In this document: piece by piece, positions 1 through 64,000 of the stretch | Layout: every line of letters begins with the position of its first letter | Numbering within the stretch: position 1 is the stretch's first letter | NCBI RefSeq assembly: GCF_003859795.1 | Contig: NZ_RQYI01000001.1 | Coordinates: forward strand, 124,001-188,000 | Source: Alloprevotella sp. OH1205_COT-284 | GTDB taxonomy: Bacteria; Bacteroidota; Bacteroidia; Bacteroidales; Bacteroidaceae | DNA: 64,000 bases | Reading direction: 5' to 3' | Notes under the pieces: generated by a model | What the model saw: the letters and a program-made list of their open reading frames with translations, nothing else | Database searches by the model: none | What the model was told of the DNA's origin: nothing | Position numbers and translations under genes: made by a program

Positions 1-466
1 GATTTTTCTACTCGTTACTCCGTTTTCACTACCCCTTAGGTAAAACGCGTTTCGAAGCATTAAGGTATATCCGGACAACCCGAAGAGGAGGATGGACAAT
101 GCTTCGTAAAAGAAGCAACTTTCACTCCCTACCAAGACTTTTTGTTATTTTTGTCTACATTGTCTACACTACCCTTGCCAAGTCACAGATATATAATCCG
201 TTGCGAATGTAGACAACACGGAAAATTAACTACATTCGTAGCCGAAACCTACACACTGCATCAAGAAGGTGTGCAGATGTCCTAACCCCAAATCATGTAG
301 GCAGTGTAGGTTTTTGGAAAATCTGTCTACATTCCTTTTCGTCTGTTTATCATTGTCTTAGCTTCTGTCAATGTATATTGGAACGCTGCCACATACACTT
401 TTATATCACTGAATTTCAGCGAAATGGTCGTCGCAGTGTATGTTTTTCGACAATTTTACGAGATGA
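1..466. repeat. 467-bp non-coding repeat, copy 1 (cut by the window edge)
   Basis: This stretch aligns by eye, with substitutions and small indels, to 55033-55499 in the same orientation. Conserved blocks include TGTCTACA at 152-159 and 161-168, its inverse TGTAGACA at 208-215, another TGTCTACA at 324-331, a GTGTAGG block near 305, and the terminal TTTTACGAGATGA ending at 466. No reading frame is conserved across both copies except a short stretch near the right end (VYVFRxFYEM in both). The true left boundary lies outside the window. I see no gene in it; it could be a mobile-element remnant, a decayed gene end or a structured RNA. Confidence 0.75.
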
Positions 467-521
467 ACATAGAGGAAAGCCCGCATAAAGTGCCATTCTT
501 CTTCCCAAAAAACACGTTTGA

Positions 522-698
522 TGCGAATCCAAAGATGCGTTCGAGTCTATCACGGAGAAAATACACGAAGAAATCACCGGAGAGAGAAAAGAGGCGTCGA
601 AGCAAACGATGGCCGACTTGTCCGATAGAATTAAAGCCCTTTTGAAGGCTCTAAAACATTTCAACGCTCCACAAATAAAAAGCTGTTTTAAGGCTTAA
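522..698 (+). pseudogene. possible C-terminal fragment of a protein
   Basis: An open frame of 58 codons without an ATG near its beginning ends at TAA 696-698. The last 50 residues are charged and look protein-like (it contains ITEKIHEEITGERKEASKQ and MADLSDRIKALLKALKHF), suggesting an amphipathic or coiled-coil tail. It lies directly after the repeat at 1-466 and overlaps the 3' end of the reverse-strand methyltransferase gene by about ten bases. It may be the truncated end of a gene disrupted when the repeat arrived. I do not recognise a family; a chance open frame is possible. Confidence 0.25.
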
Positions 699-1230
699 AA
701 TAATTCCATTGCCGCACCATTTCCCACATCATGATACCTGCCGTGACGCTCACGTTCATCGAATGCTTCGTGCCATATTGCGGAATTTCTATGACCAAAT
801 CGCTTGCATCGACCACTTCTTGCGAAACACCTTTCACTTCATTTCCCAACACCAAGGCATAACGCCGATTGGGATCAAGTTCAAAATCGGGGAGCATCAC
901 GGAATTTCTGCACTGTTCGATCGAAATGACTTGACAGCCTTCTGCCTTTAATTGTTCTACGGCGCGAAGCGTTTGATCGAAATACTTCCATTGCACGGCA
1001 TCTTCGGCTCCGAGTGCCGTTTTGTGAATTTCAACATTGGGAGGCGTGGCAGTGATGCCGCAGAGCCAAACTTCGGAAATTCTGAACGCATCGGCCGTGC
1101 GAAACACACTGCCCACGTTGTACAGACTTCTCACATTGTCCAACACGATGATGAGGGGGATTTTTTCAGATGCTTTGAAAGCGGCGACGTCCATGCGTCC
1201 CATTTCTTCCACATTCAGTTTTTCGTTCAT
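688..1230 (-). CDS. TrmH/SpoU-family RNA 2'-O-methyltransferase
   Basis: The 180-residue product carries the SPOUT signatures of S-adenosylmethionine-dependent RNA ribose methylases: LDNVRSLYNVGSVFRTADA near the N-terminus (motif 1), LVLGNEVKGVSQEV (motif 2) and the C-terminal block IPQYGTKHSMNVSVTAGI (motif 3), which together build the trefoil knot. It lacks the extra N-terminal substrate domain of RlmB, so it is a minimal TrmH-like enzyme; whether it acts on tRNA or rRNA cannot be told. The longer frame to 1332 is unlikely: the ATG at 1230 starts the conserved region and lies four bases after a promoter -7 box, so the message may be leaderless. It is transcribed away from ilvA, across the candidate origin region. 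Confidence 0.88.
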   Translation of the reverse strand: MNEKLNVEEMGRMDVAAFKASEKIPLIIVLDNVRSLYNVGSVFRTADAFRISEVWLCGITATPPNVEIHKTALGAEDAVQWKYFDQTLRAVEQLKAEGCQVISIEQCRNSVMLPDFELDPNRRYALVLGNEVKGVSQEVVDASDLVIEIPQYGTKHSMNVSVTAGIMMWEMVRQWNYFKP

Positions 1231-1234
1231 GGTG

Positions 1235-1242
1235 CAAAGATA
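1235..1242 (-). promoter_or_regulatory. -7 promoter box of the RNA methyltransferase gene
   Basis: The reverse strand reads TATCTTTG, the Bacteroidota -7 consensus TAnnTTTG. Only four bases (CACC) separate it from the ATG at 1230, which predicts a leaderless or nearly leaderless mRNA. Confidence 0.6.
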
Positions 1243-1306
1243 ATCGTTTTCGACAATATTCTCATTCCGACAGGTCAAAAGCTCTACAAAAAACATCGGG
1301 AAAAGT

Positions 1307-1636
1307 TGTGGAAAAACCTGTGCAAAACACAAGGAAAACCTTGTTGAAAAGATGAGGAAAACATTTTACGGACAATCCGTTTCAACCTACTTTCATTCTC
1401 CACCGTTTTCGCCCGTTTTTACAGATCGTTTCCACCAAAAAACACCCGTTTTTTCGCAACCTTCAAACCTTTCCTAAAAATAAGATTTACAAAGGTTTGA
1501 TTCGTCAATATCCCCATTTATCCACACTTTCCGCAATCTATATCAATAACCACAGGTATCTTTCTGTTTTCTTATAAACAATATCTTTTTTGAAAAAAGA
1601 AAGAAATATGTTTTTATTGATGTGGGCTGTGGAAAA
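1307..1636. other. DnaA-box cluster with AT-rich tract: candidate replication origin
   Basis: The 556-bp gap between the divergent methyltransferase and ilvA genes holds a perfect DnaA box TTATCCACA at 1518-1526 and two one-mismatch boxes, TGTGGAAAA (inverse of TTTTCCACA) at 1307-1315 and 1628-1636, plus a weaker AATAACCACA near 1546. Between the last two lies an AT-rich run (about 1560-1620) that could serve as an unwinding element. This is the composition expected of a bacterial oriC, but dnaA is not in view and no skew calculation was possible. A chance cluster is the main alternative. Confidence 0.4.
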
Positions 1637-1681
1637 TCATTTTTGAAATCGTAAATGGGCATGTAGAAAAAATAAAATGAT

Positions 1682-1689
1682 TATTTTTG
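1682..1689 (+). promoter_or_regulatory. -7 promoter box of ilvA
   Basis: TATTTTTG matches TAnnTTTG and lies about 95 bases before the ilvA start. No clear -33 TTTG is present at the usual distance. Confidence 0.45.
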
Positions 1690-1786
1690 CAACTTCTGTT
1701 TGATCATTGTCTTCTTTTGAAAAATTGACGGCCGGCTGTTTTGAAAGCCTCCTTTTTCACAGAAGAAACCTATATCCCATATTGTT

Positions 1787-2980
1787 ATGCTTTCACTCGA
1801 TCTGGTTTACAAAGCCTCTACCGTGCTCAATCGTGTGGTTAGACACACCGAACTCATCGCCACCGACAAAGTCAATTCGCATTGTCGGGTATGGATAAAA
1901 CCCGAAAATCTTCAAGTGACGGGTTCTTTTAAGGTGCGCGGCGCAGGTTTCAAAATTTCTCAACTCACACCCGAAGAAAAAGAACGCGGTGTCATAGCCT
2001 GTTCGGCCGGCAATCATGCGCAAGGCGTGGCGCTGGCTGCACGTCAGTTGGGCATCAAGGCACTCATCTGCATGCCCGAAGGCGCGCCCATCTCGAAGGT
2101 GGAAGCTACTCGCGAACTGGGAGCCGAAATTTGTTTGGTGCCCGGTGTTTACGATGATGCTTACCGTCGGGCGATAGAATTGCAGGAATCGACGGGCATG
2201 ACTTTTGTGCATCCTTTCGATGACGAGCAAGTCATTGCCGGACAAGGCACGATCGGCATGGAAATCTTAAACGAAAATCCGGATATAGACACTGTTTTCG
2301 TACCTATCGGCGGCGGCGGTTTGGCGGCAGGAGTGGCCTATTCTATAAAATCGCTGAAACCGTCGGTCAGAGTGATCGGTGTCGAAGCCGAAGGAGCGGC
2401 TTGCATGAAAATGAGCCGGGAGAGCGAGCACATCGAAATGCTCCCACGCATACTTACCATTGCCGACGGCATCGCCGTGAAATCGCCCGGCGAACACACC
2501 TTCGATCTCTGTCAGCAATATGTCGATGAGATCGTCACCGTGACCGAAGACGAAATCTGTGCCGCTATTCTCGCCTTGATCGAGGGGCATAAGCTGATAG
2601 CCGAAGGGGCAGGTGCGGTGAGCGTGGCGGCGGCCATGTTTGAGAAGGTTCCGTTGGAAGGCAGCAACGTGTGTTGCATTGTGAGCGGCGGAAACATCGA
2701 TGTGACCATTCTTTCGCGTGTGATCAACAGAGGTTTGATGAAAGGGGGACGCACTACCGAAATGCTCATCGAACTTCCCGACCGTCCCGGATCTTTGTTG
2801 AGTTTGACGCGCGTCATTGCCAAAGAAGTGGCCAATATCATCTCCATTCACCACGAACGCAACGGCGAAAGTCCGGACGTCAATTCCTGCAATCTCCGCA
2901 TCGTGCTCGAAACAAGAAACTTTGAACACATCGTTCAAATCAAAAAAGCCATTACGGCAGCCGGATTTCTCATTTTGTGA
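1787..2980 (+). CDS. ilvA: threonine ammonia-lyase (threonine dehydratase)
   Basis: The 397-residue enzyme is a fold-type II PLP enzyme that deaminates L-threonine to 2-oxobutanoate, the first committed step toward isoleucine. The Schiff-base lysine is in TGSFKVRGA (about residue 49), the substrate-binding SAGNHAQGVA follows, and the glycine-rich phosphate loop IGGGGLAAG sits near residue 185. The last 70 residues look like a single ACT domain (TEMLIELPDRPGSLLSLTRV), as in the shorter TdcB/IlvA form rather than the two-ACT E. coli IlvA. A catabolic role cannot be excluded. The ATG at 1787 fits the family N-terminus. It is a single-gene unit followed by a hairpin at 3042-3082. Confidence 0.92.
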   Translation: MLSLDLVYKASTVLNRVVRHTELIATDKVNSHCRVWIKPENLQVTGSFKVRGAGFKISQLTPEEKERGVIACSAGNHAQGVALAARQLGIKALICMPEGAPISKVEATRELGAEICLVPGVYDDAYRRAIELQESTGMTFVHPFDDEQVIAGQGTIGMEILNENPDIDTVFVPIGGGGLAAGVAYSIKSLKPSVRVIGVEAEGAACMKMSRESEHIEMLPRILTIADGIAVKSPGEHTFDLCQQYVDEIVTVTEDEICAAILALIEGHKLIAEGAGAVSVAAAMFEKVPLEGSNVCCIVSGGNIDVTILSRVINRGLMKGGRTTEMLIELPDRPGSLLSLTRVIAKEVANIISIHHERNGESPDVNSCNLRIVLETRNFEHIVQIKKAITAAGFLIL

Positions 2981-3041
2981 TGCAGATGCGGGCAGCCCTG
3001 TGGTGGGCTTGACAAAACGTTTTTAAGACCCAACTTTTCAA

Positions 3042-3082
3042 AAATCGCCGGAAGGATGTTGATCACAGCCTCTCGGCGATTT
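3042..3082 (+). terminator. hairpin downstream of ilvA
   Basis: AAATCGCCG at 3042-3050 pairs with CGGCGATTT at 3074-3082 around a 23-base loop. The tail is only moderately T-rich, so it is a plausible but not strong terminator. Confidence 0.5.
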
Positions 3083-3105
3083 CTTATACGATTGTCTTTT
3101 TTTGC

Positions 3106-3232
3106 AAAAAAATGGGAATGAATCGTCTCCCGACGAAACATTCCCTCACAGAACTTATATAGAGATGAAAAAACTATCTGAATCAATTCGTTAAAAGGAA
3201 TAATTGCATTTGTTTTACCCTATTATTTAACG
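3106..3232 (-). ncRNA. candidate small RNA with its own promoter and terminator
   Basis: A well-spaced promoter (3239-3270) points leftward and a strong Rho-independent terminator lies about 90 bases downstream (stem GGGAATG..CATTCCC with inner TCGTC/GACGA, 3114-3145, then seven T on the reverse strand at 3112-3106). The predicted transcript is about 127 nt, and it runs convergently toward the ilvA terminator. The only start-stop frame is an eight-codon one (MQLFLLTN), so it is more likely a small RNA than a gene. The target is unknown. The remainder of the ilvA-thioredoxin gap shows nothing else apart from the thioredoxin promoter. Confidence 0.55.
3114..3145 (-). terminator. Rho-independent terminator of the candidate small RNA
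   Basis: On the reverse strand GGGAATG-TT-TCGTC-GGGA-GACGA-TT-CATTCCC forms a nearly continuous stem with a four-base loop, followed by CATTTTTTTG. Confidence 0.7.
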
Positions 3233-3238
3233 ACGCTG

Positions 3239-3270
3239 CAAAGATAGCATTTGCTTTTGATATAAACAAA
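3239..3270 (-). promoter_or_regulatory. promoter of the candidate small RNA
   Basis: Read on the reverse strand, TTTG (3270-3267), 20 bases, then TATCTTTG (3246-3239): an almost ideal Bacteroidota sigma-ABfr promoter. Confidence 0.65.
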
Positions 3271-3554
3271 TATTTCTGCATAAAAAGTTGTTTTTCTATG
3301 AAAAAACAGGCAAAATAAATGTCTGTTTCCGCTATTCGTAAACGATTTTTTCTTTTACAACGACCCTTTCTAAAATTATTATATTTTGCAGGAAAATAAA
3401 TTTCGTTGAAATAATTGTTTTCCATTGTATTTATAGTGCTTTTGAATTGTTTCGTTGTTTTTTTTCGATCAAACCGAATGGTTGAATTATTGCATGTGGA
3501 TATTTCAGAAACGGATCTGAAACTTAATCTGTTTAATATATTTTCTTTTGGAAA

Positions 3555-3585
3555 TTTGTTAGTTTAGAAATTTGTTTTATCTTTG
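3555..3585 (+). promoter_or_regulatory. promoter of the thioredoxin gene
   Basis: TTTG at 3555-3558, 19 bases, then TATCTTTG at 3578-3585. The 5' leader is about 55 bases and AT-rich. Confidence 0.7.
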
Positions 3586-3647
3586 CACAAGTTTCCTTTG
3601 GAAATAAATAAATACAAAGCAAAAAAACAACTTAAAAACAATAGATT

Positions 3648-4007
3648 ATGAAAGCAAAAGAAATTACGAATGCTTACTTTTTGGAAAACGTGTTTGACTA
3701 CGTAAACAATCCTTCCGAATGGAAGTTTAAGGGCAGTCGTCCGGCCATTGTAGATTTTTACGCTTCTTGGTGCGGCCCTTGCAAAGCGATGTCTCCCAAC
3801 TTGGATAAAATCGCTCAGGAATACGACGGTCAGATCGATGTGCTCAAAGTGGATGTCGATCAGGAAGCCGAATTGTCGCAGATTTTTGGCATACGTTCCG
3901 TGCCCACTTTGTTGTTCATTCCTCGCGAGGGAAATCCTCAACAGGCACAAGGAGCACTTTCTTACGGACAACTCAAAGATGCCGTTGATTCTTTCTTGTT
4001 GAAATAA
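3648..4007 (+). CDS. thioredoxin
   Basis: The 119-residue protein has the thioredoxin fold with the redox-active WCGPC (about residues 46-50) preceded by VDFYAS and the cis-proline loop SVPTLLF near residue 90. There is no signal peptide, so it should be a cytoplasmic disulfide reductase fed by thioredoxin reductase. The N-terminus is about 15 residues longer than E. coli TrxA. A good promoter precedes it and the efflux gene starts 22 bases after its stop, so read-through into the efflux operon is likely; a functional connection is not obvious. Confidence 0.9.
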   Translation: MKAKEITNAYFLENVFDYVNNPSEWKFKGSRPAIVDFYASWCGPCKAMSPNLDKIAQEYDGQIDVLKVDVDQEAELSQIFGIRSVPTLLFIPREGNPQQAQGALSYGQLKDAVDSFLLK

Positions 4008-4029
4008 TGTTGTATTACTCGTATCTGCA

Positions 4030-5367
4030 ATGAATATCTGTTTTCATCAGCTTTTTTCGATAAGATTATGGACAGGAATTTTTGGATTTCTGTCCACTCT
4101 TGTCGTTTCGGCACAACATGTGGAGCCGTTGACGCTCGAACAAGCCCTTGTTGCCGTAGAAAAAGGAAATGCGCAAATCAGAGTGTCGGAAATCGAACGC
4201 CGTATCAGTGCGGCCGATCATCGCAGCACGGATGCCGTGTTTTTGCCGCAAGTATCTTTGGGATATACGGCCATGGTTACGGACAATCCGCTCAATGCGT
4301 TCGGATTTTTGCTTCAACAGCGCAATGTTTCGCAAGCCGATTTCAATCCGGCGGTTTTGAATCACCCTTCGGCTGCGGATCTCTACAATGTTTCTCTCGA
4401 TGTGAAAATGCCGATTTTCAATCTCGACATGATTTATGCACGAAAGGGTGCGAAAGCCATGGAGAAAGTGAATGCTCACAAGGCCGAATACACTCGTCGG
4501 TACATTCGCTTTGAAACGCAGAAAGCCTACACGCAACTTCAATTTGCGCATTGTGCGAAATCCGTGCTCGAACTTGCGCTTTCGGATGTGCGTCGCATAC
4601 ACGAAACGGTGCTCTCTTTTGAAAAACAAGGTTTGGTGCAACGAAGCGACGTGCTCAATGCCCAAGTGCAGGTCAATACCATTGAGGCGGCTTTGGCCAA
4701 TGCCGAAAGCAATATCACTTCTGCTTCCGAGGGATTGGCACTTCTGATGGGAGAAAAGCAAGTGGAGGGAATGGTTTACGCTACGGACAGTTTGATGCCG
4801 CTTGCTTCTTCGGCCGACGAATTGGTGTTTTCGCCTCATCGGGCAGATTTGCGTGCGCTCGAAGCAGCATCGGAGGCAACGGATTGGATGGCGCGCTCGG
4901 CACAATCGGCTTTCATACCGAAGGTGAACGCTTTCGGAACGTTTCAACTCAACAACGGAAAACCCTTTGCTTTCAAAAACGAAGCCTACATGATGGGCAT
5001 CAATCTCACATGGAATTTGTTTCAAGGCACTCAAAACATTCACAAAACCCGGTCTGCCCTTTTGAAATCGGAAAAGATGCGCGAAGAACTCAAAAACCGA
5101 ACGGATCAGATCCGAACGGAAGTCGATAAGAACCGGCGCGATCTTGTTGTTTCCGATTTTGAAATCCGTAAGCACGGCATGAGTGTGGCACAGGCCGAAG
5201 AAGCCCTTCGCATCATTCGTCATCGTTTCGACGAGGGATTGGCCTCGACCACCGACCTGTTGCAAGCACAGGCGCAACTTTCGCAACAGCGTCTCGGAAG
5301 GGCGCAAGCGGTGATGCAACACAACATTGCTCACTACTATCGCCAACTGATCACTTCATCTCATTAA
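4030..5367 (+). CDS. TolC-family outer-membrane efflux channel
   Basis: The 445-residue protein begins with a signal peptide ending near VVSAQ and contains two outer-membrane-efflux repeats: LTLEQALVAVEKGN at the mature N-terminus and long heptad-rich helices (about 130-220 and 340-430), with the QxxLxxA-type pattern in DLLQAQAQLSQQRL. It should form the trimeric channel of a tripartite exporter. It is first in the set channel-adaptor-pump, with gaps of 39 and 5 bp to the next genes, and no separate promoter is visible after thioredoxin. Confidence 0.88.
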   Translation: MNICFHQLFSIRLWTGIFGFLSTLVVSAQHVEPLTLEQALVAVEKGNAQIRVSEIERRISAADHRSTDAVFLPQVSLGYTAMVTDNPLNAFGFLLQQRNVSQADFNPAVLNHPSAADLYNVSLDVKMPIFNLDMIYARKGAKAMEKVNAHKAEYTRRYIRFETQKAYTQLQFAHCAKSVLELALSDVRRIHETVLSFEKQGLVQRSDVLNAQVQVNTIEAALANAESNITSASEGLALLMGEKQVEGMVYATDSLMPLASSADELVFSPHRADLRALEAASEATDWMARSAQSAFIPKVNAFGTFQLNNGKPFAFKNEAYMMGINLTWNLFQGTQNIHKTRSALLKSEKMREELKNRTDQIRTEVDKNRRDLVVSDFEIRKHGMSVAQAEEALRIIRHRFDEGLASTTDLLQAQAQLSQQRLGRAQAVMQHNIAHYYRQLITSSH

Positions 5368-5406
5368 ATCGTTAGAACAAAAATACTCCATATACATCAT
5401 ACATCT

Positions 5407-6510
5407 ATGAAACTTTTCGCAAAGTTATGGCTTGCCGTTCCCATGATGCTTCTCGTGTCGGCTTGCACCTCAAATCCCAAACCCTCTGCCTCGGAAGAAG
5501 CTCCGATTGGCGTGGAAACATATCGTCCCGACGTTTCCGCCGACGGCAATCTTTTTGTCAGCGGAACCGTTACGGCTCGTCAAACAGCCATGATCAGCAC
5601 ACGCCACATGGGTTTTGTGGAACGTGTTTATGTGAAACAGGGAGATCGCGTAAAAGCCGGACAGTTATTGCTCACCATCAATAGCGAAGACCTCAAAGCA
5701 CGCCGATCGCAAGCTGAGGCCATGGTGGCCGAAGCGCAGGCGGCAGCGGCCAATGCAGAGCGCGATCGTCAGCGTTTTCGTGCGCTTCATGCCCAAAAAA
5801 GCGTGTCGGACAAAGAACTCGAAAACGTAGAACTCAACAACACCTCCATGCAGGCCAAATTGCAGATGGCACGACAAGGTTTGCAAGAAGTGAAAGCCAT
5901 GATGGCCTATACGGCCATAAAAGCTCCTTTTTCGGGAGTGGTGACGCAAAAAATGGTCGATGCCGGTTCGATGGCCAATCCCGGACATCCGCTCCTCGTG
6001 GTGGAACAGACGGGCGATGTGAACATCACCGCCGCCCTGCCCGAAGACTATTTGAAATGGGTTAAAGTGGGCGATACGCTGCGCGCCGACGTCAAGGCCG
6101 CCGGCCGAACGTTGAAGGGCATCGTTTCGGAACTTTCTCCTTCGGCTTCGATGACTGGCGGAGGCTACCAAATTAAAGTCACTCCGATCGTTTCCAATCA
6201 AACGGATCTCCATCCCGGCATGTATGTTTCGCTCCGCATTCCCGGCGGCTCGGTAGCGGCTGCCGCTTCGGACAAAGAGGGGGTTTGGGTAGAAACGACA
6301 TCGCTCGTGCGCCGCAACCAACTCACCGGCCTTTACGTGGTTTCTACCGACGGCCGTGCGCAGCTGCGTTGGGTTCGGACGGGTGAAACCTCTGGAGAAA
6401 AAGTGGAGGTGTTGGCAGGTTTGAATGCCAACGAACAAGTGATCCGAATCGGAGAAGGAAAACTGTATAACGGTCGAAAAATCACCATTCAAAATTCTTC
6501 TAAATCCTGA
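5407..6510 (+). CDS. RND efflux periplasmic adaptor (membrane-fusion lipoprotein)
   Basis: The 367-residue protein has a lipoprotein signal peptide with lipobox LVSAC (cysteine near residue 20). It then follows HlyD/AcrA order: beta-barrel entry, biotinyl-lipoyl half (VERVYVKQGDRVKAGQLLLT), alpha-helical hairpin rich in A/E/Q (about 95-150), the second lipoyl half (IKAPFSGVVTQKMVDAGS), and a beta-barrel plus membrane-proximal domain. It should be anchored to the inner membrane and bridge pump and channel. Its stop lies five bases before the pump start, so the genes are translated from one message. Confidence 0.9.
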   Translation: MKLFAKLWLAVPMMLLVSACTSNPKPSASEEAPIGVETYRPDVSADGNLFVSGTVTARQTAMISTRHMGFVERVYVKQGDRVKAGQLLLTINSEDLKARRSQAEAMVAEAQAAAANAERDRQRFRALHAQKSVSDKELENVELNNTSMQAKLQMARQGLQEVKAMMAYTAIKAPFSGVVTQKMVDAGSMANPGHPLLVVEQTGDVNITAALPEDYLKWVKVGDTLRADVKAAGRTLKGIVSELSPSASMTGGGYQIKVTPIVSNQTDLHPGMYVSLRIPGGSVAAAASDKEGVWVETTSLVRRNQLTGLYVVSTDGRAQLRWVRTGETSGEKVEVLAGLNANEQVIRIGEGKLYNGRKITIQNSSKS

Positions 6511-6515
6511 ACATC

Positions 6516-9500
6516 ATGAATTTGGAAAACGGACTATCTGGAATTATAGCCAAAGGATTTATTCGATCCAAACTCAGCTTGTTGCTGATGATCGCTTTTC
6601 TGTTGTTGGGCGCGTTTGCCGTGTCTTTCATACCTCGTGAAGAAGAGCCTCAGATCGATGTGCCGATGGCCGACATATTCGTCGCCTATCCCGGAGCGAC
6701 GCCTGCCGAGGTGGAAGCCGGAGTTGCGCTTCCGCTCGAAAAAATAGCCTCCAACATCAAAGGAGTCGAAGACGTCTATTCCTCCTCCATGGATGGAATG
6801 GCCATGCTCACCGTGCAGTTTTACGTCGGTGAGGACGTGGAGCGGTCGTTGGTGAAACTCTACAACGAGTTGATGAAAAATATGGATCGCATGCCTCGCG
6901 GAGTGATGATGCCTTTGGTGAAAACAAGAGCCATCGACGATGTTCCCGCACTCGGATTTACGTTGTGGAGCGACAGTCTTGACGGCTATCGCCTCAGACA
7001 AGTGGCCGAAGTGGTGGGCAATGAAATCAAAAAGATTCACGATGTGGCGCAGGTGAACGTCATCGGCGGACAGTCGCGCAGCATCAACGTTGTGCTCGAC
7101 AAAGAAAAAATGGCTTCGGCCAAGATCGATATGCTCGGCGTGGCGCAGGTGTTGCAGGGCAACAATGCACAAATGCGCAGCGGAAAGCTGGTGGCAGCAG
7201 ATGAAGCCATTGCCGTTTCGACCGGAGGATTTTTTGCTTCGGCCGAAGAGGTGAGAAACACCATTGTCGGCGTCAATGAAGGGCAGCCCGTTTATCTGCA
7301 TCAGGTGGCACGGATAGAAGACGGCGTCGAAACTCCTTCCGACTACGTCTCCATGGGATATGGTGCGGCAAATCCGGAACTCCGAAAACAGCATCCCGGA
7401 GAGTATGAAGCCGTGACCGTTGCCATTGCCAAAAAGAAAGGTGCCGACGCCATGAAACTGGCCGAAGTGGTGACCCGAAAGATCGAAAAACTCAAACAAA
7501 CCGTCATCACCGACGATGTGCGTGTGGAATCGACGCGCAACTACGGAGCAACGGCTTCTCAAAAGGTGTCGGAATTGCTCATGCACCTCGCCATGGCCAT
7601 TCTTGTGGTCACGATCTTTGTGATGATGGCAATGGGCTGGCGCGGCGGATTGGTGGTTTTTCTCTCCGTCCCCGTCACTTTCGCCCTTACGCTTTTTGCC
7701 TATTATTTCTTGGACTACACGCTCAATCGCATCACGCTCTTTGCACTTGTCTTTGTGACGGGTATCGTGGTGGACGACTCTATCATTGTGGCCGAAAACA
7801 TGCACCGCCACTTCAAAATGAATCGCCTCCCGCCGCTCAAAGCCGCATTGGCGGCCATTGACGAAGTGGGCAATCCCACCATTCTCGCCACCTTCACCGT
7901 CATTGCCGCTGTGCTCCCCATGGCTTTTGTGTCGGGCATGATGGGGCCTTACATGAGCCCCATGCCCATTGGTTCGTCGATAGCGATGATTTTCTCGCTC
8001 TTGCTCGCACTGACACTCACTCCTTATTTCGGATTTCTGTTTTTGAGGGCAAAGGATAAGAGCGGTAAGAACGAAACGACCGTTGCCTCGGAAGACGAAA
8101 ACACCTACACCGTGCCGCGCACGAAGCTCTATCGCATCTACGAAAGCGTGATGCTCCCTTTCCTTGAAAAGCGCAGAAACCGTTGGGCTTTCATGCTCGG
8201 ATTGACGGCGGTGTTGTTTGCCTCTTTCGGTTTGTTCTACACGAAGAGCGTGGCGGTGAAAATGCTGCCTTTCGACAATAAAAACGAATTTCAAGTCGTC
8301 ATCGACATGCCCGAAGGCACAACGCTCGAACGCACCGCTGCCGTGGCCTCAGAGTTGGCACAACACATTGCCCGGCAAAACATGGTGACACACTACCAAA
8401 CCTATGTCGGAACATCGGCTCCCATCAACTTCAACGGACTGGTGCGCCACTACGATTTGAGAAAAGGCGACAACGTGGCCGACATACAGGTTAATCTGGT
8501 GGATAAAAACGAGCGCAGCGCGCAAAGTCACGAAATTTCGACCGGAATGCGCGACGAACTCCAAAAAATCGGACAACGTCTGGGAGCCAACGTCAAAATC
8601 GTGGAAGTCCCTCCGGGCCCTCCCGTCATGTCTACGATCGTGGCCGAAGTCTACGGCCCCGACTACGACAAGCAGATCGAAATAGCCCGCCGGGTTAAAG
8701 AACTCTTGGCCAAGACAGACAACGTGGCCGATGTCGATTGGACGGTGGAAGACGACCAACGCGAAATACTATTGGAAGTAAACAAGGACAAGGCCGGAAA
8801 ACTCGGAGTGGCCGCAGCGCAAGTGTCGGGAACAATTCACGGTGCGCTGGCCGGAATTCAGGTCGGAAGCCTCAGCCAACCCGGAGCCGAACACCCTGCC
8901 CGCATCACTCTGCGCCTGTCGGACGCCGACAAGGCAACGCCCGAAAATCTGAAAAACCTCTCGATCATCAACACACGGGGAATGCCCGTTCCCATGGCCG
9001 ACGTGGTGGAAGTAAAACAAGGAATAAAGCCCAAGACCATTCACCGGAAAAATCAAAAACGAGTGGTCTACGTGTTGGCAGAAGTGGCGGGAGAGCTCGA
9101 AAGTCCGATCTACCCCATGACCGATGTCAGCAAACGTCTGAAAGAGGTCAAACTTCCCCAAGGCTACACGCTTTCGGAGGAATACGGCGCACAACCTCAC
9201 GATGAAGAAGACTTTTCCGTCAAATGGGATGGAGAGTGGAAAATCACCTACGAAGTGTTCCGTGATTTGGGATTGGCTTTTGCAGCCGTGCTCATCATCA
9301 TCTACATCCTTATCGTGGGCTGGTTTCAAAGTTTTGTCACTCCGCTTGTGCAAATGACCGCCATTCCCCTCTCTCTCATCGGCATTGTGCTGGGACACTG
9401 GATGCTCGGAGCTTACTTCTCCGCACCCTCGATGATCGGCTTCATTGCCTTGGCAGGAATCATGGTGCGCAATTCGGTCTTGCTCATCGACTTCATCAAC

Positions 9501-9740
9501 CTTCGTTTGAAAGCCGGCATACCGCTTCGTCAGGCCATAGTCGAGTCGGGAGCAGTGCGCACCACCCCCATATTCCTCACCGCCGGAGGTGTGGTGCTCG
9601 GTGCGATTGTCATGCTGTTCGATCCCATTTTCCAAGGATTGGCCATTTCGCTCATCGGTGGTTCGATCTCGTCCACCGTTCTCACCCTCGTCGTAGTGCC
9701 GTTGCTCTATTTCAAAGCCATGCGCGGAAAAGTGCAATGA
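6516..9740 (+). CDS. RND-family efflux pump, inner-membrane permease
   Basis: The 1074-residue protein matches AcrB-type proton-driven pumps: TM1 near residues 17-38, first porter domain beginning FIPREEEPQIDVP, TM4 containing the paired aspartates in GIVVDDSIIVAENM (about 420), large second periplasmic loop, and a TM10-12 block with GIMVRNSVLLIDF. The length is typical of the family. The substrate cannot be read from sequence: HAE1-type drugs or lipophilic compounds fit better than metals because no Met/Cys-rich metal pathway is evident. It is the last gene of the thioredoxin-channel-adaptor-pump unit and is followed by a strong terminator. Confidence 0.9.
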   Translation: MNLENGLSGIIAKGFIRSKLSLLLMIAFLLLGAFAVSFIPREEEPQIDVPMADIFVAYPGATPAEVEAGVALPLEKIASNIKGVEDVYSSSMDGMAMLTVQFYVGEDVERSLVKLYNELMKNMDRMPRGVMMPLVKTRAIDDVPALGFTLWSDSLDGYRLRQVAEVVGNEIKKIHDVAQVNVIGGQSRSINVVLDKEKMASAKIDMLGVAQVLQGNNAQMRSGKLVAADEAIAVSTGGFFASAEEVRNTIVGVNEGQPVYLHQVARIEDGVETPSDYVSMGYGAANPELRKQHPGEYEAVTVAIAKKKGADAMKLAEVVTRKIEKLKQTVITDDVRVESTRNYGATASQKVSELLMHLAMAILVVTIFVMMAMGWRGGLVVFLSVPVTFALTLFAYYFLDYTLNRITLFALVFVTGIVVDDSIIVAENMHRHFKMNRLPPLKAALAAIDEVGNPTILATFTVIAAVLPMAFVSGMMGPYMSPMPIGSSIAMIFSLLLALTLTPYFGFLFLRAKDKSGKNETTVASEDENTYTVPRTKLYRIYESVMLPFLEKRRNRWAFMLGLTAVLFASFGLFYTKSVAVKMLPFDNKNEFQVVIDMPEGTTLERTAAVASELAQHIARQNMVTHYQTYVGTSAPINFNGLVRHYDLRKGDNVADIQVNLVDKNERSAQSHEISTGMRDELQKIGQRLGANVKIVEVPPGPPVMSTIVAEVYGPDYDKQIEIARRVKELLAKTDNVADVDWTVEDDQREILLEVNKDKAGKLGVAAAQVSGTIHGALAGIQVGSLSQPGAEHPARITLRLSDADKATPENLKNLSIINTRGMPVPMADVVEVKQGIKPKTIHRKNQKRVVYVLAEVAGELESPIYPMTDVSKRLKEVKLPQGYTLSEEYGAQPHDEEDFSVKWDGEWKITYEVFRDLGLAFAAVLIIIYILIVGWFQSFVTPLVQMTAIPLSLIGIVLGHWMLGAYFSAPSMIGFIALAGIMVRNSVLLIDFINLRLKAGIPLRQAIVESGAVRTTPIFLTAGGVVLGAIVMLFDPIFQGLAISLIGGSISSTVLTLVVVPLLYFKAMRGKVQ

Positions 9741-9769
9741 CCCTTTTCGACATCATCTCACCTATTCAA

Positions 9770-9811
9770 CTCCCCGAAAGGGTACGGCAAAGTCCCTTTC
9801 GGGGAGATTTT
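9770..9811 (+). terminator. terminator of the RND efflux operon
   Basis: CTCCCCGAAAGGG (9770-9782) pairs perfectly with CCCTTTCGGGGAG (9794-9806), then ATTTTC. The rest of the 9741-10116 gap holds only the next promoter. Confidence 0.8.
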
Positions 9812-9966
9812 CATCTACGTTTTTCAATTTAGTGAAACAAACAATATGATTGCGAATATCAAGCGTTTGCGACGTTTTATGACCATTAAAATGGCATAAA
9901 AGTACCCTTGGGAGATAAAAAACAAAACTTTTGCTCATTATTTCGCAAAATTGCGGCATTTCTTCC

Positions 9967-9993
9967 TATCTTTGTAGTCGGAAATAAATCCGA
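9967..9993 (+). promoter_or_regulatory. promoter with overlapping candidate operator of the MarR-like gene
   Basis: TATCTTTG at 9967-9974 matches the -7 box. The inverted repeat TCGGA-AATAAA-TCCGA at 9978-9993 would cover the transcription start, a position where a bound regulator would repress. Autoregulation is inference. Confidence 0.45.
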
Positions 9994-10116
9994 GATATGC
10001 CTTTTGCCGTTCAACGCGATGATTTCTTCGTCGTGTCGGCGGTGTGTTTTATGCTCGTTTCGCATTTTTTGAATGGGAAACCGTGCTTTGTTTTTGTTCA
10101 GTCTATCAATTCTAAT

Positions 10117-10461
10117 ATGAATAGTTTCAATATTTGCAAGGTGCGCGACGTTTATCGTGCCGTCCTTTCTTTGGAACATTATTTCGAAGAAAACTACAAC
10201 CTCAACCTCAACGAGGCCATGCTTCTTTGCACGCTTTTTGAAAACAATAAGCTCACCGCCGGAGATTTGGCCGAACGTCTCGGACTTACTTGCTCGAATA
10301 CTTCAAAAGTGATAGCCTCGGCCGAAAAGAAAAAGCTCATCAAGCGTTCGATGGGAAAGGAAGACAAGAGAAAGATGCTCTTTTCCCTTACCCCTCAGGG
10401 CACCGATCGCCTCTCAACGCTCAAAGCCGATCCCGTCGAATTGCCCGAACCGCTTCGTTGA
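10117..10461 (+). CDS. MarR-like winged-helix transcriptional regulator
   Basis: The 114-residue protein has the MarR order: N-terminal helix, LNLNEAMLLCTLFENN, recognition helix in LTAGDLAERLGLTCSNTSKVI, and the wing with LIKRSMGKEDKRKMLFSLT. The frame is open to 9997 but the ATG at 10117 fits the family length better and leaves a leader of about 135 bases. It lies alone downstream of the RND operon, separated by a terminator and with its own promoter. Control of the pump, itself, or both is plausible but unproven; the C-terminal dimer helix is short. Confidence 0.7.
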   Translation: MNSFNICKVRDVYRAVLSLEHYFEENYNLNLNEAMLLCTLFENNKLTAGDLAERLGLTCSNTSKVIASAEKKKLIKRSMGKEDKRKMLFSLTPQGTDRLSTLKADPVELPEPLR

Positions 10462-10521
10462 GTCGGTCGATAAATAAAATGTATCGATCCCGTTTTCATT
10501 GACGGGATCATGCGTTGTTTT

Positions 10522-10549
10522 GCGGAAAACGATCGTTTTCCGCTTTTTT
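10522..10549 (+). terminator. terminator after the MarR-like gene
   Basis: GCGGAAAACGATCGTTTTCCGC (arms 10522-10532 and 10533-10543) is a perfect palindrome followed by six T. A second hairpin, GATCCCGT/ACGGGATC, lies just upstream at 10486-10509. Confidence 0.75.
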
Positions 10550-10553
10550 GAAA

Positions 10554-10754
10554 TTATGGCTGCCCGACGAAATAACGAATATCCTCCGAAAGGCTTTTTA
10601 TAAAGATATTTACGCAGAATTTATGTTCTCGGAAGTGAGCATCGCCTTTATGCTCATACATGCGTGTAAGCGCATTTTTTCTATACCTCATGCCTCTTTG
10701 TCGGGCTGTTTTGCCAAGCAAGAGTTTTACACCAAATATGTGTGCAACTGTCAT
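10554..10754 (-). CDS. possible small protein or gene fragment, unrecognised
   Basis: An open frame of 66 codons on the reverse strand begins MTVAHIFGVKLLLGKTA and ends SLSEDIRYFVGQP. Composition is compatible with a real basic peptide, but I recognise no family, see no promoter at the expected place, and the opposite strand is open as well. It may be the remainder of a lost gene. Treat it as doubtful. Confidence 0.2.
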   Translation of the reverse strand: MTVAHIFGVKLLLGKTARQRGMRYRKNALTRMYEHKGDAHFREHKFCVNIFIKSLSEDIRYFVGQP

Positions 10755-10827
10755 GTTGTTGCGCTGCACCAATCCTTATTTTTATATACCTGCCCGAATA
10801 TCGATTTGAGCAGGACAGACCGACACG

Positions 10828-10891
10828 ACTACCTCTGAGCGAAGAAAAACTACCTCTGAGTTAGAATTTTCTAACTCCAAGGTAGAGAAAT
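10828..10891. repeat. 21-bp-periodic CTACCTCAGAG-type repeat, locus 1
   Basis: CTACCTCTGAG occurs at 10828-10838 and again exactly 21 bp later at 10849-10859. The second copy opens an inverted repeat (CTACCTCTGAGTTAGAA, then TTCTAACTCCAAGGTAG). The same 11-mer with the same 21-bp spacing occurs at 34904 and 45810, each in a non-coding gap. Confidence 0.65.
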
Positions 10892-10920
10892 CTGCCTCCT
10901 GTCGAATTGTAAAACAGTTG

Positions 10921-11300
10921 CTCTCGCGCACGCGCGCGTATACCATGTGATCACATTTTGCTTTCACTGCTTCCGCTAAATGAGGCAATCCTCTGAATAT
11001 CAGTTTGTTTTGTGCGAAGGCAAGTGAAGGCAAAATGAAAAAGTGTTTTCTAATAAATTGAAAATCAATTTGTTGATGCGATTTTTTGCCTTCACTGCCT
11101 TGAAAAACGGAGATGTCACGCACTGCGACAGTGAAAGGAGGTGAAAGCAAAACGAGGGGTTTGCTTTCACCAAAGGTATATTGATTTTCAGGAGATTGCG
11201 ATGATTTCGAAAGTTTTGCCTTCACTTGCCTTCGCACGAAACTCACTCATATTCAATGGTATAATCCGTTTGGTGAAGGCAAAACGGCAAAAATAAAATT
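10921..11300. repeat. fold-back repeat element R1
   Basis: A 24-bp perfect inverted repeat (GTGCGAAGGCAAGTGAAGGC+AAAA) occupies 11012-11035 and 11214-11237, with an inner imperfect pair around ATTGAAAATCAAT (11057-11069) and ATTGATTTTCA (11180-11190). The element begins with an alternating CGCGCACGCGCGCG tract at 10925 and ends with GGTGAAGGCAAAACGGCAAA at 11272. Element R2 at 21503-21955 has the same parts in the same order. No coding function is evident. The rest of the 10462-11528 gap contains nothing else I can support. Confidence 0.75.
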
Positions 11301-11528
11301 ATAGGGTAAGAAAACGTCCGAAAAGAGCGGTTTCATCGAAGACGCCGCGGAGGAGGAAGCACCGAAAGCAGAACGGCGGCGCGAGCGATGAAAAGTTGCA
11401 GTTTTGGAGCGATGCCGTTTTTGCGGAGCGTTGAAGGGTTTGCCTTTTTCGGAGGCGGGTTGATGTCATGAAATTTGGCGTGTCTGTTTGTAAATCGGCT
11501 GAACGCTTTGCTCTCAGATTTCTACTTT

Positions 11529-12203
11529 CTATTTTCTGCCGAAATCGGCCGGGATTTCTCCCCATTCCTGTGTTTCCCATTTCAGAATGGGGCAGTTTAC
11601 GGGATGTGTTTTCAACCACCTTTCGGCGCGATCTATCAATTCGAAGAGCTGCGCATTTTGAGGGGTTCGTTGTAAGGTGGTCTTACAGTGTTTGCGTCGC
11701 ACCCACGACATGGCATTGACCGAATCGGAATAGATGGTCATTTTCAGTCCTTTTTTTTCGAGCAGGGCAAGGGCGTGAACAATGGCGAGAAATTCGCCGA
11801 TGTTGTTGGTGCCTTTGATGGGGCCGAAATGAAAGATTTCTTTTCCCGTTCTTAAATAGACTCCTCTGTATTCCATCGGCCCGGGATTTTTCGAGCAGGC
11901 GGCATCTACGGCTATGGCCTCGTGTTCGATGTGTCGGAGCACGTCGGGAGAGGCCGGCATGTTTACCGTTCTTCGGGGTCGGGTTTGGTCTGTGGTTGTC
12001 GTGGGAGCTGAATTGTTGCCCGATTTTCCGATATATTTCGCCGGATCGGCTTGTGCGGCGGCTTGTGCTTCGGAGAGCGTTTTGAAGCTCTTGTAGATTG
12101 CTTTCTCAAAGCCTTTGATTTGGGCTTCGCATTCGCTCCACGAAGTGTAGATGCCGGGATTGTGTCCCTGCCATACGACATAGTATTTCGGAGATTTTGC
12201 CAT
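11529..12203 (-). CDS. ribonuclease HI with N-terminal hybrid-binding domain
   Basis: The 224-residue protein starts with an RNase H1 N-terminal (viroplasmin-type) hybrid-binding domain, residues 1-50 (KYYVVWQGHNPGIYTSWSEC), a short linker, then the RNase H catalytic domain: first aspartate in AIAVDAACSKNPG, glutamate in TNNIGEFLAIV, aspartate in TIYSDSVNAM, and a late aspartate near the C-terminus (PADFG). It should cleave RNA in RNA-DNA hybrids. The catalytic core is slightly diverged from E. coli RnhA and resembles the Bacteroidota form. It lies 94 bp after argS on the same strand, with the argS terminator in between. Confidence 0.88.
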   Translation of the reverse strand: MAKSPKYYVVWQGHNPGIYTSWSECEAQIKGFEKAIYKSFKTLSEAQAAAQADPAKYIGKSGNNSAPTTTTDQTRPRRTVNMPASPDVLRHIEHEAIAVDAACSKNPGPMEYRGVYLRTGKEIFHFGPIKGTNNIGEFLAIVHALALLEKKGLKMTIYSDSVNAMSWVRRKHCKTTLQRTPQNAQLFELIDRAERWLKTHPVNCPILKWETQEWGEIPADFGRK

Positions 12204-12232
12204 GACGCTGAAATTTTGCGATAAAACGAAAA

Positions 12233-12273
12233 ACGGACGGCAGAGTGAACGCTATGTTCACCTTGCCGTCCGT
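12233..12273 (-). terminator. terminator of argS
   Basis: ACGGACGGCA (12233-12242) pairs with TGCCGTCCGT (12264-12273), with an inner GAAC/GTTC stem. On the reverse strand it is followed by TTTTCGTTTTAT. Confidence 0.7.
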
Positions 12274-12297
12274 GGTATAGGGGGATAGAGGCGACGA

Positions 12298-14115
12298 CTA
12301 CATGCGTTCGGGCATTTCTATGCCGAGCATTTCCATGCCGATACGCACGATTTTGGCCACGTTTTGCGAAAGTACGAGGCGGAAGTTGCGCTTGTCGGTG
12401 TCGGTTTCGCGGAGAATTTGAAATTCGTGGTAAAACTGATTGTATTCTTTCACCAATTCGTAGCAGTAGTTGGCAATGGCCGAGGGCGAATAGTCTTGTC
12501 CGGCGGCACGCACGACGTCGGAGAAATCGGCGATATGTTGTATGATTTCTTCTTCTTTTGTGGAAATCTCCACATTTGCGGGCAGCTCGGTGGGAAGGGT
12601 CATGCCTGCATCTTCGGCTTTGCGGAGAATGGAGCGTATGCGTGCGTAAGTGTATTGTATGAACGGGCCGGTGTTTCCGTTGAAGTCTATGGACTCTTCG
12701 GGATTGAACACCATGTTTTTGCGTGCATCGACTTTGAGGAGGAAGTATTTGAGTGCGCCGAGTCCGACGATGCGGGCGATTTCTTGTTTTTCGCTTTCGC
12801 TCATATCGGTGTTTTTTCCGGCTTCGTCCATGGTTCGCCGGGCTTGTTCGATCATGCCTTCGATCAGATCGTCGGCATCGACCACGGTGCCTTCCCGGCT
12901 TTTCATTTTTCCGTTGGGCAGTTCGACCATGCCGTAGGAGAAGTGTACGAGATCTTTGCCCCAAGAGAATCCCAATTTGTCGAGCAAAATGGAGAGCACT
13001 TGGAAGTGGTAGTTTTGCTCGTTGCCGACGACATAGACCATTTTGTCGATGGGATAGTCTTGGAATCGGAGTTTGGCGGTTCCGATGTCTTGCGTCATGT
13101 AGACGCTTGTGCCGTCGGCTCTGAGCAGGAGTTTTTCGTCAAGACCTTCGCCCGTGAGATCTGCCCAAACCGAGCCGTCGTCTTTGCGATGAAAAATGCC
13201 TTTTTCCAAGCCTTCTTCCACTTTCTCCCGACCTTCGAGATAGGTGTCTGACTCATAGTAAATCTTGTCGAACGAAACGCCGAGGGCTTTGTAGGTTTCA
13301 TCGAAACCTTCATATACCCATTCGTTCATTTTTCTCCACAATGCCCTCACCTCTTCGTCGCCTTGTTCCCACTTGACGAGCATTTGGTGAGCTTCGACCA
13401 TGAGCGGAGCTTCTTTTTTGGCGCGTGCTTCGGCCTCTTCGGGTGCGATGCCTTCGGCGGTCAGTCGCTCTGCGATTTCTTTGATTTGGGCGCGATAATG
13501 CTTGTCGAAGGCCACGTAGTAGTCCCCGATGAGATGGTCGCCTTTCTTGCCGGAGGTTTCGGGAGTTTCGCCGTTTCCGAACTTTTGCCAAGCCAACATG
13601 GATTTGCAAATGTGTATGCCGCGGTCGTTCACGATGTTTGTTTTGACGACACGGTTTCCGTTGGCTTCGGCTATTTTGGCTACCGACCACCCGAGCAGAT
13701 TGTTGCGCACATGGCCGAGGTGGAGAGGTTTATTGGTGTTGGGCGACGAGTATTCTATCATCACGAGCGGAGCGTCGTTTCCGGCTTCCGTGGTGCCAAA
13801 CTGTGGTTGTGCGTGTATGTGGTTGAGAAGCTCCACCCACTTTGCCGGTGAGATGATGAGGTTGAGAAAACCCTTGACGATGTTGAAGGTATAGACAAGG
13901 TCGGTGTTTTCCACGAGCCACAAGGCGATGTCTTCTCCCGTGTCTTCGGGCTTTTTCTTGGAAATGCGCAGAAGGGGGAAGGTCACGAGGGTGAGGTGTC
14001 CTTCAAAATCGGGTCTTGTCTTTTGTATCGACACTTGTTCGGAAGTGATGTCTGTGTCGTAAAGTTGCTTTACGGCTTTCACTATCGAGGCGGTGAGCAA
14101 AGATTCTATGTTCAT
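12298..14115 (-). CDS. argS: arginyl-tRNA synthetase
   Basis: The 605-residue class I synthetase charges tRNA-Arg. It has the Arg-tRNA-synthetase N-terminal domain (residues 1-95), the HIGH-type motif in NKPLHLGHVRNN (about 116), the KMSKS equivalent KMKSREGT (about 365), and a DALR-type anticodon-binding domain at the C-terminus ending EMLGIEMPERM. The ATG at 14115 (MNIESLLTAS) is preferred over an in-frame ATG ten codons earlier because it starts the conserved domain. A well-spaced promoter lies at 14143-14174. Confidence 0.95.
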   Translation of the reverse strand: MNIESLLTASIVKAVKQLYDTDITSEQVSIQKTRPDFEGHLTLVTFPLLRISKKKPEDTGEDIALWLVENTDLVYTFNIVKGFLNLIISPAKWVELLNHIHAQPQFGTTEAGNDAPLVMIEYSSPNTNKPLHLGHVRNNLLGWSVAKIAEANGNRVVKTNIVNDRGIHICKSMLAWQKFGNGETPETSGKKGDHLIGDYYVAFDKHYRAQIKEIAERLTAEGIAPEEAEARAKKEAPLMVEAHQMLVKWEQGDEEVRALWRKMNEWVYEGFDETYKALGVSFDKIYYESDTYLEGREKVEEGLEKGIFHRKDDGSVWADLTGEGLDEKLLLRADGTSVYMTQDIGTAKLRFQDYPIDKMVYVVGNEQNYHFQVLSILLDKLGFSWGKDLVHFSYGMVELPNGKMKSREGTVVDADDLIEGMIEQARRTMDEAGKNTDMSESEKQEIARIVGLGALKYFLLKVDARKNMVFNPEESIDFNGNTGPFIQYTYARIRSILRKAEDAGMTLPTELPANVEISTKEEEIIQHIADFSDVVRAAGQDYSPSAIANYCYELVKEYNQFYHEFQILRETDTDKRNFRLVLSQNVAKIVRIGMEMLGIEMPERM

Positions 14116-14142
14116 GTCTTTATGAGAGCTTGTTGTGAGTTG

Positions 14143-14174
14143 CAAAAGTACTATTTTTCAATGATTATGCCAAA
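14143..14174 (-). promoter_or_regulatory. promoter of argS
   Basis: Reverse strand: TTTG (14174-14171), 20 bases, TACTTTTG (14150-14143), about 30 bases before the start codon. Confidence 0.65.
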
Positions 14175-14182
14175 CTTCCCGT

Positions 14183-15313
14183 TTATTCTCGTTTCCGTCG
14201 GAAGGTGGAGATAATGGGGTAGTGGTCGGAGAAATCCGAATGGTCGTCGATGCGCGTGGTAATGGGCGAGAAGTGTGAGGAGCAAAACATGTGGTCGATT
14301 CGCACGTAGATGGCGTCGCGGTTGAAAGTCCGTCCGACTCCCATGCCCACTTCTCGGAATGCGTCGGTCATGCCGGTGCGTGCAACACGATAGCGCGAAT
14401 AGGAAATGGGCGTGTCGTTGAAATCTCCGCAAACAATGGTGGGCGTGTCGGAATGTTTCTCTATAAACAATGCCAACGTGTCGGCCATGCCGGCACGAAC
14501 TTGTGCGGAAGATGCAATTTTGGAAGCCAGTTTTTGGGAGGTGTTTACCATTTCGTCTTCCGTTTGCGTGTCGGGCGATTTGACCATGGCATGATATTGC
14601 GAGCGTTCATCGGGAGTAAGCATGTTTGAGCGAAGGTGGCAATTTACGACCAGCAAACTGTCTTCTTTTGAAGGCAGCAGCCAATAGGCCACGATGCCGT
14701 TTCCCTCATGGCGTGAAATGACCTCTTTTTTTACGATCGGATAAGAAGAGATAATCCCTATCGAAGAGGCGTTCACGCAGTCGTAATCGTAGTGAGGAGT
14801 GGACGTGTTGGAAAATCGTTGGCGGAGGGTGTCGTTGAGTGCCGGCGAAGGAGGTCCTTCCTGAATGCAAATGATCTGTGCGTGGAGATCGCGCAGGTAT
14901 GCGGAGGTTTCTGTGTAATTTTTGTCGTTTTCAAACAAAAACATGTGGGCGTTATAGCTCACCACACGCAGATGTGACCGGTCGGGAGTGACGGCTTCTT
15001 TGAACGGATTAAAGGGGATGTAGCTCCGTATCGATCCGAAGCAGGCCGCAATGCCGAGCAGAGGTATCCAGCTGCGGCGCGGTGCAAAAAGCAAAGCGAC
15101 AAACAACATGACCACCGTTCCGCCGAGAAAAAGGGGAAAGGCCAAACCGATGATGCCAAACCACTTGAAGTGAACCGGATTGACGTAAACGCTCGATGCC
15201 GATATCCACAACGTCAGCACCGACAACCACGATGCGCCGGCGACCATCGACGAAACAACACGCGAACCGGTGCTTCGTTCGGGACGGGTGAATATCTTGA
15301 ACGGATTTTTCAT
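14183..15313 (-). CDS. membrane-anchored endonuclease/exonuclease/phosphatase-family protein
   Basis: The 376-residue protein has two or three hydrophobic segments in residues 20-100 and then an EEP (DNase I-like) domain: VVSYNAHMF, the metal-binding glutamate in IICIQEG, VNCHLRS, VCGDFNDTP, and the terminal SDHYPIIS. These are the catalytic Asn, Glu, His, Asp and His positions of metal-dependent phosphodiesterases. The active domain should be periplasmic. The substrate could be nucleic acid, a sphingolipid or a phosphoinositide; family members vary. It follows the rhomboid gene by 25 bp and probably shares its message. Confidence 0.85.
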   Translation of the reverse strand: MKNPFKIFTRPERSTGSRVVSSMVAGASWLSVLTLWISASSVYVNPVHFKWFGIIGLAFPLFLGGTVVMLFVALLFAPRRSWIPLLGIAACFGSIRSYIPFNPFKEAVTPDRSHLRVVSYNAHMFLFENDKNYTETSAYLRDLHAQIICIQEGPPSPALNDTLRQRFSNTSTPHYDYDCVNASSIGIISSYPIVKKEVISRHEGNGIVAYWLLPSKEDSLLVVNCHLRSNMLTPDERSQYHAMVKSPDTQTEDEMVNTSQKLASKIASSAQVRAGMADTLALFIEKHSDTPTIVCGDFNDTPISYSRYRVARTGMTDAFREVGMGVGRTFNRDAIYVRIDHMFCSSHFSPITTRIDDHSDFSDHYPIISTFRRKRE

Positions 15314-15338
15314 GCGACGATTGAAAGAGGAAGAGAAA

Positions 15339-16346
15339 TCAACGGCGGTTGCTGTTGTCGAAAAGTTCTCGTTTTTCGTCTTCCGTGAGCGATGCGTATC
15401 CCGATCTTCTCACTTTGTCGAGAATTTCATCGATACGTTCTTGTTGGGCACGTTTTCGGGCGTTGTATTCGTGGTCGGGATTGGAATATCGGTGACGGCT
15501 GTTGGAATTGCGATCGTAACCGTCGTTTTTGTTGTTCACTCCGAAAAAGGAGCGAACGCCTTCTTCTATGGCCGCACCGAAACGCTGAAAGGCCGTTCGT
15601 ATGCTTTGCAACACTCCTCCGCTTTTTGAATGTGTGTTGCGATTTCCGCCGTAGCTTCCCCAACTGAACCCTTGCGAACCTCGGCGTTCTTTTTTGCGCC
15701 AATGCAAAATCAGAAGAAAACCGAAAAGCATTCCGCCGAGGTGGGCGAAGTGGGCGATGTTTCCGTTTGAAGAGAAAGCCGACCAAACTTCGATGAGCGC
15801 ATAGAAGATCACAAAATACTTGGCTTTCATCGGAATGGGGGGAATGAGCAGCATGATGCGGTCGTTGGGAAACGTCATGCCAAAAGCCAACAAAACGCCG
15901 TAGCACGCCCCGCTTGCACCGATCGTCACCCAAAGGTTGAGATAATCGCTCAACGGAATCACCGTGTTTTCGATATAGACCATGTCGTGCAGGTAAAGTT
16001 GTTTGAAGAAAAACTCACCCGTTTGCCAAAGCTCCTGACACAAACCGGCTCCTATGCCGCAAACGAAATAATAGATCAAAAAACGCTGTTGCCCCATCGT
16101 GTTTTCGATGATGCGGCCAAACATCCAAAGCGAAAACATATTCAACAACACGTGCTGCCACGAACCGTGCAGAAACATATAGGTGACGAGCTGCCAAATT
16201 CTGAAATCTTCGGCCATGTAGAAGTGCAGGCCGAAATAATGTGTGAGAACATCTTCCGTGCGTTGCGAGATGACTTGCTGCACCATAAAGATGATGATGT
16301 TTATGAACAGCAGGTTACGAGTGACGGTAGGTATATTTTTAAGCAT
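15339..16346 (-). CDS. rhomboid-family intramembrane serine protease
   Basis: The 335-residue protein has about six membrane helices. Key sites are the TM2 histidine and asparagine in SWQHVLLNMFSLWMFG, the catalytic serine in GASGACYGVL (about residue 143) and the histidine of the Ser-His dyad in HFAHLGGMLFGF (about 205). A long polar, probably disordered stretch (RGSQGFSWGSYGGNRNTHS and onward) leads to a short C-terminal helical domain (DEILDKVRRSGYASLTEDEK), a common appendage in this phylum. It should cleave membrane-spanning substrates, which are unknown. It is probably the first gene of a unit with the EEP protein. Confidence 0.9.
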   Translation of the reverse strand: MLKNIPTVTRNLLFINIIIFMVQQVISQRTEDVLTHYFGLHFYMAEDFRIWQLVTYMFLHGSWQHVLLNMFSLWMFGRIIENTMGQQRFLIYYFVCGIGAGLCQELWQTGEFFFKQLYLHDMVYIENTVIPLSDYLNLWVTIGASGACYGVLLAFGMTFPNDRIMLLIPPIPMKAKYFVIFYALIEVWSAFSSNGNIAHFAHLGGMLFGFLLILHWRKKERRGSQGFSWGSYGGNRNTHSKSGGVLQSIRTAFQRFGAAIEEGVRSFFGVNNKNDGYDRNSNSRHRYSNPDHEYNARKRAQQERIDEILDKVRRSGYASLTEDEKRELFDNSNRR

Positions 16347-16462
16347 GTGGTGCGGAGAGAATACGTTTTCTTATGAGTGAAGGTTTAAGGCGGTCGGATC
16401 TCGTGGCGACCCTTCCTCCTTAAACCTTTTTCTCTTTTGTAGAACGGCTTGTGCCGTTGGCC

Positions 16463-16738
16463 TTAAAATTCGAATTGTTCGATTTTCATTTTGCCGAGGC
16501 TTTCCAGTTTTTCCACCTGTGTTTTGAAATCTTCGGTGGCGGTGTGTGCGGCTACGGCTTCGGCGTTGCTCCAAGTTTCGCAAAACATGAAGATATCGGC
16601 ACGGGTGCCGCTCTCAAACACGTCGTAGGAGATGCAACCTTCGTGCTTTTGGCTGGCGGCGGTCAGCGTGAGGGCAGCTTCGAGGGCTGCATCATATTGG
16701 CCTTCGTTGGCCTGAAAAAAACAATTGATGCGAATCAT
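16463..16738 (-). CDS. antibiotic-biosynthesis-monooxygenase-domain protein (putative quinol monooxygenase)
   Basis: The 91-residue protein matches the ABM/YgiN-type ferredoxin-like fold: MIRINCFFQANEG, the core HEGCISYDVFES, FMFCETWSNAEAVAAHTAT, and a short C-terminal helix-strand. Members are cofactor-independent dimeric oxygenases or haem-binding proteins; the exact substrate is not predictable. It is 48 bp downstream of the beta-barrel gene. A hairpin (AGGTTTAAGG 16381-16390 with CCTTAAACCT 16418-16427) separates it from the rhomboid gene. Confidence 0.75.
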   Translation of the reverse strand: MIRINCFFQANEGQYDAALEAALTLTAASQKHEGCISYDVFESGTRADIFMFCETWSNAEAVAAHTATEDFKTQVEKLESLGKMKIEQFEF

Positions 16739-16786
16739 AAAAAAATGATTGAAATGTTTGAAACAATGGTCTATCCGATTTTCGGA

Positions 16787-17461
16787 TTAGAAATAAAGTG
16801 TGGCTTGCAGGCTGTAAGTGTCGGCCTTATATTCGGAAACTCCAAAGCCGATAGGCAATCCGGCACCTTCGAGCAAGGTCTTTCCCTCTTTGCCGAGAGC
16901 TTTGTTGTAGGAAATACCGATTTCGAGGCGATCCATCAGCATCACGCCGGCGCCGACATTCCACTTGGTGGTCATGTTTTCGCTCTTGAACACACCGCTC
17001 ACCGGAGTCGGGATAGAACCGCCCATGCCCGTATTGACGAGCAGCTCGCCGATGTCCCACTTCTTGTTGCCCACATTAAACGAAAATTGAGGGCCCGTGC
17101 TGACATAAACGCCCGTTCCTCCCAGCGAAAGCCGGTATTTCAAGTTAATGGGGAAATCGATCGTTTTCGAATGCTTCGTTTGGTTGTCGGTGTTGTTTGT
17201 GCTCACCTTAAACTCGCGTTGGTTATACACGGCCGCCGCGTCGGCACTCAGACCGAGAAACAGCCCTACGTTCACTTTGGGGCCGATGTACCACCCCGAA
17301 GTTCCGCTTTTTCCTTTCAGCGTATTGGTGATTTCAGATTTGTCAATGTTCAAACTGGAAAGGTTGTAGCCTCCCGTCACACCCCAATCGATGTCTACGA
17401 AAGCATTCGCCGTGAGCGAACTTGCCAACATGGCAATGAGGGAAAGAAAAAGTTTTTTCAT
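16787..17461 (-). CDS. outer-membrane beta-barrel protein (PorT-like)
   Basis: The 224-residue protein has a clear signal peptide (LFLSLIAMLASSLTANA), then alternating amphipathic strands rich in Gly and aromatic residues, a terminal strand ending SLQATLYF with C-terminal Phe, and GVTGGYNLSSLNI and GWYIGPKVNVGLFLGLS as typical strands of the Bacteroidota outer-membrane beta-barrel domain. It probably folds as an eight-stranded barrel. The function is unknown; PorT-like members act in secretion or as structural proteins, but nothing nearby supports a secretion role. Confidence 0.75.
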   Translation of the reverse strand: MKKLFLSLIAMLASSLTANAFVDIDWGVTGGYNLSSLNIDKSEITNTLKGKSGTSGWYIGPKVNVGLFLGLSADAAAVYNQREFKVSTNNTDNQTKHSKTIDFPINLKYRLSLGGTGVYVSTGPQFSFNVGNKKWDIGELLVNTGMGGSIPTPVSGVFKSENMTTKWNVGAGVMLMDRLEIGISYNKALGKEGKTLLEGAGLPIGFGVSEYKADTYSLQATLYF

Positions 17462-17502
17462 AACAGCTTTGTTTTAATGAAAATAATAACTTGATTTCCG
17501 TT

Positions 17503-18867
17503 TCAGAAACCCAAAACGACACGTATCACATAATAGGTGGCTATTCCCGAAAAATATCCGACGGCAGCTATCCATGTGATTTTTTTCATATACCATCCGA
17601 AAGGAATTTTCTCCAATCCCATGGCCACTACTCCTGCCGCGCTGCCAATGATGAGCATCGATCCGCCGACGCCGGCACAGTAGGCCAAAAGTTGCCAAAA
17701 AATTCCGTCGCGTGCAAAGTCGCCCATGGGAGCGATCTCGTACATTCCCATGCAGCCGGCCACAAGCGGCACATTGTCCACAACGGCCGAAGCACAGCCT
17801 ATCACGCCCGTAACGAGGAAGTGATTTTTATTGGAAACCTCATTGAGCCATTGCCCGAAAGAGCGCAACACGCCAGTTTCCTGTAAAGTGGCGACTGCCA
17901 AAAGAATACCCAAGAAAAACAAAATCGTCGTCATGTCTATTTTTCTCAAAATGCTCGTGACGCGTTGTTTCATCGTGCTGTCTTTGTGCTTCTTTCTGCG
18001 ATAAAACAATTCCGTAAGCGTCCACAGCACTCCCAATACGAGCAACATTCCCATGAAGGGAGGTAGGTGTGTGAAACTGTGAAACACAGGTACGAAGAGC
18101 AAACCGCCCACACCGAGTGCAAAGATGCTTTTGCGTTCAAAACTGCAAAATTGATAGTGCGAGATGATTTCTTCGGTTTCCGTTTGGGCGAATGCAGACA
18201 GTTGGCCTTTGATTTGATATTGCATGATGAACACCGGCACCACCATGGCCACCAAACTGGGTAAAAACAATTCTCGGATCACACCTGCCGTGCTCACCGT
18301 TCCCTTGATCCAAAGCATAATGGTGGTGACATCTCCGATGGGCGAAAAGGCTCCTCCCGCATTGGCGGCAATGACAATGAGAGAGGCATAAATGAGTCTG
18401 TCGTTTCGATCGAACACCAATTTGCGCAACACCATGATCATCACAATCGTCGTGGTGAGGTTGTCGAGCGTGGCCGATAGAAAAAACGTCATGAAAGCCA
18501 TTTTCCACATCAGCAAACGCTTCGATCGTGTATCGAGGGCGTCGCGCACAAAGTTGAAACCTCCGTTTGTGTCGATGATTTCTACGACCGTCATCGCTCC
18601 GATGAGGAAAAACAGCGTTTCGGCCACTTCGCCCAAATGCTCGCGCAAGATGTGAGATGTGACGAAACGATGTACGCTCTCGCCGGCTTGGGCAAAGGCT
18701 TCCGCATGGAAAAGGGGGATATATTCCTCCGCACCAAACATAAACAACACCCAGCAGGTCACACACATCAACAGCGCAATCGCCGCCTTGTTCACCTTCA
18801 AGCCGTCTTCAAGAGTGATGCACAAGTAGCCTATCGCAAAAACAGCGACAATAAGAGGAGTGAGCAT
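17503..18867 (-). CDS. nhaD: NhaD-type sodium/proton antiporter
   Basis: The 454-residue protein has about 12-13 membrane segments and the NhaD/ArsB family signatures: VEIIDTNGGFNFVRDAL, FMTFFLSATLDNLTTTIVM (discontinuous helix with the ion-binding region), IVIAANAGGAFSPIGDVTT and SAVVDNVPLVAGCMGMY. The paired SATLDNLTTT and AVVDNVPL elements are hallmarks of ion-transporter-superfamily antiporters. It should export Na+ or Li+ in exchange for protons. It is a single gene; the start at 18867 (MLTPLIVAVF) opens directly into TM1. Confidence 0.88.
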   Translation of the reverse strand: MLTPLIVAVFAIGYLCITLEDGLKVNKAAIALLMCVTCWVLFMFGAEEYIPLFHAEAFAQAGESVHRFVTSHILREHLGEVAETLFFLIGAMTVVEIIDTNGGFNFVRDALDTRSKRLLMWKMAFMTFFLSATLDNLTTTIVMIMVLRKLVFDRNDRLIYASLIVIAANAGGAFSPIGDVTTIMLWIKGTVSTAGVIRELFLPSLVAMVVPVFIMQYQIKGQLSAFAQTETEEIISHYQFCSFERKSIFALGVGGLLFVPVFHSFTHLPPFMGMLLVLGVLWTLTELFYRRKKHKDSTMKQRVTSILRKIDMTTILFFLGILLAVATLQETGVLRSFGQWLNEVSNKNHFLVTGVIGCASAVVDNVPLVAGCMGMYEIAPMGDFARDGIFWQLLAYCAGVGGSMLIIGSAAGVVAMGLEKIPFGWYMKKITWIAAVGYFSGIATYYVIRVVLGF

Positions 18868-19028
18868 AGATATGGATTTTCAGAAAATACTTGGCGCAAA
18901 ATTCGCAAAAAAATCTCTTATGCGCAAACAAACAGCCACTCATTTACAACACCCTCTTCAAAATAACTGCAAATAATGATATGATTTGATTTTTTATCCT
19001 TATTTTTGCACACGATTTATCCAAATAA

Positions 19029-19100
19029 GGCTTTGTAGTTCAATGGATAGAACGGCCCTCTCCTAAAGGGCAGATAGGGGTTCGATTCCCCTCGGAGCTA
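19029..19100 (+). tRNA. tRNA-Arg (anticodon CCT)
   Basis: The 72-nt cloverleaf folds completely: acceptor GGCTTTG/CGGAGCT (with G-T pairs), D stem GTTC/GAAC, anticodon stem GCCCT/AGGGC with loop CTCCTAA, T stem AGGGG/CCCCT and discriminator A. CCA is not encoded. It reads rare AGG arginine codons. Confidence 0.92.
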
Positions 19101-19204
19101 CTTTTTGGGTCTGCTTTTTCGAGTGACGAAAAGCCGAAAATGACAAAATGAAATTCGGAAAAGAATGGAAAAGTCCGTTTTTTTACGAAAAAGGCACCGA
19201 ATAA

Positions 19205-19236
19205 TTTGGTTAAGTCATCTCATTGTCGTACTTTTG
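19205..19236 (+). promoter_or_regulatory. promoter of tRNA-Pro
   Basis: TTTG at 19205-19208, 20 bases, TACTTTTG at 19229-19236. Confidence 0.6.
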
Positions 19237-19286
19237 CACACGCAAACGACAAGGAAACGACATGTTTCCAAATCCTCCAAAAAAAT

Positions 19287-19360
19287 CGGGGTGTAGCTCA
19301 GTTGGTTAGAGTACGCGTCTGGGGGGCGTGAGGTCGCTGGTTCGAGTCCAGTCACCCCGA
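19287..19360 (+). tRNA. tRNA-Pro (anticodon GGG)
   Basis: The 74-nt cloverleaf has acceptor CGGGGTG/CACCCCG, D stem GCTC/GAGT, anticodon stem CGCGT/GCGTG (two G-T pairs) with loop CTGGGGG, T stem GCTGG/CCAGT and discriminator A. CCA is not encoded. The 3' half and the following terminator are duplicated at 20042-20119. Confidence 0.92.
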
Positions 19361-19368
19361 CTTAAATG

Positions 19369-19406
19369 AAAGCATTGGTTATCAATTGATGATCAATGCT
19401 TTTTTA
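19369..19406 (+). terminator. terminator of tRNA-Pro
   Basis: AAGCATTG pairs with CAATGCTT around an ATCAATTGAT-centred loop, followed by TTTTTT. Confidence 0.7.
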
Positions 19407-19556
19407 TTTCAAAAAAAACGAACGTGAGATGTAGAAAACGGAGGGCAGCGGAAGAACCGTAAGTTTTAAGCTCTTTGTGTCCGTAAGTAAAGCGTATTCT
19501 CTTGGAAATCCAAAAGTAACATGCTTGTATCTGAAAAAGGACAACTTAGGTAAGTC

Positions 19557-19781
19557 CTATTCTCTCAATCTCTTTTCGATGTATTCTCGACGTTTTATCA
19601 CTTGCCCCCCGATACCGGGATATTTGCTGTACGCTTCTGATTCGATGCGCTTATATCGTTCCCTCTCCAATTTTTTTAGACGTTTTTTACCTTTATCTTG
19701 ATGCTTTTCGTTGTAATTCCCTTGCACATATCCGCAGAAAGCAGCGAACGCGAATAATAAAATCCAAAAGAAAATAGCCAT
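19557..19781 (-). CDS. small single-pass membrane protein of unknown function
   Basis: The 74-residue protein starts with a hydrophobic helix (MAIFFWILLFAFAAFCGYV) followed by a strongly basic, helical tail (KGKKRLKKLERERYKRIE) and ends GGQVIKRREYIEKRLRE. By the positive-inside rule the tail should be cytoplasmic. Translation from an upstream in-frame ATG (19826) is less likely because a promoter-like TATATTTA lies between. It is the only intact-looking gene in the stretch bounded by tRNA-Pro and the duplicated tRNA end, so it could be cargo of a decayed element. I recognise no family. Confidence 0.5.
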   Translation of the reverse strand: MAIFFWILLFAFAAFCGYVQGNYNEKHQDKGKKRLKKLERERYKRIESEAYSKYPGIGGQVIKRREYIEKRLRE

Positions 19782-19809
19782 AACATTATATTTAGGGTTC
19801 AACTTTTGA

Positions 19810-20082
19810 TGCCGTAAATATAGCACATTTTTTCCATATTCCCAAGAGTTTAGCCATTTTTTTGAGAGAAACGAACAGCTTGATCAGTGTTTTTCAAAGA
19901 CTAAGGCATGGCGGTCAGCGAGCACTCGTCGGGAGATTGCCCACGAGGTGGAGAACCACGATTGGGCAACCCGCTTGTTGCCGATCTTGTCCGATATTTG
20001 CGATACACCGGTTTCCTCGGTGGTGATGCGTTGTCGAAGCATGAGGTCGCCGGTTCGAGTCCGATCACCCCGACTTAAATGA
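19810..20082 (+). pseudogene. possible protein-coding remnant within the tRNA-Pro islet
   Basis: A 90-codon frame without an internal start is open from 19810. The segment 19905-20037 has base composition like the neighbouring genes and reads STRREIAHEVENHDWAT and then LLPILSDICDTPVSSVVM, which looks like part of a globular protein. The frame then runs into the duplicated tRNA-Pro end. It is best explained as an internal gene fragment joined to the duplicated end; chance is possible. Confidence 0.25.
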
Positions 20083-20119
20083 AGGCATTGGCTATCAGTT
20101 GATGATCAATGCTTTTTTT
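20042..20119. repeat. duplicate of the tRNA-Pro 3' end and terminator (attachment-site-like)
   Basis: These 78 bp match 19329-19406 at 72 positions by direct count, covering the variable loop, T arm, acceptor 3' strand and the whole terminator hairpin of tRNA-Pro, in the same orientation 713 bp away. Sequence upstream of 20042 does not continue the tRNA. This is the geometry left by integration at a tRNA 3' end, or by partial duplication of the locus. Confidence 0.7.
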
Positions 20120-20180
20120 GTGGAAAAAAGACAGTGATGCCATGCAGGGATAATGGTTGAAACGTTTCTTTGTATACGAT

Positions 20181-20213
20181 TTTGCACGAAACAAATAAAA
20201 AATCGTATTTTTG
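20181..20213 (+). promoter_or_regulatory. promoter of the glycosyltransferase gene
   Basis: TTTG at 20181-20184, 21 bases, TATTTTTG at 20206-20213. Confidence 0.55.
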
Positions 20214-20278
20214 TCTTTGAACTTTATCTTTTTCTATTCTTTTCATTCCGAACATTGGTTTGGACTAAACACCAAAAC

Positions 20279-21250
20279 ATGAATCAACCCCTTGTCAGCG
20301 TAATTGTTACTGTTCACAATCGGGAAGCAACCGTCGAGCGTGCTCTTGCATCGGTGGCGGCACAAACCTATCGGCCGTTGCAGATTGTGGCGGTAGACAA
20401 TGCTTCTTCCGACAATTCGCGCGCCATTGTCGAACGCTGGATGACACGGGAGCTCACGAGAAACAATGGGCATCGAGTGGATTGTCTGCTTGTGGACGAG
20501 ATGCGACAAGGGGCTTGTGTGGCGCGTAATGCCGGACTTGGGCATGCCGGGGGAGAATGGATTGCCTTTTTTGACGATGACGACGAGATGTCGCCGTGTT
20601 TTATTGAAAACATGATGCAATCTCTCCTTTCCCAACCTGCATCTTGCAATCGTTTTTCGTGGGTGGTGGCTCGCACGCTGATGGTGATGTCCGACGGTCG
20701 TGAGGTGGTGAGAGCCGGTTGGAAAAATCCGTCGATTTGCCATCATCTTTTGGGAAATTTCATTTCCACCCAATCGTTTGTTGTTCATCGTGAGCTGCTC
20801 GACCATGTCGGGAAATGGAATGAAAGTTTGCCTTGTTGGAACGATTATGCGCTTGGTGCGGCTCTTCTTTGTGCCTCTCCCCACCCTGTTTGGAACGAAG
20901 GGGTGTATCATCGCATCTATCAGCATGCCGACAGCATCACGGGCAATTCTGTGGGCGGGAAGTGCGAACAGATTGCCGCCGCTCTTTGCGCCGTGCAAGA
21001 AACGATCGACCGCGATTGTTCTGCTCCGATGCGTGAACGTGCCCGAAAAGCCTTATTTTTTCGCAGTGCCATTGTCGCCGGATTGCTCTTGCGCGAAGGA
21101 CACCGGCAATTGGCCGCGCGGTTTCTTGAACAGCCCTTTGCATCGGGTCATCGGATGAGTCTGTGGACGCGCATGTGCGGTGTTGTTTTGCGCCACTATG
21201 TGTTTTGGGGCGGTCGGGGTGCCTGGCGTTTGGCCATCTTGATGCTTTGA
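20279..21250 (+). CDS. family 2 glycosyltransferase
   Basis: The 323-residue protein opens with the GT-A nucleotide-binding fold: PLVSVIVTVHNREATVERAL, the aspartate in VAVDNASSDNS, and the DxD-like metal site FFDDDDEMSP near residue 100. The C-terminal third is helical and basic. It should transfer a sugar from an NDP donor to a glycan or lipid. It stands alone, without polysaccharide genes around it, between the tRNA-Pro islet and a fold-back repeat. A start at 20153 would add a hydrophobic non-family leader and lies before the promoter, so 20279 is preferred. Confidence 0.85.
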   Translation: MNQPLVSVIVTVHNREATVERALASVAAQTYRPLQIVAVDNASSDNSRAIVERWMTRELTRNNGHRVDCLLVDEMRQGACVARNAGLGHAGGEWIAFFDDDDEMSPCFIENMMQSLLSQPASCNRFSWVVARTLMVMSDGREVVRAGWKNPSICHHLLGNFISTQSFVVHRELLDHVGKWNESLPCWNDYALGAALLCASPHPVWNEGVYHRIYQHADSITGNSVGGKCEQIAAALCAVQETIDRDCSAPMRERARKALFFRSAIVAGLLLREGHRQLAARFLEQPFASGHRMSLWTRMCGVVLRHYVFWGGRGAWRLAILML

Positions 21251-21502
21251 TGTTGGGATTTCAAAAACGACGCCTCACTCTTGAAAAAACGATTTCCGAC
21301 AGTTTTGCCCTACCCTACTCTACTCCACCCTTGCAAAAATGTCGGTGGAATGAATTGGGGCATGGAAAGAAGGAAACTTGTTGTCGTATGTATGTCGAAC
21401 GAATTAGGTGAGAGGTAGCGTTTTTTAGCTCTTATGTAGAAACGGCGGCATTGGAGGTAGTGGCGTTTTTCTTGCTTGCAGCATCCATACGACCACCCTG
21501 CC

Positions 21503-21955
21503 CTCGCGCGCACGCGCGTTACCTGTGTTTGAATTTTGCTTTCACTGCCTTCGCAAAATGGAGTATTGTGCTGTGTTTTAGCGAATTGGATGCGAAGGCA
21601 AGTGAAGGCAAAAAATCAAGACTGTTTTCAAACAACTGAAAATCAATATACATACGGTGAAGGCAAATGAAGGCAAAAAGAAAAAGTGTCGTGCAAGTAT
21701 TTGCAGATCATTTGTTTAATGCTGTTTTTGCTTCCGCAAACCTCGAAAGAAGCTGTTTTCACACGCAACGGAGCGCAACGAAGCGGAAGCAGGTGAAAGG
21801 AGAACAGGGGTTTTGCCTTCACCGTATGTATATTGATTTTCAGTTGCTTGAAAATATCATTTTCTTTTTGCCTTCACTTGCCTTCGCATCCAATTCGCTA
21901 AAAAACAGCATAATATCTCGTTTTGCGAAGGCAAAACGGCAAAAACAAAAAAACA
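21503..21955. repeat. fold-back repeat element R2 with concentric inverted arms
   Basis: Outer arms of 39 bp (21576-21614 and 21866-21904) and inner arms of 35 bp (21633-21667 and 21812-21846) are inverted and essentially perfect, nested one inside the other, so a transcript or single strand would form a 330-base hairpin with a loop of about 145 bases. It begins with the CGCGCGCACGCGCG tract and ends with GCGAAGGCAAAACGGCAAAA, as in element R1 (10921-11300). No transposase is present. Nothing else is visible in the 21251-22089 gap except the miaB terminator. Confidence 0.8.
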
Positions 21956-21988
21956 GGGGGGGAATTTGCGGAAACGGAAGCCAAAAAA

Positions 21989-22034
21989 GAGGTCGCGACA
22001 TCCTTATCAAGTGGAAGAAGGATGTCGCGACCTC
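21989..22034 (-). terminator. terminator of miaB
   Basis: GAGGTCGCGACATCCTT pairs over all 17 bases with AAGGATGTCGCGACCTC around a 12-base loop. On the reverse strand TTTTTTGGC follows. Confidence 0.85.
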
Positions 22035-22089
22035 AATCGTGTCGAATGGTGGAGGAGGTTGCGTTGTCGTTGCTGTCGATTTTGTGCGT

Positions 22090-23538
22090 TCAGTCTTTCA
22101 CGACTTCTCCTTTGAGCGTTGCGCTCGATGCTTCGAGAATGCGTACTCTCACGGTTTGCCCGATGCGTCGTCCTTCGCGAGGAATGATCACCACTTTGTT
22201 TTGCTCGGTTCGTCCGAAGAGTTCCTCTCTGCTTCGTTTGCTGATGCCCTCGATGAGGATGTCTGCTTCTCGTCCGATCCATGCCCGGTTGGCGGCCAGC
22301 GAGAGTTCGTTTTGCAAGGCGATGAGTTCGTTGAGTCGTCTTACCTTGGTGGCTTCGTCGATGTCGTCGGGCAGATGTTTGGAGGCAAAAGTTCCGGGTC
22401 GTTCGGAGTATTTGAACATGAATGCCGAATCGTAGCCCACACGGCGCATGATGTCGAGGCTGTCGCGGTGGTCTTCTTCCGTTTCTCCGCAATATCCTGC
22501 AAAGATGTCGGTCGATATGGCGCAGTCTTTCACGATGTTGCGAATAGCCTCTACGCGTCCCAAATACCACTCTCGGTTGTATTTTCGGTTCATTCTTCTC
22601 AGAATGGCGTCCGATCCGCTTTGCACGGGCAGGTGGATGTGTCGGCACACGTTGGGTTCTTCGGCGATGACCCTGAGTGTGGCGTCGCTCATGTCTTTGG
22701 GGTGTGGCGTCGAGAATCGTATGCGCATTTCGGGCACGGCACGTGCCACGGTGCGCAGCAATTCGGGGAAGAATACGTATTCGGGATTGAAGTCGGCTTG
22801 TGCTTCGGTCGATTGTATGTGGGTTTGGGCAATGGCTTCGGCTTGCGCGGTTGCTTCGTCTTGTGCGTTGGGCGGTGTTTCGGTGGGAGCGTTTTCGGTT
22901 TCGAGCATGCTGTCGCGCCGCGCTTTGTAGGAGTTCACGTTTTGCCCGAGTAGGGTGACTTCCTTAAACCCTCTTTGCTGCAAGTCTTTGCATTCGTTGA
23001 TGATGCTTTGCACCGATCGGCTGCGCTCTCTTCCTCTCGTGTAGGGCACGATGCAATAGTGGCAGAAGTTGTTGCAGCCGCGGGTGATGCTCACAAATCC
23101 CGATATTTTCGAACCGCAATAGCGTTCGGGCATCACGTTGCCGTAGGTTTCGGTGAGCGAGAGTTCGATGTTGATGGCTTTTTGTCCCACTTCGGCCTGT
23201 GCGATGAGGTCGGGCAGTGAGAGATAGGCATCGGGCCCTGCCACGAGGTCGGCATGGTGTTTGTTGAGTAATTCCTCTTTGACGCGCTCGGCCATACATC
23301 CCAAAACGCCGAGAATGAGCGGTCTGCCCTTTCGTTTGAGTGCATTGAGGGCTTCAAGACGGTGTATGATCTTTTGTTCCGCATTGTCGCGCACGGAACA
23401 GGTGTTGAGAAACACGGCGTCTGCCTCATCGACCGATTCGCAGGGTTCGTAGCCTGCCATTTTCATCACGCTGGCCACGACTTCGGAGTCGGCCACGTTC
23501 ATTTGGCAGCCGTAGGTTTCGATAAAAAGTTTTTTCAT
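22090..23538 (-). CDS. miaB: tRNA-2-methylthio-N6-dimethylallyladenosine synthase
   Basis: The 482-residue radical-SAM methylthiotransferase modifies A37 of tRNAs reading UNN codons. It has the UPF0004 domain with cluster cysteines in ETYGCQMN, LNTCSVRD and GCMAER (residues 11, 47, 81), the radical-SAM CxxxCxxC in RGCNNFCHYC (about 155-162), and a C-terminal TRAM domain. A low-complexity insert of about 47 residues rich in Ala, Glu, Gln and Thr (about 206-252) interrupts the radical-SAM barrel after LLGQNVNSY; most MiaB proteins have only a short loop there. The start at 23538 (MKKLFIETYG) is preferred to the longer frame. Confidence 0.95.
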   Translation of the reverse strand: MKKLFIETYGCQMNVADSEVVASVMKMAGYEPCESVDEADAVFLNTCSVRDNAEQKIIHRLEALNALKRKGRPLILGVLGCMAERVKEELLNKHHADLVAGPDAYLSLPDLIAQAEVGQKAINIELSLTETYGNVMPERYCGSKISGFVSITRGCNNFCHYCIVPYTRGRERSRSVQSIINECKDLQQRGFKEVTLLGQNVNSYKARRDSMLETENAPTETPPNAQDEATAQAEAIAQTHIQSTEAQADFNPEYVFFPELLRTVARAVPEMRIRFSTPHPKDMSDATLRVIAEEPNVCRHIHLPVQSGSDAILRRMNRKYNREWYLGRVEAIRNIVKDCAISTDIFAGYCGETEEDHRDSLDIMRRVGYDSAFMFKYSERPGTFASKHLPDDIDEATKVRRLNELIALQNELSLAANRAWIGREADILIEGISKRSREELFGRTEQNKVVIIPREGRRIGQTVRVRILEASSATLKGEVVKD

Positions 23539-23590
23539 GAGTTTGGGTGTCGGAAATGTGGGGGGCAAAGACGAAGTTGTGCTTCCGTTT

Positions 23591-24037
23591 TTATTGCGGA
23601 ATGTCTGCTTTGCACGATAAAACGGCCTCAATGGCGAGCCGGTAGCTGTCGAAGCCGAAGCCGGCAATCACGCCTCTGCACGCGGCGGCGATGACCGATG
23701 TGTGGCGAAAGGTTTCGCGGGCATGCACATTGCTCATGTGTACTTCGATCACGGGTATGGGTGCGATGCTTTTGATGGCATCATGGAGTGCGACGGAGGT
23801 GTGGGTGTAGGCTCCGGCATTGAACACCACTCCGTCCACCCCCTCGTGCCATGCGGTTTGGAGTGCATCGATCAGTGCGCCCTCGCTGTTGAATTGGAGG
23901 GCCGAAATTTCGACCCTGTCTTGAAAGGCGGAACGCAGACCGGCAAGGAGGTCGTCGAGCGAGCGATCACCGTAAATTTGAGGTTCGCGACGGCCGAGCA
24001 TATTCAGATTAGGGCCGTTGAGCACTAAAATCTTCAT
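23591..24037 (-). CDS. aroQ: type II 3-dehydroquinate dehydratase
   Basis: The 148-residue enzyme forms 3-dehydroshikimate in the shikimate pathway. Signatures are LNGPNLNMLGRREPQIYG at the N-terminus with the catalytic tyrosine, FNAGAYTHTSVAL, VIEVHMSNVHARETFRHTS with the catalytic histidine, and GFGFDSYRLAIEAV near the end. Length fits the dodecameric family. It lies 52 bp upstream of miaB on the same strand, so both could be transcribed from the promoter at 24081-24112. Confidence 0.94.
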   Translation of the reverse strand: MKILVLNGPNLNMLGRREPQIYGDRSLDDLLAGLRSAFQDRVEISALQFNSEGALIDALQTAWHEGVDGVVFNAGAYTHTSVALHDAIKSIAPIPVIEVHMSNVHARETFRHTSVIAAACRGVIAGFGFDSYRLAIEAVLSCKADIPQ

Positions 24038-24080
24038 GACACGAAAAATTATGTGGAAGAAAAGTGGTAAATTTGGCTGC

Positions 24081-24112
24081 AAAAATACGAAAATCCGTGC
24101 GTTACGTCAAAC
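24081..24112 (-). promoter_or_regulatory. promoter of aroQ
   Basis: Reverse strand: TTTG (24112-24109), 20 bases, TATTTTTG (24088-24081). Confidence 0.65.
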
Positions 24113-24144
24113 TTAACGCTCTAAAACTTGTGAACCCCGCGCCC

Positions 24145-25062
24145 ATGCTCTCCGACCACACCGAACGCTATAAAATGTATCTTCTCCTCGAACAAGGATT
24201 ATCGGAAAACACTTGTGAGGCTTACGAGCGAGATTTGCGTCGTTTCTTCGAATATCTCTCGCAAGACGATACGGATCCGCTCACCGTCACGCTCGACCAA
24301 CTGCATCTGTACACCCGGCATCTCTTTGAGTTGGGCATTTCTCCGCGATCCATAGCCCGAATGCTCAGCGGCGTACGTTCGTTTTATCGTTTTCTTCAAC
24401 TCGACGGACAAATAGCACAAGATCCCACCGAGTTGCTCGAAAGTCCGCGCATTCCGAAGCATTTGCCCGATGTGTTGAGTCTTGAAGAGGTGGAAAGCAT
24501 CATGGCGGCCATTGATTTGGAGTTGCCGGAAGGGCAGCGGGATCATTGCATGATAGAGTTGCTTTACAGTTGCGGACTTCGCGTGAGTGAAATTTGCAGT
24601 TTGAAGCTCTCCGATCTTTTTCTCGATGAGGGCTTTATCCGAATTATCGGCAAGGGCAACAAACAGCGCATCGTTCCGATTTCCAAACGTGCCGTTCATG
24701 AGCTTTACAACTGGTTTGACGCGCGCCGGCAGATCAAAATCAAACCCGAAGAGGAAGACTATGTTTTTGTTTCGCAGAGGCGGGGGAAACACCTTTCGCG
24801 CATCACCGTGTTTCACAACATCAAACAATATGTTTCGACTGCCGGCATCGAAAAAGAAGTGTCGCCACACACCTTCCGCCACACCTTCGCCACACATCTC
24901 TTGGAGGGAGGGGCATCGCTCAGGGCTATTCAAGACATGTTGGGACACGAAAGTATAGGAACAACCGAAATCTACACGCATCTCGACAGCAGAAATCTGA
25001 GAAAACAGGTGTTGGAATGTTTTCCGAGAAACAGAAAATTCAATGACGACGAGATGCTTTGA
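24145..25062 (+). CDS. xerD: XerD-like tyrosine recombinase
   Basis: The 305-residue protein has a SAM-like core-binding domain (YLLLEQGLSENTCEAYERDL) and the catalytic domain with Arg in SCGLRVSEICSL, a lysine in the beta-hairpin IIGKGNKQRIV, HTFRHTFATHLLEGG (His-x-x-Arg), and the nucleophile tyrosine in TTEIYTHLD. Length and motifs match XerC/XerD, which resolve chromosome dimers at dif; it lies in a housekeeping context, diverging from aroQ, not in a mobile element. An upstream in-frame start (24064) lacks conservation. XerC versus XerD cannot be decided firmly. Confidence 0.85.
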   Translation: MLSDHTERYKMYLLLEQGLSENTCEAYERDLRRFFEYLSQDDTDPLTVTLDQLHLYTRHLFELGISPRSIARMLSGVRSFYRFLQLDGQIAQDPTELLESPRIPKHLPDVLSLEEVESIMAAIDLELPEGQRDHCMIELLYSCGLRVSEICSLKLSDLFLDEGFIRIIGKGNKQRIVPISKRAVHELYNWFDARRQIKIKPEEEDYVFVSQRRGKHLSRITVFHNIKQYVSTAGIEKEVSPHTFRHTFATHLLEGGASLRAIQDMLGHESIGTTEIYTHLDSRNLRKQVLECFPRNRKFNDDEML

Positions 25063-25098
25063 AACACCGATTGGTTTAACTTCAAAATACCTAAAATC

Positions 25099-25455
25099 AT
25101 GAACAAAAAAACACAACGATACGTGCAAGTGCTATCTTTGAAATCCGATCCCGAACTGATTCGTACCTACAAACAGTGGCACACGAAAGGACACATCTTT
25201 CCCGAAGTGGTAGACGGACTCAGAGCCGTCGGAGTGGAAGAGATGGAAATCTACATTGCCGACAATCGGCTTGTGATGATCGTCGAGGCAGGCGACGACT
25301 TTTGTTGGGAAGAGGCTTTCGACACACTCTCTATCCTGCCCCGACAAAAGGAGTGGGAAACGCTGATGGACGGATTTCAGGAATGTGTTCCCGGACGTCC
25401 TTCTTCGGAAAAGTGGAAAATGACGGAACGTTTCTTTAAGTTGTCTGAAATGTAG
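25099..25455 (+). CDS. L-rhamnose mutarotase-family protein
   Basis: The 118-residue protein resembles the RhaM/fucose-mutarotase dimeric alpha-beta family: RYVQVLSLKSDPELIRTYKQWH, the region GVEEMEIYIADNRLVMIVEA, and PRQKEWETLMDGFQE. These enzymes interconvert anomers of 6-deoxysugars. No rhamnose or fucose catabolic genes are adjacent, so the substrate is open. It follows xerD by 36 bp on the same strand and may be cotranscribed with it. Confidence 0.75.
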   Translation: MNKKTQRYVQVLSLKSDPELIRTYKQWHTKGHIFPEVVDGLRAVGVEEMEIYIADNRLVMIVEAGDDFCWEEAFDTLSILPRQKEWETLMDGFQECVPGRPSSEKWKMTERFFKLSEM

Positions 25456-25571
25456 GCCTCTGCCCCACGGGCGGCTTCGTGTCAAAACACTTGTCGATGA
25501 AAAACGCGACAAGGCAGGGGCGCATGCCCTTTTTCGCTCGTTTCGGCACAAAAGTGAAATGCCCAAAGAAG

Positions 25572-26501
25572 TCAGACCAACACTTTTCGATCGCCGAAAA
25601 AGAAGCGGGCGACACCCGACAGTTTCATTGCCCGAGTGATGATGAAACTTCCCGAAACGCTGATGAAGAGCGCGACGACGGCAAAAAGAACTCCCGTCCG
25701 ATCAAACGAAAAGACCGCAACGAGCGGTTTGCACAAAAGGGTGAAAATGGGAGAAAACAACAGCAACGGAAGCGTGTTGCGTCCCACAAAATTGCTCCAC
25801 GTGCGAACGCGTAGCGGCAAATGAGGATAGAGGGCGAGCAGCAGCGAGAAGGAGAGATAGGTGATGAAAAGCCCCGGCAGCGTGCCGCGATGAAGATTGT
25901 CGGGATGAGAGCACAGCAGAGCAAGCGGAAGAAGGGAGAGAAAACTCGGTCTGAACACCGCCGAAAAAGAAAGACGGCTTTGACGCAACACAACGCCGAG
26001 GCCGAAATAGAGCGCATTGTCCCACGAAAGCAAACCGACTTCGGAAAACAAAAAGAAGACCAAGCCGAGCAGAAAAAATCGGTTCGCCGTGTGTCGAAGC
26101 GGCAGACGAAGACATCCGTATGCCGCGAGCGAACAAAGGATCAGTGTGTGGAGATACCAATAAGGCCCCAAAGGGTGAACAAGGAGTTTTTCAAGAAAAA
26201 CGAGCGGTGTGAGCGTTTCGATGTGTTCCCGAATGGGCAACACGGCAGCCATCAACACATAGCCCGTTTCCATAACGGCGTAGGGCACAAACAGCCAAAG
26301 CAGCGTTTTGAAGAATTGAAACGGTGATTTGGCTGTATTCATCAGCAGCCCCGACAACAGCAGAAATCCCGACATGTGGAAGGTGTAGACCACCGATTTG
26401 AGATAAGGATATTTGTCGCCGATGTAGACCAAATGAAAGAGAATCATCAAGAGGATAAATACGCTTTTCAAAAAATCTATGTTTTCATTTCTTTGTGTCA
26501 T
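25572..26501 (-). CDS. acyltransferase-3-family membrane protein
   Basis: The 309-residue protein has about ten membrane helices and the family entry NIDFLKSVFILLMILFHLVY with the conserved histidine, followed by the MSGFLLLSGLL segment. Such proteins O-acylate sugars or cell-surface glycans. The conserved N-terminus fixes the start at 26501; an upstream extension to 26750 is Pro/Ser-rich shadow sequence. It lies 91 bp downstream of pdxB on the same strand. Confidence 0.82.
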   Translation of the reverse strand: MTQRNENIDFLKSVFILLMILFHLVYIGDKYPYLKSVVYTFHMSGFLLLSGLLMNTAKSPFQFFKTLLWLFVPYAVMETGYVLMAAVLPIREHIETLTPLVFLEKLLVHPLGPYWYLHTLILCSLAAYGCLRLPLRHTANRFFLLGLVFFLFSEVGLLSWDNALYFGLGVVLRQSRLSFSAVFRPSFLSLLPLALLCSHPDNLHRGTLPGLFITYLSFSLLLALYPHLPLRVRTWSNFVGRNTLPLLLFSPIFTLLCKPLVAVFSFDRTGVLFAVVALFISVSGSFIITRAMKLSGVARFFFGDRKVLV

Positions 26502-26592
26502 GGTTGAAACGGAAATTTCCTTGGGAGAGGAGGGGAGTGAAAACGGCGATTGGCATTCGGTAGGGTAGGCGATTGGCGAGAGGCAGGGAGGG

Positions 26593-27651
26593 CTATTGCT
26601 CTCTTCGCAAGGGGTAGTGTCCGCGCAGCTGTTCGAATAGCGAAACATCGGCTTTGAGCGCGCGAGTGTCTTCGGAGGGGTCGTAGAGGCGCAACTGTTC
26701 TTTGGCGGCAGGCGAAAGGGCGGCCGTCCGCTCGCGATGAGCGTTGCCATAGGAGAAGTCGGCAGGGAGCATGGGTGGCCGGATGTCGAAATCGACGGCG
26801 AGAGAGAAATGTAGGGCTACGGCTTGAAGACTCATTCGTGTGCCGTTGGCTTTTCCGTCTGCGCTGTAACCGGCAATGTGTGGGGTGGCGATAAATGCCC
26901 TGTCGAGCAATTCCTCGTCTATGCAAGGCTCGTTTTCCCACGTGTCGATCACCGCTCCCGAAATCAAACCTTTGCGCAGAGCCGCTTTGAGTGCGGCCGT
27001 GTCCGCGCATTCGCCGCGGGCGGCGTTGATGAAAAGCGGACGGCGGCGCAGGCTTCCGAAAAAGTCGGCATCGGCCAAATGGTGGGTGGGGTGAGGAGTG
27101 TCGGTAGTCAGCGGAGTGTGAAACGTGACGACGTCTGCTTCGCGTGCCACATCGGCCAGAGTGGCCGGTTCGCCTTTCGGCGGATCGCAACGCAGAATGC
27201 GGCAACCTTCGGCTTGGAGGGTTTCGGCCACGGCCGTCCCCACATTTCCCATCCCGACGATGCCCACCGTGAGCGGGCGGTCGAAGGGTAGTGTGCCCGA
27301 AGAAAAACGCGTGTCGATCAAACCTTTGGCCGAGGCGAGCAACATGGAGTTGCGCACATATTGTGCCACGCTTTGTGCGTTGCAACCGGGGCAGTTTTTC
27401 CAAACCAAGCCTTTGCTTTCGAGATAGTCCTTGTCGATGTGGTCATGGCCGATGGTGGCCGTGACCACAAGTTGCACGCTGCTCCCGTCGAGCAATCTGC
27501 GATCAACCCGGGTGCGGGTGCGAACGATCAAGACGTCGGCATGGCGTACGTCGTCGGCCGTGATTTCGGCTCCGGGTTTGTAGATGCACTCGCCCAATCG
27601 CTCGGCATGGCCACGGATAAAGGGAATGTTGTCGTCGATGATGAGAAGCAT
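26593..27651 (-). CDS. pdxB: 4-phosphoerythronate dehydrogenase
   Basis: The 352-residue D-2-hydroxyacid dehydrogenase oxidises 4-phosphoerythronate on the DXP-independent branch of pyridoxal phosphate synthesis. Visible are the catalytic Arg region NAARGECADTAALKAAL, the NAD Rossmann motif VGIVGMGNVGTAVAETL (about 115-130), and the acid/base histidine in TPHIAGYSADGKANGT. The N-terminus LLIIDDNIPFIRG and the C-terminal PdxB dimerisation extension distinguish it from other family members. It is in the reverse-strand run ispD to acyltransferase. Confidence 0.9.
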   Translation of the reverse strand: MLLIIDDNIPFIRGHAERLGECIYKPGAEITADDVRHADVLIVRTRTRVDRRLLDGSSVQLVVTATIGHDHIDKDYLESKGLVWKNCPGCNAQSVAQYVRNSMLLASAKGLIDTRFSSGTLPFDRPLTVGIVGMGNVGTAVAETLQAEGCRILRCDPPKGEPATLADVAREADVVTFHTPLTTDTPHPTHHLADADFFGSLRRRPLFINAARGECADTAALKAALRKGLISGAVIDTWENEPCIDEELLDRAFIATPHIAGYSADGKANGTRMSLQAVALHFSLAVDFDIRPPMLPADFSYGNAHRERTAALSPAAKEQLRLYDPSEDTRALKADVSLFEQLRGHYPLRREQ

Positions 27652-27729
27652 GGCTTTGAAAGTGGGTTGCGGTGTGGCAAACGGTTGAAAAACGGCTGCA
27701 AGTGTGTGGAGAGCAGGGTGGCAAAGAGC

Positions 27730-29661
27730 TTATTCGCCTCGGTTTCTGAGGCGTTCGATGTTGCGTTGGTGAGTGTTGATCTCTTTGCGATCCTTTTTTT
27801 GTTTGATGAGCTTACCGGGTTTTTGCCGATCGAGCGGTTTCGAGCGAATATCCCAATTTTGGTTGATGTCCCAGTTGGCACGCACGCCCAGCTCTTCCGG
27901 AAAATAGAACACGGCTTCGGGCGGTTGTCGTGTTGCCCACTCTCCGGGCGTCCAGCGTCCGTCGCCGTTTTTGTCGTCGAAGCAGCGCAAATAATAAGCT
28001 CCCGGAGTGACGTAGTAGAACTCGGCACGATTTCCGACAACGGGGCTTTCGCGCACCACTCGGCCGGAATTGTCAAGCAGCTGAACCCGAAAACTCTCGG
28101 AAGCTCCCGCGAGCGAGAGAAAGACAGTGCCGAAATCTTCAAGTTTGGAGATAGAGAAGTTGGTCGTCAATTTGTTGTTGAAGCGGCCATAGATGCTTTG
28201 AAATGCCGTTGAGTCTATTTGCAATTCGTATTGTTGTCCCGGTCGCCATTCGGCTCTGAGGGTTCGGGCAAGGATATCTCCGGCGACGGAGTCGAGTTCG
28301 AAAGGAGCTTCGTGTAATAGCGAATCGACTTTCAGCATCAAGTGTATGCCCTTGATGTCGAGGCGCGCGAGCGGTTCGTCGAATCGGATCATCACATTTT
28401 TGTCGGGCACGAGCGTGCCGCTCACACCGGCGGTGAGTTTCAGGAAATCGATGGGCGGTTGTTCGTTGGAATAATCTCCCCGTTTGTGCCGTCGTTCGCG
28501 TTGTTTTTCCCATTTGGCCAGTTCCTTGCTTTTTTCGGCCTTTCGTTTGGCCATTGTGGTGCGTGGCACGAGTTCGAGGGTGTCGGTGTTGAGAAAGTTT
28601 TTTTGCAAGGAGTCATCCCACGCTTCAAAGGTATAGGCAAATCGCAAGGTGTCTTGTTGTAGCAAAGTGGTGTCTGCCAGCCAATAGTGTATGGTGTCGT
28701 TGCCTTCCGAGCGTTGTTGGATGAACGCTTTTTCGGCCTTGAAGTTGAGGCCGCGAATGGTGGGAACATGTGTCGAAGGGGCGGTGAAAAACGTGGTGAA
28801 CAGCTCCGGAATGTCGCGTTGGGCTTTGAGAAAATGTCGCGGCTGTCGCGCTTCTTTGAAAGCCAGCAACACAATGTCGTCGGGCAGGAAGCGAGTGTAG
28901 GGAGTGACGCGAATGGAGTCGTAGCGAATGGTGTCTACCCACAGTGTGTCGTAGCGCACGGCAGGTATGGAGCTTGGCGTGAGCTGTTTGTCGTGAAACG
29001 CAATTTGTTCGCCGGGCTGCGAAAAACGAAAATCTCCGTCGGCGTCTTGCAAAGTAAAGATGTTGTAGTTTTTTGCTGCCGAAACGCCCTTGATAGAGAA
29101 AAAGCCGGAGGCATCCGTCCGCGCCACTCTTCGGAAAGGCGTTTTCGTAAATGCCGTGTCGGCATCGCTCTCGTGCAAACCCACGAGTATGCCTTTGATC
29201 GGTTCGAGATCTTCGGCATTGAGCACCCGTCCCGACATCTCCATGGTGTCGGTCACGGCTCCAGTGGAAAAAATGTAGGTGTAAAGGCCGAGCGGATTTC
29301 CCTCATTGTTGTCGGATATGGCGTCGGAGAAATCTACGGTGTAGGTTGTGTTCGGCTGAATGGTGTCGAGAATTTCGACGGTGATCCTTCTGCCCGACAC
29401 TTTTACTTCGGGCGGTTCGTTTTGTGGCGGCGAGACCACGATTTTTTCGCTCGGATTGTCCACTTTGATGAGTTCGTCGAAAATGAGCGAAAACTTGGTT
29501 CGCTTTGTTCCCACCACTTTTTCGGGCGGCGTCATGTGGACAATGCGTGGCGGTGTCTCGTCGTAGGCTCCGCCGTCGGGCCCGTTGCCTTGATTGGCGC
29601 AACTCACTGTCAGGTGGAGTGCGGCAGAGAGCAAGAGGAAGAAGAAGGAAATGCGTTTCAC
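27730..29661 (-). CDS. SbsA Ig-like (Big_5) domain lipoprotein of unknown function
   Basis: The 643-residue protein has a signal peptide with lipobox LTVSC (cysteine near residue 21), then PPRIVHMTPPEKVVGTK and an Ig-like Big_5 domain (about 35-130) with YTVDFSDAISDNNEGN. A second similar strand-rich region follows residue 400, then a repeat-like section with AEFYYVTPGAYYLRCFDDKNGDGRW. The C-terminus is very basic (KPLDRQKPGKLIKQKKDRKE). It is probably anchored in the outer membrane. This architecture is common and uncharacterised in Bacteroidota. It is 30 bp from the GH3 gene. Confidence 0.75.
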   Translation of the reverse strand: MKRISFFFLLLSAALHLTVSCANQGNGPDGGAYDETPPRIVHMTPPEKVVGTKRTKFSLIFDELIKVDNPSEKIVVSPPQNEPPEVKVSGRRITVEILDTIQPNTTYTVDFSDAISDNNEGNPLGLYTYIFSTGAVTDTMEMSGRVLNAEDLEPIKGILVGLHESDADTAFTKTPFRRVARTDASGFFSIKGVSAAKNYNIFTLQDADGDFRFSQPGEQIAFHDKQLTPSSIPAVRYDTLWVDTIRYDSIRVTPYTRFLPDDIVLLAFKEARQPRHFLKAQRDIPELFTTFFTAPSTHVPTIRGLNFKAEKAFIQQRSEGNDTIHYWLADTTLLQQDTLRFAYTFEAWDDSLQKNFLNTDTLELVPRTTMAKRKAEKSKELAKWEKQRERRHKRGDYSNEQPPIDFLKLTAGVSGTLVPDKNVMIRFDEPLARLDIKGIHLMLKVDSLLHEAPFELDSVAGDILARTLRAEWRPGQQYELQIDSTAFQSIYGRFNNKLTTNFSISKLEDFGTVFLSLAGASESFRVQLLDNSGRVVRESPVVGNRAEFYYVTPGAYYLRCFDDKNGDGRWTPGEWATRQPPEAVFYFPEELGVRANWDINQNWDIRSKPLDRQKPGKLIKQKKDRKEINTHQRNIERLRNRGE

Positions 29662-29691
29662 GGAGAATGAAAATGGTGTGTAAACAATAAA

Positions 29692-31197
29692 TCAGAGCAT
29701 GGTCAGCACCTGCTCGATGATGTCGCGATGGTTTGACAGACGGGGCACTTTGTGTTGTCCGCCGAGTTTGCCGCGGCTTTTGAGCCAATCGTTGAACAGT
29801 CCCTCGCGTGCCGGAATGATTTCGAGTCGTTGGAGGGTGATGTCTTTGTATCGTTTGGCGTCGTAGTCGGAGTTGATGTTGCGCAGTGCGTTGTCGAGTG
29901 CATCGGCAAAAGCCTCGATGTCGTCCGGTCGGCGTCGAAATTCCACCACCCATTGATGACGGCATTTTCCTTCGGCATCCATGAAGACGGGTGCGGCGGT
30001 ATATTCGCTCACTTCGGCTCCCGTGGCCTCGCAGGCGGCTTTGAGTCCGCGGTCGGCATTGTCTACCATGAGTTCTTCGCCAAAAGCGTTGATGAAACTC
30101 TTTGTGCGACCGGAAATGATGAACTTGTAGGGACGGACGGAGGTGAACTTCAACGTGTCGCCGATTTGGTAACGCCACAAACCGCAAGAGGTCGAAATGA
30201 CGAGCGCATAGTTTCGGCCGGCCTCCACTTCCCAAATGGGGAGCAGCGTGGGGTGCTCCGTGCCGACTTCTTCCAAGGGAATGAACTCGTAGAACACGTC
30301 GTAGTCGAGCATGAGTGTCATGGCCTTGTCTTCGGGGTCGGTTTGCAGTCCGAAGAAGCCCTCCGAAGCGTTGTAGGTTTCCATGTAGTGCATTTTCTCG
30401 GAGGGGATCATGCGCAGATATTGTTCGCGATAGGGTGTGAAAGCCACGCCGCCGTGGAAAAACACTTCCAGATTAGGCCACACCTCATCGACGGTTTTCG
30501 CTCCCGTGATTTCGAGCATGCGGTTGAGTACCGACATCATCCACGATGGCACGCCGCTGATCGACGTCACGTCCTGATTCATCGTTTCGCGGGCAATGCG
30601 GTCGCGTTTGAGTTCGAAATCTTCGAGCAGTGCCGTTTCTTTTTTCGGCACGCGGAAGAGGCGCACGAAGGGGCTGACGTTTTCGTTGAGAATGGCCGAG
30701 AGGTCGCCCACGAGCGAGTGGGGCGAATTGTAGTTGGGCTGGTGGCTGCCGCCGAGAATGAGGGCTTTGCCCGAAAACAGGCGGCTGTCGGGATAGTTGC
30801 GCAGGTAGAGTGCAACGGAGTCGCGACCGCCGCAATAGTGCAAGTCTTGCAATCCTTGTGCGCTGACGGGGATGAATTTACTCTTGTCGTTGGTCGTGCC
30901 CGACGACTTGGCGTACCACCTCACCCTGCCCGGCCAAAGAATGTCTTTCTCTCCGTGTCGCATGCGGTCGATGTGGTGTTTGAGCATCTCGTAGTCACCC
31001 GTCGGCACACGGTTTGCGAAATCTTCGTAAGAACGAATGTCGGCATATCCGTGTTGTTCGCCCCACAACGTGTGGGAGGCTTGACGGATCAGTCGTGTCA
31101 AAACGGCTCGTTGCAATTCTTCGGCACGATGGGCATAACTGTCTATAATGCGTACGCGACGACTGAAAAAATGACGTACAAGAGGAGTGATGTTCAT
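29692..31197 (-). CDS. GH3-family acyl-adenylate-forming protein
   Basis: The 501-residue protein resembles bacterial members of the plant GH3 (auxin-amido-synthetase) family of the ANL superfamily. Visible are the ATP-binding YAKSSGTTNDKSKFIPVS (about 95), a second motif MHYMETYNASEGFFGLQ (about 285), and a hinge followed by a C-terminal domain with FIISGRTKSFINAFGEEL. Plant relatives join amino acids to carboxylates; substrates of the bacterial branch are unknown. An ATG 16 codons upstream is less likely. It sits between ispD and an Ig-like lipoprotein with gaps of 54 and 30 bp, hence one operon. Confidence 0.8.
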   Translation of the reverse strand: MNITPLVRHFFSRRVRIIDSYAHRAEELQRAVLTRLIRQASHTLWGEQHGYADIRSYEDFANRVPTGDYEMLKHHIDRMRHGEKDILWPGRVRWYAKSSGTTNDKSKFIPVSAQGLQDLHYCGGRDSVALYLRNYPDSRLFSGKALILGGSHQPNYNSPHSLVGDLSAILNENVSPFVRLFRVPKKETALLEDFELKRDRIARETMNQDVTSISGVPSWMMSVLNRMLEITGAKTVDEVWPNLEVFFHGGVAFTPYREQYLRMIPSEKMHYMETYNASEGFFGLQTDPEDKAMTLMLDYDVFYEFIPLEEVGTEHPTLLPIWEVEAGRNYALVISTSCGLWRYQIGDTLKFTSVRPYKFIISGRTKSFINAFGEELMVDNADRGLKAACEATGAEVSEYTAAPVFMDAEGKCRHQWVVEFRRRPDDIEAFADALDNALRNINSDYDAKRYKDITLQRLEIIPAREGLFNDWLKSRGKLGGQHKVPRLSNHRDIIEQVLTML

Positions 31198-31251
31198 GTT
31201 GTGAGAATGGGGTGTGGAAAAAGAAAGAAAAACACACCGCCCCACGGCGAT

Positions 31252-31956
31252 TCATTGCCGGCGTGTGCGGCTGAGATGGAGTTCGAGGGTGGCGATGTCT
31301 TCGGGATAGGTCAGTTTTATATTGCTTTCTTCGCCTTCGACAAGGGCTATTTCGGTTTCGGGAAGATAACGAAAAACGACTCCGCAGTCGTCCGTTCCGC
31401 AAAATGAAGGGTCGAGCAATGCGCGCCGATACGCTTCGCGGATAGTTTCGGAGCGGAAAGCCTGCGGCGTTTGTACTCGGCGAAGTCGTGAGCGGTCGGG
31501 CAGGGAAATCATCTTGCCGCAGTCATCGACTTCGATCATGGTGTCGATGGCGGGCAACACGACATTTACGGCTTCGTGCGTTTCGAGCGCGGCACACACT
31601 TTGTCAATCAGGGCGACGCTGACGGCGGGGCGCACGGCGTCGTGAAACACGAAATTGACGCTTTCTCCTTCGTAGGCGGCGAGTGCGGCGAGCGAAGAGT
31701 CGTAGCGTTCGCGTCCGCCGGGCAACACGCCTTTCACTTTCGCGGCCGCCGTCTGCGAAACGATCTTCTCTGCCTCTTGCACGAAGTCGGCGTGTGAGAT
31801 GATGATGATCTCGTCGATAAGGTCGCAGGTTTGAAAGGCGTTCAAACTGTGTTCGAGCACGGTTTTTTCGGCAAGTTTCAGAAACTGTTTCGGCTTTTCC
31901 GCTCCCAAGCGTCTGCCTCTGCCTCCGGCCAGCAACACGGCTATGTTTTTTCGCAT
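31252..31956 (-). CDS. ispD: 2-C-methyl-D-erythritol 4-phosphate cytidylyltransferase
   Basis: The 234-residue enzyme makes CDP-methylerythritol in the MEP isoprenoid pathway. The N-terminal VLLAGGRGRRLGAEKPKQF is the CTP-binding signature, HDAVRPAVSVALIDKV carries the substrate-binding region, and TPQAFRSETIREAYRRA is the family C-terminal motif. The protein ends with NIKLTYPEDIATLELHL as expected. It starts the reverse-strand run; its -7 box is at 32052-32059. Together with ispG at 36.8 kb it shows that isoprenoids are made by the MEP route. Confidence 0.94.
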   Translation of the reverse strand: MRKNIAVLLAGGRGRRLGAEKPKQFLKLAEKTVLEHSLNAFQTCDLIDEIIIISHADFVQEAEKIVSQTAAAKVKGVLPGGRERYDSSLAALAAYEGESVNFVFHDAVRPAVSVALIDKVCAALETHEAVNVVLPAIDTMIEVDDCGKMISLPDRSRLRRVQTPQAFRSETIREAYRRALLDPSFCGTDDCGVVFRYLPETEIALVEGEESNIKLTYPEDIATLELHLSRTRRQ

Positions 31957-32051
31957 GATGAAGAGGTGAATGGTTGCAAGGCCGTTGGGTGCAATCGTCG
32001 TTTTCCGTCGGTGGATCGCGTTGGGCTGTTGTCGTTTGGCCTTGTGTTCCG

Positions 32052-32059
32052 CAAAGTTA
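32052..32059 (-). promoter_or_regulatory. -7 promoter box of ispD
   Basis: Reverse strand TAACTTTG, about 95 bases upstream of the start codon. No good -33 element at standard spacing. Confidence 0.5.
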
Positions 32060-32097
32060 GTGTTTTCGCGCGAAAGTGTGACGCCCTCGCGGCATTT

Positions 32098-32259
32098 TTA
32101 GAAAGGTTGGCCGATGTTCGGCCGACGGAGTTGGCGTTGTATGTGCCAAAAACGCAATTCTCGGTGTGTGTCGGGAGGAGTGGCGTTTCTATTGCCGCTG
32201 TGTCCGAAACGAAAGAAGCCATCTTCCACTGAAGACGGCCATCTTTCGAACATAGACAT
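32098..32259 (-). CDS. possible 53-residue peptide inside the candidate structured RNA
   Basis: An ATG-started frame of 53 codons begins MSMFERWPSSVEDGFF and ends NIGQPF. It lies directly after a strong promoter and 5' hairpin. However, the same sequence is dominated by long self-complementary stems and other frames are open too (one from a TTG at 32264), so the peptide may simply be a by-product of a structured RNA. Confidence 0.2.
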   Translation of the reverse strand: MSMFERWPSSVEDGFFRFGHSGNRNATPPDTHRELRFWHIQRQLRRPNIGQPF

Positions 32260-32327
32260 AACAATTTAAATTCTTACTCTGATAAGAAAGGGTTCGGCTT
32301 TTCGGCCGACAGCCTTATTATCAGATT
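32098..32327 (-). ncRNA. candidate structured non-coding RNA (three strong hairpins)
   Basis: From a good promoter (32334-32365) the reverse strand gives a transcript whose 5' end folds CTGATAATAAGG with CCTTTCTTATCAG around an inner TCGGC/GCCGA stem (32279-32324). Next is a long stem at 32211-32247 (GAAAGA/TCTTTC and GCCGTCTTC/GAAGATGGC with loop AGTG), and last GGCCGA-ACA-TCGGCC at 32109-32123 followed by AACCTTTCT. ispD has its own promoter further on, so this unit is not needed as its leader. No known RNA family was recognised. The 32366-32565 remainder of this gap shows nothing supportable. Confidence 0.5.
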
Positions 32328-32333
32328 GCACTG

Positions 32334-32365
32334 CAAAGGTAGAGAGTTTTTGTGCGCCTCGCAAT
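32334..32365 (-). promoter_or_regulatory. promoter of the candidate structured RNA
   Basis: Reverse strand: ATTGC (32365-32361), 19 bases, TACCTTTG (32341-32334). Confidence 0.6.
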
Positions 32366-32565
32366 ACCTATTTTTAGTGATTTTGTGATACCCTTTTCGG
32401 AGTAGTAAGTGTTATTTATCACCATTTGGATCCGAAAAACGGCTTATTATGTCAAGAATAAGGGTGAAAATCTTGTCATGTGGTGAGTGTTTGCAGTTGC
32501 GACCATGGTCGCCGGGGTGTGCATCGGCTCATCCGCAGACAGGGGTGTGTTGCCCGTTGTGGGGG

Positions 32566-34428
32566 TCAGTCGAAAAATTGTCGCCAGTCGTCCTTGCCGT
32601 ATTTTTTTGAAGGCGTGGCGAAATCTTTTTCCGTTCCTTTTCGGTTTTTCTTTTTGTCTTTCGCGCCGTTTCCTCCCTCGGCGTTTTGTTTGCCATTTCG
32701 GGAGTGTTCGGTGCGGCGTTTGTTGTTTTGTCGTCGTTGTTTGTCTTCGGCACGTTCGTGTTCCGATTTGTCGGCACTGTCTACCACGACTCGGCGTTCT
32801 CCCACTTTGGCTTTTGCCATTTTGCGGATCACCATTTCGGCATCTTCTTCGGGCACTTCAAAGAAGGAGCAGTTGGGCAGCAGGTCGATACGCCCGATTT
32901 CCACCTTGCCCTTGATGTAGCGGTTGAGTAGGTTGATGATTTCGCGAGCAAAGAAGTTGTCGCGTTTTCCGAAGTTGAGGAAGAGCCGCTTGTAGCCTTC
33001 TTCTGCGACGTGTTCTCCGTTGGCGTTGCGTTGTCGTTTGGGGCGTTCTCCGCCTTTCGCGCTTTCTTTTTCGGGTCGTTCGGAGGGTTGCACGATTTGT
33101 GGCGCGTTGGCATAGTAGTTGGCAAAACGTCCGAACTCGCTTTGCACGATGCGTTTGATGAGGTCTTCTTTCGAGAGCCATTCCAGTTTGTGCGTCACTT
33201 CGAGGAGGAAGGGTGCGATTTGTTCTTCGTCGACATCGACATGTTCCAACTCGTCGATCACCTTGTAGAGCTGTTTGGTGCAGATTTCTTTGGGGTCGGG
33301 CAGGAGTCCGGCTTCAAATTTTTTGCCGATGACCTTTTCGATGAGCTTCACCTTGCTCTTTTCGCGCAGGTGGATGATGGAGATCGAAGTTCCTCGTTTT
33401 CCGGCTCTTCCGGTTCGTCCGGATCGGTGGGTATAGTTTTCGACGTCGTCGGGCAGTCCGTAGTTGATGACGTGTGTGAGTTCTTCCACATCGAGACCTC
33501 TTGCGGCCACATCGGTGGCTACGAGCAGCTGGGTGCGGTGTTGTCGGAATTTCTGCATGGTCAGATCGCGTTGTGCCTGTGCCAGATCTCCGTGCAGTGC
33601 TTCGGCGTTGTAGCCGTCTTTGATGAGTTGGTCGGCCACTTCCTGCGTTTCCATGCGCGTGCGGCAAAAGACGATGGCGTAGATGCGCGGATAGTAGTCC
33701 ACGATGCGTTTGAGTGCGTGATATTTGTCTTGTGCCTTGACCATGTAATACACGTGGTTCACGTGTTCGGCTCCTTCGTTGCGGCTTCCCACCACGATTT
33801 CCCGATATTCTTTCAAGTAGCTTTTGGCGATGCGCTCAATGGCGGGTCCCATGGTGGCCGAGAAGAGTAGAGTTTGTCGCTCTTCGGGCATTCCGGCAAG
33901 GATTTCGTCGATGCTTTCGGTGAAGCCCATGTTGAGCATCTCGTCGGCTTCGTCGAGCACTATGTTTTTCACGTTTTCGAGGCGTGCCACGCCGCGGTTC
34001 ATCAAGTCGATGAGGCGTCCGGGGGTGGCGACGATGACCTGACAGCCTTTTTTGAGTTGTCGGATCTGTCCTTCGATGCTCGTTCCGCCATATACGGCGG
34101 CCACGTGCAGGCCGTCGATGTATCGGCTGTAATCTTTGAGATCGTCGGCGATTTGCAGACACAATTCTCGTGTGGGACTGAGGATGACGGCTTGCGTGGT
34201 GCGATCGTCGGCATCGATGTTGTGGAGCACGGGCAGGCCGTAGGCGGCGGTTTTGCCCGTGCCGGTTTGTGCCAATGCGATGATGTCGTTTTGTGGAGTG
34301 TTGCTCTCGTCGTTGTGGAGCAAGCAAGGAATGACGGCCTCCTGCACAGGGGTGGGGGAGGCGTATCCTATTTCACTGATGGCGGTAAGGATTTCGTCCT
34401 TGACGCCCAGTTCGGCAAATGTTTTCAA
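32566..34428 (-). CDS. DEAD-box RNA helicase with DbpA-type RNA-binding domain
   Basis: The 620-residue protein has a Q motif (ASPTPVQEAVIPCLL), Walker A AQTGTGKTAAY (about 53), VLDEADEMLNMGF (about 160), SAT, and the arginine-finger motif HRSGRTGRAGKRGTSI (about 335). Residues about 400-560 include a DbpA/CsdA-type RNA-binding RRM (GKVEIGRIDLLPNCSFFEV), and the last 80 residues are basic and low complexity. It is likely a DeaD/CsdA-like helicase for ribosome assembly or cold adaptation. The predicted leader of about 165 bases from the promoter at 34602 would allow post-transcriptional control. Confidence 0.9.
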   Translation of the reverse strand: MKTFAELGVKDEILTAISEIGYASPTPVQEAVIPCLLHNDESNTPQNDIIALAQTGTGKTAAYGLPVLHNIDADDRTTQAVILSPTRELCLQIADDLKDYSRYIDGLHVAAVYGGTSIEGQIRQLKKGCQVIVATPGRLIDLMNRGVARLENVKNIVLDEADEMLNMGFTESIDEILAGMPEERQTLLFSATMGPAIERIAKSYLKEYREIVVGSRNEGAEHVNHVYYMVKAQDKYHALKRIVDYYPRIYAIVFCRTRMETQEVADQLIKDGYNAEALHGDLAQAQRDLTMQKFRQHRTQLLVATDVAARGLDVEELTHVINYGLPDDVENYTHRSGRTGRAGKRGTSISIIHLREKSKVKLIEKVIGKKFEAGLLPDPKEICTKQLYKVIDELEHVDVDEEQIAPFLLEVTHKLEWLSKEDLIKRIVQSEFGRFANYYANAPQIVQPSERPEKESAKGGERPKRQRNANGEHVAEEGYKRLFLNFGKRDNFFAREIINLLNRYIKGKVEIGRIDLLPNCSFFEVPEEDAEMVIRKMAKAKVGERRVVVDSADKSEHERAEDKQRRQNNKRRTEHSRNGKQNAEGGNGAKDKKKNRKGTEKDFATPSKKYGKDDWRQFFD

Positions 34429-34601
34429 AAAGGAAATGTTTTAACAATGATAAAAACGAGTTTTCTGCGCTTCGGCTCGATAAACCATCGCTTTGCAAGA
34501 GCATTTCGTGCGCGAAAACCGATACAAAAGGCAAACAATGAATTTCTGAACAGGGCAGCCATTTCTCATGTTCGCCTTTTCATTGTCGTGCAGTTCGACT
34601 G

Positions 34602-34609
34602 CAAAGGTA
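34602..34609 (-). promoter_or_regulatory. -7 promoter box of the DEAD-box helicase gene
   Basis: Reverse strand TACCTTTG. The implied 5' leader is about 165 bases. Confidence 0.5.
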
Positions 34610-34903
34610 GCGGATTTGATTGAGTTGTGTGTAAAAACTCGATAAAACAAATTTGTTTTAACTTTCATTCCGAAGAATAGGAGTGATAATGCTCGGGATA
34701 TGAAGCAAATTGCCCGTTCGGAAGGCTCGCTTCGATGGCATGAAGGGAGCGGGATGTGGGGCTGAAATCCGAAAATCGATGGACGATACTCGGCCGAATT
34801 TTGAAAAGACCGATTGTTTTTTCCGTGTTTTCCCGATGTTCCGGCGTGCCGATGCGACGCCGACAGACGGGCTCGGATTTGCCTCCTATGCGTTGAAAAA
34901 AAT

Positions 34904-34960
34904 CTACCTCAGAGCTAAAAATTTCTACCTCAGAGCCGGATTTTTTTAGCTCTGAGGTAG
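34904..34960. repeat. 21-bp-periodic CTACCTCAGAG repeat, locus 2
   Basis: CTACCTCAGAG lies at 34904-34914 and 34925-34935 (21 bp apart) and its inverse CTCTGAGGTAG at 34950-34960, followed by ATTTTCGG. It sits in the 716-bp gap between the helicase and sialidase genes, which otherwise holds only the helicase promoter and no gene I can support. Confidence 0.7.
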
Positions 34961-35144
34961 ATTTTCGGGCGAACAGTGGGCGAAAAAGGGCAATGTGGTT
35001 TCGATGAGGCCGCCCGGTGGGAGAATTGGGTTTTTCTACCTTCTCCGCAAAGGGCGTGGCGTATTGAGGTCGAGGGCTGTGGACGAGGGTATGTCGAACC
35101 GAAGGGCAGTGCCGGCTGCCCACTGTGTGTGTGTTGCCGGAGGG

Positions 35145-36482
35145 TCAGCGATGTTGGGGAGAAAGGGTTTTCTTTATGGGCGCAAGGAGGTTTTTGCGCG
35201 GCATCTTGGCCGTAAATTCTCCGTGAGTGATCTGTTCGATGCAGAGGGGAACATAGATCTGCGTGTAGGCTGCTCCTTGGCCGTAGGTTTCCTCTTCGTA
35301 GAAAAAAGCTATGCGGCCGTCGGGTTGCTGAACCATGGTGCTGTATGCGCTGTTGATTTTCGACACTTCGTAAGGGCCTTTCCAATCGGCGGCAAACTGC
35401 GAGGGGGTGCGGTAGTAGAGCTGGGAGTAAAGGGGTTTGAAATAGATGCCCACGCGCGAACGTCCGGGCCCCAGAGGTACGCTTTGCAAGGCAAGGCGCA
35501 CAGTTTTTCGGCTCTTTTTGTGGATGGCGTCCACGATGAGTATCTCGCCGTTGCAGCTGTTTTTCACCGCCTGCACTCCGCCTTGCACTCCGGCCGAAGC
35601 CACAGGCTCGCTCCACACGCCGGTGGCCTTGCGGCGGCTGATGTAGGAGTAGATGTTGTAGATGCGTCCGCCCCATGCTCGGCTCGACAAGACGACGTTG
35701 CCGTTGGGCAGTTCTTCGATTTTGGGTTCGTCGCCTTCGGGAGCGGGCGAGGTGTGGATGCTGCCGAGCGATTTCCATGTGCGTCCGAAATCGTCGCTAT
35801 ACACCACGCGGTTGCCGCCGGGGCGTGCGCAGAGGGCGGCATAGAGGCGATAGTAGCGGCCGACTTTGATGATGCGGCTTTGGCAGATCCGGCCGCTGCC
35901 GAAGAAGAGGGCATTGACGTTGCCGAGACGGCTGCCGTCGAAAAGGGAGTAGACAGACTCGGTGATGTCTTGCGGCGTGCTCCAACTGTGGCCGTTGTCG
36001 TGGCTGCGGAGAATGGCGACGCGGTTGGGGTTTTGGCGCGTGGTGGAGGAGTGGGAGTAAACGGTGTTGCCCGTGACGCAGACAATAATCACCTCGTCAG
36101 ACCGACTGTCGGCCACGATAGCCGCATCGCCATAGCCGCAGGTGGGCGAGCCTTTGATACCGTCGCCTTCGGCCAACACCAGCTCTTCGCTCCATGTCAT
36201 GCCGTTGTTGGCGGAGAACCGATAGCGGAGATCGACCCGACCGAAACCGATGTCGCCGCCACAGGGACGATAGTCGGTGATGGCGAGGAGTGTGCCGTTG
36301 TGGGTGGAGGCAATGGCAGGGATGCGATAGGGAGTTTGTCCGGGCAGGGTTTTGAAAAGAGGCTGCTCCATGCCGATGTCACACTTGGGGGCGGCGGCAG
36401 GGGCGGGCATGCCGGATTGTTGTGCCGAAAGACCGAGGCCGACGGCAAGAAGAAAAAGAGTGGCGAAGAGAGAACGTTTCAT
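35145..36482 (-). CDS. secreted exo-alpha-sialidase (BNR-repeat neuraminidase)
   Basis: The 445-residue protein has a signal peptide (about residues 1-20, ending GLSA), the neuraminidase YRIP motif at 52-55 containing the first catalytic-triad arginine, and Asp-box repeats SANNGMTW (90), SHDNGHSW (160) and SDDFGRTW (229), the blades of a GH33-like six-bladed propeller. It should release terminal sialic acid from host glycoproteins or mucin, outside the inner membrane. No sialic acid transport or catabolism genes are adjacent. The second ATG (36482) is chosen because it directly starts the signal peptide. Confidence 0.88.
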   Translation of the reverse strand: MKRSLFATLFLLAVGLGLSAQQSGMPAPAAAPKCDIGMEQPLFKTLPGQTPYRIPAIASTHNGTLLAITDYRPCGGDIGFGRVDLRYRFSANNGMTWSEELVLAEGDGIKGSPTCGYGDAAIVADSRSDEVIIVCVTGNTVYSHSSTTRQNPNRVAILRSHDNGHSWSTPQDITESVYSLFDGSRLGNVNALFFGSGRICQSRIIKVGRYYRLYAALCARPGGNRVVYSDDFGRTWKSLGSIHTSPAPEGDEPKIEELPNGNVVLSSRAWGGRIYNIYSYISRRKATGVWSEPVASAGVQGGVQAVKNSCNGEILIVDAIHKKSRKTVRLALQSVPLGPGRSRVGIYFKPLYSQLYYRTPSQFAADWKGPYEVSKINSAYSTMVQQPDGRIAFFYEEETYGQGAAYTQIYVPLCIEQITHGEFTAKMPRKNLLAPIKKTLSPQHR

Positions 36483-36508
36483 GATGAAGACGGACATTGG
36501 TGATGGAG

Positions 36509-36516
36509 CAAATATA
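36509..36516 (-). promoter_or_regulatory. -7 promoter box of the sialidase gene
   Basis: Reverse strand TATATTTG, 26 bases before the start codon. Between it and the ispG terminator (36709-36742) I see nothing. Confidence 0.5.
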
Positions 36517-36708
36517 GTAAATTCTTTTCATAATTGTTGAAAAATGAAAAGAATTGATGGATTTTTCCTTGCCTATTTTCGGCTTTCCGACCATTGGGGG
36601 ACAAAAACGCGGTCATCGCGTTGAAAATCGAAAAAGTGAAAGGGGGGAGCGGAAAGCGTCTTTTCGGAAAATCCGCCAAAAGCCGAGGGAAAATGTGGGG
36701 CAAAGAAA

Positions 36709-36742
36709 ACTCCGCCCAAACCGTTTGCGGATAGGGCGGAGT
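36709..36742 (-). terminator. terminator of ispG
   Basis: ACTCCGCCC pairs with GGGCGGAGT; on the reverse strand TTTTCTTTG follows. Confidence 0.65.
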
Positions 36743-36799
36743 GAAGAGAGGGGCGAAGCCGATGCCTGCCAAAGCGGAGGGGTGGAGGCTTCGGCGAAA

Positions 36800-38659
36800 C
36801 TATGTTTCTGACGGAGATGCGTTTTTGGCTTGGTCGGTTTCGATGAGGCGGAGCAAGCGATCGACGGCATCTTCGGTCGGGATGTTGCGCTCGACACAGG
36901 TTTTTCCGCGATACAGACTGACTTTGCCGGGAGCTGCGCCGACATATCCGTAGTCGGCATCGGCCATTTCGCCGGGGCCGTTTACGATGCAGCCCATAAT
37001 GCCGATTTTCAGCCCTTTCAGGTGGGAGGTGGCGGCTTTGATGCGGGCGATCGTGCCGGGCAGATCGTAGAGCGTGCGTCCGCAACCGGGACAAGAGATG
37101 TATTCCGTTTTGGTCATGCGGAGCCGTCCGGCTTGCAAAATGGCAAAGGCCGTTTCGTCGCGTTCGGCCAAAGGCGAGGCGAGCATGAGGCCGTCGGTGA
37201 AGCCGTCGAACATCAAAACGCCCGTGTCGGCCGCCGCCTTGATTTGAAAGCCCTCTTTGTCGGCGTCGCCGTATTGTTGGCAGAAGATAATGGGATTTGT
37301 GAGCCGCTCGTTGCCCATTTCGTGTACCAAGGCACGGAGCTCGCCGCTGCGGTTGGCATGGTGGCTTTGCGCGATGACCACCATTTCGGGATGCACGCGG
37401 AGGCAGGCTTTGACTTCGTCGTTGAGTTGAGCATAAGAAAGGAAGAGAAATTTGGCGGCTGCCGTGCTCTGATGAACAAACATGAGATACTGCGGCGTGT
37501 AGGCCGGGAAAGTGCCTGCCTCTCCCGTCCACGAGGGAGCATCGACAATGGCCGAAGCCGTGTGTTTGCGCCAGTCGGAAGGGAGTGTGTCGCCGAAATA
37601 AGCGTAGTCGGGCAGGGGAGTGGAGGGAGTGGCGGAAGGCACGGCCAAACGGGCATCGGCGCGATAGGACACGACGACGGGAGCGTGTGTGCCGCCGATG
37701 TTGAGCACCGGACAGGTGGGGCGACGCTGCGGTCGAAGCCAGTCGAAAAGAGGGCATTGCGAGGCCGGAATGCGGTTGTGACCGGAACGCGAATTGAGCA
37801 CATAGGCCGCGAGTTGATAGGCCACGGGAATTTCGGCTTCGGGAGCTTCGGAGAGAGAAACGCGAATGGTGTCGCCGATGCCGTCGGCCAAAAGCGCGCC
37901 GATGCCCACTGCGCTCTTGATGCGGCCGTCTTCGCCCTCTCCGGCTTCGGTCACGCCGAGATGCAGCGGGAAGGTCATGCCTTCGCGGCGCATAGTGTCG
38001 ACAAGCAGACGCATGCTTTCGACCATGACAACGGTGTTGGAGGCTTTGATGGAAACGACTGCGTTGCGGAAGTCCTCTTTCACGCAAACGCGCAAGAACT
38101 CCATGCAACTCTCGACGATGCCGGCGGGCGTGTCGCCATAGTGGCACATGATGCGGTCGGAGAGGCTGCCGTGGTTCACGCCAATGCGCAGGGCAGTGCC
38201 GTGGGTTTTGCAGATGTCGAGCAGTCGGCGAAATCGGGCTTCGAGGCGTTCGAGTTCGGCGGCATACTCTTCGGGTGTGTATTCGAGGCTTTTGAACGTG
38301 CGGGCGGGGTCTACGTAGTTGCCGGGATTGATGCGCACTTTCTCGACGATGGTTGCGGCCACGTCGGCCACGTTGGGATTGAAGTGCACATCGGCCACGA
38401 GGGGAGTGTTGTAGCCGCGGCGGCGCAGTTCTTCACGGATGTTGCGCAGGTTTTCGGCCTCTCGTTTTCCCTGAGTGGTGAGGCGTATGTAGTCGGCTCC
38501 GGCTTCGATGATGCGTATGCACTGTTCGACGCTGGCCTCGGTGTCGGTGGTGAGTGTGGTGGTCATGCTCTGCAAGCGCAATGGCTTTCCGCCACCGAGG
38601 GGTGTGTTGCCCACGCTCACTTCGTGGCTGGGACGGGGATTGTAGTTGAATAAGTCCAT
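36800..38659 (-). CDS. ispG: 4-hydroxy-3-methylbut-2-enyl-diphosphate synthase
   Basis: The 619-residue protein is the long form of IspG (GcpE) found in Bacteroidota and Chlamydiota, in which an extra domain of about 250 residues separates the TIM barrel from the [4Fe-4S] domain. The N-terminal barrel has RLQSMTTTLTTDTEASVEQC, ADVHFNPNVA and LRIGVNHGSLSDRI. The cluster cysteines are in ISCPGCGRTLYDLPG and MGCIVNGPGEMADADYGYVG near the C-terminus. It reduces ME-cPP to HMBPP in the MEP pathway. The ATG at 38659 is used because the upstream extension is not family-like. Confidence 0.94.
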   Translation of the reverse strand: MDLFNYNPRPSHEVSVGNTPLGGGKPLRLQSMTTTLTTDTEASVEQCIRIIEAGADYIRLTTQGKREAENLRNIREELRRRGYNTPLVADVHFNPNVADVAATIVEKVRINPGNYVDPARTFKSLEYTPEEYAAELERLEARFRRLLDICKTHGTALRIGVNHGSLSDRIMCHYGDTPAGIVESCMEFLRVCVKEDFRNAVVSIKASNTVVMVESMRLLVDTMRREGMTFPLHLGVTEAGEGEDGRIKSAVGIGALLADGIGDTIRVSLSEAPEAEIPVAYQLAAYVLNSRSGHNRIPASQCPLFDWLRPQRRPTCPVLNIGGTHAPVVVSYRADARLAVPSATPSTPLPDYAYFGDTLPSDWRKHTASAIVDAPSWTGEAGTFPAYTPQYLMFVHQSTAAAKFLFLSYAQLNDEVKACLRVHPEMVVIAQSHHANRSGELRALVHEMGNERLTNPIIFCQQYGDADKEGFQIKAAADTGVLMFDGFTDGLMLASPLAERDETAFAILQAGRLRMTKTEYISCPGCGRTLYDLPGTIARIKAATSHLKGLKIGIMGCIVNGPGEMADADYGYVGAAPGKVSLYRGKTCVERNIPTEDAVDRLLRLIETDQAKNASPSET

Positions 38660-38683
38660 GTTCGAAATGGGGCAGATGAAGAG

Positions 38684-38732
38684 AGAAGTGGGCAGAGAGG
38701 ATGCGTCGTCCGCCGCCGTTCTGCCCACTTCT
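38684..38732 (-). terminator. hairpin between purE and ispG
   Basis: AGAAGTGGGCAGA (38684-38696) pairs perfectly with TCTGCCCACTTCT (38720-38732). It may end purE transcription or attenuate read-through into ispG; the tail is only moderately T-rich. Confidence 0.5.
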
Positions 38733-38737
38733 TTTGT

Positions 38738-39241
38738 TTAGCATTTGAATTTGTAGTCCGTGGCGGCCAGTTCTTCGTTGGCTTTCACGATTTTGTTTTT
38801 GAGATTGCGCTTGTAGTCGGCAAGTTTTCGTGCCACGGTTTCGTCTCCCAAAGCAAGCATCTGAACGGCAAGTATGGCGGCATTCATCGCTCCGTTCACG
38901 GCCACCGTCGCAACGGGAATGCCGGGCGGCATCTGCACAATGGAGAGGAGGGCGTCAAGGCCGTCGAGCATGCCCTTGATCGGCACGCCGATGACGGGCA
39001 GGGTGGTGTTGGCGGCGATGACACCGGGCAGAGCGGCGGCCATGCCTGCGGCGGCGATGATGACGCGAATGCCGCGATCGGCCGCTCCCGTGGCAAACTC
39101 TTCCACTTCGGCCGGCGTGCGATGTGCCGAAAGGGCATTGATTTCAAACGGAATTTCGAGTTCGTCGAGCAGACGTGCGGCTTTGTCCATAATGGGGAGA
39201 TCGCTCGTGCTGCCCATGATGATACTGATGAGTGGAGTCAT
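38738..39241 (-). CDS. purE: 5-(carboxyamino)imidazole ribonucleotide mutase
   Basis: The 167-residue class I PurE converts N5-CAIR to CAIR in purine synthesis. Signatures are IMGSTSDLPIMDKAA, the active-site ALSAHRTPAEVEEF, IAAAGMAAALPGVIAA and the C-terminal AVQMLALGDETVARKLADY. The length fits the octameric class I enzyme. purK is not adjacent; purD is at 59 kb in this window. Confidence 0.94.
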   Translation of the reverse strand: MTPLISIIMGSTSDLPIMDKAARLLDELEIPFEINALSAHRTPAEVEEFATGAADRGIRVIIAAAGMAAALPGVIAANTTLPVIGVPIKGMLDGLDALLSIVQMPPGIPVATVAVNGAMNAAILAVQMLALGDETVARKLADYKRNLKNKIVKANEELAATDYKFKC

Positions 39242-39402
39242 AGTGGTGAAAAGAATAGACGCTCTGCGATGACCGGCGTGTGGAGGAGAGGCCGGATCTT
39301 TCGGAGGGAGCGGAGGTTATGGATTGATTTTGAGCAGATCGGAAGGAGTGGGGTGCAGGGAGCTTGTCGGAAGAACCGCACCGGCGACGGCGCGCGGCGT
39401 GT

Positions 39403-40020
39403 TCAGATGAAAAAGACAACGCCCCAACCGCAAAGAATGCCCACGATGACGCCGAAAAGCAATTCGCGGTAGTTGTGTACTTGCAAAATCATGCGGCTGC
39501 TGCAAACCGCACCGCTGAGCAAAATGGCAAGGCAGAGCCAAAAGGTGGCGTTGAATTGAAACACGAGCGAAAAGGCCATGAGCATGCCGATGACGCCTCC
39601 CGAAGCGGCCGCGTGGGTAGAGATTTTGATCCACATGTTGATCACGGCACACACGATTTGGAGCAGAAGTGCCGACATGACCACGGTGGAGAGAAAAGTG
39701 GGGATGTGGAGCGATTTCATCAAGATGTACAGACTGCCGTAGCAGAGGATGTTGATGATATAGGGCACGAAGCGTCGCTCGCGACGGCTCATTTGGTGGC
39801 TCGTCCAGCCGTTGATGCGACGATAGAGGTAGATGGCCGAAAGGGGAAAGATCCAAGTGAAAATAATCACGATGCTGCCGAAAGCGAGTCGGTATCGGTT
39901 GTCGAGCTGATTGAGGTAGCTGAACAGCAACAAGAGCGTGACCGCCACGGTGGGGAGGTAGAACGGCGTGAAGAATACGGAAATCGCTTTGGCCGTGAGG
40001 ATGATATATCTGTTTTTCAT
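39403..40020 (-). CDS. PAP2-like polytopic membrane protein
   Basis: The 205-residue protein has about six membrane helices (first helix AISVFFTPFYLPTVAVTLLLL). ISTHAAASGGVIG resembles the middle PAP2 phosphatase motif and HNYRELLFGVIVG the last one, but the proline of PSGH and the terminal aspartate are missing, so catalysis is doubtful. It could be a lipid-phosphatase relative or a structural homologue. It is 50 bp downstream of rpoN. The ATG at 40020 begins at the hydrophobic part; an upstream start at 40074 overlaps rpoN. Confidence 0.55.
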   Translation of the reverse strand: MKNRYIILTAKAISVFFTPFYLPTVAVTLLLLFSYLNQLDNRYRLAFGSIVIIFTWIFPLSAIYLYRRINGWTSHQMSRRERRFVPYIINILCYGSLYILMKSLHIPTFLSTVVMSALLLQIVCAVINMWIKISTHAAASGGVIGMLMAFSLVFQFNATFWLCLAILLSGAVCSSRMILQVHNYRELLFGVIVGILCGWGVVFFI

Positions 40021-40070
40021 TGCCCGACGGAATGGTTGTGGATGGCGAAAATGTGTTGTGCTGGTGAGTT

Positions 40071-41549
40071 TCATCGGCGCAGTCCCGATTTGGGAATGCC
40101 GAGTTGCTCGCGATATTTGGAAACGGTGCGTCGTGCCACTTTCATGCCGCGTTCGGCGAGCATGGCGGCCAGTGCTTCATCGGAAAGAGGGGCTTTTCGA
40201 TCTTCGCCGGCCACGATTTCGGCAATGGCGGCTTTGACTTTTCGGGCGGCGAGGGTTTCGCCGTCGGCCGAGGTGAATTGTGTCGAGAAGAAGTGGCGGA
40301 GCGGATAAGTGCCGAAGTCGGTTTCGACATATTTTGAATTGACGGCTCGCGAAACGGTGCTGATGTCCACGCCGGCCGTTTCGGCGATGTCTTTGAGCAC
40401 CATGGGGTGGAGCAGGGTTTCGTCGTCGTCGGCCACAAAAAAGTCGCGTTGCCGTTCGACTATGGCTTCCATGACGCGCTGCAAGGTATAATGTCGGCGA
40501 CGTATGCTTTCGATGAACGACTGTGCCGCCTCCACTTTTTGTCGAGCATAAAGGAAAGCTTCCTCTTGTGCGCGGGTCAGTGCGGCTTTTTCGCCTTTTT
40601 CGCCTTTTTCGGCGGCTTTGTCGTGTGCCCGTCGGTGCATGACGATGGTTTCTGCAAAGGAGGGGCTGACGCGCAGTTCGGGAATTTGTCCGCGGTGTTG
40701 CACGACCGTGGGTTCTCCGCTCTCGTCGAGGTAAACGCGAAAGTCGGGTACAATGGTCGGTGCGGTGCTGCGTGCCGTTTCCGAGAGCATGCTGCCGGGG
40801 CGTGGGTTAAGGTGTGCTATCTCGTGGCGGATGCAGGAAATGGTTTCCTCATCTACGTCGAGCCGCTCCCGAATTTTTGTCCAGCGAGAGTGCATCAGGT
40901 CGTCGAAACACTCATCGACCACTTGCCGCGTCCAACCCGTGAGAGGGAGCTGCAACAGCAGGCACTGTCGAAGGTTTCGCGCTCCGATGCCGCGTGGTTC
41001 GAAACTTTGCAGCATCGCGGCCAGACGATCGATCTCTTCGGGGGTGGTGTCGATATACTCTTGAAAAGCCAACTCGTCGCATAGCGTTGCGTTGTCCTTT
41101 GTGAGAAAACCGTTCTCGTCGAGCGATCCGACGAGATAGGTGAGAATGGCTGTTTCGTGCTCGTCAAGAGAGCGTTCGCCGATTTGACGATACAGATTTT
41201 CGTAAGACGTTTCGTCGTCGGCAATCTGACGTTCGTGACGGTTGTCGTCGCCCAAACGGTTGTAGGCCTCCCGCAGATTTTCGGGCACGTCGTCGAGTGT
41301 GCGATAGTCGCCGAGGGCATCGTTCAAGGCGTCGCCCGGCGTTTCTTTGTCGTAGTCGGGTTCGCCCCACTCGTTGTCTTCGTTTTCGCCCACTTCCAAG
41401 GCTTCGTTGTCGAGAAGTTCGTTTTGCAACCGCTCCTCGAAATCGGCCAGCGGCATCTCTATGAGGCTCGACAGCAAGACTTGTGCGCTCGATGCGATTT
41501 GCACCTGCGTTTGCTGTTGCTGTTGTTGAAAACCTTGTCGGTGAGCCAT
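40071..41549 (-). CDS. rpoN: RNA polymerase sigma-54 factor
   Basis: The 492-residue protein has the three sigma-54 regions: glutamine-rich activator-binding region I (QGFQQQQQQTQVQ, then LLSSLIEMPLADFEERL), the acidic linker, and the core-binding and DNA-binding domains with LNPRPGSM and the RpoN box ARRTVSKYREQLGIP near residue 480. It directs transcription from -24/-12 promoters with enhancer-binding ATPases, none of which is encoded in this window. Its -7 promoter box is at 41572-41579. Confidence 0.95.
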   Translation of the reverse strand: MAHRQGFQQQQQQTQVQIASSAQVLLSSLIEMPLADFEERLQNELLDNEALEVGENEDNEWGEPDYDKETPGDALNDALGDYRTLDDVPENLREAYNRLGDDNRHERQIADDETSYENLYRQIGERSLDEHETAILTYLVGSLDENGFLTKDNATLCDELAFQEYIDTTPEEIDRLAAMLQSFEPRGIGARNLRQCLLLQLPLTGWTRQVVDECFDDLMHSRWTKIRERLDVDEETISCIRHEIAHLNPRPGSMLSETARSTAPTIVPDFRVYLDESGEPTVVQHRGQIPELRVSPSFAETIVMHRRAHDKAAEKGEKGEKAALTRAQEEAFLYARQKVEAAQSFIESIRRRHYTLQRVMEAIVERQRDFFVADDDETLLHPMVLKDIAETAGVDISTVSRAVNSKYVETDFGTYPLRHFFSTQFTSADGETLAARKVKAAIAEIVAGEDRKAPLSDEALAAMLAERGMKVARRTVSKYREQLGIPKSGLRR

Positions 41550-41571
41550 ATTTTACGCGTGATTATTACTG

Positions 41572-41579
41572 CAAAAATA
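41572..41579 (-). promoter_or_regulatory. -7 promoter box of rpoN
   Basis: Reverse strand TATTTTTG, 22 bases before the rpoN start codon. Confidence 0.5.
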
Positions 41580-41723
41580 CGATTTTTTCCGCATTCTCCG
41601 CATCAAAGGCCGATTTATTGCATGGGGAGGTGGCAGGCTTTTCGTTTGTGAATCGTGTGGCGGCATTTTCCGCACGAAACACGCTTTCGGCCAAAATCAC
41701 CGCCCGATGCCGCATGCCTCTCG

Positions 41724-44510
41724 TCAGTGGGCTTCCAGCCAGTTCTTGCCCTCTCCGCATTCGGCGAGCAGGGGCACCCGCATGGCGTAGGCACGTTCCA
41801 TTTCTTCCACCACGAGGGTGCGGACGCGTTCGAGTTCGTCGAAAGGCACGGAGAAGTTGAGTTCGTCGTGTACTTGCAGGATCATTTTTGTTTGCAAACC
41901 TTCGTGTTGCAATCTGCGGTCAATGGCGATCATGGCCAGTTTGATGATGTCGGCCGCCGTGCCTTGAATGGGAGCATTGACGGCATTGCGCTCGGCATAC
42001 CCCCTCACGGTGGCGTTGCGCGAACTGATGTCGGGCAGGTAGCGTCGGCGTCCGAAGAGGGTGAGTATGTGTCCTGTTTCGCGCGCTCGTTCGATGCTTT
42101 CGTCCATGAATTCCCGTACGCGAGGATAGGTGGCGAAGTAGTTGTCAATAAGTTCCTTGGCCTCTGTTCGCGATACGCCCATGCGCTCCGAAAGTCCGAA
42201 GGCGGAGATGCCGTAGATGATGCCGAAATTTGCGGTCTTGGCCTTTCGGCGTTCGTCTCGGTCGATTTCTTCGAGCGGCTTTTGAAAGATGCGTGCCGCC
42301 GTGGCGGCGTGGATGTCGCGGCCGTTGTTGAAATCGTCGATCATGTGGGTGTCGCCACTCAGGTGTGCCATGATGCGCAGCTCGATTTGGGAGTAGTCGG
42401 CACTGAAAAAGGTGCAGCCTTCTTCGGGTACGAAAGCGCGTCGAATTTCTCGCCCGTCGTCGCCGCGCACGGGAATGTTTTGCAAGTTCGGATTTGAAGA
42501 GGATAGGCGGCCGGTGGCCGTTACGGCCTGATTGAAAGAGGTGTGGATGCGACGGGTGTGGGGGTTGATGAGTTGCGGAAGGGCTTCGACGTAGGTGGAA
42601 AGCAGCTTTTTCAAGCCGCGGTGCGCCAGAATTTTTTCGACGATAGGATGCTTTCCGCGGAGGCTTTCGAGCACTTCTTCGGAGGTGGAATATTGTCCGG
42701 TTTTGGTCTTTTTGGCTTTCTCCGATATTTTGAGTTCGTCAAACAGCACTTCGCCCACTTGTTTTGGAGAGGTGATGGTAAACTCACGCCCGGCCATTTC
42801 GTAAATCTCGTTTTCGAGGCGGAGCATTCTTTCTCTGAACTGGTTGCCGGTTTCTCGGAGTGCATCGGTGTCGAGTCGCACGCCGTTTTGTTCCATTCGT
42901 GCCAAGACGGGCATGAGGGGCATTTCGATGTTGCGAAACACGTCGTAAACTTCCTTTTCTCTCATCTCGGTTTCGAGCGGAGCTTTGAGGGCGAGAGTGA
43001 TGTCGGCATCTTCGCAAGCGTAGTCTTTGATTTCGGACGGCGGGAGGTCGGCCATGTTTTTTTGTGTGCGACCGCTGCCGATGAGTTCCTCGATACGAAT
43101 GGTGCGATAGTGTAGATAGACTTCGGCCAAGTGGTCCATGTTGTGCCGCTGTTCGGGTTGCACGACATAGTGTGCGAGCATGGTGTCGAAAAGTCGGCCT
43201 TTGATCTCGACGCCATACCGTGAGAGAACGATGATGTCGTATTTGAGATTTTGCCCCACCTTCTCTGTTTTTTCGCTTTCAAAGAACGGACGGAAAACTT
43301 CGAGCATTTTTCGAGCTTCGATTGTTTCACGTGGAACAACAACATACCAAGCGCAATTTCCCTCGACCGCAAAGCTTATTCCCACCAATTCCGCCTCGTG
43401 GGCATTGACGGAAGTCGTTTCGGTGTCGAATGCTACGACTTCAAATGTCAATAGTTTTCTACAAACTTCTTGGGCTTTTTCAAGATTATCAATGAGATGA
43501 TATTCGTGCTCTCTTGTTTTTATGCTCTCAAAATCGGCGTCGAAATCGTTTTCCGACAAGTTGCTCGAATCTGAGCCAAAGAGAGAGGGGCTGGGATCGA
43601 ATAGCGAGGGCTCTTTGTTGGGATTTTTTTGCAATTTCTTCTCTTCGTCCAAAAAACGAGTGATGAAGGAGCGAAATTCCAATTCTTCAAAGATTTTTCT
43701 CAGTTCTTCCTTGTTCGGCTCCTTGCGGCTCATTTTCTCCCAGTCGAGTTGTAGGGGGACGTCGGTTTTGATCGTGGCCAGAAATTTGGAAAGACGGATC
43801 AGTTCGGCATTCTCCTCCACTTTTTTCTTTTGTGCGCCTTTGAGGCGATCGGACGAGGCGAGGAGATTTTCGACGGATCCGAATTCTCCGATGAGCTTAA
43901 TGGCTGTTTTTTCTCCCACACCGGGACATCCCGGAATGTTGTCGGCCGTGTCGCCCATCAGTCCGAGCAAGTCTATGACTTGGGTGGGGTGGTCGATCGA
44001 GTATTTCCGACAAACCTCCTCGACACCGAGTTTCTCCAATCCGGCGGCTCCCGTTCCGGGGCGACACATGGTGATGTTTTCGGCCACGAGTTGGGCATAG
44101 TCTTTGTCGGGGGTGATCATGTAGACCTCCACGCCTTCTTGTGCGGCCTTTCGGGCGATTGTCCCGATAACGTCGTCGGCTTCATAGCCGGGCACTTCGA
44201 TGGTGGCAATTTGGTAGGCTTCGACGATGCGTTTGATTTCGGGCACCGCCCATTTGATGTCTTCGGGCGTGGCTTCGCGGTGGGCTTTGTAGTCGGGGAA
44301 GATGTCGTGACGGAATGTGCCTCCGGGCGGATCGAAACAAACGGCCGCGAAGTCGGGGCGGAGGGTGCGAAGGAGGTCTTCGAGCGTATTGACAAAACCG
44401 AAAACGGCCGAGGTGTTCTGACCTTTTGAATTGACGCGCGGAGAGCGGATCAAGCCGTAGTAGGCACGGAAGATCAAAGCATAAGCGTCAAGGAGTATTA
44501 ATTTTTGCAT
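41724..44510 (-). CDS. polA: DNA polymerase I
   Basis: The 928-residue protein has a 5'-3' exonuclease domain (residues 1-300; LILLDAYALIFRAYYG, CPGVGEKTAIKLIGEFG), a 3'-5' exonuclease domain with the Asp-Glu pair in VAFDTETTSVN, and the polymerase domain with motif A DYSQIELRIMAHLSGD, motif B RRKAKTANFGIIYG and motif C LQVHDELNF. It fills gaps and removes RNA primers. The ATG at 44510 is used; the frame extends upstream into the divergent polyprenyl-synthase region. The coding sequence contains a perfect parS-like site at 43323-43338. Confidence 0.96.
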   Translation of the reverse strand: MQKLILLDAYALIFRAYYGLIRSPRVNSKGQNTSAVFGFVNTLEDLLRTLRPDFAAVCFDPPGGTFRHDIFPDYKAHREATPEDIKWAVPEIKRIVEAYQIATIEVPGYEADDVIGTIARKAAQEGVEVYMITPDKDYAQLVAENITMCRPGTGAAGLEKLGVEEVCRKYSIDHPTQVIDLLGLMGDTADNIPGCPGVGEKTAIKLIGEFGSVENLLASSDRLKGAQKKKVEENAELIRLSKFLATIKTDVPLQLDWEKMSRKEPNKEELRKIFEELEFRSFITRFLDEEKKLQKNPNKEPSLFDPSPSLFGSDSSNLSENDFDADFESIKTREHEYHLIDNLEKAQEVCRKLLTFEVVAFDTETTSVNAHEAELVGISFAVEGNCAWYVVVPRETIEARKMLEVFRPFFESEKTEKVGQNLKYDIIVLSRYGVEIKGRLFDTMLAHYVVQPEQRHNMDHLAEVYLHYRTIRIEELIGSGRTQKNMADLPPSEIKDYACEDADITLALKAPLETEMREKEVYDVFRNIEMPLMPVLARMEQNGVRLDTDALRETGNQFRERMLRLENEIYEMAGREFTITSPKQVGEVLFDELKISEKAKKTKTGQYSTSEEVLESLRGKHPIVEKILAHRGLKKLLSTYVEALPQLINPHTRRIHTSFNQAVTATGRLSSSNPNLQNIPVRGDDGREIRRAFVPEEGCTFFSADYSQIELRIMAHLSGDTHMIDDFNNGRDIHAATAARIFQKPLEEIDRDERRKAKTANFGIIYGISAFGLSERMGVSRTEAKELIDNYFATYPRVREFMDESIERARETGHILTLFGRRRYLPDISSRNATVRGYAERNAVNAPIQGTAADIIKLAMIAIDRRLQHEGLQTKMILQVHDELNFSVPFDELERVRTLVVEEMERAYAMRVPLLAECGEGKNWLEAH
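43323..43338. promoter_or_regulatory. parS-like centromere site 1 (inside polA)
   Basis: TGTTTCACGTGGAACA is a near-palindromic 16-mer matching the ParB-binding parS consensus TGTTNCACGTGAAACA apart from one common substitution (GAAACA to GGAACA). It lies within the polA coding sequence. Confidence 0.75.
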
Positions 44511-44530
44511 GTATCCTGTTTTTTGACCCT

Positions 44531-44538
44531 CAAAAGTA
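44531..44538 (-). promoter_or_regulatory. -7 promoter box of polA
   Basis: Reverse strand TACTTTTG, 20 bases before the polA start. Confidence 0.5.
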
Positions 44539-44571
44539 ATCAAAATAATCTGCATTATCCCCTTTTTTTCG

Positions 44572-44579
44572 TACTTTTG
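44572..44579 (+). promoter_or_regulatory. -7 promoter box of the polyprenyl synthase gene
   Basis: TACTTTTG on the forward strand, divergent from the polA box 33 bases away, so the two promoters overlap. Confidence 0.5.
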
Positions 44580-44676
44580 TAAATTGAAAAAATAAAAGTT
44601 TCTTATTTCTCTCAAAAACAGAAGTTTATACTTCTCCATTGCGAAACTTTCAACCTCTCGTATCCGTGTTTCCCCG

Positions 44677-45651
44677 ATGGACCAATTGCTACAAATTCGA
44701 CAACCCGTGGCCGCCGAGTTGGAGCATTTCGATCTCCTCTTCGATGAAGTCCTCACGCATGAAGAAGATTTCATGAGTAAGGCCTTGGCCTATGTGCGCA
44801 GCCGAAAGGGCAAAATGATGCGTCCCATTCTCGTGTTGCTTTTGGCCAAGGAATGGGGCGAAATCGGCATGCCCACTTTGCGCAGTGCCGTCACCCTCGA
44901 ATTGCTCCACACCTCCTCGCTCATTCACGACGACGTGGTCGATGAAAGCAACGAGCGTCGGGGGCAAGCCAGTCTTCATGCCTTGTATAGCAATAAGATA
45001 GCCGTTTTGCTTGGCGACTACCTGTTGGCACAAACCCTCAGACAGTCGGCACAAACGGGCAATCTGTCGGTGGTCGATGCCGTGGCGCGTCTCGGATCGA
45101 CCCTTTCGGAAGGAGAGATTTTGCAGTTGTCCAATGTCGGCAACGAGGAGTTTTCGGAAGCGGCTTATTACACCATTATTCGTCGAAAAACGGCAGCTCT
45201 CTTTGAGGCCTGCGGCGAATTGGCGGCGGTTTCGATGGAGGCCGATGACGATTTCACACGGCGTGTTCGCACTTTCGGCGATATTGTCGGCACATGTTTT
45301 CAAATTCGCGACGACATTTTTGATTACTACGACGATCCCGCGATAGGGAAACCCAGAGGAAACGACATGGCAGAGGGAAAACTCACCCTTCCCCTCATTT
45401 ATGCGCTCAACCAAACGGCCGACCCAAAAGCTGCCGAACTCGCACGAAAAGTGAAGCAAGGAAAGGCCACGCCCGATGAAATTGCCTTCCTCATTGCGTT
45501 TGCCAAGGAAAACGGCGGCATCGACTACGCCGAACGCCGCATGAATGAATTGCGCGATGAGGCTTTTGCGCTCATTGCCGATTTTAGAAACGCTGCCGTC
45601 AAAACCGCTTTGCAGCAATACATCGACTTTGTGATAGGACGCGCCCATTGA
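44677..45651 (+). CDS. trans-polyprenyl diphosphate synthase
   Basis: The 324-residue enzyme extends farnesyl diphosphate with isopentenyl units to make a long chain, probably for menaquinone. The first aspartate-rich motif is in LIHDDVVDESNERRG (about residue 85) and the second in QIRDDIFDYYDDPAIGKPRG (about 210), with KMMRPILVLL upstream. Chain length cannot be read safely. It diverges from polA, with overlapping promoters, and ends at a terminator that overlaps its stop codon. Confidence 0.9.
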   Translation: MDQLLQIRQPVAAELEHFDLLFDEVLTHEEDFMSKALAYVRSRKGKMMRPILVLLLAKEWGEIGMPTLRSAVTLELLHTSSLIHDDVVDESNERRGQASLHALYSNKIAVLLGDYLLAQTLRQSAQTGNLSVVDAVARLGSTLSEGEILQLSNVGNEEFSEAAYYTIIRRKTAALFEACGELAAVSMEADDDFTRRVRTFGDIVGTCFQIRDDIFDYYDDPAIGKPRGNDMAEGKLTLPLIYALNQTADPKAAELARKVKQGKATPDEIAFLIAFAKENGGIDYAERRMNELRDEAFALIADFRNAAVKTALQQYIDFVIGRAH

Positions 45652-45667
45652 GGCGCGTTTTACTTTT
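45639..45667 (+). terminator. terminator of the polyprenyl synthase gene
   Basis: ACGCGCC (45639-45645) pairs with GGCGCGT (45652-45658) around CATTGA, then TTTACTTTTTT. Confidence 0.75.
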
Positions 45668-45809
45668 TTCGAGCTGCTTGTGTTGGAGAGCGGATAGAGA
45701 GTGTGGGAGAGTGTGGGGGACGAAGAGAAACTTGTGTTACAGCTATTTGCTTCAAAAAATACCGAAGCCTTGAACGAAGCATTCACTCCTGCCATGGTTG
45801 CGGAAAAAC

Positions 45810-45866
45810 TTACCTCAGAGATAGAAATTTCTTCCTCAGAGGTAGAAAAAACGGGCTCAGAGGTAG
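45810..45866. repeat. 21-bp-periodic CTACCTCAGAG repeat, locus 3
   Basis: TTACCTCAGAG at 45810-45820 and CTTCCTCAGAG at 45831-45841 are again 21 bp apart, followed by CTCAGAGGTAG at 45834-45844 and 45856-45866 and then ATTTTCGG as at locus 2. The 502-bp gap 45652-46153 holds in addition only the two flanking terminators. Confidence 0.65.
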
Positions 45867-46094
45867 ATTTTCGGCCGTTTCATCTGATATTTTTTTCGAG
45901 GGTGCGCGGAGAGATGGAAACGCCTTCCGACAGTCGAAAGTCGGATGTTGAAAATGGAGCATTGCGTTCTGTGGCGTCTTCATCTTTATGCCGGGCATTG
46001 ATTTGAAGGAGCATTGCCAACGGATAAATGGTCGAAAAACGGCATTTGGCGATGTTTTGCTTTCCTCGAAGCACCGTTCTGCTTTGTGCAAAAG

Positions 46095-46133
46095 AAAACG
46101 CGCAGCGTGGCCTGAAAAGCCGCGTTGCGCGTT
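46095..46133 (-). terminator. terminator of deoC
   Basis: ACGCGCAGCGTGGC pairs with GCCGCGTTGCGCGT; on the reverse strand GTTTTCTTTTG follows. Confidence 0.7.
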
Positions 46134-46153
46134 TGTTGTGTGTAAAGGGAGGC

Positions 46154-47089
46154 TTAATACTTCGTTCCGCTTCCGGAGAAGGGAGTGATGTCTTCTCCCA
46201 AAATGGCCGAGGCCAAGAGGTTGGCCAAACGGCTCGTGCCGATGCGGAAATGACCGTCCTTGCAGAATTCTTCGCCAAGCACTTCGGCCACAATGGTGTA
46301 GAAGTCTACGGCTTCGTCTACCGTTTTGATGCCGCCGGCGGCCTTGAAACCTACAAGGCGACCCGTCTTTTCGTGATATTCCTTGATGGCGTTACACATC
46401 ACATAGGCCGCTTCGGGAGTGGCGGCAACGGCTACTTTTCCGGTTGAGGTCTTGATGAAATCCGCTCCGGCATACATCGAGAGGATAGAGGCCTTTTTGA
46501 TTTCGGAGGCGGTTTTCAGTTCGCCGGTTTCGAGGATAACTTTGAGGGCGCGATCGCCGCAAACGTCTTTGAGTTCGGCAATTTCGTCGGCACAAGTCTC
46601 ATAGTCGCCGCTTTGGAACGTGCCCACGGAGAGCACCATGTCGATTTCGTCGGCACCGTCGGCCAAAGCAAGTGAAGTTTCCACGGTTTTCACTTCGAGG
46701 AATGTTTGCGAAGCGGGGAAACCACCGCTCACGCAGGCCACTTTCACGCCGTCGGCTTCGAGGCTTTGGCTCACGGTGGAGGCAAAGTTGGGATAAACGC
46801 AGATGGTGGCGAGGGGAGGAAGGTCGGGGTGAGCATCGCTCCAACGGTTCACGTTTTCGGTGAACTGCAACACGCTTTCCTGCGAGTCGGTCACGGTGAG
46901 CGTGGTCAGCTCAACGGTGCTGAGAAGGGTTTTGAGCACTTCGGGCGTGTTGTATTTCTCACGATTTTCGGCCACAATCTTGCGAACGGCTGCGCTCACC
47001 TGCGCATCGTCGAGGTTCATGTCGTACAAAGCAAACGTTTGTTCGTACTTGTCTGTTTGGTGGAGTTCACCTTGATGTTGTTCTGACAT
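46154..47089 (-). CDS. deoC: deoxyribose-phosphate aldolase
   Basis: The 311-residue class I aldolase cleaves deoxyribose 5-phosphate in deoxynucleoside catabolism. The Schiff-base lysine is in VGFKAAGGIKT and the second lysine in GADFIKTSTGKVAVAA; EIDMVLSVGTFQSGDYE is the family core. The N-terminal region is about 60 residues longer than E. coli DeoC, as in the longer subfamily. Start at 47089 (MSEQHQGELHQ) or two codons upstream. It stands between the polyprenyl synthase and dtd genes without an obvious operon partner. Confidence 0.93.
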   Translation of the reverse strand: MSEQHQGELHQTDKYEQTFALYDMNLDDAQVSAAVRKIVAENREKYNTPEVLKTLLSTVELTTLTVTDSQESVLQFTENVNRWSDAHPDLPPLATICVYPNFASTVSQSLEADGVKVACVSGGFPASQTFLEVKTVETSLALADGADEIDMVLSVGTFQSGDYETCADEIAELKDVCGDRALKVILETGELKTASEIKKASILSMYAGADFIKTSTGKVAVAATPEAAYVMCNAIKEYHEKTGRLVGFKAAGGIKTVDEAVDFYTIVAEVLGEEFCKDGHFRIGTSRLANLLASAILGEDITPFSGSGTKY

Positions 47090-47244
47090 AATCATTAGTC
47101 GTCCGTCGGCCTGCCCCCGTGTGCCGTCTTGCTGTGGCAATGGCTCGGAAAAGTCGGCGGATGGTTAAACGGATTTATAGTAGCAAAACCTGCCCTCCCC
47201 ACGGGGGAGTTGAGAGGGTAGGGGATGAGAAAATGCGAAACGCT

Positions 47245-47697
47245 TTACTCTTTGTTGCGCGTGTCCATGCAGATCGTGACAGGACCGTCGTTGAGAAGAT
47301 CTACCTGCATGTCGGCACCGAAACGGCCGGTGGCCACGGGCTTTCCGAGCGATTGGCCGAGGGTTTTCACAAATGCTTCGTAGAGCGGAACGGATATGTC
47401 GGGCGGCGCGGCGCGAGTATAGCCGGGGCGATTGCCTTTTTTATAAGAAGCCATGAGCGTGAATTGGCTCACGACGAGCACTTCTCCATCGATGTCGGCA
47501 ACACTGCGGTTCATCACCCCTTGGTCGTCGTCGAAAATGCGAAGCGCGACGACTTTTTTGACTAACCAATCTATATCTTCTTGATTATCTGTGTTTTCTA
47601 TTCCGAGAAGGATAAGAAGACCTTGGTTGATTTGGCTGAAAATTTGGCCGCCGATGCTGACGCCGGCATGGCGAACGCGTTGAATGACGATTCTCAT
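47245..47697 (-). CDS. dtd: D-aminoacyl-tRNA deacylase
   Basis: The 150-residue enzyme hydrolyses D-amino acids from tRNA. Signatures are MRIVIQRVRHAGVSIGG, the catalytic SQFTLMA motif (about residue 77) and the C-terminal LLNDGPVTICMDTR (Gly-cisPro-like NxGPVT). It lies 10 bp after uvrC on the same strand and may be cotranscribed, but a -7 box (47703-47710) five bases before the ATG could also give a leaderless message. Confidence 0.94.
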   Translation of the reverse strand: MRIVIQRVRHAGVSIGGQIFSQINQGLLILLGIENTDNQEDIDWLVKKVVALRIFDDDQGVMNRSVADIDGEVLVVSQFTLMASYKKGNRPGYTRAAPPDISVPLYEAFVKTLGQSLGKPVATGRFGADMQVDLLNDGPVTICMDTRNKE

Positions 47698-47702
47698 TGT
47701 TG

Positions 47703-47710
47703 CAAAGTTA
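47703..47710 (-). promoter_or_regulatory. -7 promoter-like box directly before dtd
   Basis: Reverse strand TAACTTTG, overlapping the uvrC stop codon and ending five bases before the dtd ATG. Confidence 0.4.
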
Positions 47711-49549
47711 GTCTTTTTCTTTGAAATCCGGATGAATCTGCATAAAAAAGTGATTTCCTCTCGCCTTGCCCAACACCTTCTGAATTTGTTCGAGTGTGGC
47801 TTCTTTAATGCGTTTTACGCTGCCAAACTCTTTGAGCAATGACGCTTTCGACTTTTCGCCGATGCCGCTGATGTTGTCCAGTTCGGAAGAAAGTTGGCGT
47901 TTTGAACGCTTGTCGCGGTGAAAGCTGATGGCGAAGCGGTGTACTTCGTCCTGCATTTGTGTGAGTAGTTTGAAGAGGAGCGTGTCGGGACGTACGGCCA
48001 CCGACGTGTACGACGCTCCGAAGAGCATCTCCCGTGTGCGGTGCTTCCCGTCTTTCACCAAACCTGCAATCGGGATCGACAAACCCAGCTTCTCGACCAC
48101 AATGCTCCGTATGGCCTCCATTTGTCCTTTACCGCCGTCGGCAATGATGAGGTCGGGCAGTGGGGCTTCTTCGGCCACAAGGCGGCTGTATCTGCGCTCC
48201 ACCACTTCTCGCATCGAAGCGTAGTCGTCGGCTCCCACCACGGATTTGATGTTGAATTTACGGTATTGTTTTTTTGCCGGTTTCAGTTTTTCAAACACCA
48301 CGCAGGCTGCCACGGCGTCTTCTCCCGATATGTTTGAGTTGTCGAACAGCTCGATGTGCATCGGCAGGGAGGGTAGGGCGAGTTGGGTTTGAATTTCTTT
48401 CATCAACCTCACTTGCTTTTGCTCCGGATTGAGCTTTTCGGCCTGTTTGAGGCGGTCAAACTTAAATTGCCTGACATTCTGCCGCGATAGGTCGAGCAGG
48501 GTTTTCTTGCCTCCCATTTGCGGTATGGTCTGTCGGGCGTATTCTTCGGGTAACTCCACGGGAAAAGGCAGCACCAGCTCTTTGGATTGAGAGTCGAAGC
48601 GTTTGCGCATTTCCACGATGCCGAGTGCCAGAAGCTCGTCGTCGGTTTCATCGAGCTTCTTTTTAAATTCAAATGTGAACGATTGGGTGATTGCACCGTT
48701 TACCACGTGTAGAAAATTGATGTATGCGTTTTTTTCGTCGCTTTCCATAGAGAAAACGTCGATGTCGTAGTTCACGTTCGACACTACTTCCGATTTTGCA
48801 CGGAAATTCTCGATCAATTCATACTTCTTTTTGAGTACATGTGCCTCCTCGAAACGCATTTCTTCCGACAAAAGCTCCATTTCTTCGCGCAGTTTTCGTG
48901 CAACTTCGCGTGTGTTGCCTTTCAAAATCTCCCGACAAGCCTCGATGTTGTTCAAATAATCTTCTCGAGATTGCTTCCCACAGCAGGGAGCGGCACATTT
49001 TCGGATGTGATAGTCCAAACAAACCTCGTATTTCCCCGATTTTACCCCTTCTTCCGTCATTGGTTGCCGACACGGCCGCGGATGATAAAGTCTTTGACAC
49101 AGCTCCAATAGGGCGTGCATGGTGGGCAAATGGCTGTATGGGCCATAGTAGGTCGCGCCTTTTCGATCGATTTTTCGAGTGCTGAACACTCTCGGCAGAT
49201 ATTCCTTCGTAATGGCGATTGACGGATAGGTCTTGTCGTCTTTCAACAATACGTTATAGCGCGGTTTGTATTGCTTGATGAGCGAATTTTCCAAAAGTAG
49301 GGCGTCTTCCTCCGAATTGACCACGGTGTAGGTGATGTTTCGTATTTTCGAGACCAATACACGCGTTTTTCCGCTTTGTCGGTCTTTGTTGAAATAGGAA
49401 GCCACGCGGCGTTTCAAATTCTTAGCCTTTCCCACGTAGATAATGCTCCCCGTTTCGTCATAGTATTGGTAGCTCCCCGGAAGTTCGGGGAGATTGTTTA
49501 CGATGCCTTTCAAATGGCTTTCGAGTGCCTTTCTGTCGTTGTCGGTCAT
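47708..49549 (-). CDS. uvrC: UvrABC excinuclease subunit C
   Basis: The 613-residue nuclease makes the two incisions of nucleotide-excision repair. The N-terminal GIY-YIG domain has LPGSYQYYDETGSIIYVGKA (about 20-40), followed by a Cys-rich region (YHIRKCAAPCCGK), a UvrB-binding UVR motif (EEMELLSEEMRFEEAHVLKKK), the RNase H-like C-terminal endonuclease (ELFDNSNISGEDAVA, DLIIADGGKGQMEA), and a helix-hairpin-helix pair near the end. Start at 49549 is used. dtd follows by 10 bp. Confidence 0.96.
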   Translation of the reverse strand: MTDNDRKALESHLKGIVNNLPELPGSYQYYDETGSIIYVGKAKNLKRRVASYFNKDRQSGKTRVLVSKIRNITYTVVNSEEDALLLENSLIKQYKPRYNVLLKDDKTYPSIAITKEYLPRVFSTRKIDRKGATYYGPYSHLPTMHALLELCQRLYHPRPCRQPMTEEGVKSGKYEVCLDYHIRKCAAPCCGKQSREDYLNNIEACREILKGNTREVARKLREEMELLSEEMRFEEAHVLKKKYELIENFRAKSEVVSNVNYDIDVFSMESDEKNAYINFLHVVNGAITQSFTFEFKKKLDETDDELLALGIVEMRKRFDSQSKELVLPFPVELPEEYARQTIPQMGGKKTLLDLSRQNVRQFKFDRLKQAEKLNPEQKQVRLMKEIQTQLALPSLPMHIELFDNSNISGEDAVAACVVFEKLKPAKKQYRKFNIKSVVGADDYASMREVVERRYSRLVAEEAPLPDLIIADGGKGQMEAIRSIVVEKLGLSIPIAGLVKDGKHRTREMLFGASYTSVAVRPDTLLFKLLTQMQDEVHRFAISFHRDKRSKRQLSSELDNISGIGEKSKASLLKEFGSVKRIKEATLEQIQKVLGKARGNHFFMQIHPDFKEKD

Positions 49550-49650
49550 GGTCAAGCGAGATGAAATTGGACTTTTGCGTACGGCTGCCAATAGCTATTT
49601 CGCGAAGCTGTTGAGTAAAGGTTGCCGAATTGATCGTGCGAAATAAAGAA

Positions 49651-49676
49651 ACGGACGGCAAAATGCTGCCGTCCGT
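49651..49676 (-). terminator. terminator of apt
   Basis: ACGGACGGCA (49651-49660) pairs with TGCCGTCCGT (49667-49676); TTCTTTATTTC follows on the reverse strand. Confidence 0.6.
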
Positions 49677-49740
49677 GATGTTGGGAGGCAGAGAGTGGAT
49701 TTTGATGCTTTCGTGTATGCTCTGCCGTTGCGTCTGTGTC

Positions 49741-50277
49741 TTAATTGTAAAGCGTGAGGAGGGTGGTAATATCGGCTTTGTTTCCCAAAAACTCGCGTCC
49801 TTCCAATCCTTCCATGCGAAGTTCGATGATGAAATTGACGAAAATGTCTTTCACGCCGAATGACTCTACCAAATCAATGGCCGCTTTCATCGAACCGCCG
49901 GTTGCGAGCAAGTCGTCGTGAATTAAAACCACGTCTTTCGGTGAAAACGCGTCGGTGTGGATTTCTATGACGTCTTCGCCATATTCTTTGCCATATTTCA
50001 TTTGGCGTGTGTCGCCCGGAAGTTTTCCGATCTTTCTGCACATCACGAATCCGGCTCCGAGTTCGGCGGCCAAAATTGCGCCCATCACAAAACCGCGGCT
50101 TTCGATGCCTACGACCTTTGTGATGCCCTTTTCTTTGTAGATACGCACCATTTCATCGAGCATTTCTCGTATGCAGGTCGGATCTTTGAAAAGCGTGGAT
50201 ACGTCTTTGAATTGGATGCCGGGTTTCGGAAAATCGGGAATGTTTCTCAGATGAGCGAGCAACAATTCTTTTTTCAT
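49741..50277 (-). CDS. apt: adenine phosphoribosyltransferase
   Basis: The 178-residue enzyme salvages adenine to AMP with PRPP. The Apt core is visible: IPDFPKPGIQFKDVSTLF, ESRGFVMGAILAAELGAGF and the PRPP-binding loop VVLIHDDLLATGGSMKAAI. It lies downstream of mnmG on the same strand, 66 bp away, with the second parS-like site in the gap. Confidence 0.95.
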   Translation of the reverse strand: MKKELLLAHLRNIPDFPKPGIQFKDVSTLFKDPTCIREMLDEMVRIYKEKGITKVVGIESRGFVMGAILAAELGAGFVMCRKIGKLPGDTRQMKYGKEYGEDVIEIHTDAFSPKDVVLIHDDLLATGGSMKAAIDLVESFGVKDIFVNFIIELRMEGLEGREFLGNKADITTLLTLYN

Positions 50278-50310
50278 AAAGTCTTGATATTTTGTTGTGT
50301 AATTTGTTTT

Positions 50311-50326
50311 TGTTTCACGTGGAACG
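50311..50326. promoter_or_regulatory. parS-like centromere site 2 (apt-mnmG gap)
   Basis: TGTTTCACGTGGAACG is identical to site 1 at 43323 except for the last base. The two sites are 7.0 kb apart in the same orientation. It is in the 66-bp intergenic gap, so coding constraint does not explain it. Confidence 0.7.
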
Positions 50327-50343
50327 CTTCTTTTCGTTCGTAT

Positions 50344-52236
50344 TCATCGGCCAAGTAGCACGAGAAGTACGGAAATGTCGGACGGAGAAACTCCGGGTAT
50401 TCGAGAGGCCTGAGCGAGCGTTTCGGGGTTGATGGCTGCGAGTTTTTGGCGTGCTTCGGTGGAGAGTTGCGTCAAGTTTTCGTAGTCGAATTTTCCGATG
50501 ATTTTGATATTCTCCAAACGCTGCATTTTGTCGGCCAAGGATCGTTCGCGTGTGATGTATCCGTCGTATTTGATGAGTATTTCCGCCGCTTCCATGGTTT
50601 CGGCTTTGTCTTCTTGGAGTGCTTGGACTACGGAACGGAAGTTGTTGAGCGTTTCGACAGATTCGTCTTCGATAAAATCCGACAACTGCAATTCGGGGCG
50701 GGCGATGAGTTCAAATAATTTTGCACCATGCGCGAGCTTTTTTGAACCTTTGCGTTCGAGCAGAGGATTGATCTCGGAGGGTTTCAGATTCGTGTTTCTT
50801 GCCAGCGATAGGATTTGCTCTATGCTTTCTTTTTTGCGATGAAATCTTTGTTTTCTTTCCGCGCAGGCCAAACCGTATTGTTCGGCATAGGGTGTGAGGC
50901 GCATGTCGGCATTGTCTTGTCGGAGCAGTATTCTGTATTCTGCGCGCGAAGTAAACATGCGATACGGTTCGTCTACACCTTTATTGACCAAATCGTCGAT
51001 GAGTACGCCGATATAGGCTTCGTCTCTTCCGAGGGTGAAGCGTTCGTTGCCGTTGCAGTGCAAGGCGGCATTGATGCCTGCGACCACCCCTTGTCCGGCG
51101 GCTTCTTCGTAGCCGGTGGTGCCGTTTACTTGTCCGGCAAAGAAAAGACCGCTCATTTTTTTCGATTCCAACGAGTGGTGGAGCTGGGTGGGCGGGAAGA
51201 AATCGTATTCTATGGCGTAGCCCGGACGGTAGATTTTCAAATCGCGAAAACACGGCATCTGTTTCAATGCTTCGATTTGAATGTCCATAGGGAGAGAAGA
51301 CGAAAAACCATTCAGATAAAGCTCGTGTGTGTCGATGCCTTCGGGTTCGAGAAATAGGGGGTGCGATTCTCTTTCTTCAAATGTGACGAGCTTTGTTTCG
51401 ATGGAAGGGCAGTATCGCGGCCCGATCGAACGAATCTGTCCGTTGTAGAGGGGCGATTCGTCGAGCCCTTTTCGCAAAATGCGATGCACTTCGGGATTGG
51501 TGTTGCACGTCCAGCAGGTCAGTTGGGGCAACGGGCGTTCTTGCGAGATGAAAGAAAATCGGTGGAAATCGTTTTCTCCGTGTTGCACCTCCATTTCGTC
51601 GAAATGAACAGACCTCGCGTCGATGCGTACGGGAGTTCCCGTTTTCATGCGCAGGTTTTCGATGCCCATGGCGTTGATGGAGGCGGTGAGCAGGGTAGAT
51701 GCCGGTTCGGCACATCTTCCTCCGGGTATCATTCTCCGTCCGATGTGCATCAGGCCGTTGAGAAATGTTCCGGCCGTGACAATAACGGATTTTGCCGTAA
51801 ACTCCGCGCCCCACACCGTGCGCAGTCCGGTGACGGCACCGTTTTTGGTGGTGATTTCGGCCACTTCGTCTTGCCAGATGTCGAGGTTGTCGGTGTTTTC
51901 CACTCGTTTTCTCCATTCGGCGATGAAGCGTGTGCGGTCGCATTGCGCTCTTGGGCTCCACATGGCAGGGCCTTTGGAGCGGTTGAGCATTCGAAACTGT
52001 ATGGCCGTGGCATCGGTCACTTGTCCGATGTGGCCGCCCAATGCATCGACCTCTCTGACGATCTGCCCTTTGGCAATGCCGCCAACGGCCGGGTTGCAGC
52101 TCATTTGTGCTATTTTGTTCATGTCCATCGTGATGAGCACGGTTTTGGCACCCATGCGTGCCGCTGCGCAGGCGGCCTCACATCCGGCGTGTCCGGCTCC
52201 GATGACGATGACGTCGTATGTAAATGTCTGTTCCAT
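50344..52236 (-). CDS. mnmG: tRNA uridine-5-carboxymethylaminomethyl modification enzyme
   Basis: The 630-residue FAD protein (GidA) acts with MnmE on U34 of several tRNAs. It has the dinucleotide fold VIVIGAGHAGCEAACAAARMG at the N-terminus, the conserved GGIAKGQIVREVDALGG and CNPAVGG elements with catalytic cysteine, and a second signature near YCPSIETKLVTF. mnmE is not in this window. In many bacteria gidA lies close to oriC. A -7 box (TAAATTTG, reverse strand) is at 52244-52251. Confidence 0.96.
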   Translation of the reverse strand: MEQTFTYDVIVIGAGHAGCEAACAAARMGAKTVLITMDMNKIAQMSCNPAVGGIAKGQIVREVDALGGHIGQVTDATAIQFRMLNRSKGPAMWSPRAQCDRTRFIAEWRKRVENTDNLDIWQDEVAEITTKNGAVTGLRTVWGAEFTAKSVIVTAGTFLNGLMHIGRRMIPGGRCAEPASTLLTASINAMGIENLRMKTGTPVRIDARSVHFDEMEVQHGENDFHRFSFISQERPLPQLTCWTCNTNPEVHRILRKGLDESPLYNGQIRSIGPRYCPSIETKLVTFEERESHPLFLEPEGIDTHELYLNGFSSSLPMDIQIEALKQMPCFRDLKIYRPGYAIEYDFFPPTQLHHSLESKKMSGLFFAGQVNGTTGYEEAAGQGVVAGINAALHCNGNERFTLGRDEAYIGVLIDDLVNKGVDEPYRMFTSRAEYRILLRQDNADMRLTPYAEQYGLACAERKQRFHRKKESIEQILSLARNTNLKPSEINPLLERKGSKKLAHGAKLFELIARPELQLSDFIEDESVETLNNFRSVVQALQEDKAETMEAAEILIKYDGYITRERSLADKMQRLENIKIIGKFDYENLTQLSTEARQKLAAINPETLAQASRIPGVSPSDISVLLVLLGR

Positions 52237-52243
52237 AAGGATG

Positions 52244-52251
52244 CAAATTTA
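52244..52251 (-). promoter_or_regulatory. -7 promoter box of mnmG
   Basis: Reverse strand TAAATTTG, 7 bases before the start codon; a TTGC at 52272-52269 is near the -33 position. Confidence 0.5.
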
Positions 52252-52307
52252 GTGATTTTGCCGCAGACGCAAGTAAAATTAAGAGAGTTTTGGATAGGAG
52301 AAAGAAA

Positions 52308-52342
52308 ATCCCCTCGTTGTCTTGAAAAGGCGTCGAGGGGAT
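52308..52342 (-). terminator. terminator of the thioesterase gene
   Basis: ATCCCCTCG (52308-52316) pairs with CGAGGGGAT (52334-52342); TTTCTTTCTCC follows on the reverse strand. Confidence 0.65.
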
Positions 52343-52403
52343 GAGAAAAGTGTATTTTTCGATGAAACCGAAGTTTTTAGGCATTTTTCGGTTTGAAAGA
52401 GGG

Positions 52404-52832
52404 TCAGAGTCCGAATTTCTCGTTGAGTTCGGGGCAGTCGGAGAGTCGTCCGTTTACAACTGCGACGATGTCGGTTTTGGCACGCACGCAAAGCCGCTCT
52501 TGGGCATAAGACGGGTCAGCCTGGGCGCGGACGGGATCGACAACACGCACGATGTCTTGGTGGAAAACGTAGCGCAAACCGCTTTTCTCCATGCTCAAAC
52601 GCACTTCGAAGTGATCGCGAGGTCGCAAGGAGGTTTTGAAGCGCATTTCGAGATTGGCCACGACCACGTCGATGCCGCGGTTGTGCAATTCGGCAAACTC
52701 TATGCCTTTTGTCTCGATGAATTCGTGACGGCAGTGTTCGGTGTAGTGTTGATAGATGGCATTGTTGACAATGCCTTGAATGTCGCATTCGTAGTCGCGA
52801 ACGCGCATTTTGAGAACAAAAATGGGTTCCAT
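52404..52832 (-). CDS. hot-dog-fold acyl-CoA thioesterase (YbgC/4HBT type)
   Basis: The 142-residue protein starts MEPIFVLKMRVRDYEC and carries the 4HBT signature RVRDYECDIQGIVNNAIYQHY, in which the conserved Tyr/Asp and Asn line the active site, then TKGIEFAELHNRGIDVVVANL. It should hydrolyse an acyl-CoA or acyl-ACP; the substrate is unknown. It starts 4 bp after the DUF2851 gene on the same strand, so the two form one operon. The upstream frame to 53030 is shadow sequence of that gene. Confidence 0.82.
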   Translation of the reverse strand: MEPIFVLKMRVRDYECDIQGIVNNAIYQHYTEHCRHEFIETKGIEFAELHNRGIDVVVANLEMRFKTSLRPRDHFEVRLSMEKSGLRYVFHQDIVRVVDPVRAQADPSYAQERLCVRAKTDIVAVVNGRLSDCPELNEKFGL

Positions 52833-52836
52833 GTAT

Positions 52837-54189
52837 TTATAGTTTTGATGGAGCGTGTCGCAGATATCGGCTGCCGAAACGGCAACGCAGGCAGTCGCGA
52901 CGATCGCAATAGTGTTGTTGCAAATGGATGAGTGCCTGAGAGTCGGCGGCATGCTGTGCGGAGATGCCGACCTTTTGCCACGCGCGAATGATGTGGTTCT
53001 GTTCGGGGCGGATGGCTTCCAACAGTTCAAAGGCTCGTTCCGTGAGCCGTTCGTCTTGGTGGTGCTTGCCGTAGGAGAGGAGCATTGGCGAAACGGCGTT
53101 GATGATGAGCAGATCGATGGAACTTTCCGACAATGCGCCGTCGGTCGGGCGTTTGCCGGTGTTCTTTGGTCTTTTTTCGAGGTTCGAGTCTTCGGGTTCG
53201 TCGCGTTCTTTGGTCTTTTGCCCGAAGGTGTAGCGGTTGTGCCAATAGGGCAGGGTGTCGGCGTTGAGCAGTCGGAGTATTTCCGGGTGCGAAGCGGTTT
53301 CTCTTACTTTCGAAAAATCTAGTTCTCGCGCAGCATAGAGCGCCGACAGTTGTGCCAAACGGCGATAGGGGAAATTTTGAGGTCGAAGTCGGAGAAATTT
53401 CCAATTTGTCGATGAAATGGGCGAAATTTGAAATTTCTTTTGCAAAAATCGGTATTCGCTTTGGAGGCGCAGAAAGTGTTTGTCTCGTTGGTCGGCTTTG
53501 AGGCTGTCGTCTTCGAGCAAACCGGCTTGCCCCAAGAAAAAGGCTTCTACTTGAAACGGGTTGTCGCGATGTTTTCCGATGTGTTGCGGATCGATCGTGG
53601 CCGCCCAAAGTTCGAAAGCATCGGTGTTTTTGCCAAAGCCGAAGGCTCGTGCCAAGGTGATGAAAAACACTCGTTCCCAATCTCCGTTTGTTTCGCGCAA
53701 CCATCGCTCGATGCGCTCCGTTTTGGCTTCAAGGCGTTCGAGGCTCAATGTGCTCAGCCAATGGTGTACGTGCATCGGTGGAATGGAGGGAATGATGCGG
53801 TGGCATGGCGGAAAATCGTCTTCTTTCATCAGTTGGCGGTAGTTTTCGGCCACGTTTTCGGGGATCTGTATTCGGAGTTGCGGGATGACGTTGCCCATTT
53901 CGGTTTTCACTTCGCAGTCCATCGTTTCTACCACGTGCAAGACGACGTTGTTGTAGTGGGCGTCGGTGTCGTGTCGATGCCTGAACCAATCGGAAGAACG
54001 GAGATGGATTTCTACGTTTCCGACCCACATCTGTCGGTCTATCCGTATTTTGGCGTTGAAGAAATCGGGGCCGGCGTCGTTGTTGTGCAGTCCGGGATCG
54101 ATGATTTCGACCGGTTTTCCGTCGTCGGTGTACAAACTGCTCTGGGCAAACAAACGATGTTTCCAGACATAGTGAAGAAGGCGTTCCAT
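52837..54189 (-). CDS. DUF2851-family protein
   Basis: The 450-residue protein matches the DUF2851 family of Bacteroidota. Its N-terminal domain reads ERLLHYVWKHRLF, DPGLHNNDAGPDFFNAKI and WVGNVEIHLRSSDWFRHRH. The order PD(F)..GNVEIH resembles a PD-(D/E)xK nuclease core in which the lysine is replaced by histidine, but this is inference. The rest is helical (about 150-440) with basic patches. No secretion signal. It is the first gene of an operon with the thioesterase, from the promoter at 54216-54247. Confidence 0.7.
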   Translation of the reverse strand: MERLLHYVWKHRLFAQSSLYTDDGKPVEIIDPGLHNNDAGPDFFNAKIRIDRQMWVGNVEIHLRSSDWFRHRHDTDAHYNNVVLHVVETMDCEVKTEMGNVIPQLRIQIPENVAENYRQLMKEDDFPPCHRIIPSIPPMHVHHWLSTLSLERLEAKTERIERWLRETNGDWERVFFITLARAFGFGKNTDAFELWAATIDPQHIGKHRDNPFQVEAFFLGQAGLLEDDSLKADQRDKHFLRLQSEYRFLQKKFQISPISSTNWKFLRLRPQNFPYRRLAQLSALYAARELDFSKVRETASHPEILRLLNADTLPYWHNRYTFGQKTKERDEPEDSNLEKRPKNTGKRPTDGALSESSIDLLIINAVSPMLLSYGKHHQDERLTERAFELLEAIRPEQNHIIRAWQKVGISAQHAADSQALIHLQQHYCDRRDCLRCRFGSRYLRHAPSKL

Positions 54190-54215
54190 GGAATGGGGCG
54201 TTGGGAATCAGTCTG

Positions 54216-54247
54216 CAAAGTTATGAAACTTTTTCGAGTCGGGCAAA
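54216..54247 (-). promoter_or_regulatory. promoter of the DUF2851 operon
   Basis: Reverse strand: TTTG (54247-54244), 20 bases, TAACTTTG (54223-54216). Confidence 0.65.
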
Positions 54248-54350
54248 ATGGAATGTTTCTTCCGTGAATTTAGCGAAAAACGGCAGCTGACATTCGTTGA
54301 AGTCGGAAAAAGGCGACCGAGGCATGGACGTTTGTCGCTTTTCTACCCTC

Positions 54351-54380
54351 ATTTTTTTGTTTTTGCCGTTTTGCCTCCGC
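54351..54380. repeat. end fragment of the R1/R2 fold-back element
   Basis: The reverse strand reads GCGGAGGCAAAACGGCAAAA and then ACAAAAAAAT, almost identical to the right end of R2 (21926-21952) and R1 (11274-11298). Only this end is present. Confidence 0.55.
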
Positions 54381-54393
54381 TAAAAGAGGTTTA

Positions 54394-54556
54394 TCAGGAA
54401 TTTCGAGTGATGGAGGTATAAACGAATACATCTTTTACTTTGTGATCGGAAACGATTTGGTCGGCAAAACTAAGTTGGGAGTAGGGGGAGTCTTTATAGG
54501 GTAAAGACACAAAAAAGAAGGAATAGATAAAATAAAAAGAGTTTTGCAGAGACCCC
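54394..54556 (-). mobile_element. insertion-sequence end fragment A (with transposase-start remnant)
   Basis: The terminal sequence TTTTGCAGAGACCCC (54542-54556), read leftward, is followed by an AT-rich leader ending ACCCTATAAAGAC, where fragments A' (54850) and the 88-bp element (55556) have ACCCYATGAAGG. A short degenerate frame then reads YSQLSFADQIVSDHKVKD before a stop at 54394, like the start of an IS transposase. I take it as a broken IS left end; the family is uncertain (IS5/IS1182-like at best). Confidence 0.45.
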
Positions 54557-54586
54557 CTTTTTGCACATCGCTTTTCCGAAAACTCA

Positions 54587-54616
54587 AAAAGGCAGCCAAA
54601 AATTTGGTTGCCTTTT
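54587..54616. terminator. hairpin preceding tRNA-Met
   Basis: AAAGGCAGCCAAA (54588-54600) pairs with TTTGGTTGCCTTT (54603-54615), flanked by A and T runs on the two sides. It overlaps the tRNA-Met -33 region and may be a terminator of a lost upstream gene. Confidence 0.4.
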
Positions 54617-54634
54617 CCTTTTTTTTTATCTTTG
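54603..54634 (+). promoter_or_regulatory. promoter of tRNA-Met
   Basis: TTTG at 54603-54606, 20 bases, TATCTTTG at 54627-54634. Confidence 0.65.
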
Positions 54635-54660
54635 CACATCGAAAGCCTTATGGTTTTCTC

Positions 54661-54734
54661 GGACTTGTAGCTCAGTTGGTTAGAGCAACAGACTCATAAT
54701 CTGGAGGTCCCTGGTTCAAGCCCAGGCTGGTCCA
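54661..54734 (+). tRNA. tRNA with anticodon CAT, probably elongator tRNA-Met
   Basis: The 74-nt cloverleaf has acceptor GGACTTG/CTGGTCC (one mismatch), D stem GCTC/GAGC, anticodon loop CTCATAA, T stem CCTGG/CCAGG and discriminator A. An isoleucine-2 identity (lysidine-modified CAT) cannot be excluded. It sits between two inverted IS ends. Confidence 0.88.
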
Positions 54735-54744
54735 CGCTTCTATT

Positions 54745-54780
54745 CAGCGACTTACGCTTCGGCGTAGGCCGCTGTTTTTT
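54745..54780 (+). terminator. terminator of tRNA-Met
   Basis: CAGCG-AC-TTACGC-TTCG-GCGTAG-GC-CGCTG followed by six T. Confidence 0.8.
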
Positions 54781-54849
54781 GTTTCTGCTCAACATTCCTC
54801 TGTCTTACGGAAAACTTGCGCTGTGGGGCATACATGCACAAAACACCAA

Positions 54850-54958
54850 GACTTCTGCAACACTCTTTTTATTTTATCTATTCCTTCTTTTTTGTGTCTT
54901 TACCCCATGAAGGACGCCTTTGCAAAGGCTCATAAGGACGTCATTCTACGGAATGTGT
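54850..54958 (+). mobile_element. insertion-sequence end fragment A' (inverted copy of A)
   Basis: From 54860 to 54904 this is the inverse of 54500-54543, about 44 bp without change (core ATAGATAAAATAAAAAGAG). It then gives ACCCCATGAAGGACGCC and a 17-codon frame ending TAA at 54958, as a truncated transposase start would. It and fragment A point outward on either side of tRNA-Met. Confidence 0.5.
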
Positions 54959-55032
54959 AAGGGATTTTTATTGTTCGGAAAAACTTCAATCAAAATCCGA
55001 ATGAGATACTTTTGAAATTTAGATCAGGCATA

Positions 55033-55499
55033 GATTTTTCTACTCGTTATTCCGTTTGCACTACTCCTTAGGTAAGATGCGTTTCAACCGGTTGAGACAT
55101 ATTCGGACAAGCCGAAGAGAGGATGAAAACATTGGGGATAAAAGAAGCAACTTTCTGCCTCTACCGGGACTTTTTCTTTTTTTATCTACATTATCTACAT
55201 TTTGTTGCTTAAATTGCAGATATATAGATTGTTGTGAGTGTAGACAATATGGGGAATTAACTACATTCGTTCTTGCAACCTACACACGGCATGGATAAAG
55301 GTGTGCAGATGTTCGAAATCACGACTATGTAGGCAGTGTAGGTTTTCGGAAAAACTGTCTACATCTGTTTTAGTCTGTGTATCATTGATTTACCTTCTTT
55401 CCATGTATGATGCTAAACCGCCTGCATACACTCGCATATTTCTGAATTTCAGTGATGTAAAAGGTGTAGTGTATGTTTTTCGACTATTTTACGAGATGA
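55033..55499. repeat. 467-bp non-coding repeat, copy 2
   Basis: Direct-orientation partner of 1-466. TGTAGACA and TGTCTACA occur at corresponding places (the tandem pair at the left is TATCTACA here). The copies share the same ends at GATTTTTCTACTCGTTA and TTTTACGAGATGA. It is embedded between IS fragments, and copy 1 lies at the window edge. Confidence 0.75.
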
Positions 55500-55555
55500 T
55501 GTACTTTCCGAATCAAAGTGCAACAAATAGCCTTATTTTTCATGGTTTATAATCT

Positions 55556-55643
55556 GAGATCTCTGCAAAATCCCCTTCATAGGGTGAAGATACAAAAAAA
55601 GAATTGACAAAATAAACAAAGAAAATAGTTTTGCAGAGGTCTC
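55556..55643. mobile_element. 88-bp MITE-like element with 15-bp terminal inverted repeats
   Basis: GAGATCTCTGCAAAA (55556-55570) and TTTTGCAGAGGTCTC (55629-55643) are inverted repeats with one mismatch. The interior from 55575 to 55628 matches IS end fragments A and A' (CTTCATAGGGTGAAGATACA). It is best read as an internally deleted derivative of the same IS. No clear target-site duplication is visible. Confidence 0.6.
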
Positions 55644-55678
55644 AATAGATTAAGTAGAAACAGTAAAATATTTACCTG

Positions 55679-55831
55679 TTAAATTTTGCTCTTGAACTCT
55701 TCTATAATAAAACCTTTTTCTTCATCTAAAAGTGCCATAAGCAAAGCAAGAACATCTTCCCTCTTCCCCTTACTATTTAGTAGCAAAGAGTTAAACTCCA
55801 CCATTTGTTCATAGCTATATGCAGAGGTCTC
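55679..55831 (-). pseudogene. C-terminal protein fragment cut by an IS end
   Basis: On the reverse strand a frame runs in from the IS end GAGACCTCTGCA (55831-55820) and reads YEQMVEFNSLLLNSKGKRED, then VLALLMALLDEEKGFIIEEF and KSKI before TAA at 55681-55679. It looks like the true C-terminus of a helical protein whose 5' part was removed by an insertion or deletion. I do not recognise the protein. Confidence 0.4.
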
Positions 55832-55953
55832 AATAAGGGGGAAATTGGGCTACGAAAATGCCCTTTTAGAACTAAAAACGTCAAATTCACGGAATTTTCG
55901 AAGCAAAATTGTCCAATCCGAGAAAAAGAATGGATAGGACAATTTTAAGAGGC

Positions 55954-55968
55954 TTTTGCAGAGGCCTC
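55954..55968. mobile_element. isolated IS terminal inverted repeat
   Basis: TTTTGCAGAGGCCTC matches the 15-bp terminus of the 88-bp element (TTTTGCAGAGGTCTC) with one change. A hairpin AAAATTGTCC/GGACAATTTT (about 55905-55946) lies just inside it, like the transcription stop at the end of an IS transposase gene. Confidence 0.45.
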
Positions 55969-56000
55969 GGAAAATGAGGTGCGCAAACATCAAAAATCGA

Positions 56001-56040
56001 ACAGACCGCATCAAAACCAATAAGTCTTGATGCGGTCTGT
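56001..56040 (-). terminator. terminator of the tRNA-Asn pair
   Basis: ACAGACCGCATCAA (56001-56014) pairs with TTGATGCGGTCTGT (56027-56040); TCGATTTTTG follows on the reverse strand. Confidence 0.75.
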
Positions 56041-56046
56041 TTTGTG

Positions 56047-56120
56047 CGCTTCAGGATGGGCTTGAACCAACGACCCCCTGATTAACAGTCAGGTGCTCTA
56101 ACCAACTGAGCTACTGAAGC
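56047..56120 (-). tRNA. tRNA-Asn (anticodon GTT), copy 1
   Basis: The 74-nt cloverleaf has acceptor GCTTCAG/CTGAAGC, D stem GCTC/GAGC, anticodon stem CCTGA/TCAGG with loop CTGTTAA, T stem GTTGG/CCATC (one mismatch) and discriminator G. It is identical to the copy at 56161-56234, 40 bp upstream on the same transcript. Confidence 0.93.
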
Positions 56121-56160
56121 AGTATCCTTTTTGTTTTGACCGCCAAGGATGAGCGGTTTG

Positions 56161-56234
56161 CGCTTCAGGATGGGCTTGAACCAACGACCCCCTGATTAAC
56201 AGTCAGGTGCTCTAACCAACTGAGCTACTGAAGC
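56161..56234 (-). tRNA. tRNA-Asn (anticodon GTT), copy 2
   Basis: Identical in sequence to the gene at 56047-56120. As the promoter-proximal copy it follows the -7 box at 56294-56301, and the two are probably cotranscribed and cut from one precursor. Confidence 0.93.
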
Positions 56235-56293
56235 AGTGTGCAAATGTTTCAAAATCCGAAATAAAAAAGCACGGACTTTTGTTGTTTGCGGTG

Positions 56294-56301
56294 CAAAAGT
56301 A
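56294..56301 (-). promoter_or_regulatory. -7 promoter box of the tRNA-Asn pair
   Basis: Reverse strand TACTTTTG, 60 bases before the first tRNA-Asn. Confidence 0.5.
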
Positions 56302-56324
56302 GTATATTATTTTGAATAAAGCAC

Positions 56325-56332
56325 TATCTTTG
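56325..56332 (+). promoter_or_regulatory. -7 promoter box of the PfkB kinase operon
   Basis: TATCTTTG, 25 bases before the kinase start; divergent from the tRNA-Asn box. Confidence 0.55.
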
Positions 56333-56357
56333 CAGAAGTTTTTTAGAAAAAAATGAC

Positions 56358-57353
56358 ATGAAGAAAATTTTAGGCATTGGCAATGCTCTTGTTGATATGC
56401 TCATAAGAATAGACAATGATGTTATTCTCAGTGAGTTGAATCTCCCCAAAGGGGGGATGACGCTCATTGATGAGCAGACGTATGAGGCCATCTGCCTTCG
56501 CTTGAAGAATTTTTCTGTCGAACGCAGCACGGGAGGTTCTGCCGGCAATGCCCTGCTCGCCGTGGCGGGTTTGGGCGGCTCTGCGACTTTCATCGGCAAG
56601 TTGGGTCGCGATGAAAACGGAGCGTTTTATGCTCGTGAACGCAAAGCGCAAGGGGTGATCCCTATCGAACTGTTTGACGAACATCTGCCTACCGGGGTGG
56701 CCATGACCTTTGTGACACCCGACGGACAAAGAACTTTTGCCACCTATCTCGGAGCGGCAGCCGATATGACGGCCGGAGAATTGAAGGAAGAGTGGTTTGC
56801 CGCCTGCGATTATTTCTTCATCGAGGGCTATCTCGTGCAAAATCACGAACTCATCGACACGGCCGTGGATATGGCGCGAAAAAGCGGATGCAAAGTGTGT
56901 TTGGATCTGGCTTCATGGAACATTGTCGAGGAGGATCGTGATTTTTTTCGATACCTGCTTTCCAAAACCGACATGGTGTTTGCCAACGAGGAGGAGGCTT
57001 TGGCGATGACGGGAGAAATCCCGGAGTTGGCCTTGGCTGCTTTGGCCGAACATTGCGAAACGGCCGTTGTGAAACTGGGTTCGGGTGGGGCAACGGGAAT
57101 GACCGACGGAATGTATGTGCATGTCTCTGCCGAAGAGGTCGGGCGGGTTGTCGATACAACCGGTGCCGGCGACTTTTTTGCCGGAGGGTTTCTGTATCGG
57201 CATGCCCTCGGAGCGGATTTGAAAACCTGTTTGCGAGAAGGCACGCGGTGTGCGGGAGCTGTTATTCAGGTGCTCGGCACCAAACTTGACGCTTTGACAT
57301 GGCAGCGGCTTCGAGGCGATGTCGGGAGCGGTTGCCCATCCGGTGTATTTTGA
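56358..57353 (+). CDS. PfkB-family (ribokinase-like) kinase
   Basis: The 331-residue protein has the ribokinase fold: N-terminal GIGNALVDMLIRID, substrate lid GGSAGNALLAVAGLGGS (about 55), and the anion-hole and catalytic aspartate motif DTTGAGDFFAGGFLYRH (about 265-280). Sequence resemblance to the adenosine-kinase/inosine-kinase-like clade is suggested by the N-terminus, but the substrate could also be a sugar. It is the first gene of a forward unit with the S41 protease (16 bp gap). Confidence 0.85.
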   Translation: MKKILGIGNALVDMLIRIDNDVILSELNLPKGGMTLIDEQTYEAICLRLKNFSVERSTGGSAGNALLAVAGLGGSATFIGKLGRDENGAFYARERKAQGVIPIELFDEHLPTGVAMTFVTPDGQRTFATYLGAAADMTAGELKEEWFAACDYFFIEGYLVQNHELIDTAVDMARKSGCKVCLDLASWNIVEEDRDFFRYLLSKTDMVFANEEEALAMTGEIPELALAALAEHCETAVVKLGSGGATGMTDGMYVHVSAEEVGRVVDTTGAGDFFAGGFLYRHALGADLKTCLREGTRCAGAVIQVLGTKLDALTWQRLRGDVGSGCPSGVF

Positions 57354-57369
57354 TTTTCCTCTTTTTCTT

Positions 57370-59034
57370 ATGCGAAAAATATTTTCTTTTCTCCTTGTGC
57401 TAACGACGGTTTTTCCGCTCAAAGCGCAGGAAAACCATAATTTTGAAACGGCCAAAGCCCTCGAAATTTTCAATGCCCTCTATCGGGATCTCGATCTTTT
57501 CTATGTAGACACGCTCAATGCCGAAAAGGCCGTGGGCGATGCCATTCTCTACATGTTGGGACGACTTGATCCTTACACGGAGTTTTATAAAGAAAACCGC
57601 ACCGATGAGTTGCGCACGCTGACCACCGGAAAATATGCCGGAATAGGGTCGCCCATACGTTTTCACAAAGGATCGGATCGTTGTGTGTTCGATGCTCCTT
57701 ACGAAGACATGCCGGCGGCAAAGGCCGGTGTCAGAACGGGCGATGTGATCTTGAAAGTCAATGGTGAGGACGTGGGTGTTTGCGGAAAGCAAAGCCGTTC
57801 CGAATACACCGCCTCCGTCACCTCGCGTTTGCGCGGAGAGCCAGGCACGTCGTTCATTCTCACCGTGAAACGTCCCGGCACGGAGAAACCGCTGCATCTC
57901 AAACTGACGCGCGAAACCATCAAACGTCCTTCCGTGTTGTACAGTACATTGCGTCCGGACGGCATCGGCTATGTGCTGCTCGACGGATATACGGAAGATA
58001 CGGGTCGCGACATGAAAGCCACTCTTGAAGCGTTGAAAGGCAAAGGGGCAAAACGCCTTGTCTTAGATCTCAGATCGAATGGGGGAGGCTTGATGGGAGA
58101 AGCGGTGAAGGTGCTCAATCTTTTTCTTCCGAAAGGAAAACTCGTGCTCGAAACCAAAGGCAAGGATCCGGAATCCAATCAGACGCTGAAAACCAAAGAT
58201 GACCCTTTCGATACGGAAATGCCGATTGCCGTGCTTGTGGATTATGCTACCGCCTCGGCGGCCGAAATTACTTCGGGAGGCCTGCAAGACTATGATCGTG
58301 CGGTGGTCGTCGGGCGTAGAACTTATGGAAAGGGATTGGTGCAAACACCGCGCCCGTTGCCTTACGAAACGGTTTTGAAACTCACCACCTCAAAATACTA
58401 CATTCCCTCCGGGCGATGTGTGCAGGCGTATGATTTCAAAAATCGCGGAGCCGACGGACAACCCAAGCACCTGCCCGACTCTCTCTGCAAAACCTTCAAA
58501 ACGGCAGGCGGTCGACCGGTCAAAGACGGTGGGGGTATCATTCCCGACATTATCGTGAAGCAAGACTCCCTGCCCAACCTCATCTCCTATCTCGGAGCTT
58601 CGGAGGAGTTGTTTGACTATGGCGTAGATTTCCGAAATCGTCATGCCTCTATCGCTCCGGCTCGTGAATTTTCGCTTTCCGATGAGGAGTTTGAGAACTT
58701 CAAACGCTTCATGGCCGCGACGAATTTTACTTATGACAATCAAACCAAAAATGCGCTCCAACTTGTGCGCCGTTGGGCGGAGTTTGAGGGCTATGCCGCC
58801 GAGGCCAAAGCCGAGTTTGAAGCCCTCGAAGCCAAACTCAGCCACAAATTGGCCGATGATCTCGAACTGTGGAAGAAGGACGTGAAAAAGATTGTAGAGT
58901 TGACCATTGTCGCACACTACTACGGACAGCGCGGCATCGTGGAATATACGCTCGAACGGGATCCGGATTTCGATGCGGCGGTCAAAGTCCTCAACGATGA
59001 GGCGCGCTATAAGGCCATTTTGGGTAAAAAATAA
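57370..59034 (+). CDS. S41-family C-terminal processing protease
   Basis: The 554-residue protein has a signal peptide (RKIFSFLLVLTTVFPLKAQ), a PDZ domain (about 70-160; AAKAGVRTGDVILKVNGED), and the S41 catalytic domain with VDYATASAAEITSGGL (nucleophile Ser, about 285) and the lysine in RTYGKGLVQT (about 310). It should be periplasmic or surface-associated and act on C-termini or misfolded proteins. The C-terminal 150 residues are helical. An upstream start (57319) overlaps the kinase gene and lacks the signal. It lies 16 bp after the PfkB gene. Confidence 0.9.
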   Translation: MRKIFSFLLVLTTVFPLKAQENHNFETAKALEIFNALYRDLDLFYVDTLNAEKAVGDAILYMLGRLDPYTEFYKENRTDELRTLTTGKYAGIGSPIRFHKGSDRCVFDAPYEDMPAAKAGVRTGDVILKVNGEDVGVCGKQSRSEYTASVTSRLRGEPGTSFILTVKRPGTEKPLHLKLTRETIKRPSVLYSTLRPDGIGYVLLDGYTEDTGRDMKATLEALKGKGAKRLVLDLRSNGGGLMGEAVKVLNLFLPKGKLVLETKGKDPESNQTLKTKDDPFDTEMPIAVLVDYATASAAEITSGGLQDYDRAVVVGRRTYGKGLVQTPRPLPYETVLKLTTSKYYIPSGRCVQAYDFKNRGADGQPKHLPDSLCKTFKTAGGRPVKDGGGIIPDIIVKQDSLPNLISYLGASEELFDYGVDFRNRHASIAPAREFSLSDEEFENFKRFMAATNFTYDNQTKNALQLVRRWAEFEGYAAEAKAEFEALEAKLSHKLADDLELWKKDVKKIVELTIVAHYYGQRGIVEYTLERDPDFDAAVKVLNDEARYKAILGKK

Positions 59035-59180
59035 AATAATGCTTCAAAGCAAGGAGATGACGGACGACTGTGTCCCTCGCTCCTTGATTGCACTTTCAAT
59101 AAACCTTCATTCTGCTTCCTCACTCCCGACACTGCCGGCGTTTTCGTCCGATGCCGTGTCCGTAAAGCCCATTATTTCAC

Positions 59181-60452
59181 ATGAAACTTCTGCTTTTAGG
59201 CTCAGGCGGCCGCGAACATGCCCTTGCTTGGAAAATCGCACAAAGTCCCAAAATAGAACGGCTCTTCATTGCTCCCGGCAATGCGGGAACGGCATCTGTC
59301 GGAGAAAACGTGGCCATTGCGGCCGATGATTTCGCCGGCATCGCGCGTTTTGTGCGAGAAAATGGCGTGGATATGGTGATGGTCGGCCCCGAAGATCCTT
59401 TGGTCAAGGGGATTTACGACTATTTCCTTGCGCATGAAGACGTGAAACATATTCCCGTCATCGGCCCTTCCAAAGCCGGTGCCGTGCTCGAAGGGTCGAA
59501 AGATTTTGCCAAGGCCTTCATGTCGCGTCACGGCATTCCCACGGCCGCTTATCGCACTTTTGACGGAACGCAGGTCGAAGAAGGCTGTGCTTTTTTGGCC
59601 ACGCTCCAACCTCCCTATGTGTTGAAAGCCGACGGGCTTTGCGCCGGAAAAGGCGTGTTGATTCTTCCCACGCTCGAAGAAGCGCAACGCGAATTGCGAG
59701 AGATGCTCGGAGGTATGTTTGGCACTGCTTCGAGCCGAGTGGTGGTCGAAGAGTTTCTTTCCGGCATCGAATGCTCGGTTTTTGTCATCACCGACGGCAC
59801 GAACTATAAAATTCTCCCCGAAGCCAAAGACTATAAGCGCATCGGAGAGGGAGATACCGGTCTGAACACCGGAGGTATGGGGTCGGTGAGTCCGGTGCCT
59901 TTTGCCACTCCCGAATGGTTGGCGCGTGTCGATCGCGAAATCATCCGTCCCACGGTCGAAGGTTTGAAGCAAGAAGGCATTGTCTACAAAGGATTTATCT
60001 TCTTCGGATTGATCAACTGCGAGGGCAATCCGAAAGTCATCGAGTATAATTGTCGCATGGGTGATCCCGAAACGGAAAGCGTGATGCTCCGCATCAAGAG
60101 CGATTTGGTAGATTTGTTCGAAGGAGTGGCGGCCGAAGATTTGGAAACTCGTTCCATTGCCTTCGATGAGCGTGCGGCCGTCTGCGTGATGTGCGTGAGC
60201 GGTGGCTATCCTCAAACCTACGAAAAAGGATTTGCCGTCACCGATACCGATATTGAGGGGAGTGTCGTTTTCCACGCCGGTACGACGCTGAAAGACGGAC
60301 AGGTCGTGACCGACGGCGGACGGGTCATTGCCGTCAGCTCCTATGGGGCGACTCGCCAAGAGGCATTGAAGAAGTCTATGGAAGGAGCGGAACGCATTCG
60401 TTTTGAAAAGAAATACTTCCGTCGCGACATCGGTTTCGATCTCGATCTCTGA
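59181..60452 (+). CDS. purD: phosphoribosylamine--glycine ligase
   Basis: The 423-residue ATP-grasp enzyme makes GAR, the second step of purine synthesis. The N-terminal [20 protein letters not shown], the ATP-grasp loop [14 protein letters not shown] and the [18 protein letters not shown] signature are family-typical. It lies 146 bp after the S41 protease on the same strand; no strong promoter is visible between them. Confidence 0.95.
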
Positions 60453-60506
60453 TATATGGTTGAGCCGCATCTCTTCTTAAAAATATTCCCTTAAACACCC
60501 CTGATT

Positions 60507-61460
60507 ATGCGAGAACGCACTTTCCGGCATCGTGTCGTCAATAGCGTGGCAACGCTGCCCGTCGTTGCCGTCGTCGGGGCATTGCTGTGGGTTTTGCCCG
60601 ATTTCAAAGATCATTATCTTTGGGGCGGCCTTTTGGTAATAGGTGCGATGACGTATATTCTCGTGGAGTGCAACAATCGTTTTCAGCTGTTGCGCATTCG
60701 CACGCAGATGACGGCTGCCGTTTTTCTGACGCTGTTTGCCGTTTTCCCCGAACTGCACCGTCTGTCGTGGAGTTTTCTGCCGGTTGTTTGTTTGCAGTTA
60801 TGTTATGTCGTTTTGTTCAACGCTTACGGCGAACATGAGCCTCAGGGACTGCTGTTTCATGCGTTTTTGTTTTTGAGCCTCGGAGCTTTCGTCTTTCCGC
60901 CGTTGCTATTGCTGCTTCCGTTTTTGGTCGTTTCTATCCATGTGCAGTTGAGGGCGTTGAGTTTCAAGGGACTGCTGGCCGGCTTTTTGGGATTGCTGTT
61001 GCCTTTGTGGATATATCTCCCGGTGTTGCTCCGAGAGGGGCGTTTCAATGTTTCGGAACTGCTCCTTTGGTGGAACAGACAGCTTCCCCGTCTTTCGGAT
61101 TATTCCTCTGTGCCTTTGGCGCATGGAGTGGGGTGGGGGATACTCGTTTTCCTCGGTTTGATTTCGATTTTGCATTTTCTGAGCACCTCTTACAACGACA
61201 AAATACGCACTCGTCAGTATTTCTACTTTCTGCTCGTTCAAGAGTTTCCGCTTGTGGCTTTGACATTGCTCTATCCCCATGCGTTTTCTGTGCTTTTCCC
61301 TCTGCTTATTCTCAACAACAGCCCATTCATCGCCCACTACTTTGCTTTGGCACGTGGGCGCGGCCTTAATTTTTGGTTCTGTCTGTGGCTGTCGGTCGTG
61401 ATGATGACGGGAGTGGCCAATTATTTTGATTTATGGAATCTGTTCTGCAATTTTTTATAG
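60507..61460 (+). CDS. polytopic membrane protein of unknown function
   Basis: The 317-residue protein has roughly nine or ten membrane segments, for example VVAVVGALLWVLPDF, FPPLLLLLPFLVVSIHVQL and LLAGFLGLLLPLWIYLPVLL, with short polar loops and a basic N-terminus. Its last 28 bases overlap the start of the DedA-like gene, so the two are translationally linked. The domain is common and uncharacterised in Bacteroidota; I do not assign a function. Confidence 0.7.
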   Translation: MRERTFRHRVVNSVATLPVVAVVGALLWVLPDFKDHYLWGGLLVIGAMTYILVECNNRFQLLRIRTQMTAAVFLTLFAVFPELHRLSWSFLPVVCLQLCYVVLFNAYGEHEPQGLLFHAFLFLSLGAFVFPPLLLLLPFLVVSIHVQLRALSFKGLLAGFLGLLLPLWIYLPVLLREGRFNVSELLLWWNRQLPRLSDYSSVPLAHGVGWGILVFLGLISILHFLSTSYNDKIRTRQYFYFLLVQEFPLVALTLLYPHAFSVLFPLLILNNSPFIAHYFALARGRGLNFWFCLWLSVVMMTGVANYFDLWNLFCNFL

Positions 61461-61894
61461 ACAACGGTACGGTTGGCATGTTTCTCTCCGCCTTTTTGGC
61501 CGGCAGTGTCGTTCCGCTTTCTTCCGAGTTTGTTTTGATGGGTTTGGTGGCCGTCGGAGGTACTCCTTTCGAACTGTTGTTTTCTGCCACCGCAGGCAAT
61601 ACGCTCGGTTCGTGTTTTAATTACTGGTTGGGAAGTTTGGGCAAGGAGGAGTGGATTGAGCGATGGACGAAAATCAAACCCGAACAGCTCGAACGCGGCA
61701 AGCGTCATGTCCGCCGTTTCGGATATTGGGCAGGACTGATGGCATGGATTCCTGTTTTGGGTGAACTGATTACGGTCGCTTTGGGCTATTTGCGCACCAA
61801 TTTCCCACTGACCATGTTCACCATATTTGTGGGTAAATTGGTGCGCTATTGGCTCATCATTGCCGCCACGACCGGTGCTTTGTCTTTGTTTTGA
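61433..61894 (+). CDS. DedA/YqaA-family membrane protein
   Basis: The 153-residue protein has the DedA/SNARE-associated-domain pattern: FFIDNGTVGMFLSAFLAGSVV, the short motif GNTLGSCFNYWLGSLG, and FGYWAGLMAWIPVLGELIT with the conserved glycine and proline, as in the shorter YqaA branch. Family members are linked to membrane homeostasis and lipid flipping. It overlaps the preceding gene by 28 bp. Confidence 0.82.
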   Translation: MESVLQFFIDNGTVGMFLSAFLAGSVVPLSSEFVLMGLVAVGGTPFELLFSATAGNTLGSCFNYWLGSLGKEEWIERWTKIKPEQLERGKRHVRRFGYWAGLMAWIPVLGELITVALGYLRTNFPLTMFTIFVGKLVRYWLIIAATTGALSLF

Positions 61895-61916
61895 ACCTTC
61901 TCTTTGTTTTCTGCTT

Positions 61917-62780
61917 ATGTTGAAGTCTCTTTTTGCCTGTATGGCTCTTGTCGGTTTGTTTGCGTCTTGTTCCGAAAATCTGCACGACAAGTTGCTGGTA
62001 TCTGTCAGCATCGATCCGCTTCGCTATTTTGTGGAGTCCGTTGGCGGTGATCGTTGTCAGGTGAACACGCTTGTGCCGTCCGGTGTCAGCCCCGAAACTT
62101 ATGAGCCGACGCCCAAGCAGGTGGTGGAAGTCAATGAGAGTGCCGTTTATTGCACGATCGGCACGCTCGGCTTTGAACACACACGTCTGCAACAACTCAC
62201 ACACAACAATCCCCGACTGCTCATCGTGAATGTGTCCGACAGCATCGCTCCGCTGCTCACGGAGGGCGATTGTTGCAAAACCGACGGGCATCATCATGCC
62301 GACGGCATGGATCTTCATACTTGGCCTTCAACCACATCGGGGCGGAGAATAGCCAAAAATGTGTTGAAAGCCCTTTGTGCCGCCGACTCGATGAATGCTG
62401 CAACCTATATTGCCCGCCACGACAGCCTCGTGCGGCATATCGACACGATAGAAACCCAAGTGCGCGAGCAGCTTAAAGATCTCGAACATCGCACGTTTCT
62501 CATTTATCATCCGGCACTCGGCTATTTCGCGCGCGATTTCGGGCTGAGGCAGATTTCTGTCGAACAAGACGGAAAGGAACCCTCCGTGGAGAGAATGCAA
62601 CAACTGATTCGGCAATCTCGTGCCGAAGGCGTAAAAGTAGTGTTCGTCCAAGAAGAGCATGCCGGAAGGGCTGCACGACGCATTGCCGAAGCCATTGGCG
62701 GGCGCGTGGTGAGCATTGCTCCCCTTTCTCGCGATTGGGACAAACAATTGCTCCACATCGCACGTTCGCTCGCCGAATAG
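61917..62780 (+). CDS. ZnuA-like metal-binding lipoprotein of an ABC transporter
   Basis: The 287-residue protein has a lipoprotein signal (LFACMALVGLFASC) and the cluster A-1 (SBP_bac_9) fold: VSIDPLRYFVESVGGDRC, TYEPTPKQVVEV, the metal-binding histidines in DGHHHADGMDLHTWPST, YHPALGYFARDFGL, and the C-terminal VVSIAPLSRDWDKQL. It should bind zinc or manganese in the periplasm. It is followed by an ABC ATPase gene (63 bp away), but a permease gene is absent here. Confidence 0.85.
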   Translation: MLKSLFACMALVGLFASCSENLHDKLLVSVSIDPLRYFVESVGGDRCQVNTLVPSGVSPETYEPTPKQVVEVNESAVYCTIGTLGFEHTRLQQLTHNNPRLLIVNVSDSIAPLLTEGDCCKTDGHHHADGMDLHTWPSTTSGRRIAKNVLKALCAADSMNAATYIARHDSLVRHIDTIETQVREQLKDLEHRTFLIYHPALGYFARDFGLRQISVEQDGKEPSVERMQQLIRQSRAEGVKVVFVQEEHAGRAARRIAEAIGGRVVSIAPLSRDWDKQLLHIARSLAE

Positions 62781-62843
62781 GCCTCAATGCGTTTGCTCGC
62801 CTGTCTTTTTGTTTTTTGTTGCCGTATGTCTTCCTCCTGCCCC

Positions 62844-63455
62844 ATGCAACTGTTGTCGCTACATCATGTCACTGCCGGTTATGACCGTCGCCCTGTGCTC
62901 TCCGATTTTTCGCTGGTTGTTTCCGACCGTGATTTTATCGTGTTGAGAGGAAAGAACGGCGGCGGAAAAACCACCCTTCTCAAACTTCTTGTCGGCCTGC
63001 TGACCCCTATGGAGGGGCGTGTGGAGCGTGCGCCGAAGCTCACCTTGGGCTATTTGCCGCAATATCGGAGCATCGATCGCCGTTTTCCCATAACGGTCGA
63101 AGAAACTGTTCGGAGCGGTCTTCAAAGTTCGCTTCGTTGGTGGCAGCGTTTCGGCAGTTCTCATCGGGCAACGACGTTGCGGCAACTTGAAAAGCTCAAT
63201 TTGCTCCACCTCGCCCGGCGTCCCATACACACCCTTAGCGGCGGCCAATGGCAGCGCACCCTTTTGGCGCGTGCGCTGGTGAGCAGTCCCCAACTGCTGC
63301 TGCTCGATGAACCCGATACGCATTTGGACGTTCAGGCCAAGGGAGAGCTGTATGCCGCTCTCTTGCGTGAACACCAATCTCGCGCCATCGTGATAGTGAG
63401 CCACGACAATACAATTCCGTTGTCCCCCGAAGCACGCATCGTGGAGGTCGGATGA
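62844..63455 (+). CDS. ABC transporter ATP-binding protein (ZnuC-like)
   Basis: The 203-residue ATPase has Walker A GKNGGGKTTLL (about 36), the signature LSGGQWQRTLL, Walker B LLLLDEPDTHLD and the H-loop histidine in VIVSHDN. It lacks the C-terminal extension seen in longer homologues. Sequence and neighbourhood fit zinc/manganese import with the upstream binding protein. A start at 62787 would add a hydrophobic non-family extension, so 62844 (MQLLSLHHVTAGY) is used. No permease gene follows before a new promoter. Confidence 0.88.
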   Translation: MQLLSLHHVTAGYDRRPVLSDFSLVVSDRDFIVLRGKNGGGKTTLLKLLVGLLTPMEGRVERAPKLTLGYLPQYRSIDRRFPITVEETVRSGLQSSLRWWQRFGSSHRATTLRQLEKLNLLHLARRPIHTLSGGQWQRTLLARALVSSPQLLLLDEPDTHLDVQAKGELYAALLREHQSRAIVIVSHDNTIPLSPEARIVEVG

Positions 63456-63515
63456 GTGTTCTCTTCATCTTTTACGATTTTATCTCCTTTTTGCAGCGGT
63501 TTGATAAAAAAGCAC

Positions 63516-63523
63516 TATATTTG
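63516..63523 (+). promoter_or_regulatory. -7 promoter box of the terminal beta-barrel gene
   Basis: TATATTTG, with TTTG at 63490-63493 (22 bases apart). Confidence 0.45.
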
Positions 63524-63626
63524 CAATCGCCTCCCTATGGTCATATGGGCATCTTTGCCGCCGACTTTTTCGGAGGAAACCGTTCACATCAACTTTCTTT
63601 TTTCTCTCAACAACAATTTTATGACA

Positions 63627-64000
63627 ATGAAACGAATTTTACTGCTCATGGGCATTGTCTTTTTCGGTATGACGGCAATGGCTCAAAAGGATAGCAAGTC
63701 CATAAGTCTGAATCTGGCCTATGGCACAGAAGTCAAAAACGTCGGCGTCGGCTTGAAAGGAGCTTACTTCATCACCGACGAGGTGCGGGCAGAGCTCGGA
63801 TTTAACCGTTTTCTCAACAAAAGCAACACCAACATGTGGGACATCAATGCCAATCTCCACTATGTGTTCAACCTCTCCGAAAAAGTGGCTTTCTATCCCA
63901 TTCTCGGTTTCACCCTTACCAACTGGGGAGCGGCAAGAGAAGTGACGGACAATGTGACGAACAAAACGGAAAAGATTTGGAGTTATAGCAGCCGTTTGGG
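63627..64000 (+). CDS. outer-membrane beta-barrel protein (truncated by the window end)
   Basis: At least 124 codons are open to the window end. The product begins with a signal peptide (RILLLMGIVFFGMTAMAQ) and continues SISLNLAYGTEVKNVGVGLK, GAYFITDEVRAELGFNRFL and VAFYPILGFTLTNWGAA, alternating strands typical of the OMP_b-brl fold. An in-frame ATG two codons earlier (63621) could also start it. Its function is unknown and it is unrelated in sequence to the 16787 barrel as far as can be seen by eye. Confidence 0.75.
   Translation, partial: MKRILLLMGIVFFGMTAMAQKDSKSISLNLAYGTEVKNVGVGLKGAYFITDEVRAELGFNRFLNKSNTNMWDINANLHYVFNLSEKVAFYPILGFTLTNWGAAREVTDNVTNKTEKIWSYSSRL

Follow-up and report, generated by a model that had tools for sequence, protein, structure and literature searches.

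Putative parS centromere sites beside mnmG and within polA in Alloprevotella

Chromosomal parS sites of the ParABS system are described for Bacillus subtilis, Caulobacter and Pseudomonas in passages of PMC7333895 as 16-bp palindromes that occur at few positions near the origin in genomes that encode ParA and ParB, and all of these features are shared by the locus reported here. According to passages of the Hi-C work in PMC10197239, the same parS consensus also found sites in gut bacteria, including Bacteroides caecimuris. We examined a window of 64,000 nucleotides from Alloprevotella sp. OH1205_COT-284 (contig NZ_RQYI01000001.1, positions 124,001 to 188,000), in which two 16-mers are, with high confidence, chromosomal parS centromere sites of a ParABS system. 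This reading is supported by their sequence and rarity, the ParA and ParB genes of the same genome, the predicted specificity residues of that ParB, conservation among relatives and nearness to a candidate oriC. By analogy with the known family, ParB dimers would load at each parS site and, as CTP-dependent clamps, spread into the adjoining DNA; ParA would move the ParB-parS complex such that duplicated origin regions separate first. The mechanism, a ParABS centromere, is already known; what is of interest is its constant association with mnmG.

Two core matches and the ParB of the same genome

The first site (43323 to 43338, plus strand, TGTTTCACGTGGAACA) matches the parS consensus with 0 mismatches and is located inside polA (41724 to 44774, minus strand), the DNA polymerase I gene, whose open reading frame carries DNA_pol_A and exonuclease domains. 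The called polA frame is probably too long at its 5' end, because the first Pfam domain does not begin until residue 91. The second site (50311 to 50326, plus strand, TGTTTCACGTGGAACG) has 1 mismatch, at an outer base, and occupies the gap between the stop side of mnmG (gidA; 50344 to 52236, minus strand) and the start side of its downstream neighbor apt (49741 to 50277, minus strand), which encodes a phosphoribosyltransferase domain. The uvrC gene (47708 to 49591, minus strand) lies between the two sites. Both sites contain the exact 14-base palindromic parS core GTTYCACGTGRAAC. The original prediction of two near-consensus parS 16-mers, at 43323 in polA and at 50311 in the apt-mnmG gap, is therefore borne out by the matches themselves and by the open reading frame and domain calls.

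That prediction had further held that two such copies in 64 kb exceed chance, and the exact core, present twice in the window, was recovered in none of 100 dinucleotide-preserving shuffles. With a looser setting of up to 3 mismatches to the 16-mer, the window gives 4 rows, which are the two sites on both strands, against a shuffle mean of 0.93. As 3 of the 100 shuffles equal this count, the row count taken alone is not decisive, and it is the one observation that favors reading both 16-mers as chance palindromes. Conservation argues the other way. We searched genome sets from the genus, order or phylum to which the window belongs using the exact core, since a looser setting (1 mismatch allowed, inner bases free) had shown a high control rate. 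The core is present in 54 of 58 genus, 80 of 89 order and 84 of 89 phylum genomes (the window's own genome being counted in each), compared with 1 of 58, 3 of 89 and 4 of 89, respectively, for a reversed control, and its positions are conserved across the phylum. We regard a chance origin of both sites as negligible.

A genome-wide search for the 16-mer with up to 2 mismatches had also been proposed, on the reasoning that similar sequences scattered around the chromosome would speak against a centromere. In the window's own assembly (2,305,284 bases in 93 contigs, 95.55% complete), this search returned both sites and one 2-mismatch place at C1:4321, which we rejected as a third parS since it is at chance level, the reversed control pattern also giving 1. 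No scatter of similar 16-mers was seen: the exact core occurs at 2 places only in the 2.3-Mb genome, separated by 7 kb, with 0 for the control. Because the assembly is split into 93 contigs, a further parS site may have been missed.

The same genome encodes a canonical pair of adjacent ParA and ParB open reading frames, located on a contig (C29) separate from that of the window. The search for ParB_N proteins in this genome found one, and this ParB matches solved Spo0J/ParB/Noc chains with a best E value of 4.6e-51. When aligned to Noc, it has arginine at the glutamine of Noc and glycine at the arginine of Noc, two residues that passages of PMC7383237 describe as absolutely conserved in ParB. 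Going by the residue roles given there, the protein carries parS-type and not Noc-type specificity residues.

Association of the core with mnmG across Bacteroidota

The nearest named relatives of the window's own mnmG make it probable that the bacterium belongs to the Bacteroidales. The parS core accompanies mnmG in most of the phylum loci examined. Among 30 mnmG loci drawn irrespective of parS (own locus included), the core lies within 1.5 kb of mnmG in 29 and within 100 bp in 26; the one exception, in genome G158, has two cores elsewhere. A scan of 80 named mnmG loci, for which titles naming Bacteroidota were kept, found the core at 68 and not at the remaining 12, and 126 of the 129 cores detected fall inside mnmG or no more than 1.5 kb from it, compared with 0 for the reversed control in 1.50 Mb. 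At these 80 loci the core is located on the stop side only at 33, on the start side only at 14, on both sides at 20 and on neither at 13; the 67 loci with a flanking site compare with 68 that have a core within 1.5 kb, as one locus has its near core inside mnmG. The neighbors of mnmG fall into 14 clusters, one of which (3 loci) is apparently an antisense open reading frame over apt, leaving about 13 families. The exact core is absent from 4 of the 58 genus genomes; in one of these, G054 (89% complete), a single stretch carries mnmG, apt and polA but lacks the core.

Given the position of the second site directly past mnmG and 33 bp ahead of the apt start codon, and the many relatives in which the core is found just before the mnmG start, the 16-mers could conceivably be operators recognized by a Noc-like protein or a transcriptional regulator, with ParB or a ParB-like repressor controlling mnmG or apt. 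Against this, the single ParB_N protein found has ParB-type residues, and sites that flank mnmG on one side, the other or both, and also lie inside polA and uvrC, do not fit one operator. We therefore consider regulation of this kind very unlikely, and favor parS.

Judged by sequence comparison, the apt-mnmG site exemplifies an arrangement seen across the phylum. Because mnmG-adjacent sites are that widespread, this site, and not the one in polA, is probably the old one that has been passed down vertically. In both long genus chromosomes checked (G003 and G004), dnaA and parB are far from parS, parB by about 0.4-0.5 Mb, and dnaA and parB are poor landmarks in these two relatives. Titles and abstract openings of the literature on parS with mnmG, gidA or Bacteroidota disclosed no mnmG link, although the main parS survey (Livny et al. 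2007) may list some of these sites; those on parS with polA or coding sequence likewise held nothing on such a link.

One speculative explanation, which we put forward as improbable though worth stating, is that the centromere and mnmG are functionally coupled across Bacteroidota (in the GTDB sense). Selection would keep parS and mnmG together, for instance through a role of ParB loading or of the state of that transcription unit, and dnaA, parAB and the neighbors of mnmG would drift away. Extra sites would be recruited into nearby coding genes such as polA and uvrC, whose protein sequence would then be partly set by the centromere. With parS mostly tens of bases from one gene, and with dnaA and parB elsewhere in the two chromosomes checked, the phylum offers a clean natural test. 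In addition, the arrangement suggests a simple way of locating the origin region when a Bacteroidota genome is fragmented, namely to search beside mnmG and not dnaA.

Sites within polA and uvrC

On the sense strand of polA the first site reads T GTT CCA CGT GAA ACA, encoding Val-Pro-Arg-Glu-Thr. At genus polA loci that encode V-[PS]-R-E-T, the exact core is present in 17 of 18, compared with 0 of 12 loci without that peptide. Based on the codon usage of these genes, approximately 0.0016 exact cores would be expected per sequence, shared ancestry being ignored. Moreover, the alternation between proline and serine is achieved solely through the single base that is free in the parS core (Y).

It could be argued that the mnmG-side site is a true parS and the polA copy a coding-sequence coincidence without function. 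The site is, after all, within a gene; the exact core is found within polA in only 19 of 54 genus genomes with a polA match, and its presence on the tree requires at least 6 changes of state, hence frequent loss or gain. The parS spelling of the peptide and the restriction of the Pro/Ser swap to the free base both speak against coincidence, as do two relatives, G003 and G007, that retain both the mnmG-side and the polA site at a separation of 53 and 45 kb, respectively. Furthermore, five other species of the genus carry an extra parS core inside another gene, uvrC. We consider coincidence in polA unlikely. Instead, the sequence comparisons identify the polA site as an additional site within the genus, conserved as DNA despite its coding location. 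As suggested by polA and uvrC, protein sequence can bear the mark of a centromere.

A candidate origin and comparison with known systems

The original prediction had placed the window near the origin, and the requisite comparison with the GC-skew minimum was made on its own contig. The cumulative minimum falls at approximately 1-11 kb of the window, and a candidate oriC is found at 1231 to 1786, a divergent gap of 66% AT between a SpoU-type methylase gene (minus strand) and a PALP/ACT-domain gene at 1787 (plus strand) that is probably threonine dehydratase. This gap contains 5 DnaA-box-like TTWTNCACA sites, at 1307 (minus), 1319 (minus), 1518 (plus, TTATCCACA), 1628 (minus) and 1753 (plus), against 0.17 expected; at least 5 were reached in 0 of 3000 simulations, and no denser cluster of the motif occurs in the 228 kb of the contig read. 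Both skew and box cluster support the predicted placement; the parS sites are not at the candidate oriC itself but 42 and 49 kb away. When boxes are redefined as one mismatch from TTATCCACA, the gap has 3 and ties with a place near 55133. That place falls in an AT-rich, tRNA-bearing gap at 54.2-56.3 kb, which has one TTWTNCACA site (54559) and was rejected as oriC; the gap at 1231 to 1786 is preferred because it has five TTWTNCACA sites and lies near the skew minimum.

In relatives, parS is located 20 kb from the predicted origin in G004, and 60 and 113 kb from it in G003. GC skew is weak in this group and the fits are broad in both chromosomes; in skew-fit rank the G003 parS sites are 8 and 13 of 139, and the G004 site is only 22 of 147. 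An origin at dnaA was rejected, as the corresponding ranks of dnaA are 56 (of 139, G003) and 41 (of 147, G004). The gene at 1787 failed as a conserved marker of oriC: among 13 orthologue loci, own genome included, 11 show fewer than 3 upstream boxes and 2 show at least 3. In G004 the SpoU gene adjoins a gap of 80% AT that holds 2 box-like sites and lies at the local skew minimum; with one-mismatch boxes this gap (2) is not the densest place, there being 3 near 1772974. In G003 a box cluster lies 11 kb from the SpoU gene.

In passages of PMC4755523 on Prevotella intermedia, the Bacteroidetes oriC is placed far from dnaA, and the locus described here shares with it an origin indicated by GC skew and DnaA boxes and not beside dnaA; the main text of that paper gives 0 hits for parS. 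Similarly, in passages on the gut bacteria of PMC10197239, which do not mention mnmG or parS within polA or uvrC, parS clusters mark ori, which is not consistently located at dnaA. Set against the systems in the passages of PMC7333895, parB is here away from parS, on another contig in the window's own genome and at the distances given above in G004 and G003, and the sites hug mnmG, not dnaA or parAB.

The two parS sites and the ParA-ParB genes

Both 16-base sites are located where the original prediction had placed them, the first inside polA (window 43323-43338) and the second between mnmG and apt (window 50311-50326). The window has two copies of their exact 14-base palindromic core, GTTYCACGTGRAAC, which none of 100 shuffles contains; these are the only copies in the entire 2.3-Mb assembly, in which the reversed core, searched as a control, is absent. 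Allowing up to two mismatches to the 16-mer adds just one further place in the genome, equal to the control count of one, and at three mismatches the window count is not decisive alone, being matched by 3 of 100 shuffles. A genome search revealed one ParB_N protein, and on contig C29 a ParA-like open reading frame, in which a KGGVGKTTT Walker-type stretch can be read by eye, is followed by that for ParB. The protein matches solved Spo0J, ParB and Noc chains and, when aligned with Noc, has Arg at the position of Noc's Gln and Gly at the position of Noc's Arg. PMC7383237 describes this Arg and Gly as absolutely conserved in ParB; according to that work, their replacement by Gln and Arg is one of the changes that shift binding to the site recognized by Noc. 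Judged from sequence, both sites in the window are almost certainly ordinary, functional parS in an interesting setting.

Beyond the second site, the window also contains a 59-nt inverted repeat (54492-54550 and 54854-54912, 95% complementary) surrounding a tRNA-Met gene (54661-54735), which may be the remnant of a small mobile element; related pieces, TTTTGCAGAG, are found at 55609 and 55934. Two identical (100%) 79-bp copies at 56045-56123 and 56159-56237, 114 bp apart start to start, hold tRNA-Asn genes.

Association of parS with mnmG across the phylum

Thirty loci of the genus that were picked by the core (L001 and L006-L034) comprise 27 sites beside mnmG and three in polA. Scans of the order and phylum, with 58 loci listed for part of the genomes, placed mnmG within the approximately 3-kb locus in 51 of 58, the remaining seven including the polA site of the window. 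Because all of these loci had been chosen by having the core, we ran the converse search, starting from MnmG in 31 genomes of the phylum. Among the matches listed were 30 loci, our own included, and the core lies within 1.5 kb of mnmG in 29 and within 100 bp in 26; it is present on both sides of the gene in nine and is missing from one. Classes of the phylum other than that of the window account for 22 of these loci by label, 21 of which have the core. Likewise, among at least 586 named mnmG loci, the best 80 (50 with 10 kb of flank on either side, the others with less) include 68 that have the core. Of their 129 cores, 126 lie within 1.5 kb of mnmG, a count that includes three inside the gene, and the reversed core does not occur in the 1.50 Mb that these loci cover. 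The named loci closest to ours are from Prevotella- and Bacteroides-like metagenome-assembled genomes and reach no more than 69% identity in mnmG, in a scan that may have omitted records very similar to the window's genome. The 12 coreless loci include two Saprospiraceae, Runella, Fibrivirga, Phaeodactylibacter, Neolewinella and one Prevotellaceae metagenome-assembled genome, and in two of the 12 less than 300 bp of flank is available on one side.

Neighboring open reading frames, called by a crude longest-frame rule, form 14 blastp clusters on the stop side of mnmG in the 53 loci with a site there, corresponding to about 13 genuine families when an antisense frame is excluded, and four clusters on the start side in 31 loci. 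Given the many stop-side families, parS has thus stayed with mnmG while the adjacent gene changed several times, at least on that side. Arrays of six cores, spaced approximately 40-60 bp apart, were seen within 1.2 kb upstream of mnmG in genome G165 (L188) and in a Flavobacterium (L346).

Variable sites in polA, uvrC and elsewhere

A polA match was obtained in 54 of 58 genus genomes. Among the matches listed, 18 of 30 loci encode V-[PS]-R-E-T at the site; 17 of these have the exact core and the eighteenth (G008) is one mismatch off, while the other 12 loci have no core. The polA core is also found in G047 and G056, outside the 30 loci, giving 19 of 54 genomes, the remaining 22 having been assessed by comparing listed core and polA places among the matches listed. 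Based on polA codon usage, site included and shared ancestry ignored, the core spelling of this peptide is expected approximately 0.0016 times per sequence. The protein tree of the 30 loci requires at least six changes of state, indicating that gains and losses of the polA site are frequent. Both sites are retained in G003, where they are 53 kb apart, and in G007, where the distance is 45 kb.

In five species of the genus (G015, G018, G039, G042 and G055; L124:8392, L403:8392, L404:9994, L405:9060 and L413:125), an alternative extra site falls within uvrC, where the peptide P-F-H-V-E-L is encoded. No polA core is present in the stretches fetched from G042 and G055, the listed cores of G018 and G039 are on contigs other than that of polA, and the genome search gave no polA match in G015. 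A second exact site, TGTTTCACGTGAAACA, was observed in G023 (contig C107, L409:8236), with no mnmG, polA or uvrC match in 9.8 kb of the 14.8-kb contig. Counting against the parS reading, the exact core is absent from four of the 58 genus genomes (G020, G036, G040 and G054); the G020 assembly is only 55% complete, and in G054 no core is present on the fetched stretch carrying mnmG, apt and polA.

A candidate origin and comparison with known systems

The original prediction that the window is near the origin agrees with GC skew, as the cumulative minimum in the 228 kb of contig C1 covered lies at approximately window 1-11 kb and the curve, which is noisy, rises afterwards. A candidate oriC is the AT-rich (66% AT) divergent gap at window 1231-1786, close to this minimum and flanked by a SpoU-methylase gene and a PALP/ACT-domain gene. 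Five DnaA-box-like TTWTNCACA sites in less than 500 bp (window 1307-1761) form the densest such cluster in the 228 kb, compared with at most two per cluster in 30 simulated contigs; same-composition simulations of the gap averaged 0.17 sites and reached five in 0 of 3000. Under an alternative definition, one mismatch from TTATCCACA, the gap has three sites and is tied with a place near 55133. The candidate oriC is itself inside the window, and the parS sites are therefore 42 and 49 kb from it.

In the single-contig genus genome G004, cumulative skew is lowest at approximately 1.706 Mb in the 186 kb read, coinciding with an 80% AT gap that adjoins a SpoU gene, has two box-like sites and is separated by 20 kb from parS (1.687 Mb). 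Under the one-mismatch definition, boxes in the part read are densest elsewhere (three sites near 1.773 Mb). In G003, six boxes cluster at 1.681 Mb when one mismatch is permitted. This cluster is approximately 12 kb away from where skew is lowest in the piece read (approximately 1.693 Mb), and the two parS sites of that genome are at distances of 60 and 113 kb from it. The skew fits are broad: in G004, fits near 2.2 Mb and at 1.7-1.8 Mb are about equal, with the position of parS placed 22nd of 147. Both dnaA (2.605 Mb in G004, 1.082 Mb in G003) and parB (1.284 and 2.066 Mb, respectively) are far from parS. PMC4755523 reports oriC far from dnaA as common in Bacteroidetes. The gut bacteria whose parS sites were mapped in PMC10197239 include a Bacteroides, and that study notes that the origin is not necessarily at dnaA. 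It is established that parS sites are located close to the origin and that ParB loads and spreads (PMC7333895).

Our literature search, which did not cover the main parS survey, found no paper on a link between parS and mnmG, and we do not claim that the link is unreported. The link would be explained most simply by descent from an ancestral origin cluster, with selection keeping the sites in the origin region; a functional coupling between parS and mnmG is possible, though unproven. Outside this phylum, gidA often lies beside parA and parB near oriC, and in B. subtilis parS can sit inside coding genes.
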